Origin: a virus
DNA length: 64,000 nucleotides
Strand: one strand, 5' to 3'
IMG/VR virus record: IMGVR_UViG_3300030116_004360
Coordinates: 26,478 to 90,477 of that record
Part shown: piece by piece, positions 1 to 64,000 of the stretch
How the letters are laid out: each line of letters starts with the position of its first letter
Position numbering within the stretch: the stretch's first letter is position 1
Notes under the pieces: generated by a model
Database searches by the model: none
What the model saw: only the letters and a program-made list of their open reading frames with translations
Told to the model about the DNA's origin: nothing
Translations under genes and position numbers: made by a program

Positions 1-153
1 GCTGGTGGAGTAACTAATAATATAACAGTTCAGGTTCAAGGTAGAATTGGTGCATCAGACCAAGAGATTAGAGATATTGCTAAAAAGGTTGGTGAACATA
101 TTAATAGAGAAATTAATAGGCATACATCGTCAGGGGTGAGAAGATATGGTTAG
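1..153 (+). CDS. Tail tape-measure protein, C-terminal end (partial)
   Basis: The reading frame is open from the first base and stops at 151-153, so only the last 50 residues are visible. They read as a beta-strand (ITVQVQGRIG) followed by an amphipathic helix with alternating acidic and basic residues. This is how many long-tail tape-measure proteins end. The next gene starts inside it (8-base overlap), and tail genes follow, as expected for the gene just after the tape measure. The identification rests on context and a short stretch of sequence; another tail protein is possible. Confidence 0.5.
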   Translation, partial: AGGVTNNITVQVQGRIGASDQEIRDIAKKVGEHINREINRHTSSGVRRYG

Positions 154-844
154 TTATGATGGTGGATATAGAGTATTTCTTGATATTGCCGCTAGAGGTG
201 ATAATCAAGATTTTAATGTAAATAGAATTTTATTAAACTGTAATACTGTTGCCATTACAACGGGAAAAACAGTAATGGCGTTCCCTGTTCCTTTTAGTGG
301 ATTAGTAACAGGAGAATCAGCGATTGCTTCTTTAGATTTAGGTATGGCTGAAAAAACTATACAATTAAATGGGACTATTTTTGAAGATACAATTAAAAAA
401 GTATTTGATGTTGATGGAACTGAAACAACTAAAACTAGAAAAATGACGGCTCAAGAAATTTGCCAATTAATCCATTCTTATGTTGATTCATCTGTATTAC
501 AAGAACATCAAAATTTAAATAAATTAACAATACTTATACCTTCAAGAGTAGATGCAGATTTTGATTATTACACAGTAACTTCTACTTCAACAAGTAGTGA
601 AACAGAAGATTTAAATTTATTACACACAATTCCTTTTAATTATAAAGTGAGAGCATTAGATAATAAAGGGGGATTAGGAGGAATTCAAACTAGTTTACCC
701 GGTTCATTTCCCGATAACTCAAATGATGGAACTACAAGTGAAGGATTACAAGGTTTTATTCGTAGTTTTAATACTACATTTACAGGTGAAAGTAATTTTA
801 TTGAATTTAGTTTGGATTTCCAAATTGCTACTATGTCTCTTTAG
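146..844 (+). CDS. Putative distal-tail / baseplate protein
   Basis: 232 residues, beta-rich, without signal peptide or membrane segment. It lies between the tape-measure end and a giant hub-like protein, the place where siphoviruses encode the distal tail protein. The stretch around residues 65-80 (EKTIQLNGTIFEDT) resembles the segment in distal-tail proteins that sets up a substituted-beta domain, but this is weak. The start overlaps the upstream stop. The role (ring joining tail tube to baseplate) is inferred from position. It could equally be another minor tail protein. Confidence 0.45.
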   Translation: MVSYDGGYRVFLDIAARGDNQDFNVNRILLNCNTVAITTGKTVMAFPVPFSGLVTGESAIASLDLGMAEKTIQLNGTIFEDTIKKVFDVDGTETTKTRKMTAQEICQLIHSYVDSSVLQEHQNLNKLTILIPSRVDADFDYYTVTSTSTSSETEDLNLLHTIPFNYKVRALDNKGGLGGIQTSLPGSFPDNSNDGTTSEGLQGFIRSFNTTFTGESNFIEFSLDFQIATMSL

Positions 845-852
845 GTGATATT

Positions 853-1674
853 TTGTATTCAACATATGTAGGACAAAACAATAGTTTGGTTTTTCCTGTT
901 ATGTGTAGTGGCTACGTTAAATTAGATTATAGTGATAATGTAGTAGATGATGCTGGAACAGATAATGTTTATGGTATTTGGGATGATGAATATAGAAACT
1001 TCACATTTGAAGCAATTGTTACTCCATATGATGTTGTAGGTAATGCTACATATCCAAATAATATTTCTACTAAAACTATGCCTTCAAGAGCAGGAGGCAC
1101 TGGACAAGGATATACTTATCTTTCTTCTAGTAACAGATTAAGTTATGAAATGTGTTTGTATAGTTGTTCAGCATTTGAAGTTAGATTAGCGAATACACAA
1201 GGTAGTAGTGCTTCTGCACCTGCTGAATATAGAATTGAAACAACAGTATTATTAGGTAGCACTGAATATACTTGTAATTCAAGCACTTGTATTGTTTCTG
1301 ATACAGGTAAAAGACATTTTCATACTCATGGCTCAGTTAAAGAAAATATCTATTCTTTTACTCCTTTTCATATTTTAGTTTCCTATGATAATAATAATAA
1401 GGACTGTTTAATATTTGTTAATGGTGTTAAAGTGGGTTCTTCTACCTTTTCTACTTCAGATGATTTTACTATGGCAGCAGAAGATATTTATATTGGTGTA
1501 GACCATGCACAATTTTCTAATACAGATGCTAATACTAGAAAACAATTTATGGGTGAAGTTCATGAATTAGCAATATATAATAGGGCAGTAAAGGATGCAC
1601 GAAGGAGATTAACATTAAATCCTCAAATACATAATACACTACTTTATCTTAGATTTGAGGAGGTTGCTGAATGA
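853..1674 (+). CDS. LamG/concanavalin-A-like tail protein
   Basis: 273 residues. The C-terminal half (about 150-270) carries the LamG/laminin-G jelly-roll pattern: a strand plus turn (LVSYDNNNKDCLIFVNGVKV), then IGVD, then the closing FMGEVHELAIYNRAV strand typical of concanavalin-A-like lectin domains. Such domains bind glycans, so a role in attachment to the host surface is likely. The start is TTG, chosen because AGGTGATA lies just upstream and no ATG fits. Its stop overlaps the next gene (ATGA). Domain call fairly sure, function inferred. Confidence 0.65.
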   Translation: MYSTYVGQNNSLVFPVMCSGYVKLDYSDNVVDDAGTDNVYGIWDDEYRNFTFEAIVTPYDVVGNATYPNNISTKTMPSRAGGTGQGYTYLSSSNRLSYEMCLYSCSAFEVRLANTQGSSASAPAEYRIETTVLLGSTEYTCNSSTCIVSDTGKRHFHTHGSVKENIYSFTPFHILVSYDNNNKDCLIFVNGVKVGSSTFSTSDDFTMAAEDIYIGVDHAQFSNTDANTRKQFMGEVHELAIYNRAVKDARRRLTLNPQIHNTLLYLRFEEVAE

Positions 1675-4600
1675 CTAATATTTATTCTGATTTAGTTGTT
1701 ATGCAACGAGGTGGTTTAATTAGTGATGAACCCCCTAGTAATTCAGGAGTAGAAGTTCCAACAAACCCATTAATTAGATTTTATAATCCTGATGATGCTT
1801 CAACAGGTGGAGAATGGCCCGCAAATGTAAGTAATCCTGATGATGTAGGCCCAATTACCGCAACAGGTATTGTTTGTTATGAAGTAGTTAAAAATAAATC
1901 AACAGGAGATACTGTTGCTACAAATGGAGTAAGTCATACAAATGGTAATCCTGTTCAATTAAATAGAATTTTTCCTACTGCGGCTGATGTTACAACATAT
2001 GCTGAAAATTTTGCTAATACTCCCGGTTATAGAATAACTACTGACCCCACAACATCTACTTTACAAACACCGTCAAACAATCATACTTCTGCTATTACAA
2101 ATAATAGTTATGACCATTTTGTTTTACTCTTTGCAGATGACGAAAATAAACACCATTTTGCTAAAATTACTGAATACATTAAAGATGATGATGGTAATAG
2201 AACTTCATTTGAATTTACTCCTAGTTATGGAAAGGAAATACCTAAAGGAACTAAATTCACTATTTTTAAGGGACCACAATTTAGAGATGGTTCAGGTGAT
2301 TTAGTAAATACTGATGTTGTAGCGGTAGCATACGGATTAAGAATGGGTGGTAGTGGTAATAAACACGCTAATCATACATACTTATCAAGACCTAATTTTT
2401 TCTTTTATGAAGATAGAGTAAATAACTCAAGTGAGTTAGACCATAACACAAAATATACTTTATACTCATCTAGGTCGGATGGTTCCTCTGTTTCACATAT
2501 TAAAACAGTATTTTCTACTGTTCAAGATTTTGGTGAAAGAATTATTGATAATAGTTTATTTTCATATAACATAAAACTAGTAGATAATCTTAGAGATACA
2601 GATGAATCTGCAACTAATGATTATGTAGATTGGGACACGGCTATTGCTAATATACAAAGAAGATTGTCTGATAATACAGGAAATTCATATACAGGCCCCG
2701 GAAGATATTTACATTACACCTCTTCACCTGAACAATGTTCTTTAAACGGAAATGTAATGGATATTGAAATAAATAAAAATATTTCAGTTAGTGGTGATTA
2801 TTGTGAAATTACTTTTTCTGATACTCAAAGAATAAACTCTATGAAAATTAAAGAAAATGACCCATTAACAGTTAGAAGAAATTTGGCTAATAATATAATG
2901 AGTAAATCATTTGATGCTCAACTAATTGGGACTTTTACTGGTTCATCAGGTTCTTCTACTTTAACTGCAACATTAGAATCTGGACAAGATTTAACTAATT
3001 TACTTAAAAGTGGTTCTGATTATGAAGATATTAAAGTAGGTAGTCACTATTATTGTATTAGTGCTATTGGTGCAGTAAGTAGTAATACACAAGCATTAAC
3101 AATTAGTCATTATAGAACCTCTGTTGGTGGCTCTAAAAGTAGTGGAGGACTACAAGCAACTTATTCAAGCGAAAAAGCATATAGGCCAAGATGGTCTACT
3201 GTTACTAAAAATTTAATAGTTGATTTTGATTTAGATGCTAGAATTACTGATTTAGAAATCTTTTTGAGTAACGGTATTTTAGCAGGAACTAGATTGCCTT
3301 TAGCGTCATTCGATGCAGACAACAATTTTGTAACTACTACATATACCACTAGTAGATTTAATTCTCAGATTACTGGGAACCATATTTTAGATTTTCATTC
3401 TGGAAGTTATATAATTGATAAAAAAATATTTGAAGGTATTGTTGAAACAATAATAGAAGAATCACAACAAGGTATTCCTATATTTAAAGTAATAGGAAGA
3501 AATAAAGTTAGAGAATTACTTGGCCCAGTAATCAATAGAAATTATACTCATTCAGAAGATATGGTATATTCTACTTATGGTCCGTTAGCATTTTCTAATT
3601 CAGTTGTTAATGCTTCACTAACTGCAATACAATCAACTGGAGCAGTAGCGATTAATGCTACTACTATTACAGTTAATCATCATAGTGATACTTTAGGTAA
3701 TCAAGCAATTTATAACGGGCAATTAATTTTTAATTCTGATAAACATTTTGTTGGTGAAGTTCAATCATATGATACAGGTTCAAAAGAAATCACATTAAAA
3801 GATGGTGCTATGACTTCTCTCGCTTCAAGTGAAGTTTTACATCTTACTTCATATCCATTATTATCTTTTTCTAAAGCACTACATTCTAACTATACCAAAA
3901 CTAATTCCGCAACATCATTAGACAGTAGTGCAAATAAAGGTTTAATTTTTACTTCTGGAGAAGATTTAAACACTAATTCAGATTTGGTTGGCTCTTCTTT
4001 AAATACAAATAAAGATGCTAGAGGTTTCAATATTTATTATCCAGATAACATTAGTAAAGATAATAATTTTTACTGTGGACTAGCAGGATTAAACCACTCT
4101 TCTTTTTATAAAGAAAGAGATGAATCTAAAATTGTGAACTCTATAATGAGTTATGATATAATTGATATCGAACAAAAAGACAATAAAAGCACAATTGAAT
4201 TGGCTCCAATAAATCCAGCAATTTTAGCAAGAGTAAATATTAATGAGGAAAATTCTACTTTAGAAACTTTAACAGATTCCGGTTGGACATTTTCTTCAGG
4301 AGTTACTGCATCTAATTTTACTGTTTCGGGTGTAACTTGGGCTAATATACCATTTACTCATTCTACATTACAATCTGGATATATTTATAAATCAGATGGA
4401 ACTGTTATTGGAAAGGTTTTATGGAAAAGAAAACATACTTCTAATGGCAGTTCATTTAATTATCAAATTTCTTTAGATAGGGAATATACTTCTACTGCTA
4501 ATGAAAAAATATATATCATTTCTAATTATTCTAACAAACAACTTTATTTCTTAAATAAAAATAATATAGATTCTGGTGGTGTGGTTCAATTAGTAAATCC

Positions 4601-7600
4601 TCAATATTCAAGAGGAAATAGACCAATTGGTTTTCATGATATAACATCGGAAACATTTCATGGACGAAACTTATATAGATATTTAGATTTACACTCATCT
4701 GATTCTGGATTGCTTGGTAAAAATAATGTTGTAGTTAATATGTCGAATACGCAACCAATTATGGGAACTAGTAGTGAATTAAAAACAACTGCATCTTCAT
4801 ACAATTTTTATCCCGGAAGTGGTTTTGTAGCGACACATTCTCTATATACTACCCCAAAAACTAGTATTGATATTCAAACACCTCATGAATTAACAGAAAA
4901 TAAACCAGTTGTAGGTAGTAACTTTTTAGATGCAAATAACTATAAATCAACAAATACTCGTTCTGCTTATTTACCACATAATTTTGCATTATTTGATTCT
5001 GGCTCTACTAAACAATCAAAAATTCTATGTTTGCCTAAATCACATTTAGACAGTGATGTAGATTGGGCAAGAGGAAGTTTAGGAAGAGAATCACAATTTA
5101 GCGAAGAAAATCAAGGAAGATTAAATGCTATCCGTAGAGCAAAAGAATATTTAGAACATATAAATAAAAGTGCAGAAAAATATTTTATTTTCTCTCCTTC
5201 GGACATTTATCCAGATTCTAAAACTAGAGAAACAAATATTTTAAACGGTAGTAAGGCTTTTACTGATTATAATATTATGATATATGGTGAACCAACTTTA
5301 GAAGATAGTTCTATTGAATATCAAGATATTGTAGGTAAATTAAATCGTAGTAATACTACTGATGAAAATTATGAAACATTAACTATTTCTGAATCCTCAC
5401 ATAGTCCTTCAGAATTAACTAGATTTGGTGTAATGAGGCTTACCGAAGTTTGTTTTGATTGGCATTTTAATATTGTAGACCCTGAAAATATTATAGAAAA
5501 AAATACTACAATACCTAATTTCGTTTATTCTGCTCATTCAAGTATTGATTATACAACTGCTGGAACTGAAGCAACTGTTAATGGAACAATGGTTTATGCT
5601 TCTGGAAGTCCTGATACATTAAAGGTTCAATGTTCTGCCAATACTTTTTCAGCAGGAGAATATGCTTTTTATCCTGATGGAAATATGTTAGGAAAAATTA
5701 GTTCAATATCATCAGGTGATTTAGTATTTAATATTGGAGCAGGTCAAGATAACCCTAATGGCTTAAATTCTGATACAGATGGTAATTTTCCAGATGGTTC
5801 TAATGTAACTAAACTACATCGTAGAATACCTACTTATTTAACTGGTAATGAAACAATTAATACAATCGTTAAGGGACAAGGAAAGGAAGATACTTTGCAT
5901 AACATTAAAGGTAGTCGTTCTACTCCTAAACAAAATGAAGGATTTCAAATGTATAAAGGAGGTATATTTAGCACTGAAACTGCTACATTTAAGCATGATA
6001 ATGTGAATTATAAATCACAACAAGACAGTGAACAAGCACTTCAAATACCATTTTATTTAGAACAAAAAACAACTGGTTCTTATGAAAATTTTAATGCTCT
6101 TGTTTTCCAAAATGATGGCTTTTCTTTTGTTGAGTATGGAAATCATCAAAAAGTTACTGGTGGTTTACTAAATCCGGGTGAAAGAACTCCGGGTGAATAT
6201 ACTAATATAACACCAGTAGCAACTGATGGTTCAGGTGTAACAGATTTAAGAGTTAAAGTTACTGTATCAAGTCATTATAAAAGACCAGTAACTATAGAAA
6301 TAACAACTCTTGGTTCGGCTTCTAATGGAAATACTTTTAAAATAACTAATACAGATATTTACGATAGTTCTACAAGTGAAGATGAAGCAACCTTTACTGT
6401 TAGAACATCAAGTGGAACAACACATGATGCAGAAGATTTTATTCATCCATCTAGAGTTATAGAAGCGTTTCAGACAGAATCACAAGGAAATAACTCTTCT
6501 AGCATTATTGGTAATAGACAAAATTTATTAAAAACTAATATTTATTATCCTTCAAGAGTAGTTTTATTTGATAAATATTCTTTAGATGCTGCTCCTGATG
6601 GTTCTTCAAATGATACTCAAAGAATAAATATACCAAGTATAAACGGTATGACTCTCCCAGTAGCAAATGGAGCGATTCAACTTAAAGTAGATGCAGAAAC
6701 TAGTGGTAAAAGATATACTTCTATATTTTTACCATTAGAAGATACGTTTGCTAAAGATATTAATATCCAAAGTGGTGATTATTTAGGAGCAGGTTGTGAA
6801 TATTTCTTTAAACCTATACTTGCATTAAAAGCACAAAGTGATATGAGTGGAACATACCCTGCTATGAATACTGTAACAAAAGGAACTAGAACACATACTG
6901 AAATTCACATTAATAATTATGTTAGTAGTCATATAACTCCTGATGGAACAGGTAATTATCATCCTAATAATTATTGGTTAGATTTTGCACCAAATTTAAC
7001 AGGTTACTATTTAGCATCAATGGATGGATATATCACTGATTTAAATGAAGCATCAGCAAATGTATATACTGGTTATGATATGAATGAAGTTTCTTCTTAT
7101 TCTTTACAACCAAATAATATATATTATGTTGTTTCACATACAGTTATAGGGGATGCAAACGGTATAACCCATAAAATAGTTGTGGATGGAAATATAACTG
7201 ATTCAGCAACGCCATTTAATAGATATTTTAGAATTTTGAAACCATCTGAAGTTTGTTTTCATGAAAATACACCAAATGAATTAGAATTTTATACACTTAA
7301 ATCTGAATATACTAAAGAACCTAGAAGTAATAATATGTATAAAGATATTCCTAGTTCAAATAGTTTTCAAAACTCTGTTATTGGTAATACAACTTCAACA
7401 GAAGCAGAAGCATTAAACGCAGAAAGGAGTGTAGTTTCTGGTTATCAGGAAGGAGTATTATCAATGTATGTCGTTGTGGATTCTGATAGATTAGGAGATG
7501 GAAATGATTATGTTGTTAGAAGTCCTGAAAATTTCTTTGGAACAGGATTAAGTGAGGGTAATTATACTTTTTATACAACTGATGGTAATGAAAAATATAA

Positions 7601-8723
7601 ACAAAATTTAAGAATAGATTTATTTACTGCATCTAAAAACTCTAGTAATAGTGCCTTTCCAAGTTCATTGACTTATACGGTTCCCAAATTAACTTTTGGT
7701 TCTAAATTTAACAGACAAGTCGGAATAGTTTCTTTTTCAACTCCTTTTACAATTACATCACCTAGACCCGTTTCCTTAAGAAAATCATCTAAAGCAAAAA
7801 TCGGGTGTTCAGTTAGTATTACTCTAGAAGCAGAAGATATTATCAATGATATTTTAGAAAGAAATAATATACAATTTGATAATACAACTCAAGAATTTGA
7901 ATATTTTATTGGTCCGAACTTTCAAGGAGCAGATGCTTATTCAGCAATTAATTTCTTAGCAAGATTAAAAAATAAAAGATTAGATTTTAATGGTAATAAC
8001 ATTTCACTAACTAAAATATTAGATAGTTCTAACTTTACAAAGGCTTTCATAACAGATGAAAATGTAGATTATAAGATTACTAGTGTAAGTAGAGAAAACT
8101 CATTGTTTGATTACTATAATGATATTAATGTCTACGGAAGGGGAGTTAAATCTAGAGTTCGTGATATAAAAGGAATTAAGAAATTTGGGACTAAAACTTT
8201 AGAAATTACAGATGAATCTTTTACCACTCAAGAAGAAGTAGATACAGAAGCAAGGAGATTACTTAAGCAACATACTGAAAACAGTAAAAGAATAACTGTT
8301 ACTTTAGGAACTGATAAATTAAAATATTTAAGAGTCGGTGATGTTGTAGATTTCTCATCTAAATATAATGGAATACCTAGAGGAGAATATTTAGTTTTAG
8401 GGATTAAACATACAGTCGGTCCTATGACTTTGGAATTAGGCGCGTATAATGCAGGTTTACAAGCAAAACTTGCAGAAATGTTAATTGATAATAAAAAGTC
8501 AAAGGCATTTATTCGTGGACAATCTTTTAAAGAAAACGAAGAAACGGCTATTAATCTTGAACAATATAAAGTAAAGCCAATCAAATTAATAATAACTAAA
8601 ACTAGTTCTTCGGGTTCATTCACATTAGGCTTTGGTCAAACATTAAATATAGGGACCGCCACATTAGGATTCACCGGAGGAACTAGTTCTTCTACTACTA
8701 CATTAAAGGAGATAAACTTATGA
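1671..8723 (+). CDS. Giant baseplate hub / tail-associated protein
   Basis: 2350 residues, the largest gene here. The C-terminal part (about 1980-2270) resembles baseplate hub proteins: an IINDILERNNI helix, a region with ISLTKILDSSNF and VDYKITSVSRENSLFDYYNDI, then LGTDKLKYLRVGDVVDFSSK and GEYLVLGIKH, the pattern seen where gp27/gp44-like hubs describe a ring. The N-terminus has an Ig-like strand pattern (VPTNPLIRFYNP). The long middle is Ser/Thr/Asn-rich beta sequence without recognised enzyme motifs. The size suggests a hub fused to a fibre or receptor-binding region. It overlaps both neighbours by 4 bases. Confidence 0.6.
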   Translation: MTNIYSDLVVMQRGGLISDEPPSNSGVEVPTNPLIRFYNPDDASTGGEWPANVSNPDDVGPITATGIVCYEVVKNKSTGDTVATNGVSHTNGNPVQLNRIFPTAADVTTYAENFANTPGYRITTDPTTSTLQTPSNNHTSAITNNSYDHFVLLFADDENKHHFAKITEYIKDDDGNRTSFEFTPSYGKEIPKGTKFTIFKGPQFRDGSGDLVNTDVVAVAYGLRMGGSGNKHANHTYLSRPNFFFYEDRVNNSSELDHNTKYTLYSSRSDGSSVSHIKTVFSTVQDFGERIIDNSLFSYNIKLVDNLRDTDESATNDYVDWDTAIANIQRRLSDNTGNSYTGPGRYLHYTSSPEQCSLNGNVMDIEINKNISVSGDYCEITFSDTQRINSMKIKENDPLTVRRNLANNIMSKSFDAQLIGTFTGSSGSSTLTATLESGQDLTNLLKSGSDYEDIKVGSHYYCISAIGAVSSNTQALTISHYRTSVGGSKSSGGLQATYSSEKAYRPRWSTVTKNLIVDFDLDARITDLEIFLSNGILAGTRLPLASFDADNNFVTTTYTTSRFNSQITGNHILDFHSGSYIIDKKIFEGIVETIIEESQQGIPIFKVIGRNKVRELLGPVINRNYTHSEDMVYSTYGPLAFSNSVVNASLTAIQSTGAVAINATTITVNHHSDTLGNQAIYNGQLIFNSDKHFVGEVQSYDTGSKEITLKDGAMTSLASSEVLHLTSYPLLSFSKALHSNYTKTNSATSLDSSANKGLIFTSGEDLNTNSDLVGSSLNTNKDARGFNIYYPDNISKDNNFYCGLAGLNHSSFYKERDESKIVNSIMSYDIIDIEQKDNKSTIELAPINPAILARVNINEENSTLETLTDSGWTFSSGVTASNFTVSGVTWANIPFTHSTLQSGYIYKSDGTVIGKVLWKRKHTSNGSSFNYQISLDREYTSTANEKIYIISNYSNKQLYFLNKNNIDSGGVVQLVNPQYSRGNRPIGFHDITSETFHGRNLYRYLDLHSSDSGLLGKNNVVVNMSNTQPIMGTSSELKTTASSYNFYPGSGFVATHSLYTTPKTSIDIQTPHELTENKPVVGSNFLDANNYKSTNTRSAYLPHNFALFDSGSTKQSKILCLPKSHLDSDVDWARGSLGRESQFSEENQGRLNAIRRAKEYLEHINKSAEKYFIFSPSDIYPDSKTRETNILNGSKAFTDYNIMIYGEPTLEDSSIEYQDIVGKLNRSNTTDENYETLTISESSHSPSELTRFGVMRLTEVCFDWHFNIVDPENIIEKNTTIPNFVYSAHSSIDYTTAGTEATVNGTMVYASGSPDTLKVQCSANTFSAGEYAFYPDGNMLGKISSISSGDLVFNIGAGQDNPNGLNSDTDGNFPDGSNVTKLHRRIPTYLTGNETINTIVKGQGKEDTLHNIKGSRSTPKQNEGFQMYKGGIFSTETATFKHDNVNYKSQQDSEQALQIPFYLEQKTTGSYENFNALVFQNDGFSFVEYGNHQKVTGGLLNPGERTPGEYTNITPVATDGSGVTDLRVKVTVSSHYKRPVTIEITTLGSASNGNTFKITNTDIYDSSTSEDEATFTVRTSSGTTHDAEDFIHPSRVIEAFQTESQGNNSSSIIGNRQNLLKTNIYYPSRVVLFDKYSLDAAPDGSSNDTQRINIPSINGMTLPVANGAIQLKVDAETSGKRYTSIFLPLEDTFAKDINIQSGDYLGAGCEYFFKPILALKAQSDMSGTYPAMNTVTKGTRTHTEIHINNYVSSHITPDGTGNYHPNNYWLDFAPNLTGYYLASMDGYITDLNEASANVYTGYDMNEVSSYSLQPNNIYYVVSHTVIGDANGITHKIVVDGNITDSATPFNRYFRILKPSEVCFHENTPNELEFYTLKSEYTKEPRSNNMYKDIPSSNSFQNSVIGNTTSTEAEALNAERSVVSGYQEGVLSMYVVVDSDRLGDGNDYVVRSPENFFGTGLSEGNYTFYTTDGNEKYKQNLRIDLFTASKNSSNSAFPSSLTYTVPKLTFGSKFNRQVGIVSFSTPFTITSPRPVSLRKSSKAKIGCSVSITLEAEDIINDILERNNIQFDNTTQEFEYFIGPNFQGADAYSAINFLARLKNKRLDFNGNNISLTKILDSSNFTKAFITDENVDYKITSVSRENSLFDYYNDINVYGRGVKSRVRDIKGIKKFGTKTLEITDESFTTQEEVDTEARRLLKQHTENSKRITVTLGTDKLKYLRVGDVVDFSSKYNGIPRGEYLVLGIKHTVGPMTLELGAYNAGLQAKLAEMLIDNKKSKAFIRGQSFKENEETAINLEQYKVKPIKLIITKTSSSGSFTLGFGQTLNIGTATLGFTGGTSSSTTTLKEINL

Positions 8724-9139
8724 TAACCGAAGAAACAAAACGAAGAATGGCTATGTTTTTAAAAACATTTACAACAACCGCAAAAGTGGGTAATGGTGGT
8801 GATAGCACCAATCCATCAAGTAATGATTTAGATTCAGTAGTTTCATCTTCTTCGTCGTTTTCAACAGTATTATCGGATGAAAATGTAGTTGATTTTAATG
8901 CAACCTTTAATTCATTAACTGGCGAAACAATTAGAGAATTTGGTATATTTGCTACATTACCTTCAAGTGAGGTTCATTTTAATACCCTAAAAACAAATAT
9001 GGCTTTATCAGTATCAGATACTATTTCTACGGCAGTTACAACAGATACAGTTATGATTGCTAGATTCAACTTTGATGCGTTAGGGCCTTTTACTGCATCA
9101 GATACAGTTAATATTACTTTAGTAGCGGAGGTCGAATAA
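8720..9139 (+). CDS. Putative tail-fibre-associated protein
   Basis: 139 residues. The segment LTGETIREFGIFAT (around 70-83) resembles the conserved IxEfGif core of phage tail-collar/baseplate-wedge-linked proteins. Serine-rich linkers flank it (VSSSSSFSTV). It starts 4 bases inside the hub gene and ends one base before the fibre gene, so the three are probably co-translated. Probable role: linking the fibre to the baseplate. Exact function not certain. Confidence 0.45.
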   Translation: MITEETKRRMAMFLKTFTTTAKVGNGGDSTNPSSNDLDSVVSSSSSFSTVLSDENVVDFNATFNSLTGETIREFGIFATLPSSEVHFNTLKTNMALSVSDTISTAVTTDTVMIARFNFDALGPFTASDTVNITLVAEVE

Positions 9140-9140
9140 T

Positions 9141-11348
9141 ATGGTAAGTAACCCCAATCAATACAGTAAAAGCGCAACTTCACCAACTGCTCAAATAGAA
9201 GATGGTGTTGATTTTCCACATACAGGAATTATTAAAGCACTTTCTGATGGTTTAGGTCAAAACTATGCAATAAGTGGATTTGATATTACAATTGATAGTG
9301 CAACACAAATTGACGTAGGAGCAGGTGTTATTTTTAGAGATGGTAATAAAGTTTCAATTAGTGCAGTAAATAATATGTCTTTAAGTTCTACTTATACTAA
9401 TGGTTATCATTTATTAGTAGCAGATAGTTCAAATGTTCTTAGAATTAGAAATCCTACTGCGGTAAATAAAGTTCCAGAATATACGGCAGGAGATACTATT
9501 ATTGCAGTTGTTACTCATACTGGAACTGCAAATGTTGGTCTTCAATATCTTACTGTAAATAAAACTGAAAATAGTTTAAGTATAGGTTATAATGATTCTG
9601 GATATACAGAAATGAGTAAAATAACTGCTGCTTCTGGTGGAACTACCGTAGAAGTTCCTACTGCTGGTGGAAATTTTATTATTGATAATACAGATGCAGA
9701 TAAAAAAATTGTAGCAAGATTAGGTAGTGATGATGCTAATACTGCCTTTGAAGTTAGAAATAATTCTGATGCTGCTAAATTAACTGTTGGTGGCGATGGT
9801 TTAGTTGCTACTGCTGGTAATATTAAAGTCGGTGGAAATGTAATTCAGGCTTCTGATGGTGGAAGCACTATTACTATGGACACTAGTGATAATGTAACTA
9901 TTGCTGGAGATTTAACAGTTAGTGGTGGAGATATTATTGGGCCTACTGATGCTGCATTAACAATTAAATCAGATGGTGATATGCATTTTAGAGTAGATGC
10001 CGATAATGATGGAACTCATGGATTTAAATTTAGAGATGGTGGAAATAATATTGTTGCTCAAATAACAGAAGCAGGTTTAATACAATATGATGGTATTGCA
10101 TATCAAGCCATTCAAAATATGACTTCTAATAGAAGTGCTGGTTGGCATACAATTGCTAAAATTAAAGGTAGAAGTGGTGGTTCTGGTGGAGGAACAGGAG
10201 GCTCAAATCAAAGAGGTCACGCAACATTCTTATTAAAAGATGAAACATCATCAAGACATCAAACAATTGAATTTAATGCTTCTCATATGTTTGGAACAGA
10301 TGCTTCTAATAACATAACAGTTACACATAGCGCATTATTCTCTACTGCCGTTGTTACTAAATTAAGATTAAAAGATAATTCTACTTATGACGGTTGTGCT
10401 TTACAGATATATATAGCAGATTCAACAAATAATATTGTTTTATACGTTAAAAATAATTTTGCGGATGATGGATGGGTTTTAGTTGATACAGTAGCAGATG
10501 GTTCAGACCCCGGAGATTTAGGCTATAATAACGCTTGGTCAGATTTTGTTGCTACTGCTGCATCAGAAGTAGATTTAAACACTTTAGGTTTATTACAAGG
10601 TGGAATGCATACAGAACATTTTAGTGCTGATGATGCTAAAATGGGAACTTTAGAAATTACAAATAGCGATTCAACAACAAATGCCGTTGTATTCCCATTA
10701 AAAATTTCAGAGGAAACATCAGGAACTCCTGCTAATGGTTTAGGAGTTGGAATACAATTTGAAGTAGAAACATCAGCAGGAAATAATGAAATTGGTGCTA
10801 CAATGGAAGTAGTAACAACTGATGTTTCTTCTGGTAGTGAAGATTTTAAAATAGTTTTTAAGGCTATGGCGGCTGGAAGCGCAGCAGCCGAAATGTTGTC
10901 TTTAGACGCTAATAACGTCACATCACCCGTAAATGGTAGAATAATAACTCCGGGTTTTGGATATAATTTTGGAGGTGCAGTTTATGTTTCTGGACCCACT
11001 AGTAGTAAGGGAAATATATCTTTTGCTAGAGTTGTTATATTAGATGTTAGAAATAGCGCAAATAATTTCTTTGCTTTACCTGCAAGTTCAGGTGTTTCTA
11101 ATGGTCAATTAATTACATTAAAAAATCCAACTAATGTAGATGCTATTATTAGCCCACAATCAGGAGATGAAATAGATTTTGGAAGCACAAATAATGGTAT
11201 GATTGGAAGTGCTAATGTTTTAACTTTGCCCGGTGCAGGTTGTGTTACTTTAATGTGCTATTCAGGTTGGGATAAAAATAATTTAACAGACAGTAATGGA
11301 TTAGGAGCAACTCAAAGTGGATGGTTTGTTGTTAATCAAACAGTATGA
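9141..11348 (+). CDS. Tail fibre / receptor-binding protein
   Basis: 735 residues, rich in Gly, Ser, Thr and Asn. The middle (about 170-320) has short beta-repeats such as TITMDTSDNVTIAGDLTVSGG and HFRVDADNDGTHGFKFRDGG, which are typical of trimeric tail fibres of marine phages. The N-terminal part (GVDFPHTGIIKALSDGLGQNYAISGF) resembles a baseplate-attachment region. A glycine-rich linker lies near residue 345 (GRSGGSGGGTGG). It closes the rightward tail module. Host-binding role is inferred from the family and position. The start follows AGCGGAGGTCGAATA. Confidence 0.65.
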   Translation: MVSNPNQYSKSATSPTAQIEDGVDFPHTGIIKALSDGLGQNYAISGFDITIDSATQIDVGAGVIFRDGNKVSISAVNNMSLSSTYTNGYHLLVADSSNVLRIRNPTAVNKVPEYTAGDTIIAVVTHTGTANVGLQYLTVNKTENSLSIGYNDSGYTEMSKITAASGGTTVEVPTAGGNFIIDNTDADKKIVARLGSDDANTAFEVRNNSDAAKLTVGGDGLVATAGNIKVGGNVIQASDGGSTITMDTSDNVTIAGDLTVSGGDIIGPTDAALTIKSDGDMHFRVDADNDGTHGFKFRDGGNNIVAQITEAGLIQYDGIAYQAIQNMTSNRSAGWHTIAKIKGRSGGSGGGTGGSNQRGHATFLLKDETSSRHQTIEFNASHMFGTDASNNITVTHSALFSTAVVTKLRLKDNSTYDGCALQIYIADSTNNIVLYVKNNFADDGWVLVDTVADGSDPGDLGYNNAWSDFVATAASEVDLNTLGLLQGGMHTEHFSADDAKMGTLEITNSDSTTNAVVFPLKISEETSGTPANGLGVGIQFEVETSAGNNEIGATMEVVTTDVSSGSEDFKIVFKAMAAGSAAAEMLSLDANNVTSPVNGRIITPGFGYNFGGAVYVSGPTSSKGNISFARVVILDVRNSANNFFALPASSGVSNGQLITLKNPTNVDAIISPQSGDEIDFGSTNNGMIGSANVLTLPGAGCVTLMCYSGWDKNNLTDSNGLGATQSGWFVVNQTV

Positions 11349-11352
11349 TAAC

Positions 11353-11445
11353 ATGAAAACTAAAACTAAGATTGTATATGTTATTGTTAATTCAATACTT
11401 CTAATAACCGCATTAATAATAATTGTTTTCAAATATAACCGATGA
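11353..11445 (+). CDS. Small single-pass membrane peptide
   Basis: 30 residues: a basic N-terminus (MKTKTK) followed by one hydrophobic helix (VIVNSILLITALIIIVF) and a short basic tail. It starts 4 bases after the fibre gene stop. Its position at the end of the tail module and its form would suit a holin-like or other lysis/membrane peptide, but no family is recognised. No clear Shine-Dalgarno site, so it may not be translated. Confidence 0.35.
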   Translation: MKTKTKIVYVIVNSILLITALIIIVFKYNR

Positions 11446-11717
11446 AAATAGTAGCGTAATTGCTGATTTATATACTCTGATAATGGGTTAAATTATTGGC
11501 CCTATTAGAGAGCGCGTGTAAGCACTTTGATAGGTCGCAACGGGTAGGTCGCTCCCCGATTGAAAAGAGGCTCCTGAGAGGCTTCTTAGGGGGCATTTTA
11601 GGGGTGTTTCAACGGGGTCGAATCCATTGAAAATCAAGGCCAAAATAAGCGTGAGAAATTTTTTTTTGAAAATGAATAAAAAAATAAAAAAAGGGAGACA
11701 AGAAGAATTGGCCTAAA
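11446..11717. terminator. Non-coding convergence region with hairpins and T-runs
   Basis: About 270 bases without a gene between rightward tail genes and leftward early genes. It is locally richer in G+C. Visible structures: an 8-bp stem AAGAGGCT/GGCTTCTT (around 11563-11585, with G-U pairs), a TTTCAA/TTGAAA stem enclosing GG/CC (about 11607-11633), and a direct repeat TAGGTCGC. A run of nine T follows at about 11658-11666 (plus strand), and A-runs at 11676-11691 give T-runs on the minus strand. Best read as terminators for both directions; part could be a small RNA. Confidence 0.5.
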
Positions 11718-11879
11718 TTAGACCAAAACTTCCTGCCCCCGCATTTTTTCACTCCATAGGGCATTACATTCCCTACATTCCCAAACTCTTACACTTTCAC
11801 TAGAACCTACATAAAAGGCTAATAACCTTTTAGGTATAGTATGTTCCCCACAAAACATACATTGTTCTCTAAGAGCCAT
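11718..11879 (-). CDS. Small zinc-ribbon protein
   Basis: 53 residues. Two Cys pairs, CMFC (7-10) and CREC (35-38), spaced like a treble-clef or zinc ribbon. Last gene of the leftward block. GTGATA stands just before the ATG, a weak Shine-Dalgarno site. Function unknown; one of many tiny Cys-pair proteins in this genome. Confidence 0.55.
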   Translation of the reverse strand: MALREQCMFCGEHTIPKRLLAFYVGSSESVRVWECRECNALWSEKMRGQEVLV

Positions 11880-11883
11880 ATTA

Positions 11884-12033
11884 TCACTTTCTTTTATTTT
11901 CTGTTCGCATTAGTGATTCCATATATTCTTCAATAGATTCTTCACTTAAATTCGACCCACCAAAGGCGGCGAAGAATAATAGTGAAATAACTATCACAAA
12001 CATTATCCAAGTTATTACTTCCCATGTATCCAT
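11884..12033 (-). CDS. Small membrane protein
   Basis: 49 residues: one hydrophobic helix near the N-terminus (VITWIMFVIVISLLFFAAF) and an acidic/basic soluble tail. Its ATG lies 3 bases after the exonuclease stop, within GGAGTGGTAAAAAATG, which supplies a ribosome site. No family recognised. Confidence 0.5.
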   Translation of the reverse strand: MDTWEVITWIMFVIVISLLFFAAFGGSNLSEESIEEYMESLMRTENKRK

Positions 12034-12036
12034 TTT

Positions 12037-12645
12037 TTACCACTCCACATTCATTTTTACAATCTCTTCCTTTTCTATACTAAAGGCTTTGATTGAATTT
12101 TCTTTACCGTGTTTCCACAGTTTATACACTAACTTACAGTCATCAACACAGTAATCTACTACTGTTGTATATTCTCCTGATTTCCACATAGAAGGAGCCA
12201 TGATACTTTCTAACTGCTTAGTTTCTCCAAAATTATGATTGACTAAATTTTCTAAAGAAAATCTTTCACCATGTTCTTTGACTAAATATCTACTCGTATC
12301 TATATATTGTTTATTATCTAGATATTTTTTTATACAAAATATATCTAATGAATCTCTTAATACAGGTAAATCAAAAGCACCAATATTGTGTCCTAATAAT
12401 TTTCCCCCCTTTTCTAAATGATTATCTAAATCATATTTCAATTGACGAATAGGCAATATTTCATATTCATTAGAATCTATTTTTGAAATCAATTCTTCTT
12501 CAACATATGCTTTAGAAATATTTCCATCATAAGTGCAAACTGTTGATACTAGAAACATATGGGTATTACCCCATCCACCAATCTCATTAGAGAGATTTTT
12601 TGTTTCTAAATCTATTGCTAATACTTCACTCATTATCTTCGCCAT
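12037..12645 (-). CDS. DEDDy-type 3'-5' exonuclease
   Basis: 202 residues, RNase H-like exonuclease fold. Exo I is IDLET (Asp12, Glu14). Exo II is GHNIGAFDLP (Asp92). Exo III is VDYCVDDC with Tyr165 and Asp169, which makes it the DEDDy subclass. Such enzymes remove 3' ends of DNA or RNA. The polymerase carries its own exonuclease domain, so this stand-alone enzyme may serve repair, recombination or RNA degradation. A second ATG 12 bases downstream (MSEV, 12633) overlaps the upstream stop and is an equally good start. No polymerase domain is attached. Confidence 0.75.
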   Translation of the reverse strand: MAKIMSEVLAIDLETKNLSNEIGGWGNTHMFLVSTVCTYDGNISKAYVEEELISKIDSNEYEILPIRQLKYDLDNHLEKGGKLLGHNIGAFDLPVLRDSLDIFCIKKYLDNKQYIDTSRYLVKEHGERFSLENLVNHNFGETKQLESIMAPSMWKSGEYTTVVDYCVDDCKLVYKLWKHGKENSIKAFSIEKEEIVKMNVEW

Positions 12646-12859
12646 CCGATGACCATAATTGTTTCAATTTTTCTTGTTGTTTATCTTTAGGCTTTTCAAC
12701 ATGAGTTTGCCTTTGTAAGAATGCAACAAGATTTTCTCCTGCAACATTAATCATTGACTTTAATTCCCATCCATCATTACCATGAGAATTTAAACTTTCT
12801 ACAATTGATTTCGGTCCATTACTTACTGCAAATACTAAATACGTTGTTTCATACTTCAT
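12626..12859 (-). CDS. DUF4177-like small protein
   Basis: 77 residues. The segment ESLNSHGNDGWELKSMI followed by VAFLQR has the pattern of DUF4177 proteins (N..G..GWEL....fl.R). The family is widespread, small and of unknown function. Its start overlaps the ATPase stop by 4 bases, and its end overlaps the exonuclease start. Confidence 0.55.
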   Translation of the reverse strand: MKYETTYLVFAVSNGPKSIVESLNSHGNDGWELKSMINVAGENLVAFLQRQTHVEKPKDKQQEKLKQLWSSDGEDNE

Positions 12860-14328
12860 TGTTCATCACCTTTCCATTTAACATAAACTGGCTTTCCTCT
12901 TTTTTCTTCTATAAAATAATCTTTAATAGATTTGAATTTTCTAAATGCGGTTGGTCGGGAAGTTCTTGTTACAGACATAAATTCGTGCATTAAATCCGCT
13001 TTTAAAGCAAAACCATCTTCTGTTTTTTGAACATTATCAATTGCTGTTTTCCAATGGTTAATTCCAGCATTTTGCACAACTGATTCGCGCCTCTCCCGTA
13101 GTGCTACATCTAGCCACGCTACCAACGCTATATAACTCTGTCTCATTAATCTTGATGCTTGACGCACGTTTTTAACACTAACGACATATCTTTTACTTTT
13201 ATCCTTTATACTGGGTGCTTCCATAATAGACATTAGTATCGCCATTTTATTCATATTAATAAACATACGCGCACTAAACTTATCTGTTGTCTCCTTAACC
13301 TCATCACGAACATTACGCAAATATTGTTGCATTCGATAATACTCAAGTTTCATATAATCTTGAACTTCGGGTCGCCATACTACAAAATTTCTAGCAATCT
13401 GCTTTTTATCCCAATCAGGATTTTCAGCCTTAATTTCAAGTTTATGTTCCATAGCAGTAGTGTATATCTTAAATAGAGCATTAGCAAACTTTTCGATAGG
13501 TTGGTCAATATCATCATCAATACCAACTGCTTCAATCAATTGCATCATCATTTGGTCTTTCTCATAATCAGTAGTTTCTCTAACATACATAACCATTCTT
13601 TGTAGTAGCCCTGTATCTGTAATTACTTCTTGAAGATTCTTTGGAGGATAAGTAGTCGCATAAATAGACCTTTTAGCCTCACAAACTAAAATGGGACCAT
13701 TAGTTAATTTTTTAGTAATTCTCCAATTTTCTCCCCACAATGTATTTAACATAGTATTTAGATGACCAATTAAACCTTCTTTGTGATTATGTGCCTTAAA
13801 TATACCAACATTCTCAAATTCATCAAAAGCAACAAGACCAGAACCACGAAGTAATCCATGATTTTCTTCATATATTGAAACTCCTTCTTCATCTTTACCT
13901 GCTTCATACACACTACCAATTAATGCAGGTGTAGTGAAATCTTTTACATCTACAACATTATATCTTTCTTCACCAATTAAAGCATTTACTTTTTCATAAA
14001 TTGCAGAAGTAACTGGCCCTAAGAAATTAAATAATGTAGATTTGCCTGAACCTGTTGTTTGAATCCAAACAAAATGTATTCTAACATCTTCTGTATTTCT
14101 TCTTAATTTTACTGCAACAGTATCAGACATCAATTGTCCCAATAAACACATAAATGCCATAGCACAGGGAACTTCATTCATTGTTGAAACTTGAGAAGCA
14201 GAATTAATCCATTCAGTTAATACATAAGGATATTCTTCTAAATTTTCTCTTGGTTCAAAGGTCATATCATGCTCTTCAAAGTTGAAGTCATCGTCATCTA
14301 ATTCATCTTTATCTATAAATTCTGGCAT
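12856..14328 (-). CDS. P-loop ATPase, probable replicative helicase (MCM/DUF3987-like)
   Basis: 490 residues. Walker A is TTGSGKST (about 91-98). Walker B is LVAFDEFENV (Asp168, Glu169). A sensor-like strand (SIYATTYPPKNL) and arginine-rich helices follow. The C-terminus (about 440-485) looks like a winged helix. The layout is like MCM or the DUF3987 helicase-like ATPases. It lies next to the primase and nuclease genes, so DNA unwinding at the fork is the most likely role. No N-terminal MCM OB-fold is evident, so the exact family is uncertain. The ATG follows GGTGAGAGTATA and overlaps the nuclease stop. Confidence 0.6.
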   Translation of the reverse strand: MPEFIDKDELDDDDFNFEEHDMTFEPRENLEEYPYVLTEWINSASQVSTMNEVPCAMAFMCLLGQLMSDTVAVKLRRNTEDVRIHFVWIQTTGSGKSTLFNFLGPVTSAIYEKVNALIGEERYNVVDVKDFTTPALIGSVYEAGKDEEGVSIYEENHGLLRGSGLVAFDEFENVGIFKAHNHKEGLIGHLNTMLNTLWGENWRITKKLTNGPILVCEAKRSIYATTYPPKNLQEVITDTGLLQRMVMYVRETTDYEKDQMMMQLIEAVGIDDDIDQPIEKFANALFKIYTTAMEHKLEIKAENPDWDKKQIARNFVVWRPEVQDYMKLEYYRMQQYLRNVRDEVKETTDKFSARMFINMNKMAILMSIMEAPSIKDKSKRYVVSVKNVRQASRLMRQSYIALVAWLDVALRERRESVVQNAGINHWKTAIDNVQKTEDGFALKADLMHEFMSVTRTSRPTAFRKFKSIKDYFIEEKRGKPVYVKWKGDEQ

Positions 14329-15017
14329 TATACTCTCACCTTTTCTTCACTATTTAATATATCAATTATACGTTGTCCTACTACTTCACCAAATCCTTCT
14401 AAGAAGGCTATTTCAGAAGATTTACATTCCCCTAATTCCATAATAGAACCAAAGGTTTCTAATAATTTCTTTGCTTTATTTTCACTAACTCCTTTAATTG
14501 AGGACAACATATCTACTCTAATATCATCAGTAGTTATTCTTTTAATTAAAGAAGGTGAAATTACAGGTCTATCAACAGGTTGCATTTTAGCAACTGTTGT
14601 AATCATTTTAGCGGCTATTGCTTCTGATGGAGCAAATATTGGTTTAGCATCTGTATCTAAAATAATACGACCTAACGCTCCATAGAACTTATTATGTAAT
14701 ATAGTTTGTCTTGATTCACGCGGTAAATCTTTAGCATATTTATTTGCTACTTGACGAATAGCCTCTTCAATATTACCATATATCATTATAACATTAACAT
14801 CATACGCTCTATCCATATTATCAATTTGATTCCACAATCGTTTATTTAAAACCGATTGAAGAAAATCTTGAGTATTTTTCGCCTCAAAACATACATTACC
14901 CACAACATAATCCCCAACTTCAATCCACTCCTTATTTGTTTTTATTGCTAATTCTTTGGCATACATTTCTACTAATCTAGATAGAACAGAATTTTCTCTG
15001 CTATCTATAACTAACAT
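14328..15017 (-). CDS. XPF/Hef-like structure-specific nuclease
   Basis: 229 residues. The ERCC4 nuclease core is visible: VIDSRE (3-8), GDYVVG (35-40), then FEAKNTQDF. In this family the last motif is normally ERK(x)nD; here the Arg is Ala (EAK, 45-47), while Glu, Lys and a downstream Asp remain. Two helix-hairpin-helix motifs close the protein (SSIKGVSENKAKKLL and FLEGFGEVVGQRI). Family members cut branched DNA at forks or flaps. The ATG at 15017 is preferred over a GTG at 15026 because MLVIDSRE begins as the family does and ATG overlaps the upstream stop. Confidence 0.75.
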   Translation of the reverse strand: MLVIDSRENSVLSRLVEMYAKELAIKTNKEWIEVGDYVVGNVCFEAKNTQDFLQSVLNKRLWNQIDNMDRAYDVNVIMIYGNIEEAIRQVANKYAKDLPRESRQTILHNKFYGALGRIILDTDAKPIFAPSEAIAAKMITTVAKMQPVDRPVISPSLIKRITTDDIRVDMLSSIKGVSENKAKKLLETFGSIMELGECKSSEIAFLEGFGEVVGQRIIDILNSEEKVRV

Positions 15018-15124
15018 AATAACCACTCATCAACCTTAGTTTGTCTCATAGTATCGGCAATAGTTAAAATGATTCCGTATTCATTCAATCTAGTTTGTCT
15101 TGCACTTAACTTATTCTTATCCAT
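15011..15124 (-). CDS. Micropeptide with C-terminal PIP-box-like motif
   Basis: 37 residues. Its C-terminus, RQTKVDEWLLC, fits the PCNA-interacting pattern Qxx(L/V)xx(F/W)(F/L). The DNA polymerase fragment in the same block ends in RQKTLDEWF, almost the same motif. GAATGAG lies upstream of the ATG. Its stop overlaps the nuclease start by 7 bases, so the two are probably translated together. It could link the XPF-like nuclease, or another partner, to the clamp. This is inference; no homologue is known to me. Confidence 0.5.
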   Translation of the reverse strand: MDKNKLSARQTRLNEYGIILTIADTMRQTKVDEWLLC

Positions 15125-15135
15125 ATATCTCATTC

Positions 15136-16179
15136 CTATAAATGTTGCGTTGTTTGTGTATCATCTGTATCAGGGTATCTCCAACAACGACCAATACAAT
15201 ACCCTTTAGGTATTAAAGAAGAATCACATTGAGGTGCGCTATATCCTCCTTTAACAATATATTCAATTGCTTTACGAGTAACATTTGGGTTCCAATCAAT
15301 CCAAATATCATCCTTTTTAGCAATAGATTCAATTTCTTTAAAAATTGTTTCAGTAATCTGCTCTTGACTTTCAATATCAAGATTCCTATTTCCTAAAGAT
15401 AGAATATCCCTATACCATTGAACTAGATATACTCTTGCTTCATGGGAAGGGTTTTCAACCATTGTTGCAGAATATAAACATGGTAATAAAGGTAGTGAAC
15501 CTTTTCTTTCAGGAATATCAATTTTAGCCATTTCTAATTGGATTGGCTTTACATCAGGCCAAGATACTAATTTATTACCATATTCTGTTCTAGGAATTTT
15601 TCTAGGACTCTTAGCCATTTGTAATATCTCAACGATTGATTTATTTAAATCCTCTACTAATAATGGAATACAATAATAACATTCTGATGAATTCATATTT
15701 ACAGTATTCGGTATTCTTCTTAATCTAGAAGTTTGAATTACTCTACCGTCTAATGTTCCATTCTTTGTCCATGATTGAACAGTTCTCCAAAATTCTTGAA
15801 CAGGTCTTATATTAGAATTACCATTTGTTATTACACCAAAAACAAAAACATGAAAACCATTTCCACTAAAGAAAAATGTAAACTTATAATCTAACTCTAA
15901 AAGTTTATTTACAACAATTTTTACATCTTCCCAAGATTTACTTATTGGTTTATCATGAGAATCAAAATCAAGAAAGGCTCTATCAACAATAACAGAAGCA
16001 TCTACCTGTTTACTATTACGAAATAATTCATAATCATATACAGATGTATAAACATTCATTTTATTATTATAAGATTTGATAAAATTTGAATATTGTTCTT
16101 TATTAGTTACAACCATTCTAGGTGTTCCAAATCCCATATTTTTAATTGAACCTGCCCATACTACTCTAGGAAATTTCAT
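15136..16179 (-). CDS. Archaeo-eukaryotic primase (PriS/AEP-like)
   Basis: 347 residues. Catalytic motif I is FLDFDS (Asp71, Asp73). Motif II is FFFSGNGFHVFVFG (SxH type, His110). A third basic motif is SRLRRIPNTVN, as in small archaeal primases and PrimPol enzymes. A Cys-rich C-terminus (CDSSLIPKGYCIGRCW) may bind metal. It makes primers for DNA synthesis, and no separate large subunit is seen. It lies among replication genes and overlaps the upstream gene by 4 bases. Confidence 0.8.
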   Translation of the reverse strand: MKFPRVVWAGSIKNMGFGTPRMVVTNKEQYSNFIKSYNNKMNVYTSVYDYELFRNSKQVDASVIVDRAFLDFDSHDKPISKSWEDVKIVVNKLLELDYKFTFFFSGNGFHVFVFGVITNGNSNIRPVQEFWRTVQSWTKNGTLDGRVIQTSRLRRIPNTVNMNSSECYYCIPLLVEDLNKSIVEILQMAKSPRKIPRTEYGNKLVSWPDVKPIQLEMAKIDIPERKGSLPLLPCLYSATMVENPSHEARVYLVQWYRDILSLGNRNLDIESQEQITETIFKEIESIAKKDDIWIDWNPNVTRKAIEYIVKGGYSAPQCDSSLIPKGYCIGRCWRYPDTDDTQTTQHL

Positions 16180-16580
16180 ACTCTTTTCACCTTAACTGAA
16201 CCGGCTCTTGTTTCTACACCTTCATCAGTTTCTTTGATAGATACTTCTTTCTTTTCTTTCGGTGTTTCATTAACTTTAACTACTTTATTTAATGAAACTG
16301 AATCATTTTCTTTATTGAAAGAAACTGTTGCTTCTTTAAGTAGTTCATTTATCCTACCTGCAATTTCAGCAGTTAAACTAATTTCTAATAACTTATAGAA
16401 ACCTTCTCCAAAATTCCCTGTAAATTCAACATCAGTGTCCCAAATAATATCTAATTTTTCCGTTGCCGTCATATTATTATATAACTCTTGAAATATAGAA
16501 GTTATTGTTTCTTTCATGTTAGAAATATCAGAGAAATTCCATTCTCGTCCTAATATTATTTCATCAATCTTCCTTTTCAT
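16176..16580 (-). CDS. Hypothetical protein
   Basis: 134 residues. Helical N-terminal two thirds (MKETITSIFQELYNNM, EKLDIIW), then a charged, Lys/Glu-rich, probably disordered tail (about 95-134). It sits directly upstream of the primase with a 4-base overlap, so it may belong to the primase complex. No motif or family recognised. Confidence 0.55.
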   Translation of the reverse strand: MKRKIDEIILGREWNFSDISNMKETITSIFQELYNNMTATEKLDIIWDTDVEFTGNFGEGFYKLLEISLTAEIAGRINELLKEATVSFNKENDSVSLNKVVKVNETPKEKKEVSIKETDEGVETRAGSVKVKRV

Positions 16581-16734
16581 TTTTATCCCTCTTTAACATC
16601 TTAAACCATTTCTGTTCATCTCTTGCTCTCTTCTCTTCATATTTAATTAAACATTCACAAGGTTCGGCAATATAATCTCCAGAATGTCTTAATCTTTTCA
16701 TTATTACTCCATCAATACATTTATCACATTTCAT
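16564..16734 (-). CDS. Small zinc-binding protein
   Basis: 56 residues. CDKC near the N-terminus (3-6) and CEC (26-28) form a possible zinc site, followed by a long charged helix (KYEEKRARDEQKWFKML). Its 3' end overlaps the start of the next gene by 17 bases. The ATG stands 5 bases after the Cas4-like gene stop, within GTGATTAA. Function unknown. Confidence 0.5.
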   Translation of the reverse strand: MKCDKCIDGVIMKRLRHSGDYIAEPCECLIKYEEKRARDEQKWFKMLKRDKNEKED

Positions 16735-16738
16735 TTAA

Positions 16739-17626
16739 TCACCAAAAAGATTGGTTTTGAGCATCATCACAAATTCCAAAATAAGAACAATGAGCGCAGG
16801 TCTTATAGAAATATTTTCCAGCAAAATTACTTTGTTCATAAGACCAAATAACTTTAGCCATCAATTTAAGTAATGCACTTGTTGAACTTTGTTTTACAGG
16901 TTCTACATAAATATAATTTGATTCAGGATACCACCATCCCCAATTAGTTACTTTCATTTCAGGGTCAATTCCTGCATCAATCAATAATTGGTCATTACAG
17001 TGTTCAATCAATAATTTATAGAAAGCAGATTCCTTTCTCATACCTGTTGTTTTATAATCTTTCCAAGTCCCTGTTTTTAATTCCATAGGTAATAGACCAC
17101 CATCTTCAACAAACAATCTATCAATAATACCTTGAAGATGAACAATATAATCTCTTGTTAATGGAAACTTAGGGTTTTGATTTCTTGCTATCATAAATTT
17201 AGCATCTAATCTAACTTCATTACCAACAGGTAAGAAGTTTTCTAACTTATCTTCTTGTTTTAAATCAAGAAACCTCTTTGCTTCAAAGTTAGCAGAAGTC
17301 CAATATTGTTCACCACCCCATTCATCAACAGGAAATAATCCCATGTTGTATGTAATTAAATCTGATTTAGTTAAAGTAGAAGCCTTTTCTACATCATATA
17401 TATCAAAGAAGTTTTCATAAGCATTATGTATCACTGTTCCTTTAGTCATAGCATCTGTTGTATCTTGAGGTAATCTCAAAGGATATGAGTAAAAATACTT
17501 TTTAGGACACCAATCATAAGACATTACAGATGATTTAGTCATCTTTAAAATTGGGTGTATATCCCAATTTGTTTCGTCTTCTGTATAATTTTCAGGGTTC
17601 CAATCGTATGTAAATTCTTCACTCAT
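16739..17626 (-). CDS. Cas4/RecB-like PD-(D/E)XK nuclease
   Basis: 295 residues. An N-terminal Cys (Cys40 in SYDWCPKKYFY) and a C-terminal cluster CAHCSYFGIC (277, 280, 286) together match the iron-sulfur site of Cas4/AddB-type nucleases. The nuclease core includes GTVIHNAYE, LQGIIDRLF (Asp) and MELKTG (Glu-x-Lys), then a helix (AFYKLLIEHCN). Such enzymes trim DNA ends for recombination. There is no CRISPR array or cas1/cas2 nearby, so a role in viral DNA processing is more likely than adaptation. Confidence 0.8.
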   Translation of the reverse strand: MSEEFTYDWNPENYTEDETNWDIHPILKMTKSSVMSYDWCPKKYFYSYPLRLPQDTTDAMTKGTVIHNAYENFFDIYDVEKASTLTKSDLITYNMGLFPVDEWGGEQYWTSANFEAKRFLDLKQEDKLENFLPVGNEVRLDAKFMIARNQNPKFPLTRDYIVHLQGIIDRLFVEDGGLLPMELKTGTWKDYKTTGMRKESAFYKLLIEHCNDQLLIDAGIDPEMKVTNWGWWYPESNYIYVEPVKQSSTSALLKLMAKVIWSYEQSNFAGKYFYKTCAHCSYFGICDDAQNQSFW

Positions 17627-17879
17627 TCTCTTCCTCTCCTCTATTATAAAAAATACGGTTTGTATTGTTCTTTTTCATAAATCTTAAAGATTCTTCTGAA
17701 AACATAACTATCGCAATAATCTTACGAAATAAGTCCCAAGATATATCATACTTTTCTTCTAACATTTCATAATTAAGCACTAAGTCGGCTATTGCTTTTT
17801 GTATAGTTCTTTTTCTTTCATCTGATTCATAGTCAACATTAATCCAATCAATTAACGCCTCTATTCCTTCTTTACTCAT
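17619..17879 (-). CDS. Hypothetical helical protein
   Basis: 86 residues, mainly helical and acidic at the C-terminus (RGEEENE). It overlaps the genes on both sides by 8 bases, typical of this operon. No family recognised. Confidence 0.5.
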   Translation of the reverse strand: MSKEGIEALIDWINVDYESDERKRTIQKAIADLVLNYEMLEEKYDISWDLFRKIIAIVMFSEESLRFMKKNNTNRIFYNRGEEENE

Positions 17880-18072
17880 CTGTTCTCCACTCCTTTATTG
17901 TTTCTAATAACATCTTAAAAAAACCATCATCTCTTCTTTGTTTGATAGATAATTCAAGAATAGTTTTTTCTAACTCATCAATCCTAACATTATATTTAGT
18001 TTCAATACTTTTCAATTTTTCTTCTAGTTCACTAACTCTAGTTGCTAACTTATCATCTTTTCTTCCAAACAT
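17872..18072 (-). CDS. Coiled-coil protein
   Basis: 66 residues: a short basic start (MFGRKDDK) and a heptad-patterned coiled coil (LATRVSELEEKLKSIETKY onwards). The start is the ATG overlapping the polymerase stop (TAATG); a GTG 9 bases upstream is less likely. It is probably an oligomerising partner protein; function unknown. Confidence 0.5.
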   Translation of the reverse strand: MFGRKDDKLATRVSELEEKLKSIETKYNVRIDELEKTILELSIKQRRDDGFFKMLLETIKEWRTDE

Positions 18073-18971
18073 TAAAACCACTCATCCAACGTCTTTTGTC
18101 TAATATCTAACTTAACAGGATTAATTTCCCATTCCATAGCGTCAAATACAGGTTGTGATTTCTTTACAATCACATCTGCATAATGCAAGTAATTTATACT
18201 TACTTTAAATCTATCAATCAATTCCATCAATTTATCATATGTTGGTGCGGCCAACCATTCTAATTTTTTAGATAATCCAGTTATCGGATGAATCCATGAT
18301 AAATTACCCGGTTTAATTTTAATAAAATGAACTGAATCAGGCATTTCATTAAAGTTACTATAATACCATAATGCCCCTGAAATATGTGAACCAACAGAAG
18401 GACTTTTCTTATCTAAAGTTGTAAAGAAAGTTTTACTAGTCCCACATTCACAATTAGGCATATCTATGATATTTTGTATTGAATATTGACTTTTACAATC
18501 TGGACATTTAACTGATAATCTATTTTCTCTAACTCTCTTCCAATCAACTAATTCTTTCAAAGATATATCACCATCCTTAATTTCATTATATCTCTTTCTA
18601 CAAAAGTCATTTATTTCACCTTTAGTATTTTCAGAAGCCCACATTTTCAATACTTTAGTTTGGTGTTCTTTTGCTAATTTAGTTTCAGAAACTCTTTTAG
18701 CCATAAAACCAGTCATAGTAAATTTAGGTTTGTCTAGATAAACTCCATCTTCCCATGAAACAAGACCAGCATTTCTATTCTTCTTAACTCCAACTCCTAA
18801 AGATTGATAATACTTCTCAAATTCTAACTGAACAGGGTGTTCATCAAAACCTAATAAATTAGGAAAAAGAGATTGAACATGAGCATTTAAATGTTCACAT
18901 AACTCCTTTGCTTCATTAACAGAAGGAACAGTTACATAAATTGAATCTGTATGTCCATAAACTACTTTCAT
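18072..18971 (-). CDS. polB: DNA polymerase B, C-terminal fragment (split PolB)
   Basis: 299 residues. It begins right at polymerase motif C: VVYGHTDSIYV (Tyr5 to Asp9). The usual YGDTDS has His for the first Asp; the second Asp, the stronger metal ligand in RB69-type enzymes, is kept. Thumb sequence follows (KKNRNAGLVSW, MTGFMAKR) with a likely zinc site CPDC...CEC. The last residues, RQKTLDEWF, are a good PIP box for the clamp. The ATG lies in the 3' end of the other fragment (ATGA overlap) with its own GGTGAT ribosome site, so the split is real rather than a sequencing error. Confidence 0.9.
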   Translation of the reverse strand: MKVVYGHTDSIYVTVPSVNEAKELCEHLNAHVQSLFPNLLGFDEHPVQLEFEKYYQSLGVGVKKNRNAGLVSWEDGVYLDKPKFTMTGFMAKRVSETKLAKEHQTKVLKMWASENTKGEINDFCRKRYNEIKDGDISLKELVDWKRVRENRLSVKCPDCKSQYSIQNIIDMPNCECGTSKTFFTTLDKKSPSVGSHISGALWYYSNFNEMPDSVHFIKIKPGNLSWIHPITGLSKKLEWLAAPTYDKLMELIDRFKVSINYLHYADVIVKKSQPVFDAMEWEINPVKLDIRQKTLDEWF

Positions 18972-20665
18972 TTCATAATCACCATCCTTTTTACTTCTAA
19001 TGCGGCACTTCTAATTGCTTCTCTAGCAGAAGCAGTAATTGATGCTGCTAAATCAATATCTCCCCAACCAAAACCTTGTTTACCAATTACACCATAAAAA
19101 GAAGCAGAAAGGCGTTTTACTGCCATTTGATTTACAAACCACTTATTGTATTCCATAGTGTTGCCCTGTTCTCTCGCAAGATACATTCGACGCTTATATT
19201 CATTTCGTAGTTCCTTTAATTCTAAAACACTTTTAGGTAAAAGACCTAATTTATCTGTTTTATAGTATCTCATAACTTTTGATTTTGTTGGCGAAAAATC
19301 TCTAGGTGTAGCAATATTGACCGCAAATTCAGTTGGTTCTTTTGATTTAGTTTCCCATGAAATATTTCTAGCAATCATCATTGATGGATATAGCCCTGCA
19401 AAATCTAAAGCAGCGACATTTAAATGTAAACCATGTGTTTTTTCAGTTGTCGGGTCATAAATCATAGCACCATCATAATTAATCTTTTGAACTGACTTAT
19501 CTCCTGTTGGAGCCTTCCAAGTTGCATTTCTCATAAAATATACTGCACCCATCATACTTACATACATACATGATTTAAATGGGGCTTTTAGAATCCTTTG
19601 AAGGTAAATAATTGCATCACTACAAAAATTAGTTTCATCAAGTTCTACTAATAACTCCACATCTATTTTAGCATACTCAAGATAAGTTTCTGTATCTTCT
19701 AACCAACCTCGACGGAAAAATTCATTCTTATCAGGAAATTTTTCACTAACTAATTTCTTTTTGCCTAAAGCCATTTCTGCTATATCATCTAAAGCCATTG
19801 AAGGTAATGTTCCTTTTTGAGCATCGCTCCATTGTCTTTCAAATGCTAAATCTAGATTAAGAGTTAATCGTCCACGAATAGGTTGTGAAATAGCATAATA
19901 GTCATCAACCGCTTTAGTTGCTTTTACACCATCATTCCAAATTACACCTTTAACTTCATTATATGGTGATAATCTTCTAGGGTCTAAATCATTAGCGATA
20001 CATCTATGAATTAACTTAGGTAAATCATACTTTAGACCAAACCATGCTAATAACATATCGGGGTCTTTATCTTCAATATAAGTTAAAAACGCATCAAGCA
20101 TTTCTTTTTCAGAATTAAAGACAGACATATGAGCGACTTCTTTTGTAGACATTTTAAATCCATTATACGGGTCTTGGTTAGGAAACCATATCCATTGATA
20201 GTATTGCTTATCATAATTATCATAAGCAACAATACAAGTAATTGCGCCATCATACAAATCATCAGCCATCCATTCCATATCCCAATACATTTTACGCATT
20301 TTAAATTCAGGAATGTCTTTTAATTCATCAACACAGTATCTATCTATAATTGATACATCTGCTTCATAGGTTTGCATAAAACAATCTCTTGCTTTATACA
20401 TATCATTAGGTGAATGAACATATACCTTTTTCAATAATTGACCTTGAAGATTGACCCAATTACCATTTTCATATTCAAATGGAAACCATAACTTAGCCTT
20501 TCTACCTTGAAAGGTATGGGTTACTTCATAACCATCTACTTCTGTTTCAATAGCGCGAATAAAGAAATATGGTCTAAAATTTTCGACCTTTGTTTCCACT
20601 CGATTATTTTCAGAGTCACGCCATCTTAAATTAATATTCTTATCATTGGTATAACAAATATCCAT
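18968..20665 (-). CDS. polB: DNA polymerase B, N-terminal fragment (split PolB)
   Basis: 565 residues. Exonuclease motifs: Exo I YWDMEW (Asp129, Glu131), Exo II AWFGLKYDLP, Exo III YAKID. Polymerase motif A is DFAGLYPSMM (about 421-430) and motif B is KRLSASFYG (about 517-525). The protein ends just before motif C, which is on the downstream gene. The two together make one full replicative family B polymerase. The ATG at 20665 is preferred over a TTG at 20692, because AAAAGGAG lies about 9 bases upstream of it. N and C pieces probably assemble as a heterodimer. Confidence 0.92.
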   Translation of the reverse strand: MDICYTNDKNINLRWRDSENNRVETKVENFRPYFFIRAIETEVDGYEVTHTFQGRKAKLWFPFEYENGNWVNLQGQLLKKVYVHSPNDMYKARDCFMQTYEADVSIIDRYCVDELKDIPEFKMRKMYWDMEWMADDLYDGAITCIVAYDNYDKQYYQWIWFPNQDPYNGFKMSTKEVAHMSVFNSEKEMLDAFLTYIEDKDPDMLLAWFGLKYDLPKLIHRCIANDLDPRRLSPYNEVKGVIWNDGVKATKAVDDYYAISQPIRGRLTLNLDLAFERQWSDAQKGTLPSMALDDIAEMALGKKKLVSEKFPDKNEFFRRGWLEDTETYLEYAKIDVELLVELDETNFCSDAIIYLQRILKAPFKSCMYVSMMGAVYFMRNATWKAPTGDKSVQKINYDGAMIYDPTTEKTHGLHLNVAALDFAGLYPSMMIARNISWETKSKEPTEFAVNIATPRDFSPTKSKVMRYYKTDKLGLLPKSVLELKELRNEYKRRMYLAREQGNTMEYNKWFVNQMAVKRLSASFYGVIGKQGFGWGDIDLAASITASAREAIRSAALEVKRMVIMK

Positions 20666-20672
20666 ATTATTA

Positions 20673-20822
20673 CTACTCCTTTTTAGTATCAAGATACCTT
20701 TTAAATCTAAAAGTATTATCTAGTAGGGTAAATAAACAACCTGCACAGGCATTATAATGAAGAACTCCCATGACTCTATCTTTGTCTCCACAAATATCAC
20801 ATTCTACATTTTTATATTCCAT
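20673..20822 (-). CDS. Small zinc-finger protein
   Basis: 49 residues with CDIC (9-12) and CAGC (26-29), a short zinc ribbon followed by a basic tail (FRFKRYLDTKKE). It lies between the clamp and the polymerase genes, starting 2 bases after the clamp gene stop. The site AAAAGGAG for the polymerase is in its 3' end. It may bind nucleic acid or the polymerase; function unknown. Confidence 0.55.
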   Translation of the reverse strand: MEYKNVECDICGDKDRVMGVLHYNACAGCLFTLLDNTFRFKRYLDTKKE

Positions 20823-20823
20823 A

Positions 20824-21588
20824 CTATCTCAACCTAACAAATGGTGCTTTTACTAACTTTCTATCAACGGCTAACATTAGTATTAGTGAATCATCACTAA
20901 ATAATATATCAACTGTTCCAGCATTATTAAAGAATTTATGCACAGGTGCAGTAAATTCAACTGTTGATTCTTCTCCTTCTCCTGTAACTTCTTCAACTAC
21001 GGTTTTGAATCCTTTGAAATCTTCATCAGAAGATATAGTAAATTCTTCTCCATAATCAAACTTATAAATCCCAGTTCCAACTATTTCACATGAATCAACT
21101 GCATCAAGCAAAATTTGAGAATCAACATTTATTCTAGTTGAAAAAGACGTTTTTCCTCCCCATGACTTGATTAAATCAAGTGGAGTCAATACATTAAATT
21201 CTGCTTCATGTTGATTAAAATTATTAATCATATTCATATGAGGATGATTAACTACTAAAGCCATTTTAGCAGTTTTACCTGCTCCGCGCATTGTAAGGTA
21301 ATCTTTGAATTCAAGCGTTACATTATCTGAAAACTTCTTTAAATAAGTAATTAGAGTGTTACCTTCAATAGTGGCTGAACCATCCTCTATTCCCTCAACA
21401 GTTATATTAAGGGTTAAACACAATGTTTCATCTGAATTGTATATAGTTAGTGTATTACCTTTACAAACTAAGTAAAGATATTCACATAAGAACTTATTCT
21501 TTAAGCCACTACTGGTATAATATTTACCTTTTAATGTGCTAGTTTGGATTGCATTTGAAAGAATCTTGTTATCACAAGAAAACTTCAA
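20824..21588 (-). CDS. pcn: Sliding clamp (PCNA)
   Basis: 254 residues, the usual PCNA length. N-terminal clamp pattern (MKFSCDNKILSNAIQ), a central region TLEFKDYLTMRGAGKTAKMAL, and the PCNA-like end DDSLILMLAVDRKLVKAPFV. The sequence is divergent but the domain order fits two linked clamp folds. It tethers the polymerase, clamp loader and other PIP-box proteins to DNA. Neighbours are the polymerase, RecA-like ATPase, SSB and clamp loader. It overlaps the RecA-like gene by 4 bases. Confidence 0.85.
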   Translation of the reverse strand: MKFSCDNKILSNAIQTSTLKGKYYTSSGLKNKFLCEYLYLVCKGNTLTIYNSDETLCLTLNITVEGIEDGSATIEGNTLITYLKKFSDNVTLEFKDYLTMRGAGKTAKMALVVNHPHMNMINNFNQHEAEFNVLTPLDLIKSWGGKTSFSTRINVDSQILLDAVDSCEIVGTGIYKFDYGEEFTISSDEDFKGFKTVVEEVTGEGEESTVEFTAPVHKFFNNAGTVDILFSDDSLILMLAVDRKLVKAPFVRLR

Positions 21589-22460
21589 AGATTTCCCTCC
21601 TGAAGTTCAGGAATACCAAACCATTCATTTTTACCATTAGTAGAAAATATAACCCATTTATTACCAACTAATTCAGGATTAGTTTTACTTGCTTGTAATT
21701 CAGCAACATATTGAGTTACACCACCCTTCTTTGTTTTGTTAATATGAATCATTTGAATAAACCTCGCTGGTGTTGATTTATGCCAATCAGGAACTTCACC
21801 GATAGGAACAGGATTAACAATATCTCCATATATAGGTTTCATATGAGTAATGATATATCTATCACACATTAAATCCATGAAGTTATCTAGTAACCTATTA
21901 TAGATTCTATTTCTTACTTTCCAATCTAAAGGATTTACACGAATAGAATCGGTATCATGAATAATAGTTCCTTCACGCTTATTACTTTTAACTAAATGCG
22001 CTCTAAGAACATCACCGGATGCTTCATAGGCTTTATCTAAACCATCAAGAATAACGGCCTTAACATTACCTTCTTCTATTTCTTCTCTACAATATCTAAT
22101 AAAAGAATTAGCATTATCAAAGGACGCTTCATGATTTTCTGTTCCATCAGCATTAAACTGTCTTGGAGTAAAGATTACAATATTAGGGTCACGATTATGG
22201 CATGAATCCCACGTAGGTTCAGAACCATTATCCCAATCTAATACCATTACTTTTAATCCTTGTTTAATTTCTTCTTCTGTTCTACAATCTAAAGCAATTC
22301 CAGTTTTACCCACTTTAGGGTCGCCAGTAATTGCACAATTGATATACGACCTATCTCTTGATATTCTATTTGATATTTGAGATAACATCTGTTCTTTTAA
22401 TAAAGCATATTTACTTTTTTCATTTGCATTTTCATCTTTCTTTTCAGTATTCCAAGCCAT
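21585..22460 (-). CDS. RecA/RadA-like ATPase (Sak4 type)
   Basis: 291 residues. Walker A is GDPKVGKTG (46-54), preceded by the strand INCAIT. The VMVLDWDNGSEPTW stretch and Walker B VKAVILDGLD (Asp139) match the short RecA-core ATPases called Sak4/AAA_24. Viral members anneal or exchange DNA strands with the partner SSB. Here it lies next to an SSB and PCNA. No DNA-binding N-terminal domain of full RadA is seen. Confidence 0.75.
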   Translation of the reverse strand: MAWNTEKKDENANEKSKYALLKEQMLSQISNRISRDRSYINCAITGDPKVGKTGIALDCRTEEEIKQGLKVMVLDWDNGSEPTWDSCHNRDPNIVIFTPRQFNADGTENHEASFDNANSFIRYCREEIEEGNVKAVILDGLDKAYEASGDVLRAHLVKSNKREGTIIHDTDSIRVNPLDWKVRNRIYNRLLDNFMDLMCDRYIITHMKPIYGDIVNPVPIGEVPDWHKSTPARFIQMIHINKTKKGGVTQYVAELQASKTNPELVGNKWVIFSTNGKNEWFGIPELQEGNL

Positions 22461-22659
22461 TTTTATTCACCTTTCTATATTTATTCCATAATTCTATAAA
22501 TTCATTTCTTTCTTTTTTAGTTTTAAATCGTTCTCTAAGGTATTTGCCAGAAGGCATATGAAACTTAGCCCAATAAGTTCCATCTTCATCATTTTGTTTC
22601 CAAGTAATAAATTCAATATCTCCTAAAAGAACGCTATATCTTTCTGTTTGATATAACAT
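22444..22659 (-). CDS. Hypothetical basic protein
   Basis: 71 residues: an N-terminal beta part (YSVLLGDIEFITWKQ) and a Lys/Arg-rich helix (YLRERFKTKKERNEFIELW). It overlaps the RecA-like gene start by 17 bases. GGAG stands 9 bases before the ATG. No family recognised; DNA or RNA binding is possible. Confidence 0.5.
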   Translation of the reverse strand: MLYQTERYSVLLGDIEFITWKQNDEDGTYWAKFHMPSGKYLRERFKTKKERNEFIELWNKYRKVNKNGLEY

Positions 22660-22761
22660 ATTAATTTCTCCATTAAATAGGCGAGAGAATGAGATTGCCG
22701 ATGGAGGTGAACACTCTTATCCCATTTTTAACTGTGTTAAAAACTCTCATGATTAATTTAA
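22660..22761 (-). promoter_or_regulatory. Structured leader between SSB and downstream gene
   Basis: On the minus strand this gap holds a perfect 8-bp hairpin TTTTTAAC-ACA-GTTAAAAA and flanking GAGAG/CTCTC. A CACCTCCAT stretch could pair with the TGGAG ribosome site before the next ATG. It may lower or switch translation of the 71-residue protein, or end the SSB transcript. Inference only. Confidence 0.35.
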
Positions 22762-24009
22762 TTAGAACCAATCAAAATCTTCTTCATCTGGATTATCGTA
22801 TTCAACAACCGCACCACGACGATTAATTACATACAATCCTTGAAGATTGATTGATACATCTCCTAATGAACCATCTTCATTCTTTCCTTGACTAGTTCTT
22901 CCAACAACAAGAACATGACTTCCAATACCAAAATCAATATCAATTGACGGAGGAATCCATACAGTTGTTGAAGATGTTCCACCATCATTATAATCAAAAT
23001 CTGCATTTAAGTCACTAAGATAAATAATCCTATTTCCATTCTTTGTAGGTTGAGGTCGAATATTAACTACATCACCATCACTAATAACCATCTTTTCATT
23101 CCACGGCTTATCCATAGATTGAATATGATATTGTCCTAAACCTAGTAAAGGACTCATATAGTTACCCATTGTTGAGGCTAAAGTATCTGAAATGTTAATA
23201 GTTGATTCATCAACCTTATATTCACATTCAGCAGATAATTCATCATTATACTCTAAACTCAATACTGTTTGAAAATCTTTATCAATTCCATAAATCATTC
23301 CCTTTTCATCATTTACCATACCATTGAAATGCAATAGTCGGAAAGTTTCCGGCTTGAAAGTTTGTGCGCTATTTCCACGAATACGGAACATATAGTGCTT
23401 AGGTTGTCCACTAACTGAACCAACAAAATGACCTGTTAATTGCCAATTATCTTTAGGTAGTGGCCTTCCATAATTAGGATTAGCAGAACCATTCCAACCT
23501 GTTTTTTGAGTATTAAGTGGAATAACCCATTTTCCTTCATCAACCTCTCTAGCAATTCCGGGCAACTTTTCTACATCTTTTACCTTTTCTTCACCATCAT
23601 GTTTTGCAGATAATTGATAACCTTCACCGTTTGAAACGGCAATTGCTACCATTCCTACTTCATAAGTAGTTTGTGGGTCACGTTGATATTGAGCAACTGC
23701 TTTATTTGCAGAAAGGTCACTAAAGTTCTTAGCATCTTCCATAGCAACAAAGAATCCAAATATCTTCTTTGGGCCATTATCATTATCATTCATAGCATTA
23801 TTGTTATTATTGTTATCAGGGTTTTCCTGACGCTTCTTTTGTTGAACAAACCATTGATTGAAAAGCCCTAATGCGAGTCGTGGAGATTCAGATACATTAA
23901 TCTGATTCTGGCTACAAATCTCATCAAACCTTTCTTTTGTTTGTTCAACAGACCAATTAATAACATCGGCTGCTTTCTTTATGTTTTCCATTATTTCTTC
24001 TTCATTCAT
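22762..24009 (-). CDS. Single-stranded DNA-binding protein (OB-fold, RPA-like)
   Basis: 415 residues. A helical N-terminus is followed by an Asn-rich linker (NPDNNNNNNAMNDND) and beta-rich OB-like regions. One carries NWQLTGHFVGSVSG; another, near the end, carries HVLVVGRTSQGK then NLQGLYVI. The acidic C-terminus ends DEEDFDWF, a typical SSB tail that binds partner proteins. Position between clamp loader and RecA-like ATPase supports this. The start at 24009 (after AAAGGTGAAAGA) is preferred over an in-frame ATG at 24060, which would lie inside the clamp-loader gene. Confidence 0.7.
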   Translation of the reverse strand: MNEEEIMENIKKAADVINWSVEQTKERFDEICSQNQINVSESPRLALGLFNQWFVQQKKRQENPDNNNNNNAMNDNDNGPKKIFGFFVAMEDAKNFSDLSANKAVAQYQRDPQTTYEVGMVAIAVSNGEGYQLSAKHDGEEKVKDVEKLPGIAREVDEGKWVIPLNTQKTGWNGSANPNYGRPLPKDNWQLTGHFVGSVSGQPKHYMFRIRGNSAQTFKPETFRLLHFNGMVNDEKGMIYGIDKDFQTVLSLEYNDELSAECEYKVDESTINISDTLASTMGNYMSPLLGLGQYHIQSMDKPWNEKMVISDGDVVNIRPQPTKNGNRIIYLSDLNADFDYNDGGTSSTTVWIPPSIDIDFGIGSHVLVVGRTSQGKNEDGSLGDVSINLQGLYVINRRGAVVEYDNPDEEDFDWF

Positions 24010-24035
24010 TTCTTTCACCTTTATTTTTATTTCTT

Positions 24036-24947
24036 TCACTTCATTTGTGCTATCATCCACGATGCTAAAACTCTTGGAGTTACAGTTTCACTTCTCCATT
24101 CAGTTTCGCCTATAATACGAAGCATTTTATATTTTACACTCGCATCAAATTTACCATTTATAATTACATCGTGAAGGCCATTACAAATGATTTTCATAGT
24201 TTTTCCATTATAGATTTCTGCGTATAATTTTTCTAAAGCATCATCTAATTTATTATCAATTACAAATTCAATTATTTGTTGATAATCAGTTAGGGATTTA
24301 GTCATTTGAACCGATAAAGTCGTATTTGAATTTATTGCGGCTTGTAATTCAACTATTGCCCTACGAATATCACCACCGAACCCACCTATAAAGGTTTGCA
24401 GATTCTCAATGGGTGGAATTGGCTTATTTTCCTCTTCAAGGATTAGTTTCAATACATTTAGGATAGAATCGTTAGAAACCGTCCCAAAGTAATAATTTGC
24501 ACATCTTGATTGAAGGGGATAGACAATCTTAGACCTATCGTTCGATGTGAACACAAAACGAACATGGTCTGAATATCGCTCCATTATCCTTTTCAATGCA
24601 TTCTGAGCGTCATTAGTCATATTCTCCATCTCATCCAATAAGATGATTTTAAATGGAACATCACCAATAGTTCCGCTTTGTGCAATATCTTTAATTTTTC
24701 CTCTAATTACATCTAACTTCCTATCATCACTCGCATTGATTTCAAAGAAATTAGATTGCATATTTTCTCCTAATATCTCATATCCTAAAACATATGCCGT
24801 TGCAGTTTTTCCTGTTCCGGCAGGACCGTATAATAATAAATTAGGCATATCTTTTAGAAGCACCCAATTTTCTGCATCCATTTTAAAATTCTCTTGTCCA
24901 ACAATTTGACTTAATTTTGTTGGTCTATACTTTTCTGTCCATAACAT
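24036..24947 (-). CDS. rfcS: Clamp loader small subunit (RFC-S)
   Basis: 303 residues. N-terminal WTEKYRPTKLSQIVGQ is the RFC box I/II pattern. Walker A is GPAGTGKTA (41-49). Walker B is ILLDEMENM (Asp105, Glu106); the usual DEAD reads DEME. Sensor 1 is FTSNDRSK and the arginine-finger motif is SRC (147-149). It opens PCNA rings with the large subunit encoded about 1 kb further upstream in the operon. Slightly shorter than cellular RFC-S. It is preceded by a ribosome site (AGAGGTGAAATA). Confidence 0.92.
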   Translation of the reverse strand: MLWTEKYRPTKLSQIVGQENFKMDAENWVLLKDMPNLLLYGPAGTGKTATAYVLGYEILGENMQSNFFEINASDDRKLDVIRGKIKDIAQSGTIGDVPFKIILLDEMENMTNDAQNALKRIMERYSDHVRFVFTSNDRSKIVYPLQSRCANYYFGTVSNDSILNVLKLILEEENKPIPPIENLQTFIGGFGGDIRRAIVELQAAINSNTTLSVQMTKSLTDYQQIIEFVIDNKLDDALEKLYAEIYNGKTMKIICNGLHDVIINGKFDASVKYKMLRIIGETEWRSETVTPRVLASWMIAQMK

Positions 24948-25255
24948 TATTTCACCTCTTGTTCATATTTTTTAATATCTATTTTCCATGCTGCATTTCT
25001 TTTATTTACATTTTCAATATAATTCAAAGAAGACAAATATCTTCCTGTTGCATAAGCCGTAGGCATATTTCTCATATGAAATGTAAGATGCGCCCCAGTC
25101 ATTTTAAAATAATCTTCGGCATTGTCTTTAGCCATCCAAAGAATATCTTTAGACCTAAAGGGTTCATTTCCATATATTAAATACCATAAATTTAAACCGT
25201 AATCAATATACTTTTTATGTTGTGGTTTAATTACCTGTCTTGTTTTACTCTTCAT
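24947..25255 (-). CDS. Hypothetical protein in clamp-loader cluster
   Basis: 102 residues, basic, mixed helix and strand (KYIDYGLNLWYLIYG; AHLTFHMRNMPTAYATGRY). It sits between RFC-S and the HTH protein, with one-base (TAATG-like) and 11-base overlaps. No family recognised. Confidence 0.5.
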   Translation of the reverse strand: MKSKTRQVIKPQHKKYIDYGLNLWYLIYGNEPFRSKDILWMAKDNAEDYFKMTGAHLTFHMRNMPTAYATGRYLSSLNYIENVNKRNAAWKIDIKKYEQEVK

Positions 25256-25946
25256 TTTTATTCACCTTTTGTATAACTATTTTCATTATTTGTTGATATT
25301 CATATTCTAATTGTTCTTTCAATATTTTTGGGTTTAGGCCCTTTGGGTTCATTAATCTTTTGATTCTATCCCTTTCTCTTCTTTTTTGCTTTTGTAATAA
25401 AGACCTTTCTTTCTTTGGAATAACTCTATCTCTTTGAAATATCAATCCTTTTTCATAAAGTTTACGCCTAGCGTGACTAATCATTGGCGGCTTAACTCCT
25501 AAAGTTTCGGCTATTTCAGAGACAGTCAATATCGAATGATTTTCAATTATATATTGTTGATTTTCTTTCAACCAAAGATTGAATGCGTGATTTCTTTTTC
25601 TTCCATCCTTTCTTTTCAAAGAAGAATATATTTTCAAAATTCTATTTGACCATGCTTCAAACCTTTCTCTTGCCTTTTCAAGACAAAGGGAATCCTCTTC
25701 GTGTCTTTTATAAACTCTGTTAAATTTATAAGATTCAACATAGTAATTATCACCAGTTTCTATTAACACACAAAGTTCATTAAAGGTTTCTTCATCTAAT
25801 TTTAAGGCTACCGTTTGCCACACACGACTAATTGTAGTGCTAGAAAACTTCGATGTTTTTTTAAACAACCTAAGTATTTCTTTTTGACTACTATAACTAG
25901 CACCAAAAATGGCTAGAAATTCTCTTTGATATTGACTAACCATCAT
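25245..25946 (-). CDS. Helix-turn-helix DNA-binding protein
   Basis: 233 residues. A HTH is readable at about 145-170: LTVSEIAETLGVKPPMISHARRKLYEKG. A strongly basic C-terminal region follows (KKERSLLQKQKRRERDRIKR). It is probably a regulator or origin-binding protein of the early block. The ATG at 25946 overlaps the RFC-L stop (ATGA); the upstream GTG is less likely. The phrase DRVIPK also occurs near the end of the preceding protein, which may be chance. Confidence 0.65.
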   Translation of the reverse strand: MMVSQYQREFLAIFGASYSSQKEILRLFKKTSKFSSTTISRVWQTVALKLDEETFNELCVLIETGDNYYVESYKFNRVYKRHEEDSLCLEKARERFEAWSNRILKIYSSLKRKDGRKRNHAFNLWLKENQQYIIENHSILTVSEIAETLGVKPPMISHARRKLYEKGLIFQRDRVIPKKERSLLQKQKRRERDRIKRLMNPKGLNPKILKEQLEYEYQQIMKIVIQKVNKNEE

Positions 25947-26797
25947 AACCACTCTGTTAAACTACTTCTTCCTTTAGGAATTACCCTATCAGTTTTTTTC
26001 TTTCTTTTCTTTTCACCGAGTCCTAATAATCTACACTCGGCATTATTTAATTTTGTTTTAGCCCATTCTGAAACTAAGTCATCTTTTACTAAATCACGAA
26101 GTAAGTATTCTTCATGGGACTTTAATTTAAGCCTTCTACATAAACCCGGAATCTTAGAGTAAGTTCCTCTTTTTGGAAATTGAGGTCTATTAAAATCTCT
26201 ACCATCATATAAGTATGCTAACATCTCATAGAAATATTTCATAGGTAATCTTCTTCTTACTCTAGCATCAACATAAATTAATCTATTTGGGTGAATATTT
26301 TCATTCAACCAAGACATAATTTGTGTATCTGATGGTTTGTTTACCTTTAGTTTATGTGCTACCTTATCTCTATCTGTTTCTCTTAGATATTCCATTACGA
26401 TACCAAATATCGCATCTTCTAATAAATACGGTTCTGAACTTCTAGGAGCAAGAACTTTTATTTCTTCTCTTAAATGATTCTTAGAACCTACCCTTTTTAT
26501 TTTACAAAGGGCTTTAATTTCTGATGGTATATCTTTTTCATTATGGCAAGTCAATACTAAAGGACCGGAATAATCTATTATTAACGATTTAATTAAATCA
26601 ATATTTGCCTTGTAATGAATATCCTCAATAATTATCCCCTCATCGGTGAGAGAATAAATATCTAATTCAGGCATTAGATTAGCAAAATATCTATTTGCAT
26701 CAGGTAACATATCAATAGCAGTTGTAGATTTACCCGTTCCTGCTTTTCCAACTAAAATTATAGGTTGAGTTTCTTGTGCGATAGTTAAAAATCCCAT
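25943..26797 (-). CDS. Divergent clamp loader large subunit (RFC-L-like)
   Basis: 284 residues. Walker A is GKAGTGKST (17-25). The Walker B place reads GIIIEDIHYK (Glu-Asp instead of Asp-Glu). Sensor 1 resembles RFC-L: GPLVLTCHNEKDIPSEIKALCKIKRV. A helical C-terminal domain ends in a Lys/Arg run and RSSLTEWL, a PIP-box-like end, as RFC-L proteins have. Its gene lies just upstream of RFC-S. It is short for RFC-L (usually 400 or more residues) and so could also be another AAA ATPase. The start is TGATG with the upstream stop. Confidence 0.6.
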   Translation of the reverse strand: MGFLTIAQETQPIILVGKAGTGKSTTAIDMLPDANRYFANLMPELDIYSLTDEGIIIEDIHYKANIDLIKSLIIDYSGPLVLTCHNEKDIPSEIKALCKIKRVGSKNHLREEIKVLAPRSSEPYLLEDAIFGIVMEYLRETDRDKVAHKLKVNKPSDTQIMSWLNENIHPNRLIYVDARVRRRLPMKYFYEMLAYLYDGRDFNRPQFPKRGTYSKIPGLCRRLKLKSHEEYLLRDLVKDDLVSEWAKTKLNNAECRLLGLGEKKRKKKTDRVIPKGRSSLTEWL

Positions 26798-27192
26798 CAA
26801 ATAACGCCCTTAATTTCTAAAATTCTTTCTAACCCTTCTTGAGTTAAATGTTGACCATTTTCATACAAATTGAAAATTTCTTTAAATGGTTGCCAATTAC
26901 CTTTAGCATCCGGTAAATCAGGAACTAATTGTATTGTCCTATAAATATTAGTAGCACCACTAACTCTTAGTATAGGTAAAGGTCTAGCCTTATGTTCGTA
27001 ACTTCGATATTGGGATTGAATATCATATTGAGCAAAAGTTCTTTCTAAAGCCAAAAGGAAATCTGAACTTCCTCTGAAGTTTAATCGTAAGCGAACTTTA
27101 TATCCCGTTCTTAATCTATTATCTCTTGATACATGAATTTCAGGCTTAGGTAAACTTAGTAAGATACCTTCTAATTGTTCTTTAGTAAACAT
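26797..27192 (-). CDS. LAGLIDADG-like single-domain protein
   Basis: 131 residues. The pattern VRLRLNFRGSSDFLLALERT, LPILRVSGATNI, and the ending NGQHLTQEGLERILEIKGVI resembles one half of a LAGLIDADG homing-endonuclease fold. No clear catalytic LAGLIDADG Asp/Glu is visible, so it may be a domesticated DNA-binding remnant. The start at 27192 follows GAGGTGATTAAT; a GTG at 27201 lies inside that ribosome site and is unlikely. It is in the clamp-loader operon rather than in an intron. Confidence 0.45.
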   Translation of the reverse strand: MFTKEQLEGILLSLPKPEIHVSRDNRLRTGYKVRLRLNFRGSSDFLLALERTFAQYDIQSQYRSYEHKARPLPILRVSGATNIYRTIQLVPDLPDAKGNWQPFKEIFNLYENGQHLTQEGLERILEIKGVI

Positions 27193-27193
27193 A

Positions 27194-27337
27194 TTAATCA
27201 CCTCTAATTATAAATGCTAACAATACACAAATTGTGCAGATATTTACAATATTCACCATCATCAAAATTCTATTACTTTTATTTATCATTACTAACAACT
27301 CCTTTAATAAATCATTCGTTTCGTCCATCATTCCCAT
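27194..27337 (-). CDS. Small membrane protein
   Basis: 47 residues: a charged N-terminal helix (MGMMDETNDLLKELLVMINK) and one hydrophobic C-terminal segment (VNIVNICTICVLLAFII). It overlaps the previous small gene by 26 bases. Function unknown. Confidence 0.4.
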   Translation of the reverse strand: MGMMDETNDLLKELLVMINKSNRILMMVNIVNICTICVLLAFIIRGD

Positions 27338-27491
27338 CTTTGTCCATCCCCTGTTCAATATCAACTAATGTTGCTCGACGCGAGAGGTTATTAAACATAC
27401 TCATGATTTCTTCTACCTCTTTTTGTGTTTCATCCCATACCTTTTCATCAGTATATTCAAATCTAATTGTTATATATTTACTATATTTCAT
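27312..27491 (-). CDS. Small hypothetical protein
   Basis: 59 residues: a beta N-terminus (YSKYITIRFEYTDE), a helix, and an acidic tail. It overlaps the stop of the upstream histone-fold candidate by 4 bases (ATGA). No family recognised. Confidence 0.45.
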   Translation of the reverse strand: MKYSKYITIRFEYTDEKVWDETQKEVEEIMSMFNNLSRRATLVDIEQGMDKDGNDGRNE

Positions 27492-27937
27492 TTTAATCCA
27501 TCCATATATTTAGCGTTTTCTGCCCAATAACCTCGACCTGCATCAGGAGGCAATTGTAAAAAATACCAATGAGCAGGTTTTAATGTCTTATGATTATTTT
27601 CTTCTGCGTTTTCCTTAGCATACCAAGCAAGTTCAGTAATTAAATCAGTAATATGTTCATGAACAAATTTAACTAAGTCACGACTTACAGGCATATTAGT
27701 TTCTTCACGAATTAACTTTGCTATTGGTATCTTAAGCCCAGAAATACTCTTTTCTCTCTTAGGTTTTTCAGGAATAATTAAATCCCCATCTTTAAAATAA
27801 GGAACCATATGTGCGGCCATTTGCATATATCTTCCTCTAGTTTCAGAAACCTTTTTCATAAAGGCAATACCTTCATCAATCTTTATACAAGTATATGGTT
27901 CATTATCAATTATAGTAAAATCATCTATCTCTATCAT
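27488..27937 (-). CDS. Histone-fold candidate with N-terminal extension
   Basis: 149 residues. Residues about 68-130 fit an archaeal histone: LKIPIAKLIREETNMPVS (helix 1 and loop 1), DLVKFVHEHITDLITELAWY (long helix 2), then NHKTLKPAHWYFL (loop 2 and helix 3). The family pattern is lPiapl.R...... vS.da.....e.l......A........rkTikpeDi. A roughly 65-residue N-terminal beta domain is added. It lies between small genes and the ligase. DNA packaging or gene control is inferred; not experimentally known. Confidence 0.5.
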   Translation of the reverse strand: MIEIDDFTIIDNEPYTCIKIDEGIAFMKKVSETRGRYMQMAAHMVPYFKDGDLIIPEKPKREKSISGLKIPIAKLIREETNMPVSRDLVKFVHEHITDLITELAWYAKENAEENNHKTLKPAHWYFLQLPPDAGRGYWAENAKYMDGLK

Positions 27938-29496
27938 TAAGCATACCTCCTAACCATTTCTTCGTATGTATCAATATCCGCAACAGGTTTATCATTACGA
28001 ATTCTTTTACATCTAGGGAATCTTAAAGCATAAGTTTCATCTTCATTTTTAGTTACTACATCTCCTGTAACTTCAAGAACAACGCGAGGTAAAAATAAAT
28101 ATGTATCCTTTTCAGAGGATATAATTATCTTACGAAGTTCGTTAGTTAATCTAAATAAATCTGTATCAGAAAAACCTGTTCCAACGGAACCTATCTGAAT
28201 AAATTCATTTTCGTGTTTAACTGATATATCAAAAGAACCAAATACATTTGCTCTTTTACCATCACCATATCTAGCACCAGTAATAACCACATCTAATTCA
28301 ATTAATGGTGGCTTATATTTAATCCAATCTTTAGACCTTTTTCCCGGTTGATATAATGCATCAGTTGGTTTAATAATGATTCCTTCAAAACCATCTTGAA
28401 TTGCTGAATGATAAAAACCCATAACTCCCATTTCATCTGTATTTTCACTCCAAATCCTATGAGTTGGAAAGGGACCGTTGTTGTAGTCCCACTTACTTAA
28501 TCTGTTATATAATGTTTCATCCATAAAAGATTCACCATCCATTTGTAACATATCAAATATAACAAACTTAACTGGACATTTTTGAACTGCATCCATCTTA
28601 TCTTTTGAATGAACTCTAGTGCCTAACTTTTGATGCTTTTCAGGAGTCCCATCTTCTTTAATAGGATAAATCTCTCCATCAACAATAAATTCATTTGGTA
28701 GATTTGATTCAAGAATTTGTTGAACAATATCAGGAAATTGGTCAGTAGCATCTTTACCTTTACGATTAAAAATAATTACTCTATCGTTCTTTCTATGAAC
28801 TTGATACCTATTACCATCATACTTATATTCTACAACATAATTATTATTAGGCCACTTATCTTTAGGTAAGGCTTTTGCTAACATAGGTTTAATAAAATTA
28901 CCAAAGCCTAATGTGTTTGGAACTTCTATATTATTCTCATAAAATGAAATAACTTCATCAATAGGTAAAGCACGAATATCTACTTCCATCTTCTTAAGGT
29001 CTTTATTATAATATTCAGAAACGGCCTTCACTAAATTTTTATTCTGAAAACCATTACGAGGTTTTCTTAACCAATACCGAATAAACCATTTCTTTTCTAG
29101 GCTATTCATCTTATTGAACATCTCTTCAAACAATCTAAAAACATCACCATCAGAACGACTACAATCTAGAGTTAAAATACGAAGTAATTGATTTAAACTA
29201 ATCCCACTTTCTCCTTCCATATAACCATCAAAATTATGAACTCCATCAGCCAAATCACCATACATAGATGAAAAGGTTTCTATTTCATCTTCATATACAC
29301 CATAAGCATTAGCAACCCATTTTACTGCTTTCTTCTTAGCGATATTATTTGGTTCAAGGTCTAGATTTAAAATCTTCACTAGAACTGTTTTATTGTTAGA
29401 TTTATCAAATGCTTCTTGAAAGAGTTTAACTTTAAATGTTGGAGCAACAGTTTCTATACTTTCATTAAACTGTGCAAATTCATATAAAGTATTCAT
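27937..29496 (-). CDS. lig: ATP-dependent DNA ligase
   Basis: 519 residues. The N-terminal helical DNA-binding domain (about 1-190) precedes the nucleotidyl-transferase core. The active-site Lys225 is in VEYKYDGNR (motif I). Motif III/IIIa is VIFDMLQMDGE, motif IV is FEGIIIKP, motif V is KDWIKYKP. A C-terminal OB domain follows. The size fits archaeal Lig of the ATP type. It seals nicks in lagging-strand synthesis and repair. It overlaps its neighbours by 1-4 bases. Confidence 0.92.
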   Translation of the reverse strand: MNTLYEFAQFNESIETVAPTFKVKLFQEAFDKSNNKTVLVKILNLDLEPNNIAKKKAVKWVANAYGVYEDEIETFSSMYGDLADGVHNFDGYMEGESGISLNQLLRILTLDCSRSDGDVFRLFEEMFNKMNSLEKKWFIRYWLRKPRNGFQNKNLVKAVSEYYNKDLKKMEVDIRALPIDEVISFYENNIEVPNTLGFGNFIKPMLAKALPKDKWPNNNYVVEYKYDGNRYQVHRKNDRVIIFNRKGKDATDQFPDIVQQILESNLPNEFIVDGEIYPIKEDGTPEKHQKLGTRVHSKDKMDAVQKCPVKFVIFDMLQMDGESFMDETLYNRLSKWDYNNGPFPTHRIWSENTDEMGVMGFYHSAIQDGFEGIIIKPTDALYQPGKRSKDWIKYKPPLIELDVVITGARYGDGKRANVFGSFDISVKHENEFIQIGSVGTGFSDTDLFRLTNELRKIIISSEKDTYLFLPRVVLEVTGDVVTKNEDETYALRFPRCKRIRNDKPVADIDTYEEMVRRYA

Positions 29497-29951
29497 TCTT
29501 CTTCATCTCCAAACATTTCTTCAAACTGTTTAATTGTATTTACATACATTTTACTTAGAAATTGTGTTGTTTTATACATCTCATCAAGTAGTTCTTTACC
29601 TCCAGAGCCTAATGACTGTGATACACCCACTAAACCAACCATAGCAATAAAAGCCTTTAAATGTGCTAGTGTAATATTCATAGAGTTTATTACCTGCTTT
29701 CTATGTTCACGGTCGTCATTAATTCTAAACATAGATTTTAGAGTTTCTATATTATTTAGCCACACAAGTTCTTTAACTTTATCACTTTCATCAGAACCAT
29801 ATACATCATCATATGTTGCATCTGCACCTAGATATAAACCACTACAAAAATTATCTATCAATTCATCTGGCAAATCTCCCTTCATTTTTTCTTGTAATGT
29901 ATGTAATATATCATCTACTTTGTGCATTTGTTCTTTCTTATGTTTATTCAT
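29493..29951 (-). CDS. Hypothetical helical protein
   Basis: 152 residues, mostly helical and acidic at the C-terminus (QFEEMFGDEEE). A Gly/Ser stretch (GVSQSLGSGGKELL) separates helices. It lies between the ligase and a small histone-fold candidate, overlapping both by 1-4 bases. No family recognised. Confidence 0.5.
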   Translation of the reverse strand: MNKHKKEQMHKVDDILHTLQEKMKGDLPDELIDNFCSGLYLGADATYDDVYGSDESDKVKELVWLNNIETLKSMFRINDDREHRKQVINSMNITLAHLKAFIAMVGLVGVSQSLGSGGKELLDEMYKTTQFLSKMYVNTIKQFEEMFGDEEE

Positions 29952-30175
29952 TACTGATACCTCCCTAGTATTAAATCTGCAAAAGCAATATCAACATGAT
30001 GTGGCATTACTTTTGAATATCTTTTATCTCTTTCTAATGCCAAAGAAACTAGATTGCCTAGCCTTTGCATTAATATCTCACTTCTCTCTTGAAATTGTTC
30101 AATTGATTCAGGAGATAATGTCTTTCCTTTTGTTTGTTCTTTTAATGTTCTTTTTGATTCTTGATAACTTACCAT
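29951..30175 (-). CDS. Small histone-fold candidate
   Basis: 74 residues, close to an archaeal histone in length. The predicted order is helix 1 (YQESKRTLKEQT), loop, long helix 2 (PESIEQFQERSEILMQRLGN onwards), loop KRYSKVMP, helix 3 (HHVDIAFADLILG). The last part resembles the histone loop-2/helix-3 (R.t(v/i)...Di..A). The start at 30175 follows GAGGTGATTAAA; an upstream in-frame ATG at 30223 would run through the preceding hairpin. The match is by shape more than sequence. Confidence 0.45.
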   Translation of the reverse strand: MVSYQESKRTLKEQTKGKTLSPESIEQFQERSEILMQRLGNLVSLALERDKRYSKVMPHHVDIAFADLILGRYQ

Positions 30176-30189
30176 TTTAATCACCTCTT

Positions 30190-30269
30190 GAAAATAAACA
30201 GGTTGAACTGCCGTCCTACGCATCTAGAATCCTAGACGCTTAGAGTAGCAGTTGAACCGGACTATTTTC
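30190..30269 (-). ncRNA. 80-nt extended stem-loop element
   Basis: Between two minus-strand genes. Read on the minus strand: GAAAATA pairs with TATTTTC (7 bp), then a 4x4 internal loop, then GGTTCAACTGC with GCAGTTCAACC (10 of 11 pairs). An 8x8 internal loop follows, then GCGTCTA with TAGATGC (7 bp, one G-U) and a 6-base loop. The G-U pair forms only on the minus strand, which suggests it is transcribed with its neighbours. It may be a processing site, a translational switch or a small RNA. Confidence 0.5.
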
Positions 30270-30666
30270 ACTCTATCATTTCACCTCTAATGAATTTATT
30301 TACTTCATTAAAGGTAAAGAAATACCTCGGTATCTCTAATTCGTCCAATCTATTTACAACCCAACAAGCCCCACCTAAACTACTTATTTGGACTATTTCA
30401 TAAGTAGCCTTTCCTTTTTGAATTACTTCTTTAGTTCCTATTTCAGGAGTTAATCCATAAATTCTAGTTAATTCTTTAGCGATACTATCCATATTTTCTG
30501 CTACATATTTAATTATATGAGTTCTTTGAATAGGAACCTTTGCATCTACTTTAACTTTAATTTTTCCAGTCCAATCACAAACTTTACATTTGTTTGCATC
30601 ACATATTGGACATTTTATTTCTGCCGGTAAAGGTGCTGGAAATCTTACAGTTACAGTTTTTTTCAT
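30268..30666 (-). CDS. Zinc-binding protein (DnaJ-like Cys motif)
   Basis: 132 residues. CPIC (19-22) and CKVCDWTGKI (27 onwards) resemble half of a DnaJ-type zinc centre (CxxCxGxG-like). A basic beta part and a C-terminal helical region (FTFNEVNKFIRG) follow. It lies directly after the GroEL homologue, so a link to protein folding is possible but unproven. ATGA overlap with a 33-residue gene upstream. Confidence 0.5.
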   Translation of the reverse strand: MKKTVTVRFPAPLPAEIKCPICDANKCKVCDWTGKIKVKVDAKVPIQRTHIIKYVAENMDSIAKELTRIYGLTPEIGTKEVIQKGKATYEIVQISSLGGACWVVNRLDELEIPRYFFTFNEVNKFIRGEMIE

Positions 30667-30764
30667 GGGTTTGCCTCCATATATTCTATAACCACTTCAT
30701 CTATTTCTTTGTCTGGACCCTTTGGTTCTTTATTGCCCCAAATGAGCCGGTAAAGCCATTTCAT
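30663..30764 (-). CDS. 33-residue gene overlapping the groEL 3' end
   Basis: 33 residues (MKWLYRLIWGNKEPKGPDKE...). It starts inside the chaperonin gene, in another frame, after GGTGGTGAAA, and its TGA overlaps the next ATG (ATGA). Good ribosome site and overlap support translation. An amphipathic, basic/aromatic start and an acidic tail; function unknown. It could also only couple translation of the downstream zinc protein. Confidence 0.4.
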   Translation of the reverse strand: MKWLYRLIWGNKEPKGPDKEIDEVVIEYMEANP

Positions 30765-32298
30765 TTTCACCACCAATAATTGCTACTTCTGTTGTTAAGA
30801 CCATTAATGCAATTGAAACTGCTGAACGGAAACTACTCTTAGTAACTTTTACAGGGTCAATGATGCCTCGTTCAAGAAGGTTTACGTCGTTTTCAATCTT
30901 AAGCGCATCAAAACCCATACCATGCATATTAGATACATCACTGTAAGTTAAATCTACTCCTGCATTTCTAGCAATTTGGAAATATGGTTCATGGAAAATT
31001 CTACTCATTAAAACATTAAAATCATTTTCTTCCATTTGTGTTGAAGCATCAATTAATGCTTTTCCTCCACCAACAACATATCCTTGTTCTCTAGCGGCTT
31101 GTGTAGCATTTAAAGCATCATCTAACCTTTCTTTCTTTTCTTTTAATTCAATTTCAGTTGGTGCGCCTACTGTAATTCTAGCAATTCCACCACGAAGTTT
31201 AGCAATACGTTTCTTTAATCTACTAGCAAGATATTTATCATCAGTGCTATTAAATTTAACTTCAAGTGCAATCGCTCTATCTGAAACTCTCTTATCAGTT
31301 TCATCATCACTATCTACTGTAATAATAGTTCTATCTTTATTAATGATAGCCTTTGAAGCCATACCTAGAACTAAATCATCATTCTTAGAAATATCTTCAC
31401 CAGAATCTACATCAATAACTTTACCGCCAACAATAGAAGATATATCATTCATCTCATCAATCATAGCATCACCAAAACTAGGTGCTTTAATAATACAACA
31501 ATCAATAGTTTTTCTAAGAATATTAACAATAATATTAGCCAATGCTGAACCTGTAACATCTCGCGCCATAATTAATAGTGGTCGCTTATGAGTATTACAA
31601 TGTTCTAAATATGGAAGAATATCTTGAAAGTTCTTAATATCCTCATTAGTCATTAATATATACGGATTGTCCAAAACACATGAACCATCATCTTGATTAA
31701 TCATAGTATGGCTAACCATACCTCTATCAATCTCATAGCCATTTACAATCTCAATACTAGTTTCATTTGTTGTTCCTTCTTGAACAGAAATAACACATTG
31801 TTCACCTGCTAGAGAAATTACTTCAGAAATTAACCCACCTAACTCTTCATCATTGTTAGATGCAATTGTGGCAATTTGCTCAATTTTTTCTTGATTATCA
31901 ACAGGTTCGGCCATAGTATCGAGAACCGCACAAATAGAATCAGTATATTCTAAAATACTCTTTCTAAACTCTGCTAGATTTTCAATAGTTTCTTGATTAA
32001 AATAATCACATAATGCCTGTGCTAATACACAAGCGGTAGTAGTTCCATCACCTGTATTTGATTGAGCCTCTGATGCAACATTTTGAATCAATTCGATTCC
32101 CATTTGAATAAAAGGGTCATCAGAAGATACAAATTTAGCAATTGTTACACCATCATTAATAACAGTTGGTTTAGGATATGTTTGTAATACAACAGTTTTA
32201 GCCTGTGGACCCAATGTTGGTTTTACTGCATCGGCAACAAGATTAACTCCTGCTAATATCTTTTCTTTCGCTTCATCATTAAATAATACTTTACTCAA
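30730..32298 (-). CDS. groL: Group I chaperonin (GroEL/Hsp60-like)
   Basis: 522 residues. GroEL signatures: VKPTLGPQAKTVVL (25-38), NDGVTIAK (48-55), GDGTTTACVLAQAL (83-96) for ATP, then RLDDALNATQAAREQGYVVGGG, which holds the catalytic Asp of the RVEDAL segment, and GIIDPVKVTKSSFRSAVSIA near the end. It is group I (bacterial type), not the thermosome expected in archaea. The usual GGM tail is absent (ends ALPAHLGQ). A GroES-like gene overlaps its start by 4 bases. It probably folds viral structural proteins. Confidence 0.9.
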   Translation of the reverse strand: MSKVLFNDEAKEKILAGVNLVADAVKPTLGPQAKTVVLQTYPKPTVINDGVTIAKFVSSDDPFIQMGIELIQNVASEAQSNTGDGTTTACVLAQALCDYFNQETIENLAEFRKSILEYTDSICAVLDTMAEPVDNQEKIEQIATIASNNDEELGGLISEVISLAGEQCVISVQEGTTNETSIEIVNGYEIDRGMVSHTMINQDDGSCVLDNPYILMTNEDIKNFQDILPYLEHCNTHKRPLLIMARDVTGSALANIIVNILRKTIDCCIIKAPSFGDAMIDEMNDISSIVGGKVIDVDSGEDISKNDDLVLGMASKAIINKDRTIITVDSDDETDKRVSDRAIALEVKFNSTDDKYLASRLKKRIAKLRGGIARITVGAPTEIELKEKKERLDDALNATQAAREQGYVVGGGKALIDASTQMEENDFNVLMSRIFHEPYFQIARNAGVDLTYSDVSNMHGMGFDALKIENDVNLLERGIIDPVKVTKSSFRSAVSIALMVLTTEVAIIGGENEMALPAHLGQ

Positions 32299-32528
32299 AA
32301 TTTCTCCCCCTTTCCTGTTTCAAAATAAATTTGTGAAATATCTATAATCAGATACTTCATATATGGAACTGCTGCTTTATCATTAAAGACAACAAATTTA
32401 CCATCATATTTCCCATCAGGAGAAGATATTACTCTTCCTGTTTGGGAATCTGTTGTAATTAATCCAGAAATGCTTGTTTCATCACGCTTCTCAATAATTA
32501 CCCAATTGTTACAATCTAATACTCTCAT
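32295..32528 (-). CDS. groS: Co-chaperonin (GroES-like)
   Basis: 77 residues. The GroES order is visible: NNWVIIEKRDE (strand with the dRVlv..e pattern), SGLITTD (mobile-loop region with hydrophobic tip), GRVISSP, GKFVVFNDKAAVPYM, and the end YLIIDISQIYF. It is shorter than cellular GroES (about 95). It directly precedes groEL (ATGA overlap), the classic pair. The ATG at 32528 follows GGAGGTATTCTA; a GTG upstream lies within another gene. Confidence 0.75.
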   Translation of the reverse strand: MRVLDCNNWVIIEKRDETSISGLITTDSQTGRVISSPDGKYDGKFVVFNDKAAVPYMKYLIIDISQIYFETGKGEKF

Positions 32529-32662
32529 TAGAATACCTCCCTTTTTCCACACGTATCACAACGTAAAACTACCATTGTTTTTCTAGATTTGTTATTTACA
32601 TTTTTTTGTTCTGCAATAACCATTCTACCATTACTACAATCTAAACACTTAACGCCCGTCAT
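32528..32662 (-). CDS. Small zinc-ribbon protein
   Basis: 44 residues with CLDC (6-9) and CDTC (35-38). It overlaps the upstream 46-residue gene and ends in TAATG with groES. Function unknown; probably nucleic-acid or protein binding. Confidence 0.5.
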   Translation of the reverse strand: MTGVKCLDCSNGRMVIAEQKNVNNKSRKTMVVLRCDTCGKREVF

Positions 32663-32789
32663 TTATAATACTCTCCAATGTTTCTCTTACAACATACCTA
32701 GCAATATGAGGCCCATGACCTCTTTTTAAACCATTAACATATCTTTGTAGTTTATTCAAAACTATTTCTAATTTTTCTGAATCATTCAT
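32649..32789 (-). CDS. Small basic hypothetical protein
   Basis: 46 residues, helical, with a basic middle (LKRGHGPHIARYVVRE). It overlaps the genes on both sides and follows GGTGAAGAGGA. No family recognised. Confidence 0.45.
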   Translation of the reverse strand: MNDSEKLEIVLNKLQRYVNGLKRGHGPHIARYVVRETLESIINDGR

Positions 32790-32980
32790 TCCTCTTCACC
32801 TACCGTAAACTCTAATTCTAATACAGAATATCTATACTCTTCTTCCGCAGCCAACAATTGATGGATTAAAAATGTATGCCTTGAAAGAAGGTTTTCAAAT
32901 TCAGATTCAAATAGTTCTAATTCTTCTTTAGCCTCCTTAACATACTTTTCTGCTCTGTTTACATCCTTTTGAGTAGTCAT
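32786..32980 (-). CDS. Coiled-coil protein
   Basis: 64 residues, nearly all a long acidic helix with a heptad pattern (AEKYVKEAKEELELFESEFE). ATGA overlaps link it with the JAMM gene upstream and the small gene downstream. Function unknown. Confidence 0.5.
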   Translation of the reverse strand: MTTQKDVNRAEKYVKEAKEELELFESEFENLLSRHTFLIHQLLAAEEEYRYSVLELEFTVGEEE

Positions 32981-33498
32981 TCTTCTTCACCAACATAAGC
33001 CATTCTTTCTTCATAAAAGATAAAATTTTGTAATGTTTTATCATCTTGCATCCAAAGCATCCTTTGTCTATCACCAAGAACAATTGCAGATTCCATCAAT
33101 AGTTTCCAAGAATTAATAGTCCTTCTATCAGTTCCACTAAAATAAGCAGTTCCAAACGGATGAGTATGAATCCAACATTTAATCGGCAATTTCATTTGTT
33201 TCAATTGTTCTTCTTGATTCTCAAAAGAAACGAATCCCGGAGTCCCATAACTGATAAATAATTTCTCATTAGAATCAATTACTACTTGAACTTCTCTATC
33301 AATATCAAAAGCCTTTAGGCTCATAGCAAAAATTTCATCCAGAAATGCTGATGAAAGATACCCTGCAAATATTTTATATCCATAGTTATCTATTTTCCAT
33401 TCATCATAATCTTCTCCTTTATGATTTTGCCATATTTCAAACAAACTTGTTATTCTTTCTTTCCAATCTTCTATCTTTATTTCACTACCATCTACCAT
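32977..33498 (-). CDS. JAMM/MPN metalloprotease
   Basis: 173 residues. The JAMM motif is complete: HTHP(x)6 SGTD with His111, His113, Ser121 and Asp124, preceded by strands of the MPN fold (VQVVIDSNEKLFISYG). Such enzymes remove ubiquitin-like proteins or act in sulfur-carrier and tail-assembly systems. It lies directly beside an E1/ThiF-like gene, the usual bacterial pairing for ubiquitin-like systems. The ATG at 33498 follows AGGTGATTAAA. Confidence 0.8.
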   Translation of the reverse strand: MVDGSEIKIEDWKERITSLFEIWQNHKGEDYDEWKIDNYGYKIFAGYLSSAFLDEIFAMSLKAFDIDREVQVVIDSNEKLFISYGTPGFVSFENQEEQLKQMKLPIKCWIHTHPFGTAYFSGTDRRTINSWKLLMESAIVLGDRQRMLWMQDDKTLQNFIFYEERMAYVGEEE

Positions 33499-33507
33499 TT
33501 TAATCAC

Positions 33508-34062
33508 CTATACATTTATCATTTTAAATTCATTCACTTCTTCATTATTAAACCATCTTTGAATCCATTGTGCGCCCATACCTGCAATTGCTACATGGGT
33601 AAAATGAATCCCTTCTTTTTCTCCATTCCAATCACCTTGGCAGGAAAAAGAACCTTCTGGCCCCTTTAATAAAGTATCAATCTTATTCTTATCAATGTCG
33701 TAACTAACTAACGCCCCATTTCTACCTTGAGAACGTAAATCAAGCCACTTTACATTTGAATTGTAAAGCATTTTACGCACATCTAAATTATCTGCACAAC
33801 AAACTACCAATTCAAATCCTTTTACTTGATTTTCCATCAATACCCGATATGGTTGAGGTTTAACACCTTCACATTTATTAGCCATCACTTCGGCCTTATT
33901 CATATCTAATTGTCCAATATTAAAATTTTGGTATGTTAAATTCTTTCCTTCTACAATATCAGGGTCATACACCGTAATATCGTATAACTTCGTTCTATGC
34001 AATAGTGGTATTAGAAAACTTCCAATTCCACCTGCTCCTATAATCATTATTTTTCTTTTCAT
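33508..34062 (-). CDS. E1/ThiF/MoeB-like adenylyltransferase
   Basis: 184 residues. Rossmann nucleotide motif IIGAGGIGS (8-16), then YDPDIVEGKNLTYQNF, in the position of D.D.v...NL.RQ. Lys of the MNKAEVMA helix, and CCADNLDVRKML follow. The usual Arg of NLxRQ is Tyr here. No CxxC zinc pairs; a candidate Cys is in FSCQGDW. Short for an E1, like stand-alone prokaryotic forms. It would activate the C-terminal Gly of a ubiquitin-like protein. Adjacent to the JAMM gene; upstream is TFB. Confidence 0.8.
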   Translation of the reverse strand: MKRKIMIIGAGGIGSFLIPLLHRTKLYDITVYDPDIVEGKNLTYQNFNIGQLDMNKAEVMANKCEGVKPQPYRVLMENQVKGFELVVCCADNLDVRKMLYNSNVKWLDLRSQGRNGALVSYDIDKNKIDTLLKGPEGSFSCQGDWNGEKEGIHFTHVAIAGMGAQWIQRWFNNEEVNEFKMINV

Positions 34063-34064
34063 TT

Positions 34065-34991
34065 TTATTCCTCCCTATCAAATCTTATTCCATTAACAAA
34101 ATCATCTACTGTTATCATTTGTAATAGTTCTCTCTTTGCTTTACCTTTTACTGTAAAACCTAAATCCCTTAGAAGTTCATTAGTATTATTTCTCGTAGAA
34201 ACTGATGTTGTTTCTGTAACTTCTGCTATTCTTACTAAGGAAAAGTTTCTATGTAATATAGTTCTAGTTACATTCAACACTGTTGCAAAAAATGTTTTAG
34301 TTATTGGTTTTGGTTTAGCATAATAAATGCCTTCGACGTATTTACCAATAATGTGAGCAGTTTTAAGAAACTCAAAATCATTAGGACATAATTTACTAAC
34401 CAATAAATCTATTTCTTGAGGCACATTTTTTTGTGCAATAACATGAGGATTTCTAAAAAATCGTGCTACGATTCTTACCTGCTTAAATAAACTTCTTTCA
34501 CTAATATCTAACTTCTTAGCAGTTTGTTTAATAGTTATTGGTCTTCCTAACTCTTTTAGTGTAAAGAATGTTAAAGCACCTGCTCTAACTTCATAGGGTG
34601 TTCTTTTGAATAACCCAACACTATGCGCCCTTCTACAATATTCTACAAGAGTTTCTTGTGATAAAGGTGTAAAATTTCCATCAGTCATTTCAGTTAAAGC
34701 CATCTTAGAATACTTAATATTTATTTCTAAGGATTGGTGTTTTTTATGGCCGTGAAATTTTTCTGCTCTTTTAAGACGATAACCTATTCCTTCTTTTGCA
34801 TTTATGGGTGCAGAACCTAATTGACCTTTATCAGGAGAATGAATAGTTTCACCCGCCTTATTTAAACTATATGTTGTTTCTTCAAGTATAATTGATTCTG
34901 CTACTAATCCACAAGTATTACAAACAAATGACCCTAATCGGTCATCAAGAGTATATTCTCTTTCTCCACATTCAAGACACGGTTCTCGCAT
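34065..34991 (-). CDS. tfb: Transcription factor B (TFB)
   Basis: 308 residues, usual TFB length. N-terminal zinc ribbon Cys5, Cys8, Cys24, Cys27. A B-linker region (GQLGSAPINAKEG) follows, then two cyclin-like repeats (YCRRAHSVGLFKRTPYEVRAGALTFF... and ITIKQTAKKLDIS). It binds TBP and the BRE and recruits host RNA polymerase. A viral TFB could redirect transcription to viral promoters, possibly the late or cassette promoters. No viral TBP is seen. It overlaps the upstream gene by 20 bases. Confidence 0.9.
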   Translation of the reverse strand: MREPCLECGEREYTLDDRLGSFVCNTCGLVAESIILEETTYSLNKAGETIHSPDKGQLGSAPINAKEGIGYRLKRAEKFHGHKKHQSLEINIKYSKMALTEMTDGNFTPLSQETLVEYCRRAHSVGLFKRTPYEVRAGALTFFTLKELGRPITIKQTAKKLDISERSLFKQVRIVARFFRNPHVIAQKNVPQEIDLLVSKLCPNDFEFLKTAHIIGKYVEGIYYAKPKPITKTFFATVLNVTRTILHRNFSLVRIAEVTETTSVSTRNNTNELLRDLGFTVKGKAKRELLQMITVDDFVNGIRFDREE

Positions 34992-36192
34992 TAATAAATC
35001 CCTCCAAATTATTCCAATCTAATCTACATTCATTCTGTCCACTAACATGATATTTTTCAATATAGCGTTTAATAGTATTTACCATAGCAACAGTCATTTC
35101 GTCATTTAATAATGCTAATGCTCTAGCACAGAATTGGTCACCAACAGAAGAATGTCTAGTCATATTATCAATACAAATAGGCCCATGAAGGGCTAATTTA
35201 GGTTTTAATCCATGTCCTCCTTCATTGTGCTTAACAATAAATGTTGAAACCATTTGAATATCACTTTTATATTCAGCATCAGAAAGAACCCAATCTGCTA
35301 ATTTACCTCTAACTATCATATATGTTCTTTCTGCCTTTTCAATAATTCTAATTCTATTAGGATTAGAGCGTTGCATGGCTTCCATTAGTTCCTTTGCTCT
35401 TTCTTCAACAATATGTTGAGTTCTATTTTGTTCTAAAAATGCAACCATTAGTTTTTGTTGTGTTTCTGTTGGTTTTTTACCCATTAATTTTACCCATAAC
35501 TTTTTCGGTGAAAGATGTTTCCATGAACCACCTTTCTTTTCTTTCCAATAAAAGTTCATATATACATCTAAATCTTTAATAGAAATTGGAGCCCAAATTC
35601 CATCAGATATTTCAATTGCTAATTGATTTTCACCAACCATTTCTACTCTAAATCTACAATCAACCTTTTCTCGTTCTTTATACCAATGAAAAGGTGCGCG
35701 ATTTTCTAATGCATAAGAAACATTCTCTGGTAAAATTAAGTTTCTTTCTAAGTAATTATATAATTCTATTGAGTCATTAGTAAAACATGACCTATAAATA
35801 GTTCTTGCTAAACTACGTAATAGATTTTCCTTAGATGTAACTTTACCATTAATACCATATCTAGTTCCTTTTTTGTAGAAAAGAATAGGAAGTCCTTCAC
35901 CACTAATAGATGAAGAACCAATAGTAACTACATAATTAAATTCTCTAGGCTTATCAATATCATATGAGTATCTACTTCTTCGCTTTCTAGTATTAAGCAC
36001 ATTATTTAAAAATTCATAAATTGCTTGAATTGTTGGTTCATGTGCCTGTCTAAAATTGCTAGGATTTAAAGTAACACGTTGTTCATAGATTTCATCTGAT
36101 GAACTTTCATTTTTAACTGTAATTCTTGTTTTATATTTAACTTGCGCTCTATCTGTCGCTTCTCTTATATTTATTTCATATGCATATACCAT
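34972..36192 (-). CDS. Hypothetical protein with E2-like motif
   Basis: 406 residues. No confident family. N-terminal beta region; a middle helical part (RTQHIVEERAKELMEAMQRS); and a C-terminal region with KPKLALHGPICIDNM (330-344). That stretch has the spacing of the E2 ubiquitin-conjugating HPN(x)7C motif, with Gly, Ile, Cys340, Ile and Asp in the same places as GxICLD. Helices follow (SSVGDQFCARALALLND), as after the E2 Cys. It stands one gene upstream of the E1 and JAMM. E2 activity is a hypothesis; the rest of the fold is unverified. Confidence 0.4.
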   Translation of the reverse strand: MVYAYEINIREATDRAQVKYKTRITVKNESSSDEIYEQRVTLNPSNFRQAHEPTIQAIYEFLNNVLNTRKRRSRYSYDIDKPREFNYVVTIGSSSISGEGLPILFYKKGTRYGINGKVTSKENLLRSLARTIYRSCFTNDSIELYNYLERNLILPENVSYALENRAPFHWYKEREKVDCRFRVEMVGENQLAIEISDGIWAPISIKDLDVYMNFYWKEKKGGSWKHLSPKKLWVKLMGKKPTETQQKLMVAFLEQNRTQHIVEERAKELMEAMQRSNPNRIRIIEKAERTYMIVRGKLADWVLSDAEYKSDIQMVSTFIVKHNEGGHGLKPKLALHGPICIDNMTRHSSVGDQFCARALALLNDEMTVAMVNTIKRYIEKYHVSGQNECRLDWNNLEGFINARTVS

Positions 36193-36360
36193 TTACATCA
36201 CATAATCCTTATCTTTAAAATTCTTTTTGCACTTATGGTGCATTTCTTGTTTTTGTTCTTCTGGTGTTAATAACTGATGACCACATATTCTACATCTAGT
36301 AGCAATTCTTCTATTATAATTAAATTTACTATCCACATAATCGGGGTCATGTTCGGTCAT
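36193..36360 (-). CDS. Small zinc-binding protein
   Basis: 55 residues from ATG at 36360 (MTEHDPDYVDSK...). Cys/His ligands: CRIC, then HHKC. GAGTGATATT precedes this ATG and also contains the stop of the upstream gene. An in-frame ATG at 36393 is possible (66 residues). Directly followed by the E2-motif gene (TAAATG). Function unknown. Confidence 0.5.
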   Translation of the reverse strand: MTEHDPDYVDSKFNYNRRIATRCRICGHQLLTPEEQKQEMHHKCKKNFKDKDYVM

Positions 36361-36364
36361 AATA

Positions 36365-36676
36365 TCACTCTTCTTCATTGTTAATTTCTTCATATATACT
36401 ATACTCTCTAATTAATTGATATTTACCATCTAAATATCCATATTTTCTGCGAGTAATAGTTTTGAAATCAGTTTCCATTAGCCCCATCATGATAGCATAC
36501 ATAATTACCATATTAAAGGGTTCTTTTTTTATTGAAGTCCAAGACCATTTTTGTCCTTGTATTGATAATGGTTTTTCACTATTCCATTTTATTCTCATAG
36601 CCTTTATTACTTCACTTTTATAAAAATTCTTTAATATCCAATCTGGATTTGCCTGTCCATCTACTATCTTAACCAT
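36365..36676 (-). CDS. Hypothetical protein
   Basis: 103 residues, mixed; a hydrophobic stretch (FNMVIMYAIMMGLM) could be a buried helix rather than a membrane segment. Acidic end (EEINNEEE). Overlaps the upstream gene by 8 bases. No family recognised. Confidence 0.5.
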   Translation of the reverse strand: MVKIVDGQANPDWILKNFYKSEVIKAMRIKWNSEKPLSIQGQKWSWTSIKKEPFNMVIMYAIMMGLMETDFKTITRRKYGYLDGKYQLIREYSIYEEINNEEE

Positions 36677-36953
36677 CTACATCACCATTATTATTATAAT
36701 ATTCTAACATATTTTCTGTTTCTTTCTTTTTATTTTTCATCCACTGTGGATAACCCATAGCAATAGCATCATCAAGATGCCATAAAGCCTCAGTTATTTC
36801 TGAAACTACCATAAATATTCTATTTTTATCAGAATAATGTAATGTTTCTGCTTTATAAATAGTATTCATAATTTTTATCCAATGTTCAGGTTCAAAATAA
36901 TGCTCCCATTCAAGAACTATTCTTTTACATTCATGAAAATCCTTAAAAATCAT
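36669..36953 (-). CDS. MazG-like helical protein (tentative)
   Basis: 94 residues, helical. The stretch FMVVSEITEALWHLDDAI resembles the metal-binding helix of MazG/dUTPase-type pyrophosphatases (E..E..EA.....D), though other motifs are not clear. It lies directly after ribonucleotide reductase, so a role in dNTP metabolism is plausible. Weak evidence. Confidence 0.35.
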   Translation of the reverse strand: MIFKDFHECKRIVLEWEHYFEPEHWIKIMNTIYKAETLHYSDKNRIFMVVSEITEALWHLDDAIAMGYPQWMKNKKKETENMLEYYNNNGDVDG

Positions 36954-38806
36954 ATTTCACAAACTCCACCTGCACACGCGGCTTCACCACTTAAATTAGT
37001 ATTATCTTCTAATTCTTTTACAGATGTTAAATCAATAGTTTTTAAGTGGGAAGCCAATTCATTAAATTGTTTCAACCCAATATCTTCAAATGGTGCTTGA
37101 ACATAAGTTCCACCATCATAAGGTAATACAGATAAACCGTTGTAATAATGACGATTCATCCATAACCATTCTCCAACCGGAGTCCATTCATCTTCTTTAA
37201 TAGATATTGTAGCAGATACATTATGCGTATTCATACCATCAACGTGACCTCTTTGAACCCAACGGATTGAATATCTTTTAACACGCTCTAATAGGTCAAA
37301 AACATCCTCTGTTCTAACGATTGACCCCTTTGGTGCGCGTTGAGGTATGCTAATTTTGGCCTCTGTTTCCTTCTTAAAAAAATCATCTTCAACTAATTCA
37401 GGATGATTAGCCTTCAAGTAAGGATAAATCGCTTCACCCTTTCCAACACTAACTCTACGAATATAGTAATCATTATGATAAGCATGAATACCTGAAGAAG
37501 TCCCTAAAACTAGAGATGTTGTTCCAGCAGGTTTAATGCAAGTCATTCTCATAGAAGGATTAATTCCTATTTGTTTAGCAATAGTATCATTTGTTTTCCT
37601 TACTTCATAAGCGGCATTTTCAATATCTAATGTTTCTAGTTTATTAGCAGCAATACCTGTTATTGATACTCCTAATAGAGCATCCTTTTCGGTAGTTTTC
37701 TGCCAAATTTCTCGTAAATAATGAAAATCAGTATAACCTGCTTGAAGAGTTGCTAAAAATGCTCCAGCCTTTACTCGCTCTTCTAAATCATTTTGGTCTT
37801 TAACAGTAGCACCATTTACTTCAACTAAATTACAGAATTGATAAGGTCTTAATGCAATTTCACAACATGGGTTAGTTCCCCAATCTTTATCATTTGAAAA
37901 ATATATTCCGGGTTCTCCAGAACCGCTATATCTTATTCTATTCCATAAATCTTTAAACTTATCTTTAGTAATTCTATGTCGTATAATTACGGCAGAATTA
38001 TTTGCTCGTCCTCTTTGTGGATTTTCTTCCCACCATGAACCACTTTTACAAGAAATCATTTCACTATCATTTAATGAAAATAAACTAATTAATGCCGCAC
38101 GACGAATACCACCTGCTAAAACTGCATCAGCAATATGGCACATAATATCATGAGTTTGAATAGTAGATAATCTTGAACCATCTTCTTTTTCAGAAAGAAT
38201 GGATTCAATTTTAACTAAACATTCTCTTAATGGATTTGGACCCGGAGCGCGACCTCCAGAAGTTTTCAATAATGCTCCTTTAGGTCTAATATCAGAGTAA
38301 TCAAATATAGGTCTAGATGTTCTAATTCCCATATAAGATTCCATTAAACATTTAACTGCATCAGCCCAACCTTCGATGGAATCTCCAATCAAATGTCTCC
38401 TTTGTCTTTCTTTATTTGGTTTCTTTATTTCAGGTAATTGTTCAACATGATGATGCTGAACAGAATAACCTACGCCTGTCCCTCCTAATAACAAAAACAT
38501 TGTTTCTGAAAAAGATTCAATAGAATCTACTGGCAAATACGCACAATTATAAATTCTATTTGGAGCCATTTCAATAGGCTTTCCAGCAAATTGCATTGAA
38601 CGCATTGATGGAAGAACTAACTTTGTTTTAACAAACTTTTCATATAATTGTTTAATTGCATCCTTCATTTCAGGATATTTCTTCATGTGCATTTCACAAT
38701 TACGGTCTGTAATTTCCTCCCAAGTTTCTCTCCTTTCTTCATCAGGTAAATATTTTGCATATTTCATATGGACAATAATATCGCTTAAAATTTGTTTTTC
38801 TTTCAT
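36950..38806 (-). CDS. nrdJ: Ribonucleotide reductase, class II (B12-dependent)
   Basis: 618 residues, the size of monomeric adenosylcobalamin-dependent reductases (Lactobacillus-type). Motifs: PSMRSMQFAGKP, NCAYLPVDSIESFSETMFLL with GGTGVGYSVQ, NPCCEIALRPYQFCNLVEVN (active-site loop), CIKPAGTTSLVLGTSSGIH, and C-terminal Cys pair AACAGGVCEI for thiol transfer. It makes deoxynucleoside triphosphates for viral DNA. No small subunit gene, consistent with class II. The host must supply cobalamin. It follows a 130-residue gene after one base. Confidence 0.9.
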   Translation of the reverse strand: MKEKQILSDIIVHMKYAKYLPDEERRETWEEITDRNCEMHMKKYPEMKDAIKQLYEKFVKTKLVLPSMRSMQFAGKPIEMAPNRIYNCAYLPVDSIESFSETMFLLLGGTGVGYSVQHHHVEQLPEIKKPNKERQRRHLIGDSIEGWADAVKCLMESYMGIRTSRPIFDYSDIRPKGALLKTSGGRAPGPNPLRECLVKIESILSEKEDGSRLSTIQTHDIMCHIADAVLAGGIRRAALISLFSLNDSEMISCKSGSWWEENPQRGRANNSAVIIRHRITKDKFKDLWNRIRYSGSGEPGIYFSNDKDWGTNPCCEIALRPYQFCNLVEVNGATVKDQNDLEERVKAGAFLATLQAGYTDFHYLREIWQKTTEKDALLGVSITGIAANKLETLDIENAAYEVRKTNDTIAKQIGINPSMRMTCIKPAGTTSLVLGTSSGIHAYHNDYYIRRVSVGKGEAIYPYLKANHPELVEDDFFKKETEAKISIPQRAPKGSIVRTEDVFDLLERVKRYSIRWVQRGHVDGMNTHNVSATISIKEDEWTPVGEWLWMNRHYYNGLSVLPYDGGTYVQAPFEDIGLKQFNELASHLKTIDLTSVKELEDNTNLSGEAACAGGVCEI

Positions 38807-38807
38807 A

Positions 38808-39200
38808 TTAACACTTCACTTGCTTTCTATATGGGAAATCTGATAAGATAGTGCATGAAGTTACCCATTCATTATCTTTAGTTTTACGAATGACCCATTC
38901 TTTTTCAACAAGCCATTTCCAATCAGAAAAAGATTCAAGTATATTTTGACCCTTTTCCTCTATTGCCTTTGATACAGAATTATATTTTTTCCCATCAATA
39001 ATTACTTCTGTATATCCTTCAACTCCAATTATAGCCTTTTTACTAGTGGCTAGAACAAAAGGAGTTTCATAAAAATCCGGTTTTATACAAACCAAATTTT
39101 CTATTACCTTTACTTTATCTGATACAAACCATCCTAATTGGTCTTTTAATATCATATAAAAGGCTTCTTTGCCTATAAAATTGGCTAAATCTGCATTCAC
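38808..39200 (-). CDS. Hypothetical protein upstream of nrdJ
   Basis: 130 residues, alpha/beta (GVEGYTEVIIDGKKYNSVSKAIEEKG looks like a small surface domain with a helix). The stop is one base before nrdJ. Its ATG or GTG start follows AAGGAGGTGTAAAA and lies after a long hairpin leader. Family not recognised; likely co-expressed with reductase. Confidence 0.5.
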   Translation of the reverse strand: MNADLANFIGKEAFYMILKDQLGWFVSDKVKVIENLVCIKPDFYETPFVLATSKKAIIGVEGYTEVIIDGKKYNSVSKAIEEKGQNILESFSDWKWLVEKEWVIRKTKDNEWVTSCTILSDFPYRKQVKC

Positions 39201-39218
39201 TTTTACACCTCCTTATTA

Positions 39219-39274
39219 GGGGATAGAATACTCTAGGCTAATTAAAGGTTGAATATCCTATCCCCCTTTTGGGG
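39219..39274 (-). promoter_or_regulatory. Leader hairpin with two exclusive folds
   Basis: On the minus strand GGGGATAGGATATTC pairs with GAGTATTCTATCCCC (15 bp, two G-U pairs). The G-run of the stem can instead pair with an upstream CCCC (CCCC-AAAA-GGGG). The ribosome site AAGGAGGTG for the next gene follows the stem by about 6 bases. The two folds cannot form together, so it could work as a switch or attenuator ahead of the nrdJ pair. The G-U pairs fit minus-strand RNA only. Confidence 0.5.
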
Positions 39275-39288
39275 AATAACAGATTTAT

Positions 39289-39492
39289 TTAGTTACAACC
39301 GCCAACGATTGCCGGTGCTAAATCAACATTTTCCACGCTATCCCAATTAATATGGGTAATTTCTTCGCGTGAAACTAGTTCATTATCAATAAATACCCAA
39401 TGTGTAGGGTGTTCATTAATTTGGTCAATCGCTTCGCTTGCATCTACTATTAGTTCTGTATGTCCTGTTTCATTCATTATTCTTAATTTCAT
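39289..39492 (-). CDS. Beta-grasp ubiquitin-like / sulfur-carrier protein (candidate)
   Basis: 67 residues. Predicted order strand (KLRIMNET), strand (TELIVDA), helix (EAIDQINEH), strand (HWVFIDNELVS), then ENVDLAPAIVGGCN. The end resembles ThiS/MoaD/SAMP tails (DeV...PavaGG) with Gly64-Gly65 and two extra residues, so it would need trimming to expose Gly. An E1-like enzyme and a JAMM protease are encoded 5-6 kb downstream in the same strand block. Fold and tail are inferred from sequence only. Confidence 0.5.
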   Translation of the reverse strand: MKLRIMNETGHTELIVDASEAIDQINEHPTHWVFIDNELVSREEITHINWDSVENVDLAPAIVGGCN

Positions 39493-39788
39493 TGTGTATC
39501 ACCTGTATCATGTGTCTCATTTGTTCTGTCGCCTGTCGGCATATTTTCTAGTTCTTTGGGGTCTATAAACGTATTCATGCTTTCTATTAGCCTTCCTGAA
39601 AGCACATTAATCGTCTTTTCATAGAACTTAATTAAATTTATATAATTTTGTTCATTTTGTCTCATTTCATCAATCTCTGTTACTAACACCCCAACGTGCT
39701 TCAAATAATTGTTACACTTGAGATTTGATGTTTCTAACTCCTTTTTTACGTTTTTCAATTCTTCTACTATTTCTTTCTTCTTCTTCAT
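39489..39788 (-). CDS. Coiled-coil protein
   Basis: 99 residues. A Lys/Glu-rich coiled coil (KKKKEIVEELKNVKKELETS) and a Thr/Asp-rich tail (ETHDTGDTQ). The start at 39788 follows GAGGTGAATAAA; an earlier in-frame ATG at 39809 lies in the upstream gene. Its stop overlaps the beta-grasp gene by 4 bases. Confidence 0.5.
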   Translation of the reverse strand: MKKKKEIVEELKNVKKELETSNLKCNNYLKHVGVLVTEIDEMRQNEQNYINLIKFYEKTINVLSGRLIESMNTFIDPKELENMPTGDRTNETHDTGDTQ

Positions 39789-39789
39789 T

Positions 39790-41034
39790 TTATTCACCTC
39801 TTTCTTCAAGTAATCGTTCTATTTCTCTAGACGCTACCTGTAATGTAATGTTTTCATCTCCTTCATAACCTAAATGGCGCAAAAATCTTAATTGTTTTTC
39901 AGTAGCCGGTCTTTCTTCATTAGGATTGATTATAGTTCTGATTTTACCTAACTGTCTATCAGTTAAATCTTTACCGTTATTTAATCTATCTTTCATATCT
40001 CTAAGAAAACTTTGCTCCCAAGTATTTCCACCCATAGTTTCATCAAAAATAGGTAGATTATAGTAATCGCACATATCAGAAAACTGGTCTAAACTATTCT
40101 CATCTTGAATTGCTTGAGAAATTTCTAACTGTTTTTTCCTTTCCTGCATTCTTTCTTCTTGAATACGGGCGTTTTCTTGTGCAATACGGTCCCTTTCTGC
40201 TTGACCTTCTACCCATTTTCTTTTTTGTTCAGCAATTCTTTGGCGATTCTTTTCATCGGCCTCTTCTAATTGCTTTATTCTTTCCTCTTTTACTTTATCT
40301 TGACGTTCACATTCAGCAATATGATTCTGTAATAATACATAAAACATCTGTAAATCATTCCAAAGCCTATCATTTGGATAGCCGCGTGTATCAATTTGTC
40401 TTTTTGGATTATCAGGATGATTCCATCTCCAAACAATTGAGGCCATTTTATATCCTCTTTCACCAAACTTTCCTGTGGCTACCTTTTTTATTAGATTTTG
40501 AGGAACATTCATTCTTAATTCATTTGACCAAGTATATCCCTTTTGTCTTACATTAATACGAAGGTCATATTCTTTAACTGCATCAAACATCATTTCAAAA
40601 GTTTCACCTTGAAGGTTCCACCACCATTCTGCTTTCAATGATTTAACTCTGTTTTTAATCCATGCTTCAATCATTTCTTCTGTAATATGCTCTTCTTGAA
40701 TACCTTGCTTACGCAATTCACGGATAATCATGTAAGATTCAATATGTTCTGAACCTACAATTTCCATATTACCGTTTTCAGTATTACAAATCTCAAAATG
40801 CCAAACAATTTCATGTCCACATAGACATTTCATTGGATGACTATTTGCATGAATAGCGGGTAATTGGGATAATGCTTCATCCATTGTTGGACAATACCAA
40901 ACATTTCCTGTTACTTCCCATTCATACTTTGCATCATCATAATTATCTGCATTCGATAATTCTACTAGACGCTTTTTTAGGACTCTATCCCATCGTCCAT
41001 CGCCTAATTCTCTCTTTGTTAGTAATTCTTCCAT
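39790..41034 (-). CDS. Large coiled-coil protein with zinc knuckle
   Basis: 414 residues. A CLCGHEIVWHFEIC stretch (about 70-83) may bind zinc. A long charged coiled coil (about 240-310, rich in E, R, Q, K) follows. The C-terminus, ATEKQLRFLRHLGYEGDE, is a small helical module common in phage proteins. It may be a structural or DNA-handling protein; no enzyme motif is visible. ATG after AGGTGAATAAAA. Confidence 0.55.
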   Translation of the reverse strand: MEELLTKRELGDGRWDRVLKKRLVELSNADNYDDAKYEWEVTGNVWYCPTMDEALSQLPAIHANSHPMKCLCGHEIVWHFEICNTENGNMEIVGSEHIESYMIIRELRKQGIQEEHITEEMIEAWIKNRVKSLKAEWWWNLQGETFEMMFDAVKEYDLRINVRQKGYTWSNELRMNVPQNLIKKVATGKFGERGYKMASIVWRWNHPDNPKRQIDTRGYPNDRLWNDLQMFYVLLQNHIAECERQDKVKEERIKQLEEADEKNRQRIAEQKRKWVEGQAERDRIAQENARIQEERMQERKKQLEISQAIQDENSLDQFSDMCDYYNLPIFDETMGGNTWEQSFLRDMKDRLNNGKDLTDRQLGKIRTIINPNEERPATEKQLRFLRHLGYEGDENITLQVASREIERLLEERGE

Positions 41035-41036
41035 TT

Positions 41037-41186
41037 TTATTCACCTTTTATTCTAAATTTTCTTCGCCCTATTCCTTTAAAATCCCACAATCTATTACAG
41101 GCAGGGCAACCTTTTGGTTTAGTCATAAATTCCTCAAAGGAAATTACGTGTGAGCAACCTTTACATTTGATTGTTATACCATTCAA
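41037..41186 (-). CDS. Small zinc-ribbon protein, TTG start
   Basis: 49 residues with CKGC (8-11) and CPAC (27-30), then a basic tail (GIGRRKFRIKGE). The start is TTG, 5 bases after GGTGAT, and overlaps the upstream stop (TTGA). Its 3' end holds the AGGTGAA site for the next gene. Function unknown. Confidence 0.5.
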   Translation of the reverse strand: MNGITIKCKGCSHVISFEEFMTKPKGCPACNRLWDFKGIGRRKFRIKGE

Positions 41187-41458
41187 GACATATCACCAAA
41201 TTCTTTTTCAAGCATTCTTTGGTCTGCTAAATATGCCGTAAGCAATTCATTAATCTTTTCAGGTAAGTTTTGAAAAATTCCTGCAATACATTCTCTATGT
41301 AATCCCAACCAAATTTTATACCTTGAATTGATAATTACCTTTGGTTTATCATCAGCATCCATTGTTATTACAATAGGAGGTAGTTCGTCATCCTCTACCA
41401 ATCTAAATTCAACAGTAGTTTTCTTTTCTTCTGTTTCTCTCAATCTAAAGTTGGACAT
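41183..41458 (-). CDS. Hypothetical protein
   Basis: 91 residues: a beta N-terminal half (TVEFRLVEDDELPPIVITMD) and a helical C-terminal half (FQNLPEKINELLTAYLADQR). It overlaps both neighbours. No family recognised. Confidence 0.5.
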   Translation of the reverse strand: MSNFRLRETEEKKTTVEFRLVEDDELPPIVITMDADDKPKVIINSRYKIWLGLHRECIAGIFQNLPEKINELLTAYLADQRMLEKEFGDMS

Positions 41459-41693
41459 AATCGTTCACCACCAATAATGCAGCAAATGACGCACATAATA
41501 CCGCGACAACTACAATTCTAAAGAAACTATAATTATCTTTCTTACAGTTCTTATCGAGACAATACCTCAAAACACTACCATCATTATATGATTCCTGTGT
41601 TAAAGGTTCTCCGGCATTCAATACTGCACCACATTCGGCACAAATCCATTCTTTTCTTGGTTTATTTACTATCTTTGTTTCTAAAAGTTTCAT
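41445..41693 (-). CDS. Zinc-ribbon membrane protein
   Basis: 82 residues. A zinc ribbon CAEC...CLDKNC at about 18-51, then one membrane helix near the end (FRIVVVAVLCASFAALLVV). ATGA overlap with the upstream gene fixes the start at 41693. It may sit in the membrane with the zinc domain inside the cell; function unknown. Confidence 0.55.
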   Translation of the reverse strand: MKLLETKIVNKPRKEWICAECGAVLNAGEPLTQESYNDGSVLRYCLDKNCKKDNYSFFRIVVVAVLCASFAALLVVNDYVQL

Positions 41694-41899
41694 TCTTTCA
41701 CTTCCCATATTTTTTCATTTATTATTTTTCCCGTCTTTTTACAATCGCGGCATTCTATTGTGTTGATATATTTATGACCATTATCTTTAATGCTATCATA
41801 TTCTATTTTTATATCAACAATTTCATATTTTTCATGCTTACAAGTTAATTGCTTTTGAAGCATCTCTTCCATAGTCATTTTCTTTTTCTTAAATATCAT
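41690..41899 (-). CDS. Small zinc-binding protein
   Basis: 69 residues from ATG 41899 (MIFKKKKMTMEEML...), which follows GGAGGTGCATAAGT. Cys ligands: CKHEKY and CRDC. Basic start, beta end. It overlaps the upstream gene by 11 bases. Function unknown. Confidence 0.5.
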   Translation of the reverse strand: MIFKKKKMTMEEMLQKQLTCKHEKYEIVDIKIEYDSIKDNGHKYINTIECRDCKKTGKIINEKIWEVKE

Positions 41900-42206
41900 A
41901 CTTATGCACCTCCTTAACACTCTTATTTTCTACAAGAGCCTTATACCTTAACATGGTTAATTCAATACAATGAACTAGAATTTCATCTGCTGATTTTTCT
42001 TTCAAAAAGGGAGGCATATGACCTTCATCACATTCATCTATTCTTGATTTTAAATGATGCACAAATATAAACATATTTAGCATCTCACGATTTAGTCGTC
42101 TAATTTGACCCATAGTTGCTTTTCTTAATCTATGAGGTTTCAAATCAGTAATCTTCTTTTGAAAACCATTTTTTTCTCTAATAGTATATTCTTCTATGGT
42201 TAACAA
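41889..42206 (-). CDS. Hypothetical helical protein
   Basis: 105 residues, helical with basic N-terminal half (KPHRLRKATMGQIRRLNRE). One base after the previous gene. No family recognised. Confidence 0.5.
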   Translation of the reverse strand: MLTIEEYTIREKNGFQKKITDLKPHRLRKATMGQIRRLNREMLNMFIFVHHLKSRIDECDEGHMPPFLKEKSADEILVHCIELTMLRYKALVENKSVKEVHKYDI

Positions 42207-42207
42207 A

Positions 42208-42669
42208 TTACTCCCTCATCGAATCTATTTTCTTTTCTAATTTAACTATCTTTTCATTTAGTTTCTTAACTCTAGCAATCATTATACTTTCTATAATTGC
42301 AGTAAACCATTGTTTTTTACTTTCTTTCTGTAAAAGGGAAACCATCTTTTTTTGGTTGCCTTCGTTCCTTTCAAAACCATCTTCTAATTTAGAGATTCTT
42401 TTCTCTAAATCTGCAATAGTTTTAGCATCTTTTTTAGCAGAAGCCATTTTAGATACAATAAATTCTCTCATTTTCTCTTCATTACCTGCCTTAGCATAAA
42501 TATTTCTTGATTTAACTAATCCTGCACTCATCTTTTTAGTTCGATGACTTTCATATTGTCCCATATGATGAACACAATATCTTTGGCTTGAACTTAGATT
42601 TGATGGAACTCTAAATGGGGTTCCACATGGGCCTTTACTTGTTTCAAATTCACAATATCTAACTATCAT
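42208..42669 (-). CDS. Zinc-finger coiled-coil protein
   Basis: 153 residues. CEFETSKGPCGTPFRVP... CVHH gives a possible Cys3His zinc site (about 6-36). The rest is a long coiled coil (DLEKRISKLEDGFERN; KKLNEKIVKLEKKIDSM). Overlaps upstream gene by 4 bases. Unknown role; may organise a complex. Confidence 0.5.
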   Translation of the reverse strand: MIVRYCEFETSKGPCGTPFRVPSNLSSSQRYCVHHMGQYESHRTKKMSAGLVKSRNIYAKAGNEEKMREFIVSKMASAKKDAKTIADLEKRISKLEDGFERNEGNQKKMVSLLQKESKKQWFTAIIESIMIARVKKLNEKIVKLEKKIDSMRE

Positions 42670-43151
42670 TCATATCTCTCCATATTCTTTTTCCATTGTT
42701 TTATATCACTTTCATTAAAATCAAGTGAAGGTAAGTTGCTATCATGACCAGTAATCATATCTAATATTTTTAAGTTTCTATCCATTGTTGATAGATTTGG
42801 GTTAATTAAATTCGATATTTCTTCATCAGACATATAATCTCTACCATACATATCAACAGATGTTTTATAATTTAATTCTCCATCGTTCAAATCTAATTCA
42901 AAATTACCAATAATTAACTTATAATTTTCTTTTGTTATGTGAAGAATTACCTTATCTAAATGTTCAGCAGGAATATTTTTAGTATAAGTAGAATAGAACA
43001 TAACTTGCTCATTATCTTTAACTGTAAGAGAACAAACCATTTTACCGTTACGGCCTTCAAATCCAAAGGCAAAAGTATTGTGTTCTTTTTGCCACATATA
43101 GTTCCAATCATTACGCGTTAAATAACTATTTAAAATGTCTTCTAATTTCAT
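42666..43151 (-). CDS. YbjN-like protein (tentative)
   Basis: 161 residues. Pattern MVCSLTVKDNEQVMFYSTYTKNIPAEHLDKVILHITKENY, strand pairs followed by a helix, then IGNFELDLNDGELNYKTSVD, resembles YbjN/secretion-chaperone-like folds. Role unknown. ATGA overlaps with both neighbours. Confidence 0.45.
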   Translation of the reverse strand: MKLEDILNSYLTRNDWNYMWQKEHNTFAFGFEGRNGKMVCSLTVKDNEQVMFYSTYTKNIPAEHLDKVILHITKENYKLIIGNFELDLNDGELNYKTSVDMYGRDYMSDEEISNLINPNLSTMDRNLKILDMITGHDSNLPSLDFNESDIKQWKKNMERYE

Positions 43152-43375
43152 TCTTCTTCACCCCTTAGTTTTAAATTTTCTGCTAGAAGCCTTTGAACTT
43201 CTAATTCTTGATTCTTTAAATGAGCCTCAAGAATTTCAATGTTATCTTCTTCTTTTTCAAAGAATTGGATTAACATTTGTCTTACATCATTCTTACGAAT
43301 CCATTCACCTGCAAATTTCTTTTGCGGTAATGATTCTAAATATTCTTCTGCTTTCTTTATTACATCTATTTTCAT
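43148..43375 (-). CDS. Coiled-coil protein
   Basis: 75 residues. An amphipathic helix start, then leucine-heptad helix (EILEAHLKNQELEVQRLLAE). It is the gene just downstream of tRNA-Lys. Function unknown. Confidence 0.5.
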   Translation of the reverse strand: MKIDVIKKAEEYLESLPQKKFAGEWIRKNDVRQMLIQFFEKEEDNIEILEAHLKNQELEVQRLLAENLKLRGEEE

Positions 43376-43408
43376 ATTATTTCCTCTTTAAGTATTTATT
43401 TGAATAGG

Positions 43409-43482
43409 TGGGTCTAGAGGGATTTGAACCCCCGACCAACGGATTAAAAGCCCGTCGCTCTACCTGACTAAGCCATAGACCC
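43409..43482 (-). tRNA. tRNA-Lys (anticodon UUU)
   Basis: Complete cloverleaf on the minus strand: acceptor GGGTCTA/TAGACCC (7 bp), D arm with GCTTAGTCAGGTAGAGC, anticodon arm ACGGG-CTTTTAA-TCCGT with anticodon UUU, and T arm GGGGGTTCAAATCCCTC. The gene is followed by CCT, so CC but not the final A of CCA is encoded. UUU reads AAA/AAG, codons that are very frequent in this AT-rich genome. Probably processed from the long leftward transcript. Confidence 0.95.
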
Positions 43483-43520
43483 ATAATTAACTAAAGAATG
43501 ACCGGCTTATAAATCATTCT

Positions 43521-44084
43521 CTATTCTAAAGGAACATTAGCATTAAATTGTTTATTAAACTTAATTATTTGCTCTTGTTTCTTTTTGATGATATGGTCTT
43601 TAGGCCACCATGAAGGAGTTCCTGTCTTCCATGTGGCAAAATCCCATTTATCACCTAAGTAATATTGACGATATGCTTTAATTGCATCATCATCCTTATA
43701 TTTATCAGGCATAGCCTGTGCAAACGGAGTTAAACACTTATCTAACTCTCTTTTCTCTTTAAGAAGATTTGAACATTCTATGAAACTTAGTTCATATTTA
43801 TCCATATGTTCTTCCACTTTATGTTTTTTGTTATATCTGATTGTATACTCTTTACATAGGGCATAACAATGGTCTATCAGCCAATTGAAGTTTTTATAAC
43901 TTTTTCTCGCCCAAATAGTGCAAGGATGGTTGAGCATGACCGGCTTAAATGGGGCTGGAATAGCATAATGATGCAAAATAGTAGACAACATTTGGAGGCT
44001 TTCCGTTGGCATCTTAACTATATGCTTATCAATCATATATTCTGCTGCTAATTTAGGACAATCACTTAATATAAATATGTTCAT
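43521..44084 (-). CDS. Phage-conserved protein (MNIF..DKH..KM family)
   Basis: 187 residues. The start MNIFILSDCPKLAAEYMIDK, then HIVKMPTESLQML, LNHPCTIWARKSYKNFNWL and LTPFAQAMPDKYK with GTPSWWPKD near the end, match a conserved family of tailed-virus proteins that is sometimes labelled pyrimidine-dimer glycosylase-like. I am sure of the family resemblance, not of the enzyme activity. It lies between the tRNA genes, downstream of three RNA repeat units. Confidence 0.6.
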   Translation of the reverse strand: MNIFILSDCPKLAAEYMIDKHIVKMPTESLQMLSTILHHYAIPAPFKPVMLNHPCTIWARKSYKNFNWLIDHCYALCKEYTIRYNKKHKVEEHMDKYELSFIECSNLLKEKRELDKCLTPFAQAMPDKYKDDDAIKAYRQYYLGDKWDFATWKTGTPSWWPKDHIIKKKQEQIIKFNKQFNANVPLE

Positions 44085-44112
44085 TGTTTATCACCTATGT
44101 AATAGAAATACG

Positions 44113-44205
44113 GTGCGAGTTCATAGTAAAGAGAAAAAACTACTATCATCTGTTTGCTAAAACCTTTTCTCGCTTTTATTTGATGCAAAACCGTGAATAT
44201 TATTC
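44113..44205 (+). ncRNA. Structured RNA unit A (of three)
   Basis: First of three tandem units. Outer stem GCGAG (44115-44119) with CTCGC (44169-44173), a bulge TTCATA, an A-rich/T-rich inner stem (AAAA/TTTT), the conserved TACTATCA, a small stem GTTT/AAAC, then the tail TTTTATTTGATGCAAAACC. The other units carry different but still complementary bases in the outer stem. Plus strand is preferred because a G-U pair in unit B forms only there. No promoter was identified. Confidence 0.5.
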
Positions 44206-44206
44206 T

Positions 44207-44345
44207 GGGAACTAGTTCATAAAAATCGTAAATTACTATCAGCATCTAAAATGGTAAATTGGGCGGGTTTAATGTCCTATATTTAACATAGATGAACGGT
44301 TTTTCTAGTTTTTATTTGCTGCAAAACCCAGATGAATATTAAACA
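44207..44345 (+). ncRNA. Structured RNA unit B (of three)
   Basis: Outer stem AACTAG/CTAGTT, bulge TTCATA, inner stem AAAAATCG/CGGTTTTT (one U-G pair on plus), conserved TACTATCA, a longer variable stem (CATCT/AGATG), then TTTTATTTGCTGCAAAACCC. It is about 45 bases longer than the other units because of the insert in the variable stem. The outer stem differs from unit A at most positions but remains paired. Confidence 0.5.
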
Positions 44346-44437
44346 GGGAACTAGTTCATAGAAAAAAAGATACTACTATCAACGTGTGAAAAACGTTTTT
44401 CTAGTTTTTATTTGTTGCAAAACCCAGTTATATAATT
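44346..44437 (+). ncRNA. Structured RNA unit C (of three)
   Basis: Outer stem AACTAG/CTAGTT, bulge TTCATA, inner stem GAAAAA/TTTTTC, conserved TACTATCA, small stem AACGT/ACGTT, then TTTTATTTGTTGCAAAACCC. It ends 4 bases from the 3' end of tRNA-Leu, which is on the other strand. The T-rich stretch after the outer stem could end transcription on the plus strand. Confidence 0.5.
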
Positions 44438-44441
44438 TAGG

Positions 44442-44523
44442 TGCAGGTAGTAGGATTTGAACCTACGAAGCATTTTGCACCGGAACTTAACTCCGGCTCC
44501 TTTGACCACTCGGATATACCTGC
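44442..44523 (-). tRNA. tRNA-Leu (anticodon UAA)
   Basis: Class II tRNA on the minus strand: acceptor GCAGGTA/TACCTGC, anticodon arm CCGGA-GTTAAGT-TCCGG with anticodon UAA, variable arm with GCA-AAA-TGC, T arm GTAGG-TTCAAAT-CCTAC. It is followed by ACCT, so CC but not CCA is encoded. It reads UUA, the commonest Leu codon here. Confidence 0.94.
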
Positions 44524-44535
44524 ATTTTGTTATAA

Positions 44536-45261
44536 TTACTCATCAAATGAGACAAGTAATAGGATAAGATAGCCAATCAAGTCCATGATTACATCTTCAT
44601 CCTTTTCAATTGAATCATCTCCTTGAAGGAGCCTATTCAACTTATCATCAATTCTAACTCTAATTTGTTCATCACTATTTGCTTTACTGAATACTCTAAT
44701 TGGAGCAAGAACTGAATCACCATATTGCTTATTCTTAAGCAAAAGGAAGTGCGTAATTTCTCCACATTTCCTTGCAATCTTTTCTTGTGAATCTGTTAAT
44801 TTTGTTTCATTCTCAATTGTTTTATTTGCTTCTTCATATGCTTTAACCCAAGATGGAACTTCTTCTTTACCCATAAAATATTTCTTAAAGTTTTCAGTAT
44901 TTATTTCATTCTGAGCATCATCAATTGCATCTAACTTTTCTTCAGCAGTTGCATTTGTATATTGAGCAACTCCAGCAGCCTTTCTAATCTTTTGAACTTG
45001 AATCCAAAAATCACTTTGAAGACACAAATATGTTGACCTTCCTTCCTTGTGTGAATTAAACATATGTTTTATCATATTAAATCTCTTATACGCTGCACCT
45101 ACACTACAATAATTTATTTCCATATATGTGTCCAATAATACCTTTTTATTGATATCTGTATATTCTGAATTAATATCCATCATATGTGCTTTTCTCCAAG
45201 CCATCATAAAGTCATTAATTATCTTAAATTTTGTTTTTGCTTCTTTTTGTTTCTTATTCAT
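44536..45261 (-). CDS. DUF1599/Nmad1-like protein
   Basis: 241 residues. The C-terminal third (about 165-238) holds THFLLLKNKQYGDSVL, IRVRIDDKLNRLL and EDVIMDLIGYLILLL. This is the YGds ... Ri..Kl.Rl ... D..GY pattern of DUF1599 (Nmad1), an all-helical family linked to nucleotide modification or dNTP metabolism. The N-terminal part is helical and basic (KKQKEAKTKFKI). The start at 45261 follows AAGGTGAAAAA; the first in-frame codon upstream is GTG. First gene of the leftward block. Confidence 0.6.
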   Translation of the reverse strand: MNKKQKEAKTKFKIINDFMMAWRKAHMMDINSEYTDINKKVLLDTYMEINYCSVGAAYKRFNMIKHMFNSHKEGRSTYLCLQSDFWIQVQKIRKAAGVAQYTNATAEEKLDAIDDAQNEINTENFKKYFMGKEEVPSWVKAYEEANKTIENETKLTDSQEKIARKCGEITHFLLLKNKQYGDSVLAPIRVFSKANSDEQIRVRIDDKLNRLLQGDDSIEKDEDVIMDLIGYLILLLVSFDE

Positions 45262-45837
45262 TTTTTTCACCTTTTTGTTTGTCGAAAATAGTGTGTATCA
45301 TAAGCGTATCAAACGCTGATACAGACGAAACATAACGATTCTCGACATAAATCGAAATGTTTCTTTTTGATTCGGGGTCATTAGTATCATGTATCATGTG
45401 TATCACCCTAGCCATATAGTTTTATTCTCTTAGGCTAATATTTTGACCCACCGGAGACAGATACACATGAGAATCATGATATATATGAGAATCAATATAA
45501 AATATATTAAAACAACTCTACTTTCCATAAATTCTATGTGTATTACTATGATACTCTATGAGACACATTACTTTTCTTTCCCGATTTAAATACCCTCATC
45601 GCTAACACGTTGCTTATTTTCAGTCGTTTATTTATATATCAAAGAATATTAATGATTATACAAATCGAATGACTGATACTAAGTCGTTAATAATGAAACC
45701 CTAAATAATAGGCTTCATAATAGGATTAAAAGTTTTCATACCAACAGTAATAAATCCATGATATACACTTAGGTAACATTAATGAAAACAAGTCAATAAT
45801 GCGGAGTTGAAAACTTCAACAGGTTTCTCAATATACA
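45262..45837. repeat. Non-coding region with GTATCA repeats (origin/promoter candidate)
   Basis: No gene. AT-rich, with many copies of GTATCA or its complement: 45295-45300, 45306-45311, 45317-45322 (inverted partner), 45384-45389, 45391-45396, 45400-45405, near 45460 and 45545. Two related ATGAGAATCA copies lie at about 45468-45496. A small dyad GTTGAA-AAC-TTCAAC is at about 45806-45820. It lies upstream of the whole leftward block, so it is a good place for its promoter, and the iteron-like repeats fit an origin or regulator-binding region. Confidence 0.4.
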
Positions 45838-45876
45838 GGTCCGTCGGGGGGTATATAAAAGGGCGGGAGCCGGACC
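45838..45876 (+). promoter_or_regulatory. Strong TATA promoter within a GC-rich dyad
   Basis: TATATAAAA at 45852-45860 preceded by GGGGGG (BRE-like) and flanked by an inverted repeat GGTCCG (45838-45843) / CGGACC (45871-45876). The local G+C is unusually high for this genome. A start site at about 45882-45888 is predicted, right at an ATG (45889). The dyad around the TATA box could bind a repressor. Confidence 0.6.
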
Positions 45877-45888
45877 GTAGTTTTGAAA

Positions 45889-45978
45889 ATGACTCAATTC
45901 AACGCATATGGTTGTGCTTTGTTCAATCCCCTGATTTTGAACAGGAGTGGCAAAGGCCATCTTTTTGTGCTAAGTTAA
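45889..45978 (+). CDS. Leaderless 29-residue peptide or small RNA
   Basis: ATG 29 bases downstream of the TATATAAAA box, opening a 29-residue frame (MTQFNAYGCALFNPLILNRS...). The stop lies in the loop of a hairpin TTTGTGCT/AGCACAAA (45964-45987), which is followed by a T-rich stretch, so promoter, frame and terminator form a unit. The RNA also has GTTCAA/TTGAAC. Either a leaderless micro-gene or a small RNA; no homologue known. Confidence 0.35.
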   Translation: MTQFNAYGCALFNPLILNRSGKGHLFVLS

Positions 45979-46005
45979 AGCACAAAGATATTTTACATAA
46001 AAATC

Positions 46006-46236
46006 TCATCTATTATTCCTCATATTTTTCATATGTTGTATTAATTGCTCTGACGTTAAAACAGTTTTACGTCGTGAATGAGTGGGTATTTCCATAATAT
46101 GAGCAGGATATTCTCTACCACATGAACATCTATCCCATTTTCTTGAATAACTTAAAATTGATAATGTTTTATGGCATTTAGGACAAACATACTTAATTGT
46201 TGGTTGATTATGCTTTAAACGTGGATTAACTCTCAT
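46006..46236 (-). CDS. Zinc-ribbon protein
   Basis: 76 residues. CPKC (19-22) and CSC (about 37-39) zinc-ribbon ligands, a strongly basic sequence, and a C-terminal helix (TSEQLIQHMKNMRNNR). GAGGGAAGTAGT precedes the ATG. Likely nucleic-acid binding; may be a transcription regulator. The next minus gene upstream ends at a terminator. Confidence 0.55.
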   Translation of the reverse strand: MRVNPRLKHNQPTIKYVCPKCHKTLSILSYSRKWDRCSCGREYPAHIMEIPTHSRRKTVLTSEQLIQHMKNMRNNR

Positions 46237-46254
46237 ACTACTTCCCTCAATAAA

Positions 46255-46291
46255 TAAAAAAAAGGGAGGTCGGGGGAATTAACCCCCAACC
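46255..46291 (-). terminator. Hairpin-plus-T-run terminator
   Basis: On the minus strand GGTTGGGGG-TTAATT-CCCCCGACC (9-bp stem, one G-U) at 46291-46268 is followed by TCCCTTTTTTTT. It lies just after the stop of the 46336-46818 gene and before the zinc-ribbon gene. It is the clearest intrinsic-type terminator in the window. Confidence 0.75.
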
Positions 46292-46335
46292 CCCCAAAAG
46301 TGCGATAAAGGCACAGAACATCAATTGCTGACTAT

Positions 46336-46818
46336 TCACTCCTCCTCGTCGTGAACAGGCATTCCATCGGTTAGACCTTCTAGAGTTCCATCCCATGTTT
46401 CAGCCTTAAATGCCTTAGTCATCGCTGAACGGGCTTTCTTGCCCATATACGATGCATATTCTGTTGCGTCTGCAAATGCTCCTCCACCTGCTTTTCCATG
46501 CTTCAAGATAACTGCTTGAATTGTGGAATCATGGTTGAAAAAGTTGCGAGAAGCATCTTCAACGGTTTGAACAACCGAATCAACAACTACTCTTACAGAA
46601 GCAGGTAAAGACGGTTTAATACCGCGTCGAACCGGAGAACCCGGCATTCCGCGAATAAGTGACTTAATACTGTCCCAAACCCTATCTCTCTGTTCCTCAT
46701 TCTCGCTTCCCAAAGTTATCTGGAAATTAAGAACTTGAGCCAACTGGTCATTAACTGCATCAGTGGCTATAAATTCATTCAATTCAATTACTTTACTATT
46801 CCAATCTTGTGTATCCAT
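46336..46818 (-). CDS. Paralogue 1 of the KHGK-GGG / WDGTLE family
   Basis: 160 residues. Shares with the gene at 49249 the segments WxxxVxxL/V, GMPGSPVRRG, LPASV, ILKHGKAGGGAFADATEYA and AETWDGTLEGLTDGMP. Helical with an acidic tail (HDEEE). The two genes lie on opposite strands about 2.4 kb apart. Family unknown. The ATG at 46818 follows GAAGGTGAAAAA. They may be DNA-binding or coat-type small proteins, but nothing in the sequence shows it. Confidence 0.6.
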   Translation of the reverse strand: MDTQDWNSKVIELNEFIATDAVNDQLAQVLNFQITLGSENEEQRDRVWDSIKSLIRGMPGSPVRRGIKPSLPASVRVVVDSVVQTVEDASRNFFNHDSTIQAVILKHGKAGGGAFADATEYASYMGKKARSAMTKAFKAETWDGTLEGLTDGMPVHDEEE

Positions 46819-46902
46819 TTTTTTCACCTTCATTTGTGTTTTCGTTCTGCGCCTTTATCGGCAAAATATCCATATTCAAACCCCATATAAAGGGTTGCAT
46901 AG

Positions 46903-46924
46903 CAAAGTGCAACCATATGGTTGA
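46903..46924. promoter_or_regulatory. CATATG operator, degenerate copy
   Basis: CAAAGTGCAACCATATGGTTG: the left arm and CATATG core are present, the right ACTTTG arm is missing. GATACACATGATACACATG follows. It lies upstream of the leftward paralogue gene. Confidence 0.45.
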
Positions 46925-47041
46925 TACACATGATACACATGATTCTTAAAATTATTTTCTCAGATTCGATTTTTTGTTACCATTCTTATTTTCACACATT
47001 CATTAATACCATATGATGTGACTTTGGCGTATATCTTGTGC

Positions 47042-47124
47042 GGGTCACAATGGAGGGTTTTACCGGATTACCCACGAAATTTACTAAACGCCTTTGAGCG
47101 TCGTTCATTTCTCCATTGTGACCC
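47042..47124 (+). ncRNA. Multi-branched RNA closed by 14-bp stem
   Basis: GGGTCACAATGGAG (47042-47055) pairs perfectly with CTCCATTGTGACCC (47111-47124). Inside are two hairpins, GGT-TTT-ACC and ACGC-CTTTGA-GCGT. A half operator (CATATG at 47010-47015 with ACTTTG at 47021-47026) and GTATAT stand upstream on the plus strand. No credible gene within. Strand not certain because the stem has no G-U pairs. Confidence 0.5.
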
Positions 47125-47163
47125 ATAAGGCCGTTTATCATCTCCTTTTACCTCCTTTCATAT

Positions 47164-47358
47164 TTAGTCCTCATTCAATTCACATTCGTCATTATTGCAC
47201 ATTCCAGATTCGTCATCAACATATGTATTACAGAATAGGCATAATAGGTCATCATAAGGCCCTATTTCCTTTATTTTCTTATTTTCAGGCTCAACATGGT
47301 TCCTAATTTGATTCAATAGTTCTGCTTCCTCTGGTGTTAGTTCGTGATTATCACTCAT
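47164..47358 (-). CDS. Small acidic zinc-binding protein
   Basis: 64 residues from ATG 47358 (MSDNHELTPEEAELL...). Ligands CLFC and CNNDEC at the C-terminus (about 40-60). A TATA-like TTGATATAA lies 25-30 bases upstream, so translation is probably leaderless from this ATG; an in-frame ATG at 47379 overlaps the TATA box. It shares the operator at 47396 with the divergent gene at 47468. Confidence 0.5.
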   Translation of the reverse strand: MSDNHELTPEEAELLNQIRNHVEPENKKIKEIGPYDDLLCLFCNTYVDDESGMCNNDECELNED

Positions 47359-47395
47359 GTTAAACAGTAATTGCAGCATTATATCAAGATAGCCT

Positions 47396-47425
47396 CAAAG
47401 TATGCTATCATATGGTAATACTTTG
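47396..47425. promoter_or_regulatory. CATATG operator 1
   Basis: Arms CAAAGTAT and ATACTTTG are perfect inverted copies around CATATG (47409-47414). TTACCTTAGAAAT follows on the plus side and a TATA-like TTGATATAA on the minus side, so it serves divergent genes (47164 and 47468). Confidence 0.75.
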
Positions 47426-47467
47426 TAATTACCTTAGAAATACTAAATCTTGTGTTATTTATAACTT

Positions 47468-47671
47468 ATGGAGGATAAGCAAAGCATGGATATGACCACA
47501 AATACACAAGAGCCACCTATTGTAGTAGAACCGCAATATACCATCGAAGTCGGACACGATAGATACCAAAACTTGATTATCAAGAGGTTACGTGTTTCAG
47601 GCGATGATTTAGAGCAGGTTTTTATACAATTGGAACAGGCATTGGCGGATTTTAAGATGATTAAAGAATGA
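47468..47671 (+). CDS. Hypothetical small protein
   Basis: 67 residues, with beta segments (QYTIEVGHDRYQNLIIKRL) and a C-terminal helix. Leaderless or nearly so: the ACCTTA box stands about 38 bases upstream, with no ribosome site. Its TGA overlaps the next ATG. No family recognised. Confidence 0.5.
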   Translation: MEDKQSMDMTTNTQEPPIVVEPQYTIEVGHDRYQNLIIKRLRVSGDDLEQVFIQLEQALADFKMIKE

Positions 47672-47796
47672 CCAACCAATCAAGGGGGCATTATGATTGG
47701 TGGGAATTTATTCCAGATGAAGGACTTGAAATCCCTAAGAATACTAAACAATCTAACAACACTACCACTACGCAACGTGACGGTAAATCCTCTTAG
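47668..47796 (+). CDS. Small hypothetical protein
   Basis: 42 residues (RGHYDWWEFIPDEGLEIPK then a Thr/Asn-rich tail). ATGA overlap with the upstream gene suggests co-translation. Its end lies in a short dyad TAGGTC-GT-GACCTA (47794-47807). Function unknown. Confidence 0.45.
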   Translation: MTNQSRGHYDWWEFIPDEGLEIPKNTKQSNNTTTTQRDGKSS

Positions 47797-47897
47797 GTCG
47801 TGACCTAGGACGAAAAATGATAATACATAGTTATTATCGGCGGTAGATTACTTTTTCAGTGATATAATTAATTTTATATCACTTTAAAAGGTAATTA

Positions 47898-47926
47898 CAA
47901 AGTATTACCATATGGTAACAACTTTC
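47898..47926. promoter_or_regulatory. CATATG operator 2
   Basis: CAAAGTATTAC-CATATG-GTAACAACTTTC; the core TTACCATATGGTAA is a perfect 14-bp palindrome. GTTACCTTAAG follows at 47930, upstream of the 256-residue gene. Confidence 0.75.
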
Positions 47927-47971
47927 GTCGTTACCTTAAGAAACATAATAAAATCATTTACTTTGATTAAC

Positions 47972-48742
47972 ATGAGTGTAACCTATAACAGAACAATGAG
48001 TATCTATTACGATATTACCGACAGTCCATTGGATAATCCAACTATGAAGCGTAAGTTTGTGGCAGACCTAAGAAAGGTTGGTATTGCGGTCCACAATAGA
48101 TATGCTTACAATTCAGAGTTGAGGGAAGAAAAGTATGGTTTTACTGAAACTATGAAGGGTTCAGATAACTATGCTACTATCGTAAATGGTAATGAAGTAT
48201 TTTCATCATGGAATGAAAAGACCGTCATTAAATTGACTAACAATCTTATTGCGGCATTAGAGGATTCTGATGTTGAAATGCAGCAAACTGAATCAAAAAA
48301 GAAAGTGAAGAAATGGTCCGCTATTCAAGGAAAGTATTGTTATTTCGACGTTAGTGAAAAGTTAGATGGAACTCAAAACTGGAATCAAGATACAGTGATT
48401 GGTAAGCACTTACAATACGGTTCTCCTCAAAATGGTGACTATGTGACTATGAAGGTAGAATTTGAATTCAATTATGGTGAAATGAAAGTTAAGTTCGACA
48501 TCAATTGGGACACTAAAACAGTCCAAAAGAAAGCAGATATTGAGGCTATGGTGGTAGATGTTCCATTGAATGATATGGGGCATATTCAGAGAATTATTGA
48601 GAGAATTGCGAGTTACAAGAAGAATGGTGTAAATGTGGATAATCCGACAATTGAATGCCACTTTGATGCTAAAACAGAGAGTAGAAGCGAATGTGCGCCG
48701 GATATTATCGCAAAGGTGCGAGAAGCGCGTAAAACCGCATAA
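47972..48742 (+). CDS. Hypothetical protein
   Basis: 256 residues, alpha/beta. Features: a basic stretch (ESKKKVKKWSA), a beta-rich middle (YVTMKVEFEFNYGEMKVKFDI) and a helical end. The ATG at 47972 lies 41 bases after the ACCTTA box; an in-frame ATG at 47912 lies inside the operator and is not used. A second ATG is at 47996. It is the largest gene in the cassette region. No family recognised; it could be the regulator of the array, but no HTH is evident. Confidence 0.55.
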   Translation: MSVTYNRTMSIYYDITDSPLDNPTMKRKFVADLRKVGIAVHNRYAYNSELREEKYGFTETMKGSDNYATIVNGNEVFSSWNEKTVIKLTNNLIAALEDSDVEMQQTESKKKVKKWSAIQGKYCYFDVSEKLDGTQNWNQDTVIGKHLQYGSPQNGDYVTMKVEFEFNYGEMKVKFDINWDTKTVQKKADIEAMVVDVPLNDMGHIQRIIERIASYKKNGVNVDNPTIECHFDAKTESRSECAPDIIAKVREARKTA

Positions 48743-48757
48743 TTCCCCTATGTAAGT

Positions 48758-48769
48758 CGCCTTCGGGCG
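48758..48769 (+). terminator. UUCG hairpin after the 256-residue gene
   Basis: CGCC-TTCG-GGCG, a 4-bp stem with a stable UUCG tetraloop, just after the stop and before operator 3. Confidence 0.55.
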
Positions 48770-48783
48770 CATTAGGATAACTA

Positions 48784-48811
48784 CAAAGCGTTACCATATG
48801 GTATTACTTTT
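48784..48811. promoter_or_regulatory. CATATG operator 3
   Basis: CAAAGCGTTAC-CATATG-GTATTACTTTT; ATACCTTAGAATATA follows, 28-35 bases before the ATG at 48850. Confidence 0.75.
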
Positions 48812-48849
48812 GGAATACCTTAGAATATATTTTAAATATATATATTATC

Positions 48850-49116
48850 ATGATTAATTGGGCCGATGAAGTAAAACAATACAAAGAACAAGAAAGAGAC
48901 GGATATACTCAAACTGTGGAGGAATGGGTTGAATCTTTGGTTCCTGTTTACTATGTCGATTTAATCGGTGAATACGTAAGATTATGTTTAATGAATGAAT
49001 TAATTCCTAAATCATACGTTGGGATAGAAATATGGAAGTTTATGCAATCAAAGATATTTGACGAATATTTAGAATTGTTTTACAATGAACTTCATGTTCA
49101 AAATGAAGAGGAATAA
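48850..49116 (+). CDS. Hypothetical acidic protein
   Basis: 88 residues, helical, acidic (EQERDGYTQTVEEWVESLV; end QNEEE). ATG about 30 bases after the TATA-like box with no ribosome site, so probably leaderless. No family recognised. Confidence 0.5.
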   Translation: MINWADEVKQYKEQERDGYTQTVEEWVESLVPVYYVDLIGEYVRLCLMNELIPKSYVGIEIWKFMQSKIFDEYLELFYNELHVQNEEE

Positions 49117-49133
49117 ACCCCTCTCAGGTTTAT

Positions 49134-49161
49134 CAAAGTAACACCATATGGTAATACTTTC
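49134..49161. promoter_or_regulatory. CATATG operator 4
   Basis: CAAAGTAACAC-CATATG-GTAATACTTTC, an 11-6-11 layout. ATTATCTTATAAATA follows as the TATA box for the 49249 gene. Confidence 0.75.
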
Positions 49162-49248
49162 GTCATTATCTTATAAATACAGAATCAATTGCATTTTATT
49201 GGTCTTAGAGGGGCCAAGAACGAATGAAACCCAAAGGAGATGAATAAA

Positions 49249-49779
49249 ATGGTAAGCGATTATAGTATGGATGATGAAGCATGGAATAGACGAGTTAGTA
49301 AGGTTGAAGTTTTCCTTCAATCTAATGATGTTGGAGATTTATCAACGGTTCTTGAGTGGAATATCAACACAGGAAACAATGATTCTGATAACCGTAAAAG
49401 GTATTGGACTTCAATTACTACTCTATTAGGAATGTTGCCTAATAGCCCAATTCAGCGTGGTCGAGAAACTGACCTACCTGATGCAGTTGCTCAAGCAATT
49501 AGAGATGTAAAGGCTATGGTAATAGAAAAGGAGACAGAGCATTATAACAATGGTATGGCTACTTTGATTGAAAAACACGGTAAATCTGGCGGGGGTCTTT
49601 ATGACTCTGCTGAAGAATATGCTGAAAAGATTGGAAAGGCTACGGCTACCCGATTGACTCGGTATTACCGCAATCACGATAAAAAGCGTGATGGCCCTAC
49701 ATGGGATGGAACACTGGAGAATGGCCTTCCAACGGTCAATTACCCAGTAATCAGCATGGAGGCTGAAGAAGAGGAATGA
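49249..49779 (+). CDS. Paralogue 2 of the KHGK-GGG / WDGTLE family
   Basis: 176 residues. Shares with the 46336-46818 product GMLPNSPIQRG, LPDAV, LIEKHGKSGGGLYDSAEEYA and GPTWDGTLENGLP. Acidic tail (EAEEEE). Unlike its neighbours it has a long leader (about 75 bases past the TATA box) and a strong AAAGGAG site; ATG 49249 is preferred over 49240, which is too close to it. Function unknown; a strong ribosome site suggests high expression. Confidence 0.6.
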   Translation: MVSDYSMDDEAWNRRVSKVEVFLQSNDVGDLSTVLEWNINTGNNDSDNRKRYWTSITTLLGMLPNSPIQRGRETDLPDAVAQAIRDVKAMVIEKETEHYNNGMATLIEKHGKSGGGLYDSAEEYAEKIGKATATRLTRYYRNHDKKRDGPTWDGTLENGLPTVNYPVISMEAEEEE

Positions 49780-49800
49780 GGTCGTTCAACGGCCCCTCTT

Positions 49801-49846
49801 CCCAATACCCCAATGACCCACTTAATTGTGGTGAGGGGTGTTATGG
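49801..49846 (+). terminator. Long imperfect hairpin
   Basis: CCCA...ACCCC pairs with GGGGT...TGGG around an AT-rich loop, shortly after the stop of paralogue 2 and before operator 5. Likely terminator, in the place where other cassettes have UUCG hairpins. Confidence 0.45.
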
Positions 49847-49854
49847 GTTAATTA

Positions 49855-49884
49855 CAAAGTATTACCATATGGTAAGGAACTTTG
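49855..49884. promoter_or_regulatory. CATATG operator 5
   Basis: CAAAGTATTAC-CATATG-GTAAGGAACTTTG; GAACCTTAATTATA follows about 32 bases before the ATG at 49923. Confidence 0.75.
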
Positions 49885-49922
49885 TTCACGAACCTTAATT
49901 ATACGTCAATTAAGTAGTTATC

Positions 49923-50276
49923 ATGAACCCCGAAACAATTGAGAACTTCTTGGACAGAAACGGACTTTATGATGCATTTACTCCTTATGAGGTTGAATCT
50001 GATTATCAAAGAAGTTGCGGATTTGTTTCTCGGATTGTAGGTGATTTAGCGGGTTGGCTTGAACATAAAGAAAACTGTGCTTATGCATGGATTATCTGGC
50101 ATATTGGAAAGAATGAAGTTCGTAAGTTTGTTACACTTGAGCATCTTTATGGACAACGTGAGGAATATGTTAAAGATGCTTTAGAGGGTGATTTTGGGGC
50201 TATGTTGTTAGTATTACAGGCAGAAACAATGATTCAAGAAATAAATGAATTAAGACATATAGGGAGTAGTGATTAA
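49923..50276 (+). CDS. Hypothetical protein
   Basis: 117 residues, mainly helical (SCGFVSRIVGDLAGWLEHK). The ATG stands about 30 bases after the ACCTTA/TATA box, so it is probably leaderless. First gene of a four-gene cassette. No family recognised. Confidence 0.5.
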   Translation: MNPETIENFLDRNGLYDAFTPYEVESDYQRSCGFVSRIVGDLAGWLEHKENCAYAWIIWHIGKNEVRKFVTLEHLYGQREEYVKDALEGDFGAMLLVLQAETMIQEINELRHIGSSD

Positions 50277-50278
50277 GA

Positions 50279-50362
50279 ATGAGAAATAGATGTAGTGAAT
50301 GTAATGTATTTGTGAGTAAGAACGTAATAATGTGTTATAAGTGCAGGTGTGTAAATGAGTGA
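50279..50362 (+). CDS. 27-residue zinc-finger peptide
   Basis: CSEC (5-8) and CYKCRC (19-24) in only 27 residues. GGGAGTAGTGATTAAG lies upstream of the ATG. Its end overlaps the next ATG (ATGAG). Function unknown. Confidence 0.4.
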   Translation: MRNRCSECNVFVSKNVIMCYKCRCVNE

Positions 50363-50468
50363 TGAAATTAAAATGAATAAGGAAGAATTGGAACGATTGG
50401 CGTTTTATCGCTCAATGGGGCTTAATTTTGAAGCAGTTAAGATTTACAAAGGAAGTGAAGAAGAATGA
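50355..50468 (+). CDS. Small helical protein
   Basis: 37 residues (EIKMNKEELERLAFYRSMGL, then an acidic end). It overlaps the genes on both sides (ATGA with the next). Function unknown. Confidence 0.45.
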   Translation: MSDEIKMNKEELERLAFYRSMGLNFEAVKIYKGSEEE

Positions 50469-50644
50469 GTAATTTTCAAAGAAGGCATTATGAGTTAATT
50501 GCTATGCAATTAGCCCAATGTGATGCGGATGATTCAGTTATTGAAGCGTTGATTAAAATGTTCAAATGGGATAATTCTCGATTTAATCCTCAAAGGTTCA
50601 AGGATGCAATTCAGAATCATAAGACCCGAACTCCTGTTATTTAG
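50465..50644 (+). CDS. Phage-type small helical protein
   Basis: 59 residues. HYELIAMQLAQ, then KMFKWDNSRFNPQRFKDAI, matches a small conserved phage/plasmid family with the FxxDNxRFxxxRFxxA pattern, function unknown. Last gene in the cassette; stop at 50644. Confidence 0.5.
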   Translation: MSNFQRRHYELIAMQLAQCDADDSVIEALIKMFKWDNSRFNPQRFKDAIQNHKTRTPVI

Positions 50645-50659
50645 CAGGGTTCTACTCGT

Positions 50660-50693
50660 CAAAGAGAATAGAACCATATGGTGCTATACTTTG
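50660..50693. promoter_or_regulatory. CATATG operator 6
   Basis: CAAAG...CCATATGG...ACTTTG over 34 bp (longer spacers). AACCATAAAG follows, 33 bases before the ATG at 50730. Confidence 0.7.
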
Positions 50694-50729
50694 AATGAAC
50701 CATAAAGTCCGGTCTAATAGCATATAAGT

Positions 50730-50969
50730 ATGAGGCACATACTAATGATTGCAGAAATGATTGAAAATATGAGCGAAAGTGAAAAGATTACATTTCAATA
50801 TATATTTGAAATGGGAGATAGTCGTGACTTTGATAAGCCGTTTAAATCTGTTGATAACTTCCTTAACGCAATATATTCTCTTATGGATATACATAATGAA
50901 GCGTTGGTTGAAGAACAAATGAATATTGTTGATGATTACTTTGATGATTATAATGAACCTATCATCTGA
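50730..50969 (+). CDS. Hypothetical acidic protein
   Basis: 79 residues, helical, acidic at the C-terminus (NIVDDYFDDYNE). The predicted start site is at or near the ATG (TATA-like GCATATAAG just upstream is too close). No family recognised. Confidence 0.5.
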   Translation: MRHILMIAEMIENMSESEKITFQYIFEMGDSRDFDKPFKSVDNFLNAIYSLMDIHNEALVEEQMNIVDDYFDDYNEPII

Positions 50970-50975
50970 TTATCT

Positions 50976-50985
50976 CCCTTCGGGG
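50976..50985 (+). terminator. UUCG hairpin after the 79-residue gene
   Basis: CCC-TTCG-GGG tetraloop hairpin just after the stop at 50969, read from the plus strand. Confidence 0.5.
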
Positions 50986-50994
50986 AACTTTACT

Positions 50995-51026
50995 CAAAGT
51001 TCGTTCCATATGGTATTAAAACTTTG
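50995..51026. promoter_or_regulatory. CATATG operator 7, between convergent genes
   Basis: CTCAAAGTT and AACTTTGAG are perfect 9-bp arms around CATATG (51007-51012). Both neighbouring genes point toward it and end in UUCG hairpins, so it does not look like an ordinary promoter site. Confidence 0.75.
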
Positions 51027-51038
51027 AGAGATAATATA

Positions 51039-51048
51039 CCCCGAAGGG
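51039..51048 (-). terminator. UUCG hairpin after the minus-strand gene
   Basis: CCC-TTCG-GGG when read on the minus strand, just past the stop of the 51059 gene. A plus-strand T-run (TTTTTTT) adjoins it, so it could also end plus transcripts. Confidence 0.5.
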
Positions 51049-51058
51049 TTTTTTTAGG

Positions 51059-51352
51059 TCAGATAGGGCATCTATCTAACCATTCTCTAACACTCTCTTC
51101 AACAGAAGCATTACTCTCTATTTCATCAATCAAGTATTCAATCGCATTAAAGTTCTCAACAGTCATCAAATGAAATTCATTGAAACCATAATGCTTCATA
51201 TTATCAATAAGTCGTTGAAGATTTCTTTTTTCCCTTTGAACCATTACTCCACCTACATTTGAATCAATTATATCATCTGGCATTCGCCATCTATTGACTC
51301 TAACTTCAACCATCTTGTTAAACCAGTTATTGTATTCGGTTTCGGAACTCAT
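51059..51352 (-). CDS. Hypothetical protein
   Basis: 97 residues, mixed, basic middle (VQREKRNLQRLIDNMKHYG). On the minus strand TTACCTTACATAATA lies about 33 bases before the ATG, next to operator 8, so probably leaderless. No family recognised. Confidence 0.5.
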   Translation of the reverse strand: MSSETEYNNWFNKMVEVRVNRWRMPDDIIDSNVGGVMVQREKRNLQRLIDNMKHYGFNEFHLMTVENFNAIEYLIDEIESNASVEESVREWLDRCPI

Positions 51353-51387
51353 GTTATATCTAATTTTGAGTATTATGTAAGGTAACT

Positions 51388-51427
51388 CTCAAAGTTTATT
51401 ACCATATGGTATTAGATTAACTTTGAG
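51388..51427. promoter_or_regulatory. CATATG operator 8
   Basis: CTCAAAGTT...CCATATGG...AACTTTGAG. On the minus side TTACCTTACATAATA follows, for the 51059-51352 gene. On the plus side is the end of a 45-residue minus gene. Confidence 0.75.
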
Positions 51428-51437
51428 ATAAAACAAA

Positions 51438-51451
51438 GACCCCGAAGGGTC
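51438..51451 (-). terminator. UUCG hairpin overlapping a stop codon
   Basis: GACCC-TTCG-GGGTC on the minus strand, at the stop of the 45-residue zinc gene (its TGA is at 51450-51452). Confidence 0.55.
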
Positions 51452-51587
51452 AATGATTATGCGTCTTGATACGCATTAAGAGGATATATTCCTCTGGAGT
51501 CAAATACTTATGACGTAGTTCATCTACGCATCCTTCACACATCTTATTTCCAGTTGTAAACATTTCATCAAGGCAATCATCGCACAT
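51450..51587 (-). CDS. Small zinc-binding protein
   Basis: 45 residues. CDDC (2-5) and CEGC (17-20), then helical LTPEEYILLMRIK. On the minus strand AACCTCATAAAG lies 30-36 bases before the ATG, after operator 9. Probably leaderless. Function unknown. Confidence 0.5.
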   Translation of the reverse strand: MCDDCLDEMFTTGNKMCEGCVDELRHKYLTPEEYILLMRIKTHNH

Positions 51588-51624
51588 AATTATCGGATTT
51601 CATCATCTTTATGAGGTTTATTCA

Positions 51625-51654
51625 CAAAGTTCGCACCATATGGTAACTACTTTG
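51625..51654. promoter_or_regulatory. CATATG operator 9, divergent
   Basis: CAAAGTTCGCAC-CATATG-GTAACTACTTTG. Plus side: ATTACCTTAAATAATTG opens a cassette without an evident gene. Minus side: the 45-residue zinc gene. Confidence 0.75.
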
Positions 51655-51664
51655 AAATTACCTT

Positions 51665-51900
51665 AAATAATTGAATTAATTCAATATTAGTGCAAGGAAG
51701 ATACATTAGCAATACCACCACCAAGACCAAACGCACTTCGGCATCTTAACGAGATAATGCCTCATAATCGGCCAATTATGGGGATGCACCTTTAGAAACG
51801 GGATTTTGTCGCAATCGTCACTGTGAGGTCACTGTGACGCTTTTCAATGTCTTTGTTCGGATTCCTAGGATTCGCACTAACTTGCACCCATTTGGGTTTT
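51665..51900 (+). ncRNA. Operator-driven cassette without a gene, likely ncRNA
   Basis: After operator 9 and ACCTTAAATAA comes about 200 bases without a credible frame, GC-richer than its surroundings. It holds a 9-bp hairpin CCTCATAAT-CGGCCA-ATTATGGGG (one U-G, plus strand), a GCAT/ATGC stem just before it, and a repeated GTCAC/GTGAC dyad at about 51817-51839. Expected start at about 51690. It ends before operator 10. A small GTG frame of 19 codons exists but has no support. Confidence 0.5.
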
Positions 51901-51903
51901 ATT

Positions 51904-51932
51904 CAAAGTTAATACCATATGGTAATGCTTTG
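51904..51932. promoter_or_regulatory. CATATG operator 10
   Basis: CAAAGTTAATAC-CATATG-GTAATGCTTTG. CTACCATACAA follows, with TTTATACT, ahead of the 51980 gene. Confidence 0.7.
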
Positions 51933-51979
51933 AAACTACCATACAACAATTGTTTATACTATTAATAGTGAGGTAAAAT

Positions 51980-52384
51980 ATGCTGGAAATATATGATTAT
52001 ATAGAAGAAAGAGTGAATGAAGAAAATGAATACGTTAATGAGGAATACGGTGAAGATATGATATTTTGTATTGATACAATTTATGAGGATTTTCAGGAAC
52101 AAGTGCCTGAACATTTAATTATTAAATACAACTTAGATGAATATTGTCCATTAGAAACAAGTAATAAAGATGCAATTGTAGTGTTAAAGGATTGTTTTGA
52201 TGAATGGGTTAAAGAAACTAACCCGTTTAGTTGGGACGGTATTGAGCGCAAAATACGAATATATAGAAATGATATGGAAGATATGCGAAGAACTCAAGCG
52301 GCTGAAATGGGTTGCCATGACTATTATGGCGGTAATTATCATCAATCTGATTATGTTGATAATATGTGGTCTAGCCGTTATTAG
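51980..52384 (+). CDS. Hypothetical acidic protein
   Basis: 134 residues, acidic, helical N-terminus (LEIYDYIEERVNEENEYVNE). GTGAGGTAAAAT precedes the ATG, so it has a weak ribosome site as well as an operator. C-terminus with His/Tyr/Asn-rich stretch (HDYYGGNYHQSDY). No family recognised. Confidence 0.5.
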   Translation: MLEIYDYIEERVNEENEYVNEEYGEDMIFCIDTIYEDFQEQVPEHLIIKYNLDEYCPLETSNKDAIVVLKDCFDEWVKETNPFSWDGIERKIRIYRNDMEDMRRTQAAEMGCHDYYGGNYHQSDYVDNMWSSRY

Positions 52385-52394
52385 ACCAAATTGT

Positions 52395-52406
52395 GCCCTT
52401 CGGGGC
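52395..52406 (+). terminator. UUCG hairpin after the 134-residue gene
   Basis: GCCC-TTCG-GGGC tetraloop hairpin about 10 bases past the stop. Confidence 0.55.
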
Positions 52407-52415
52407 CATATATCT

Positions 52416-52445
52416 CAAAGTTACGTCCATATGGTATTAACTTTG
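52416..52445. promoter_or_regulatory. CATATG operator 11, between convergent genes
   Basis: CAAAGTTACGTC-CATATG-GTATTAACTTTG, with extra CT and CA outside. Genes on both sides point toward it and are closed by UUCG hairpins, as for operator 7. Confidence 0.75.
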
Positions 52446-52453
52446 CAAAAATA

Positions 52454-52463
52454 CCCCGAAGGG
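52454..52463 (-). terminator. UUCG hairpin after the minus-strand gene
   Basis: CCC-TTCG-GGG on the minus strand, just past the stop of the 52465-52878 gene. Confidence 0.5.
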
Positions 52464-52464
52464 A

Positions 52465-52878
52465 TTAATTGTGTAAATCATACTTAGCCCCCTTGTGGTA
52501 TTCTTCAACCATTAACTGAGTAATGTAATTATTTTCATACAAATATTCAAGAGGCTCATAATTACTCAATAAACGAAGTAATACATCAATTTGAAGTAAA
52601 AGTTCTTGATTAAATGTAAGTCCAAGAGTCCTCAATTCATTATCATAGTGCATACTAATCAAACTCTTTTTTTGGTCACAATCAATACTAGTTTCAGAAC
52701 CACATCTATAACACCTATAAATATCAAATCCCCATGCGCCAAACTCATCAGAATCAATTTCACAGTTTTCATATTCCCATTTATGTTCACACTCCTCAAT
52801 AGGCATAATAGGCCCAATGTTCCTAAATGCCGTTTCAGCGTTCTTATTCAATTCTTCCAAAACTGTTGGTATCTCCAT
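52465..52878 (-). CDS. Zinc-binding hypothetical protein
   Basis: 137 residues. A zinc site in the N-terminal half: CEHKWEYENCEI ... CYRCGSE (about 30-62), then helical C-terminus. Its ATG lies in a sequence (AGTATATAACTATGGAG) that is repeated in mirror position at the divergent gene 52987. Probably leaderless. Function unknown. Confidence 0.5.
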   Translation of the reverse strand: MEIPTVLEELNKNAETAFRNIGPIMPIEECEHKWEYENCEIDSDEFGAWGFDIYRCYRCGSETSIDCDQKKSLISMHYDNELRTLGLTFNQELLLQIDVLLRLLSNYEPLEYLYENNYITQLMVEEYHKGAKYDLHN

Positions 52879-52916
52879 AGTTATATACTAAAATGCCAGT
52901 AATATATGGCAATTCT

Positions 52917-52948
52917 CAAAGTTATTACCATATGGTATTGTAACTTTG
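52917..52948. promoter_or_regulatory. CATATG operator 12, divergent
   Basis: CAAAGTTATTAC-CATATG-GTATTGTAACTTTG. ATACCTTATAT follows on the plus side, and TTGCCATATAT on the minus side, each about 30-36 bases before an ATG. Confidence 0.75.
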
Positions 52949-52986
52949 AAAATAATACCTTATATCCTGTATTTGAGTATATAACT

Positions 52987-53466
52987 ATGGAGTTACCCGA
53001 ATTGAACATCAATAAGAACGCAAGAAGTAACAGTCAATGCACATTACATATATGCAGGACTGGTAAAAAGAAGCAATATTACACCCTATATCATGAAGGT
53101 GTGCATATTAACGATTATGGTGGTAATTACTTTTGTGATTATAATGGTAATCTGTCTTATAATTTTGAAAAGGCTGTTAAAAAGGCTATTGTTAGATTTA
53201 ATGAAATAGTAGATTGCGGATACTGGTTTTCTGTTGGTATCGAATATCATGAAGAACCTCGATTAATATATAATAGAGTTGAAGCCTTTGGTATGACTTT
53301 TAAAACTGCTAAATCTGGCAAAGTTATGTGGGGTATCGCTAATAGCGATTTTTGGAATCATTGGAAAAAGGACAAGCAAAAGGTCAAAGATGCAGGTTTT
53401 TGGGTCAAAAAGGTTGATTATCAATGGATGGTATTTTGTAAGATAGAGGCTCAATATGCCGATTAA
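52987..53466 (+). CDS. Hypothetical protein
   Basis: 159 residues, alpha/beta. Basic/aromatic N-terminal half (RTGKKKQYYTLYHEGVHIND), then FGMTFKTAKSGKVMWGI. The ATG 52987 lies about 35 bases after the ATACCTTATAT box; in-frame upstream ATGs lie before the operator. No family recognised. Confidence 0.5.
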   Translation: MELPELNINKNARSNSQCTLHICRTGKKKQYYTLYHEGVHINDYGGNYFCDYNGNLSYNFEKAVKKAIVRFNEIVDCGYWFSVGIEYHEEPRLIYNRVEAFGMTFKTAKSGKVMWGIANSDFWNHWKKDKQKVKDAGFWVKKVDYQWMVFCKIEAQYAD

Positions 53467-53468
53467 AC

Positions 53469-53480
53469 GCCCTACGGGGC
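53469..53480 (+). terminator. UACG (UNCG-type) hairpin
   Basis: GCCC-TACG-GGGC, UNCG-class tetraloop, just past the stop of the 159-residue gene. Confidence 0.55.
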
Positions 53481-53488
53481 CTATATCT

Positions 53489-53508
53489 CAAAGTTAAGTC
53501 CATATGGT
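53489..53508. promoter_or_regulatory. CATATG operator, degenerate last copy
   Basis: CTCAAAGTTAAGTCCATATGG: left arm and core, no ACTTTG arm. A further half copy lies at 53587-53597 (CATATG followed by CTTTG). These mark the right edge of the array. Confidence 0.5.
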
Positions 53509-53717
53509 TGTTGATACGCAGTTAAACACCTTATCAGGTTTTTATAGGATATGACTCGATACATCTCGCAATATCATATTTCCAACCATATGCTTTGCAT
53601 CCGAAAATTTTTTTTATTTCAATTAATCGTTTTTATGCATTGTTGGGTCAAAAAACTTAGTATCTTCACCCACATCTATATAACCTCAACGCTCATAGCC
53701 CATTTGTAGGGTTTAGT
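53507..53717 (+). promoter_or_regulatory. Non-coding gap with terminator and TATA box
   Basis: A short hairpin ACCT-TATC-AGGT followed by TTTTTA lies at 53528-53544 (terminator). TCTATATAA at 53675-53683 lies 35 bases before the ATG at 53718, so it probably drives that gene. A half operator is at 53587. Otherwise AT-rich without a gene. Confidence 0.5.
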
Positions 53718-53933
53718 ATGACTGATTCTAACGAAATTCTTGCACAATTAAAAGAAATTCGTAAAACATTAACTGATGAGTTAAATCGTTTTAAAAAACT
53801 TTCAGACATACCAACAGACATTAAAACTACTTTAAAACAAATAGAGTCAAAGTTGGCAGAACTATACAAAGAGATAGATTTACTATCAAATCAAACAAGA
53901 TTAGAACAATGGGGGGTTGAAATAGGTGAATAA
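53718..53933 (+). CDS. Coiled-coil protein
   Basis: 71 residues, almost all helical with heptads (LAQLKEIRKTLTDELNRF, KQIESKLAELYKEIDLL). Leaderless or nearly so from TATA box at 53675. First rightward gene after the array. Function unknown. Confidence 0.5.
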   Translation: MTDSNEILAQLKEIRKTLTDELNRFKKLSDIPTDIKTTLKQIESKLAELYKEIDLLSNQTRLEQWGVEIGE

Positions 53934-54130
53934 TAGTTTTATTAATTCATTGAATAAATCAAACATTCTTTATTGTTCTAACATAATCTTTAAAACATAT
54001 TAATTAAAATACAATCTCTTATTCTGGAAATAGAATAAATAACATTAAAAAAATTTTGCTAGTCCCACAAAAATTTCCGGCCAAAAATTGAAAAAAGGTG
54101 TGTTAAAAAATTAATCCTACGGTGAGAGAT
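53934..54130 (+). promoter_or_regulatory. AT-rich non-coding region before the late operon
   Basis: No gene. Very AT-rich with several possible TATA boxes (TTTAAAACATATTAATTAAAA at about 53991-54009) and GGTGAGAGAT just before the next ATG. It is the natural place for the promoter of the rightward MSW-tag operon; the exact box cannot be chosen from sequence alone. Confidence 0.45.
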
Positions 54131-54484
54131 ATGAGTTGGGAAGATATACTAAAAGCAGAATTTAGGTTTAACGACATTGTATTCAAACCCCATCGTAATG
54201 AACCTCAAGGATGGGAATTTAATAAGGAATTTAAAAATGGTTTATTTATAAGTATTATCGCTGGAACTGGAGTATCTTATTCTAAGCCTAGAGGTAGATT
54301 AGAAGACCCTATGGCTTATACAGAATATGAAATTATGGTGAACACTAATGATAAAAATAATCAGTTAGGTCTAAATCCAGACGGTATAGGTAGTTATAAA
54401 ACTAAAGAAGAAATTGAAGATATAGTCAATAGAGCAATCAAATTAACTGATAAAGAAAATGAAGGAGAGTTTCAATTTGCATAG
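54131..54484 (+). CDS. MSW-tag protein 1
   Basis: 117 residues; starts MSWEDILKAEF. The body is alpha/beta (GLFISIIAGTGVSYSKPRG). The ATG at 54131 is chosen because it opens the tag and follows GGTGAGAGAT; a GTG at 54122 lies in that site. The tag recurs in later gene products whose bodies are unrelated. Function unknown. Confidence 0.55.
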   Translation: MSWEDILKAEFRFNDIVFKPHRNEPQGWEFNKEFKNGLFISIIAGTGVSYSKPRGRLEDPMAYTEYEIMVNTNDKNNQLGLNPDGIGSYKTKEEIEDIVNRAIKLTDKENEGEFQFA

Positions 54485-54493
54485 GTGATTAAA

Positions 54494-54697
54494 ATGAGTT
54501 GGGAAAATATAATCAAATTTGAAAGAGACCCCTATTTTTATGGGGAATCTTATATGGAACAGGTTGAAGAAATCGGTGAAGATATTAAAAAGGTTATTGA
54601 GTATTTAGAATCAATACGCATAAGTATGCCTAGTAAAAATTCAGTAAAAATTCAAACTGCAATTAAAATGTTAGAAGATATATATACGGGGACATGA
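54494..54697 (+). CDS. MSW-tag protein 2
   Basis: 67 residues; starts MSWENIIKFERD. Helical body (EEIGEDIKKVIEYLESIRIS). The ATG follows AGGTGATTAAA. Function unknown. Confidence 0.55.
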   Translation: MSWENIIKFERDPYFYGESYMEQVEEIGEDIKKVIEYLESIRISMPSKNSVKIQTAIKMLEDIYTGT

Positions 54698-54703
54698 TTA
54701 AAT

Positions 54704-54919
54704 ATGAGTTGGGAAGATATAATCAAAGAAGATAAGACAGTATCAACAACCTTATTAGAAGAAATAATAGAGGAATTAGGAAAATCAATGGATAAAAGGT
54801 CTGAAGTTTTTAGCGATATAAGAATGGATAATCCTAAATTATTATTTAAACTTGTAAGAGAACAAGCACAAGCGATTGAATCTGCTTATAGAAAGTTAGA
54901 ACAGTTAAAAGGTGATTAA
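54704..54919 (+). CDS. MSW-tag protein 3
   Basis: 71 residues; starts MSWEDIIKED. Helical (LLEEIIEELGKSMDKR). ATG after GGGGACATGATTAAAT. Function unknown. Confidence 0.55.
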   Translation: MSWEDIIKEDKTVSTTLLEEIIEELGKSMDKRSEVFSDIRMDNPKLLFKLVREQAQAIESAYRKLEQLKGD

Positions 54920-55039
54920 ATGCATAATAGATTACTTGAAGATTGGCTTGATGATGAGTCAGAAAAGATTACTAATTGGGAAAAAGAAAATAAAAGAAAT
55001 TTTCTCGATATATTATTAATATGGAAATGGTTTAGATAA
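54920..55039 (+). CDS. Small hypothetical protein
   Basis: 39 residues (MHNRLLEDWLDDESEK...), helical, with an aromatic end (LIWKWFR). The ATG overlaps the preceding TAA (TAAATG), after GGTGAT. It lacks the MSW tag. Function unknown. Confidence 0.45.
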   Translation: MHNRLLEDWLDDESEKITNWEKENKRNFLDILLIWKWFR

Positions 55040-55049
55040 AGGAGAAGAA

Positions 55050-55169
55050 ATGGCGAAATTTATTCATGAAATGTCCAAAGAGGAATTAAAAAGGATTAAT
55101 AAAGGATGGCATATATTCGTCAAAAAACATAACGCTAAATATCTTAAACAACTAGGTGAAGAAGAATGA
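55050..55169 (+). CDS. Small basic protein
   Basis: 39 residues (AKFIHEMSKEELKRINKGWH...), basic and helical. AAAGGAGAAGAA precedes the ATG; ATGA overlap with the next gene. Function unknown. Confidence 0.45.
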   Translation: MAKFIHEMSKEELKRINKGWHIFVKKHNAKYLKQLGEEE

Positions 55170-55465
55170 GTTGGGAAAATATTCTTAAAGAATGGACGGG
55201 TGATTATGGCTCATTAAGTGGTATGAGACAAGACCAAGTTTTAGTCAGTAAATTAACAAATATGGCTAAAGAAATGACTAATATGTTAGATATTGGTGAT
55301 ATTATCAAACAAATTGATGATATGCAAGATGAAATTCAGAAATATCGTGAAGAAACTTCAAAAGCAGAAGGGGCAATTACAACATCAGCACCCGCAACGG
55401 CAGATTTATTCAATATTTCTTATAGTGGAAAAAGAAAAAAGAAAAAGAAGAAGGTGAAAGAATGA
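55166..55465 (+). CDS. MSW-tag protein 4
   Basis: 99 residues; starts MSWENILKEW. Helical acidic middle, basic C-terminus (YSGKRKKKKKKVKE). ATGA overlaps on both sides. Function unknown. Confidence 0.55.
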   Translation: MSWENILKEWTGDYGSLSGMRQDQVLVSKLTNMAKEMTNMLDIGDIIKQIDDMQDEIQKYREETSKAEGAITTSAPATADLFNISYSGKRKKKKKKVKE

Positions 55466-56601
55466 GTTGGACAACTATTTTAAAAAGTAAGGTGGAAAAA
55501 GCACCAAAAAAGACAAAGAAAGCAAGCACAACAACTAAATTTAAGGGTCAAAAGGTGACTCAAGTTTTTAAAGTTGATTTTAAGGATGCTTTTGTTAAAT
55601 GGAAGCGTTCTTGTGTTAATGCTGGAACAGAAAAAATAGGAACTACTGGTGCAACTTCAAAAAATCTATATGATTTTGTAGAAAAACACGTTGTAGAAGA
55701 AGTAATGAGAATAAATTCTCCTAATAGTCCGGGTGACGGTGCTACACAAGTTATTAAATTATTAGAATCATTAACGGAAGGAGAAATAGTTGCTGATGAA
55801 AAGACAATAAAATCACTAAAAAGAGCCTTAAGAAGGTTAGATGCCGTTAAAAAGGACGTTGATTTAAACCCTGCAAACATTCCCTTTACTACACCAACTG
55901 AAGTTTTAGCCGGTGGAAAGGCGGTTTATCCTGATAAGCCAAATACTTTCGGTCATTATAGAACTAAATTATACAATGAATGGGCTAAGAAAAAGGAAAA
56001 TGTTGGTGTAGTTCCAACTAAAGGTAGTTGGATTTCAGAAGAAAGAGATTTTAGTGCAAGACCTCCAATGTATCAAGCATTATATGGTGATGGGCCATTA
56101 GTTTCAGAAGGATTATATAACGTATTAGAAAAAGCAATTCAAGGAATTGATGAAGCAGAGAATGTTATTGTAATTCAACAATTACGTGATGCCGGTGCTT
56201 TAGCAGATGTTCCAGAAATTAAAACAGAACTCGCTGCTTTACTAAAAAACCCAATGTATGTAGATGATAATGGTAAAATAAACTTTAATCGTATGGCTAG
56301 TGCATTTTCTAGAATTAAATTTGATGTTGATTCAGACCAAAAAAGAAAGTATATTGAACAGGCTGCTGGAATTGATGAGTTAGAAGGAGAAATTGTAGCA
56401 TTTTATGTTGAAATTAGTGGAAGAGTTCTAGTTAGAGTAGTTAGAGCAGTATTTGGTAATAGGTTAGGTAGAATGAAATCAGGTAAAGGACATTATATTT
56501 ATGGTGGAGGATTGGATTTCAGACCAAGAAAAGAAGGAGTCCCTGTTAATCATCCACGCGATATTAAGAAATCATGGATGGATAGATTATGGATTGGTTA
56601 A
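55462..56601 (+). CDS. MSW-tag protein 5
   Basis: 379 residues; starts MSWTTILKSK, then a Lys/Thr-rich linker (KVEKAPKKTKKASTTTKFK) before a folded body. The body is alpha/beta without recognised enzyme motifs; it has GRVLVRVVRAVFGNRLGRM and YIYGGGLDF near the end. Tag plus linker plus body suggests the tag is a detachable targeting segment. Possibly a minor virion protein. Overlaps the next gene by 13 bases. Confidence 0.55.
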   Translation: MSWTTILKSKVEKAPKKTKKASTTTKFKGQKVTQVFKVDFKDAFVKWKRSCVNAGTEKIGTTGATSKNLYDFVEKHVVEEVMRINSPNSPGDGATQVIKLLESLTEGEIVADEKTIKSLKRALRRLDAVKKDVDLNPANIPFTTPTEVLAGGKAVYPDKPNTFGHYRTKLYNEWAKKKENVGVVPTKGSWISEERDFSARPPMYQALYGDGPLVSEGLYNVLEKAIQGIDEAENVIVIQQLRDAGALADVPEIKTELAALLKNPMYVDDNGKINFNRMASAFSRIKFDVDSDQKRKYIEQAAGIDELEGEIVAFYVEISGRVLVRVVRAVFGNRLGRMKSGKGHYIYGGGLDFRPRKEGVPVNHPRDIKKSWMDRLWIG

Positions 56602-56879
56602 TAATATTAAAGGGTCCAAAAATATTTACTGATGAAGGTTGGTTAGAATTAGAGAAGGGTATTAAAGCCGATAAAGTTCCAGCAAATAGAAAAAAATATG
56701 TTAAATTTAGTAATTTAGATGATATTAATAGAAGGATGGTAGAATATTACTTAACAAAAGGAAAAGAAAGACCTAAAGGTAGAAAACAATATTTAGAAGG
56801 TATTCAATCAGAAATGTTAAGAAGTAGTAATGCTAGATTTGATATTGAAGATAAAGGTGGTGATTCAAGTGAACGATAA
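56589..56879 (+). CDS. MSW-tag protein 6 (variant MDWLIILK)
   Basis: 96 residues; starts MDWLIILKGPKIF, a variant of the tag. Basic, helical body (KERPKGRKQYLEGIQSEML). It begins inside the preceding gene. Function unknown. Confidence 0.5.
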   Translation: MDWLIILKGPKIFTDEGWLELEKGIKADKVPANRKKYVKFSNLDDINRRMVEYYLTKGKERPKGRKQYLEGIQSEMLRSSNARFDIEDKGGDSSER

Positions 56880-57108
56880 TTGGGAAGAAACACTCAAAAA
56901 TGACCTAATAGATAGGGCAAGAAAGAATTTGAGAGAACAAGGAAGAATGGGTGGTTCTGCACCAACGCAATTAAGTAATTCATTTTTAAGATATTCTGGT
57001 GATTTAGAGAAAATTAGAGATGCATTAGAACAACCTAATAATGAATATTTGGTTGCAGAGGCTCTAAAAAGAGTTAATGAATTAATTGAGATGGCAAAAC
57101 AAAGGTGA
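56869..57108 (+). CDS. MSW-tag-related protein 7, GTG start
   Basis: 79 residues from GTG (reads MNDNWEETLKNDLID). NWEETLK resembles a shifted tag. GGTGGTGATTCAA lies before the GTG; an in-frame ATG at 56830 is within the previous gene and without a ribosome site. Helical with a Gly/Ser loop. Function unknown. Confidence 0.5.
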   Translation: MNDNWEETLKNDLIDRARKNLREQGRMGGSAPTQLSNSFLRYSGDLEKIRDALEQPNNEYLVAEALKRVNELIEMAKQR

Positions 57109-57114
57109 TTTAAT

Positions 57115-57771
57115 ATGGTAACTCGCCGTCGTTGTAAATTCTGCCAAGATGCGGATAGAGATAACTTAGAGGCCATGTTAGAACAAAATAGAATGACTCC
57201 CGACCAAATAGATAGAGAAAAAGGATGGCCTAGTGGAACATCTTCAAAGCATCAAAGGAATCATATGGGAGATTATGTTAATTCTTCTAATCCACAGTGT
57301 AATTTTTGCACAAATCCTATGAGAGCCGATTTTGAAAGGGCTATGAGTGAAGGAGAATTAACCGCAGAAGCATTATCAGCAGCATTAGAAATGAGTAAAG
57401 AGCAAGTTAAACGTCATATGAAGCATCATTTACAACCTTTAGTCCAAGAATCGGCTGCAATTCAGTTAGCAAAGAAAGAAGTTGATGAAATTGATGTATT
57501 ATCTAACAATATTCAGCGTTTAGAAGCAAAAATTGACGAATTATTCAGTGATGATGATATAAGTGCAAGATATATTGATAGTTTGACTAAATTAGCAAAG
57601 GAAATACGTGAATCTCTCAAGTATTTGATGGAATTTAAGGGTAAATTGGTGCATAAACGACAAGATACCATTATTGTTGCTCAAATGCAGATAGTTCAAG
57701 AGGTTTTAGCACAACAACACCCTCAAGTTTGGCTAGATATTAAGGGTAAAATGGAGGAAAGATTACAATGA
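57115..57771 (+). CDS. Zinc/HTH protein, probable small terminase-like
   Basis: 218 residues. Two tandem modules: CKFC ... TPDQIDREKG ... HQRNHMGDY, and CNFC ... TAEALSAALEMSKEQVKRHMKHH. Each pairs a CxxC with HTH and His residues, as in some small-terminase or DNA-binding packaging proteins. A long helical part follows (QRLEAKIDELFSDDD). The late-operon position before large virion genes supports a packaging role. No tag. ATG follows AAAGGTGATTTAAT. Confidence 0.5.
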   Translation: MVTRRRCKFCQDADRDNLEAMLEQNRMTPDQIDREKGWPSGTSSKHQRNHMGDYVNSSNPQCNFCTNPMRADFERAMSEGELTAEALSAALEMSKEQVKRHMKHHLQPLVQESAAIQLAKKEVDEIDVLSNNIQRLEAKIDELFSDDDISARYIDSLTKLAKEIRESLKYLMEFKGKLVHKRQDTIIVAQMQIVQEVLAQQHPQVWLDIKGKMEERLQ

Positions 57772-58076
57772 GTTGGCAAAATCTAATTAAGCAATCAGGG
57801 CCACAAACATTTACTTTTGAAACAGAGGTTGAATATACTAATTTACAAACAAGATTGGAGTCAGGTGAAGTAACAGTAAAATGGGAATTTTCATTTGAAC
57901 AAAGCACAGAAGATATGGATAATATACAAATTGAGGTTATTGATATTATTGACGCAAATCTTTCTAATGACGAAATTAAGATGATTAATAATGATGGACT
58001 CTCAATTGCAGGGAAGGTAAAACCAAAAAATTTAATAAAATATGCTGATGGTGATATACGATTAGAATGGAGGTAA
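57768..58076 (+). CDS. MSW-tag protein 8
   Basis: 102 residues; starts MSWQNLIKQSG. Beta-rich body (EVTVKWEFSFEQ). ATGA overlap with the upstream gene. Function unknown. Confidence 0.55.
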   Translation: MSWQNLIKQSGPQTFTFETEVEYTNLQTRLESGEVTVKWEFSFEQSTEDMDNIQIEVIDIIDANLSNDEIKMINNDGLSIAGKVKPKNLIKYADGDIRLEWR

Positions 58077-58081
58077 TCAGA

Positions 58082-58486
58082 ATGAGTTGGGAAGATATAT
58101 TGAAAAATATAGAAATTAACAGAAAAGAATTCTGTTGTGAAGAGGCTAGAGTAAAAATAATGGAATATTTTGAAAAGTATGCTGAATTAGCAGGTAAACG
58201 TGGTAATAAGGATTTAAAAGAATCATTAATATCTACCGCAACTATTTTATCAGAAGAATCTTGTGATGAACTAAGAGAAAGTGTTAGGAATTTTCAAGGA
58301 ATGTGGGACTTAGATAAATCAGATTTATTTGATGCAGATGAACTTCGTGATATAATGGATGATTGGGCAAGATGTGAAAATGAGCCTAAAGAAATAGGTC
58401 AAAGACGTAAAGACCCAAAATATGATGTTAATCAAGTTTTTGCAGAAAATCCGGCTGGTTGGATGGATGAATTCATAAGGAGATGA
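58082..58486 (+). CDS. MSW-tag protein 9
   Basis: 134 residues; starts MSWEDILKNIE. Helical, Cys-containing (EFCCEEARVKIMEYFEKY). ATG at 58082 follows GGAGGTAATCAGA; an in-frame ATG at 58067 lies in the previous gene. Ending AGWMDEFIRR. Function unknown. Confidence 0.55.
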   Translation: MSWEDILKNIEINRKEFCCEEARVKIMEYFEKYAELAGKRGNKDLKESLISTATILSEESCDELRESVRNFQGMWDLDKSDLFDADELRDIMDDWARCENEPKEIGQRRKDPKYDVNQVFAENPAGWMDEFIRR

Positions 58487-58490
58487 GAAA

Positions 58491-58781
58491 ATTAGTTGGG
58501 AATATACTCTAAAAGCCTTTGAAAGGGACCAATATAGAGAAATGGCTTCCCTAATGAGTTTAGCAGGTAAAGAGTTTAACTTGAGTGAATATAGAGATAT
58601 GAAACTTAATCCTGATTCAACACCAAAAGAAAATTTAGAACTAATGGATATGTTTATTAAAGATTTAAGGAACGCAAGGACAGAAAATCGTAAAACAGAA
58701 AAAATTTCAGATGAAACATTTGTTTTATTCATAGATAAAGCCAAAAGTTTGCGTGGTAAGTTTGCTAAGAGGATGAGTTAA
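58491..58781 (+). CDS. MSW-tag protein 10, apparent AUU start
   Basis: 96 residues. The tag reads (I)SWEYTLKAFERDQY, and the codon where all relatives have ATG is ATT. AAGGAGATGAGAAA precedes it, at the spacing of the other members. The first ATG in frame is 51 bases later (58542), without a good ribosome site, and would remove the tag. So this either starts at AUU, or carries an ATG-to-ATT change. Body helical, basic end. Confidence 0.55.
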   Translation: MSWEYTLKAFERDQYREMASLMSLAGKEFNLSEYRDMKLNPDSTPKENLELMDMFIKDLRNARTENRKTEKISDETFVLFIDKAKSLRGKFAKRMS

Positions 58782-58783
58782 TC

Positions 58784-61117
58784 ATGTGGCAATTAATTCT
58801 TAAGGCTAATAAGTCCGGTTTTAAATCTAAGGACGAATTTAGTTTTACTCCTAGTGATAATAGGGGAGAAGCAAGGCAAGTAATTGGTGGATTACTTGAA
58901 ATGGACACTCAAGCACTTAAATTAACTATTGATGCAATTAAAGCAACAAAAATTAGTGGCATACCAGAAGCAATAAGATTATTTGAACAATATGAATTAG
59001 AGAAAGAAGAGTTTCTTGAAGATAAATTTCTATTAGTTTATGATAGGGATGAAGAAAGAACTAAAAATAATATGGATTTATTAGTAAAAGATTTATTGCC
59101 AGAATTATACAAAAGTGTTTCCCAAAGACAAAGACAAAGAGCAAAAGGTAAAGATTTCTACATCAAAAGAAATACCTTTGACCAACGCATAAAACAATTA
59201 GAAACAGGTTTAGAATCTAATGAAGATGTTTCAGGGTTAATCAACCAATTAAAAAACTTCTTAGAAACTGACTTAAGTTATGCTACCAAAAGATTAAACG
59301 CTACACAAAAAGAAAAACTTCTTGGATTATTTTTCAATAATATGCCAAAGGAGATTACCCCCACTCATATTGTTAAAGTAGATTCTGAATTTGTTAAAGT
59401 ATTTAAAAAGGTATTTAAAGATTGGAAATTTAAAAATGGTCAATTTATGAAAACTACTCTTGAAGATATTAAAATGGATGAATTGATTGTTTTAGTAAAA
59501 GCAGAGATGGGTGAAACAAAATTAGGAACTAAAGTAGATTATACTATTGATTATCCACCTATTGCAGAAATGTTAGGTAAAGCAGACAAAAAACAAATGG
59601 AAACTATTACTGCTGAAAAAGAAAAACTTAGAGCAGTAAATGTAGATATACCTGAAGTAAGAGTTTATTTGAATCAATTTTTATCTACTCCGGGTGTTGC
59701 ACAATTTAAATATAAGAAATTATTAATTCCTTCCAATATAAAAGGACAAAAAACTAATCTATCTAAACTGTTGGATAAGAGTCAACGAGGAAGAACAGTT
59801 TCATTAAATCAATATATTAATTTAATTTTAGATGAGAGTTTTGATGACGTTGGGATGAAAAATTTCTTTGATAGGTTTATTAGCCGACTTGATGCAAGTA
59901 AAGGAATATCTGATAAAAGGGCGCGTAATGAATTTATTAATGTTGCACTAAATATAGTAAGAGAAGGTGTGGACCCAACTAGATTAGAAGAAGGGATATT
60001 AGAGCAAACTACTCCAGAATCACTAAAAGAAATAAGAGAGGTCGTTGAAACTATTGATGGGATTAATGATGTAACAAGTGATACTGCTAGAAAAAAGAAA
60101 ATAGTTTCTGCTTTAAGAGAAAATGAAACTGTTAAGAGTGCTTTTAGAAATTATAAAAATACTTTGATTGGCGCAGCAGAATTAGTTACTAGAAAATGCA
60201 CAGAACCTATGAAAGATTTTATTGAGTTTTTATTTGGTGAATATTTTATTGGAGATGATAGTGAATATGCTCCTTTGGAAAAAATGGAAAAAAATGAATT
60301 TATTGCAGATTTCCTTGATTCAATTATAGATTTAAATGAGGATGCTGAAACCGCATCAGAAGCGTTTGATAGTATAGATTGGAATAAAAAGGAGCAAGGA
60401 GAAAAGGTTACATATACTATTGGTGATTCATCATTAAATTCACAATTAAACAGTTTTATAGATATTATATATGAAAAATATTTAACTAATTATACAAAAT
60501 TTAAAGGAAACAAATACCCTAATTATGATTATGAAACTACACCTGCTGCTAGAAAAACTGCACAATTGGATTCTAAGTTAGATGAGGCAACTTCAGATTT
60601 AGCAATTTCTGAATTTAATAGTTTAGATAACTTACAAAAGAGAATAGCAAATACAATATTTGATTTAATATCTAAGAAAAAAACCCTTGAAGATTATTTT
60701 GGAACAACAATAAGAGTTAATGGTAGCACCCCAGAATTTTTAGATATTATAAAAGTATTATATTTAGTTTCAATAGATGTTGCTCCAAGAAATATATCAA
60801 GTAATTTTAATAAGTTAATTAAAGATATATCTGTTAAAATGAAAGAAGCACATGATGACGAAAATTTCTTTTCAAATCGAAATGAACTACCAATGAAAAG
60901 AGAAATTCAACAAATGTCTAGATTAGTTAAACAAGCAGTTCCAGCAATTAAAGAAGGATTAAAAGAATCTATTCAAAACATACTAGATAATATCGTAGAA
61001 AATCCAAACAAATACCTTGGTTTAACAACTACAAGAAGAGTAGGTAATAAGAAAACTAAAGTAGAAATGTTGGTAATAGATAGATTGAAAAATTTGGGGT
61101 TGATACAAGATGAGTAA
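58784..61117 (+). CDS. Large virion-associated protein with tag variant (MWQLILK)
   Basis: 777 residues; starts MWQLILKANKSGFK, a shortened tag. Mainly helical, charged, with many Lys/Glu-rich segments, and no catalytic motif. Ends with LTTTRRVGNKKTKVEML. Its size and late position suggest an internal virion or scaffold protein. The start lies 2 bases after the upstream stop, in GAGTTAATC. Confidence 0.5.
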   Translation: MWQLILKANKSGFKSKDEFSFTPSDNRGEARQVIGGLLEMDTQALKLTIDAIKATKISGIPEAIRLFEQYELEKEEFLEDKFLLVYDRDEERTKNNMDLLVKDLLPELYKSVSQRQRQRAKGKDFYIKRNTFDQRIKQLETGLESNEDVSGLINQLKNFLETDLSYATKRLNATQKEKLLGLFFNNMPKEITPTHIVKVDSEFVKVFKKVFKDWKFKNGQFMKTTLEDIKMDELIVLVKAEMGETKLGTKVDYTIDYPPIAEMLGKADKKQMETITAEKEKLRAVNVDIPEVRVYLNQFLSTPGVAQFKYKKLLIPSNIKGQKTNLSKLLDKSQRGRTVSLNQYINLILDESFDDVGMKNFFDRFISRLDASKGISDKRARNEFINVALNIVREGVDPTRLEEGILEQTTPESLKEIREVVETIDGINDVTSDTARKKKIVSALRENETVKSAFRNYKNTLIGAAELVTRKCTEPMKDFIEFLFGEYFIGDDSEYAPLEKMEKNEFIADFLDSIIDLNEDAETASEAFDSIDWNKKEQGEKVTYTIGDSSLNSQLNSFIDIIYEKYLTNYTKFKGNKYPNYDYETTPAARKTAQLDSKLDEATSDLAISEFNSLDNLQKRIANTIFDLISKKKTLEDYFGTTIRVNGSTPEFLDIIKVLYLVSIDVAPRNISSNFNKLIKDISVKMKEAHDDENFFSNRNELPMKREIQQMSRLVKQAVPAIKEGLKESIQNILDNIVENPNKYLGLTTTRRVGNKKTKVEMLVIDRLKNLGLIQDE

Positions 61118-63794
61118 ACCAAAAAAACTTAAAGAAGAAGACAAACTTTTGGATGAATATAGGGGTGCTTCACCTGATAGGAAAAACGAAATTAAAAGTA
61201 TATTTTCTAGGCATTATAGGGCGCAAGGAATTAGAGGAGCGAAGTTTAGAGAAAAATGGGATGAATTAACAGGTAAAGAAGAAGACCCTACCAAAGTAGA
61301 AACTAGAAAACAATTAAGAAGGGCATTAACAAAACTTACGAATAATCAAAAGAAAATAACAGTAGAAGATTTAAGATTAAAAAACATGAGTCAAGATACA
61401 TTAGGTTTTGAAACACGATTTAGTAAAGAAATGAGAGTAAGTGCTGAAGAAAGAACTAGATTATTGAAAGAACTTAGTGCTATTTTAGGGCAATATAGAG
61501 CAATTTTTGAAAATGAACTTACTGCAAATATGGCAAAAAATATGACTGAAATACTCAAATTTATTAAAAAATATACTGAAAGAAGAAAAATGGCGGGACA
61601 AAAATTAAAACCCGTAAAGCGTAGAAAGTTTAGTATTGATGATATTTTCAATAAGAAAGACATTAAGGTTGCTGAAAATAGAAAGGAAATCTATCAGTTT
61701 TGGGCAGGTGTAGAAGAAGATTACGAAAAGTTTTCTGAAGCATTAAATACTTTTATGGAAGAACTTGCTCCTGTTGTTGCTTTAACTGATGATGATGAAT
61801 TATTAGAGAACTATAATAGGCTAAAAAATATTGTAGATTCTCAACGTGGAGAAGAACAAAAAATTGGTGGTGGTTTTCAATATGTTTTCCCAGTTTCACC
61901 TACTAAAATTATTCTTAAATCAAATGATGTTATTGCATTTAAATTACTTCAAGAATATGGTAGAGCGCGTGGATTAATTGAAAGTGTAGATGTTGGAACT
62001 GTTGGTGTTGAAGAACAAGAAAAGGTTGTTGAAGAATTACCAGAAATAGATGAAACAGAAGTAGAAGCAAGAGGTTTTTCCGGTGAACAACGTCAATTAG
62101 GGCTAGATAGGAAAAGAGGTGATGAAAGTCCTGATTATTCAGCAACTAGAGGAGAAATAGCAGAAATGGGTGCAACAGGTCAAGCATCAGTATCATCAGG
62201 ATATGGAGATGGACAAGCAGAAGAACAATTGGCTTTTGGAACAAGTAGCGGAGAAGTCGCAGAAATGGATTATTCTAAATTTTTAACTGAAAGTCAATTA
62301 AAAGAAATGGAAGATGATGAATTAGTAGAAATTATTGATGATTTACTTAGTAGAGAAACATTAGTAGACCCATTACTTAATTTAGCAATTTCTCAGAATG
62401 AAACCTTTGAAGCAGTAACAAAGGAGGATATAGGAGAAGTAAAGGAGATTATTTTAAATTATCAATTTGCTGATTTAGATGATAGTCAAATTGAAGAATA
62501 TCAAGAATGGGTTGAATCTTTACAGGAAACTATTGATGAGTTAGATGATACGAAAAAATTTATGCTCCCATTAACTGATGAATTTGCTACTAGAAAAAAG
62601 GTTATTGATGAATCTGGAATACCCGTAGAAAATAAATTATTGGCACAGTGGGATAGAACTTCAAAAAATGTTGGTGAGTTCTTAGATGCTTTAACAGATG
62701 TTTTGTTTGAAACTAGAGGTGCATTAGGTGGCTATGGAGTAAAATCAGATTTAGTTAATCCTAAGTTTATTAGTTTACCTGATTCAAAATCAAAAACTTT
62801 AGATGCAAAATTATTAGCAGATACGGTTTATCCAACATTTTCTTTTAGTAGTATTGAAGGTGCAACAAGAGATAAAGTATTAAGTGAAAATGATAGAAAA
62901 GAAATGGTTGATGCATATAATGATTTACTTAAAGCAATTGATGAGTATTACCTTGCTCCAATTGAAAGTAATAATTTCTGGAGTAGTTCTAAGCCTAAAT
63001 GGTCTTCTGATAGAGGTTCAGTAAAAAATGCAATTGATAATTTAAAAACCTTATCTAAAGAACAAGAATTAAGTTTGCCTAAAAAACAACTTATGCGATT
63101 TTCAACAGGTAATTTAACACAGGGAACTTTTAGAAGTATAAATTCATTTTTAAAAGAGTTAGTTGGTCGTGCGCCAGTATTAAATTCAGCACTAATGCAA
63201 AAAGCAAATGCGGCTGCTGATGGTTTAACAGATATTGGTGGCCCTGAAAGTGAAAAGAAGAATGAAGAGTATATAGGAATGCTTTTGTTTTTAGTTGTAG
63301 ATGGAGACATTGAAAAGATTAGAGATACAAAAATATTTGATAGAACTTTAGAAGAGCATTATGAAAACTACAAAGATTCTTCAAATAGAGGATATACAAT
63401 GATGCAACTTCCAGAATTTGTTGTTGAAAATAAAGGAATTTTATCTCAAGATGAAGATATTAGAGATGGTTTAAATGAACTTATCAAAACAATTCAATCA
63501 TTAGATGAAGTAAAAATTTCTAGACAAATAGAAAAATCTATCAATGATAAACTATTAGATGCTCACGATACAATTAGAAAAATGAAAGGTTTGCCAGTAT
63601 ATTACAGTCATTTAGATATAAATGGTGCTAATTCTGTAAATAATATGATTGATAAGTTATTAGACAGAGGAATTAGTATTACTGCTATGGATATTCAAAA
63701 GGCGGTATCTGATATAGATTCAATCAAAAACATCAGTGAAAAATTAGGATTAAGCGAAGAAGTAGTATATGAAATCAAAGGTAACTTTAGGTGA
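61110..63794 (+). CDS. Large helical late protein
   Basis: 894 residues. Basic N-terminus (MSKPKKLKEEDKLLDEYRG), helical region, a low-complexity acidic/Gly/Ser middle (about 325-385, GATGQASVSSGYGDGQAEEQ) and a helical C-terminal half. No recognised enzyme motif. It lacks the tag. Overlaps the previous gene by 8 bases. Probably structural or scaffolding. Confidence 0.5.
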   Translation: MSKPKKLKEEDKLLDEYRGASPDRKNEIKSIFSRHYRAQGIRGAKFREKWDELTGKEEDPTKVETRKQLRRALTKLTNNQKKITVEDLRLKNMSQDTLGFETRFSKEMRVSAEERTRLLKELSAILGQYRAIFENELTANMAKNMTEILKFIKKYTERRKMAGQKLKPVKRRKFSIDDIFNKKDIKVAENRKEIYQFWAGVEEDYEKFSEALNTFMEELAPVVALTDDDELLENYNRLKNIVDSQRGEEQKIGGGFQYVFPVSPTKIILKSNDVIAFKLLQEYGRARGLIESVDVGTVGVEEQEKVVEELPEIDETEVEARGFSGEQRQLGLDRKRGDESPDYSATRGEIAEMGATGQASVSSGYGDGQAEEQLAFGTSSGEVAEMDYSKFLTESQLKEMEDDELVEIIDDLLSRETLVDPLLNLAISQNETFEAVTKEDIGEVKEIILNYQFADLDDSQIEEYQEWVESLQETIDELDDTKKFMLPLTDEFATRKKVIDESGIPVENKLLAQWDRTSKNVGEFLDALTDVLFETRGALGGYGVKSDLVNPKFISLPDSKSKTLDAKLLADTVYPTFSFSSIEGATRDKVLSENDRKEMVDAYNDLLKAIDEYYLAPIESNNFWSSSKPKWSSDRGSVKNAIDNLKTLSKEQELSLPKKQLMRFSTGNLTQGTFRSINSFLKELVGRAPVLNSALMQKANAAADGLTDIGGPESEKKNEEYIGMLLFLVVDGDIEKIRDTKIFDRTLEEHYENYKDSSNRGYTMMQLPEFVVENKGILSQDEDIRDGLNELIKTIQSLDEVKISRQIEKSINDKLLDAHDTIRKMKGLPVYYSHLDINGANSVNNMIDKLLDRGISITAMDIQKAVSDIDSIKNISEKLGLSEEVVYEIKGNFR

Positions 63795-63798
63795 TAAA

Positions 63799-64000
63799 AT
63801 GAAAGAACTTCCTCCAAAATTTATTCCTTCACCTATTAAACGGATTACATCAGACCAATTACAAGACCTTTATGATAAAATTGATTCAATAGCAGACGAA
63901 TTTAGAGCATTATTACGTCAAGCAGATTATAGAAAAGAAAGTGAAGTTTCAGATTTATTTCCATTGTTAGCAGATTTAAAGGCAGAAGTTCGTAGATTAA
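63799..64000 (+). CDS. Late gene, 5' part (truncated by window end)
   Basis: 67 residues visible (MKELPPKFIPSPIKRITSDQ...), helical afterwards with charged residues (RQADYRKESEVSDLFPLLADLK). ATG after TTTAGGTGATAAA. It continues beyond 64000; product not recognised. Confidence 0.6.
   Translation, partial: MKELPPKFIPSPIKRITSDQLQDLYDKIDSIADEFRALLRQADYRKESEVSDLFPLLADLKAEVRRL

Follow-up and report, generated by a model that had tools for sequence, protein, structure and literature searches.

The window analysed here, i.e., the whole stretch of 64,000 nucleotides taken from IMG/VR record IMGVR_UViG_3300030116_004360, probably carries an array of exchangeable gene cassettes in which any cassette end can be joined to any other through a CATATG core. 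At the level of sequence, this reading draws on the junction site, its conservation across the family, a unique anchor, breakpoints in the core, covarying stems, and promoter geometry.

Magroviruses infect Poseidoniales (Marine Group II), which are among the commonest archaea of the surface ocean. The record is 90.5 kb long, with a G+C content of about 0.31 and a skew switch. Replication genes were recognised in it by sequence reading, ERCC4 is also present, and no integrase was found (PF00589, searched in 51 viral records). This fits the profile of Magrovirus (order Magrovirales), i.e., 90-100 kb, ~31% G+C, two opposed modules, an archaeal replisome, and no integrase (PMC10768690). The record has the features that define magroviruses, and the window is part of a magrovirus-like genome. 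The array appears to sit where the two divergent transcription modules of this genome meet.

Organization of the array

All twelve sites of the form CAAAG...CATATG...CTTTG that an earlier sequence-only reading had described were found in place (cores 47409 to 52929), as were its half copies (core coordinates 46914, 47010, 53501, and 53587). The arms are perfect (CAAAG/CTTTG) in 9 of the 12 full sites. The region it had delimited holds, but not its left boundary, since a half-site at 45905 lies beyond. The features are listed below, with the strand where one is assigned.

45905-45921, plus strand: half-site CATATGGTTGTGCTTTG at the distal end, bounding the array on the left (from sequence; orientation relative to the anchor)
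46336-46833, minus strand: orphan protein of the array-associated family, 165 aa, copy 1
46903-47026: full site CAAAGTGCAAC-CATATG ... CATATG-atgtgACTTTG, split by an armless mini-element of ~90 bp; half-site cores 46914 and 47010
47396-47425: cassette junction site, core 47409
47898-47926: cassette junction site, core 47909, right arm CTTTC
48784-48812: cassette junction site, core 48795, right arm CTTTTG
49134-49161: cassette junction site, core 49145, right arm CTTTC
49240-49779, plus strand: second copy of this orphan protein family, 179 aa; modelled confidently by AlphaFold, with no PDB match
49855-49884: cassette junction site, core 49866
50660-50693: cassette junction site, core 50675
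50995-51026: cassette junction site, core 51007, convergent genes either side
51390-51425: cassette junction site, core 51403
51625-51654: cassette junction site, core 51637
51904-51932: cassette junction site, core 51916
52416-52445: cassette junction site, core 52428, convergent genes either side
52917-52948: cassette junction site, core 52929, divergent genes either side
53489-53592: half-site CAAAGTTAAGTC-CATATG (core 53501), then an armless mini-element of 86 bp, then the next CATATG
53587-53620, plus strand: array anchor CATATGCTTTGCATCCGAAAATTTTTTTTATTTC, which is unique and fixes the end facing the structural genes; same element in more than 50 contigs
47468-53466, both strands: small genes of the cassettes, orphans for the most part, the majority having an ACC-box promoter of their own
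Examples, plus strand: 47972-48742, 48850-49116, 49923-50276, 50730-50969, 51980-52384, 52990-53466
Examples, minus strand: 51059-51352, 51450-51587, 52465-52878

CATATG occurs 46 times in the window. All sites combining the arm pattern with a CCATATG/CATATGG core lie within 45.9-53.6 kb, and none was found in the remaining ~80 kb of the record, which answers the earlier concern that they might be as dense elsewhere by chance. Each junction site consists of two cassette ends set back to back; either end, read towards the cassette interior, has the sequence CATATGGTyyy..RCTTTG..yyy'ACC, and its stem covaries. The spacing between core and arm is variable, as the sequence-only reading had noticed: it ranges from 4 to 13 bp (6, 8, and 7 being commonest), and 11+6+11 bp is one of the commonest site forms. 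We observed 145 end stems with 6 bp or more, where 17 were expected and the maximum in 200 permutations was 31. The stems are significant at gene 3' ends taken alone, and they differ and covary inside one genome. Armless mini-elements lodge in the cores, with CATATG duplicated, and the family found at 53489-53592 turns up in other viruses too, at different junctions.

A cassette would thus be the stretch from one CATATG to the next, comprising a small, mostly orphan gene, usually with its own promoter and often leaderless, with a hairpin often 3' of the gene. Both of its ends, read inward as GGTyyy-n-RCTTTG-n-yyy'ACC, would form a short, imperfect inverted repeat whose loop holds CTTTG. Two such ends placed back to back would give what had earlier been called an operator, CAAAG-n-ACCATATGGT-n-CTTTG. 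One end of the array is marked, in more than 50 contigs, by the anchor CATATG(G)CTTTG..AAATTTTTTT, which is unique, AT-rich, and without sites beyond it. Most arrays have one anchor, and the AT-rich element (CATATG(G)CTTTG-n-AAATTTTTTTATTT) would fix that end.

The proposed geometry between an ACC(T/A)TA box and the ATG proved real: across 143 cassettes, the distance has a sharp peak at 30-31 bp, and most cassettes with a longer distance have a Shine-Dalgarno-like motif. These data support the leaderless promoter as part of the cassette. Hence, the promoter half of the suggested operator-promoter module stands, while the operator does not as the main explanation.

The genes themselves are poorly represented in databases: searches of the array proteins with Pfam, PHROGs, and PADLOC gave essentially no matches, and a solid match to Pfam was obtained for only 1 of the 61 families of cassette genes. 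The orphan protein family is present in 37 of the 39 array-bearing records. Its fold search gave no PDB match and one protein in BFVD, and the protein had no match among phage GenBank records. Searching viral contigs with its profile and protein did not recover relatives, because the sequence is too variable.

Rearrangements among related viruses

The same site is found on about 90 other IMG/VR contigs. The pattern was present in all 51 related records tested, as had been anticipated, and the reversed-pattern control gave 0. The sites are kept while the cassettes change: relatives differ in how the intervals are ordered and oriented and in what they contain, with junctions exactly at the core, and cassette order is swapped between relatives in the same way. 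We counted 42 re-joined junctions across 28 contig pairs; as these contigs are related, the events are not all independent. The rearrangements were inferred from comparing relatives rather than seen inside one population.

The clearest pair is 3300030060_005658 and 3300030708_001584 (about 90% identity), where one cassette has moved, another is inverted, and each half-site stayed with its cassette. The inverting sites share about 7 bp, roughly CCATATG only. More generally, the arm-to-core spacers have an identity of 0.67 at re-joined ends versus 0.27 in random pairs, and 19.3% of array alignment ends fall at most 10 bp from a core, versus 3.7% at random (5 times). Such rearrangements strongly support the earlier suggestion that, as with pdif modules, cassettes are exchanged at the sites. 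Strand exchange inside the invariant palindromic CATATG would allow any cassette to be joined to any other in either orientation; cassettes would then move, insert, and invert while every end retains its own arm and spacer.

Recombinases and known cassette systems

A dedicated site-specific or structure-specific activity would presumably perform this exchange. We searched the related records for the usual enzymes: tyrosine recombinases (PF00589) were found in 0 of 51, where 14 of 14 control genomes were positive, serine recombinases of the resolvase/invertase type (PF00239) in 0 of 51, and Y1 (HUH) transposases (PF01797) in 0 of 28. Scanned for motifs, the open frames of the record itself showed no tyrosine-recombinase boxes and a single HUH-like string, located in one of the frames that lie among the structural genes. 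The zero counts for the three profiles weigh against a cassette-recombination reading, as does the spacing of 4-13 bp, which is unlike that of known tyrosine-recombinase sites. The armless mini-elements with their duplicated CATATG are not explained by a strictly arm-dependent recombinase. Candidate enzymes might be the near-universal orphan protein family encoded in the array, the conserved ERCC4-type nuclease (in 28 of 28 records) working together with the viral ligase on hairpins that extrude, or a recombinase supplied by the host. A scan of genome_contigs for a host chromosomal counterpart returned four stretches, of which none belongs to Poseidoniales; a single one of them, in an 'Altibacter' MAG, has an array, and it resembles magrovirus DNA.

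As genes are moved, inserted, and flipped exactly at the site, while the searches turned up no gene for a known recombinase, the array looks like an integron-like gene-exchange system. On our best reading, it works like integrons or dif modules, yet belongs to neither. Integrons, of which phage examples exist (PMC9892861), likewise have linear arrays of mostly orphan cassettes and structured, covarying recombination sites, and the anchor, like attI, provides a fixed attachment site that occurs once, at one end of the array. However, no integron integrase or other PF00589 protein was found in the 51 records. Integron cassettes have attC at one end, recombined near an outer box, whereas here half-sites flank both ends, crossover lies in the central core, and cassettes have their own promoters and both orientations; we therefore rejected membership. 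The pdif modules of Acinetobacter plasmids (PMC13141974) are also exchangeable gene modules between short sites with a crossover within a 6 bp centre, have documented shuffling, and carry no recombinase gene, the host's being used; the array shares the central crossover and the shuffling. In contrast, its centre is invariant and palindromic, its arms are symmetric, its spacing covers a range of 4-13 bp, its end stems covary, and its carrier is an archaeal virus; pdif modules need C/D alternation, while here single cassettes move or invert.

Transposons of the IS200/IS605 type have subterminal imperfect hairpins at both ends, as the cassettes do. Their ends have the same strand sense whereas those of the array are inverted, and we rejected this single-stranded DNA mechanism for want of a Y1 transposase in 28 records, as we did a serine-recombinase invertible or cassette system for want of a resolvase/invertase gene in 51. 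It is possible, although we put it forward tentatively, that the array represents a new class: hairpin-ended cassettes cut and re-joined in the palindromic CATATG by non-canonical virus-encoded machinery (e.g., an array-borne orphan-fold protein, or the ERCC4-type nuclease with the viral ligase), without tyrosine, serine, or Y1 recombinase.

Alternative explanations and implications

The main rival, which we consider unlikely, is that the sites are repeated operator/promoter elements shuffled incidentally by homologous or microhomology recombination. Promoters do lie at cassette 5' ends, the core supplies 7-15 bp of common sequence, and at some recombining sites the shared stretch is 10-15 bp, so that microhomology may be what drives recombination. 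There are precedents in the PeSL of T4-type phages, suggested also for the HGTV-1 promoter motif, where a promoter and an inverted repeat lie between small orphan genes and are tied to shuffling (Arbiol 2010, cited in PMC3950731), and in the intergenic repeats of the archaeal tailed virus HF2, which are proven promoters (PMC8707807). Yet PeSL and HGTV-1 elements are promoter-side and thought to act through homology, and HF2 repeats keep their place and orientation among relatives, with no cassette shuffling described in the available part of PMC8707807. Here, the PeSL-like promoter geometry is present, but the motif lies at both cassette ends: arms occur at 228 of 252 gene 5' ends and 224 of 252 3' ends, including convergent junctions needing no promoter. 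The site is thus not simply a promoter operator, although a regulator may additionally bind it. Moreover, junctions fall in the 6 bp core rather than the arms, with little other homology, half-sites retain their spacer length, one inversion joined sites sharing only about 7 bp, and a unique anchor is unexpected in an operator array. A third reading, one regulator on many operators with only ordinary gene gain and loss explaining cassette differences, accounts for the regular site-promoter-gene module and is very improbable: the motif is not tied to promoter-side positions, stems differ and covary within single genomes, and the order swaps and inversion with retained half-sites contradict it. 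Of the sequence-only interpretation, cassette exchange, the promoter module, and the doubt about a strict Xer-type site survive.

This doubt was well placed, as the spacing varies and no Xer-type gene was found in the virus. Xer-type sites worked by a host tyrosine recombinase, in which a 6 bp CATATG spacer separates two 11 bp arms, would need no viral recombinase, and the exact 11+6+11 bp form, the crossover inside the centre, and the example of pdif modules (PMC13141974) speak for them. We nevertheless regard them as improbable, given a spacing of 4-13 bp instead of a fixed 28 bp site, symmetric CAAAG/CTTTG arms unlike those of XerC/XerD, covarying stems foreign to Xer sites, and the strict pattern in no Poseidoniales genome of the scan. 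Chimeric assembly at short repeats is the least credible explanation. The contigs are metagenomic, and one record of 184.7 kb resembles a joint of two magroviruses. However, identity at junctions is about 7-15 bp, below usual assembly k-mers, and swaps are seen repeatedly, in several lineages that come from different metagenomes. With the arms at 3' ends and the order swaps, this led us to reject both the artefact and the operator-only readings.

A cassette platform in many magroviruses would explain the turnover of their orphan, probably host-interaction, genes. If true, archaeal viruses join the carriers of integron-like shuffling, which points to an unrecognised recombination activity. The site, the anchor, and the end stem give a precise sequence handle for mining many viral accessory genes.

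Distribution of the sites and setting of the array

The twelve sites (CAAAG and CTTTG arms around a CATATG core) and four half copies listed by the sequence-only reading were all found in their places, and the CATATG words elsewhere in the 90 kb of the record do not form such sites. The array itself had been delimited too tightly on its left. An additional half-site lies at 45905, hence the array extends further in this direction and includes the gene at 46336-46833. A scan of viral contigs with a strict pattern revealed 105 stretches in around 90 contigs, mostly of 30-100 kb. The site was present in 51 of the 51 records tested, where a reversed-pattern control gave no match, and 84,980 prokaryote species genomes, when scanned, yielded only four stretches (one array, the rest being single sites). 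Hence, the site characterizes this virus group. The one array among the prokaryotes lies on a contig of an 'Altibacter' MAG (NZTP01000027.1) in a GTDB species genome; the contig is similar to magrovirus DNA and is probably a binning error. Separately, IMGVR_UViG_3300021958_000021 is of double length (184,733 bp) and carries two different arrays around 95 kb apart, with diverged copies of the flanking DNA. It looks like two magroviruses joined.

The full record has 90,477 bp, of which the window covers positions 26478-90477, and a G+C content of around 0.31. In the window, the minus strand carries archaeal replication genes and the plus strand structural genes. Reading of the sequence gave genes for PolB, RFC, PCNA, ligase, TFB, chaperonin, and ribonucleotide reductase, and Pfam matches were an ERCC4-type nuclease, a PD-(D/E)XK nuclease, ThiF, and a pyrimidine-dimer glycosylase. 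The record fits the description of magroviruses, whose genomes have 90-100 kb with 31.5% G+C and two opposed clusters of genes, and no identifiable integrase or transposase (PMC10768690). The family B DNA polymerase is seemingly split into two adjoining open frames, 18968-20692 and 18072-18971 (window 18072-20692, minus strand), the second of which begins just ahead of a YGHTDS motif. The array start coincides with the minimum of the cumulative GC skew, near 46-48 kb. Since this minimum is near the distal array end and transcription diverges there (window 46000-48000), the array or its surroundings may contain a replication origin.

Features of the array and its borders in the window
43407-43482, minus strand, tRNA-Lys(TTT), adjoining the distal array end
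44440-44523, minus strand, tRNA-Leu(TAA), adjoining the distal array end
46336-46833, minus strand, orphan family gene
46914-47010, armless mini-element
49240-49779, plus strand, orphan family gene
53501-53587, armless mini-element
53587, anchor, on the structural-gene side of the array

Anchor and armless inserts

In most contigs that reach it, one array end is the anchor, in which CATATG(G)CTTTG precedes AAATTTTTTTATTT or a similar sequence. The pattern occurs in 55 contigs, almost always without any site beyond it, and the opposite end is more variable. Cassettes oriented toward the anchor outnumber those facing the other way by about two to one (123 vs 60). In anchor-bearing contigs, the cassette end adjoining the anchor almost always has CAAC before CATATG and is more uniform than other ends.

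Many cores contain armless inserts of around 30-150 bp with CATATG on both sides, some being whole hairpins; 3300030061_001386 and 3300025086_000036 provide an occupied and an empty version of one core. Relatives of the 53501-53587 mini-element are found at different junctions in other viruses. Such families recur in differing contexts (the window, stretches L007, L021, L058, L063, and L083 of other records, and others), which suggests that mini-elements may be mobile. Tiny acidic open frames of around 6-11 codons (MFDDDE, MFDEED, MFEDDE, VDEDEEEEQE, and similar) also occur in or near magrovirus arrays. Most are preceded by a strong GGAGG, and several lie inside mini-cassettes of around 100-126 bp.

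Tiny acidic frames in stretches of other records
L005:8000
L014:7674-7865
L039:1079-1190 and 2804
L050:4142-4236
L060:2648-2819
L062:1496

Structure of the half-sites

A site is the meeting of two cassette ends. Among 700 unique half-sites, the consensus from the core inward is CATATGGT(A/T)..RCTTTG, with an arm-to-core distance of 4-13 bp (6, 8, and 7 being the commonest). An ACC is usually present downstream, as the inverted-repeat partner of the GGT adjoining the core. The bases lying between these two differ from cassette to cassette, yet match each other across the inverted repeat. Perfect stems of at least 6 pairs were observed at 145 ends, when 17 were expected (maximum of 31 in 200 permutations), and the excess holds for gene 5' ends alone (57 vs 6.7) and 3' ends alone (33 vs 4.2). 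Covariation of this kind points to base pairing or to copying of inverted repeats, and less to an operator simply bound by a protein. When folded as single-stranded DNA, a site can adopt either one long hairpin across CATATG or two side hairpins.

The site is not just an operator. That earlier explanation, taken alone, fails because arms are about as frequent at gene 3' ends (224 of 252) as at 5' ends (228 of 252), and occur at tandem, convergent, and divergent junctions alike. Within the cassette, the promoter is a part of its own: in the largest class, the ACC box is 30 or 31 bp upstream of the ATG, implying leaderless transcripts. At longer distances, 45 of 67 cassettes have a Shine-Dalgarno-like motif.

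Probable exchange of cassettes at the core

The order of blocks in related contigs changes exactly at sites. Considering junctions with both ends traceable, we found 42 re-joined with other partners in 28 contig pairs, which are not 42 independent events, as the contigs are metagenomic and partly related. In the clearest pair (3300030060_005658 and 3300030708_001584, around 90% identity), one contig, starting at the anchor, reads c1-c2-c3-c4-c5-c6 and its counterpart c1-c3(inverted)-c4-c5-c2-c6, and every half-site stayed with its own cassette. From these comparisons, we infer that cassettes move as units by recombination. The arm-to-core spacers have an identity of 0.67 at re-joined ends vs 0.27 at random ends, and are of equal length in 77% vs 18%. 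Within arrays, 19.3% of local alignment ends fall at most 10 bp from a core (3.7% expected). Retained half-sites, kept spacers, and clustered alignment ends together place the apparent exchange point in the core, which would explain why the core is invariant while the two spacers vary independently.

Crossover within a 6 bp centre recalls dif modules (PMC13141974), and the anchor, orphan cassettes, and structured sites recall integron arrays. However, the array departs from each in a defining feature: it lacks the fixed arm spacing of Xer sites, and the integrase and site layout of integrons. Among phages and archaeal viruses, the closest earlier cases are PeSL cassettes in T4-type phages, with a similar motif noted in HGTV-1 (PMC3950731), and the promoter repeats of HF2 (PMC8707807). 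The magrovirus paper PMC10160649 does not mention repeats, cassettes, or recombination; the original magrovirus description may hold an earlier notice.

Searches among array-bearing relatives for a tyrosine recombinase, a serine recombinase, or a Y1 transposase found none. The orphan family is present in 37 of 39 array-bearing records, mostly in 1-4 copies, and no other cassette gene is as common (91 of 251). AlphaFold predicts its structure with confidence (pLDDT 93), and the model matched no solved structure, only a single viral protein. As the family shows no conserved catalytic set, its product could be a site-binding factor or merely a common passenger. The ERCC4-type nuclease is encoded by 28 of 28 records and could have extruded hairpins as its substrate, but such a gene belongs to normal repair as well. 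As an explanation of the exchange, shuffling by microhomology or homology between the repeated elements ranks second and seems to us rather unlikely. The sites that had to recombine for the c3 inversion share only around seven bases (CCATATG). From the sequence comparisons, it is quite probable that a dedicated site- or structure-specific activity, possibly a host recombinase, performs the exchange of cassettes in these viruses.
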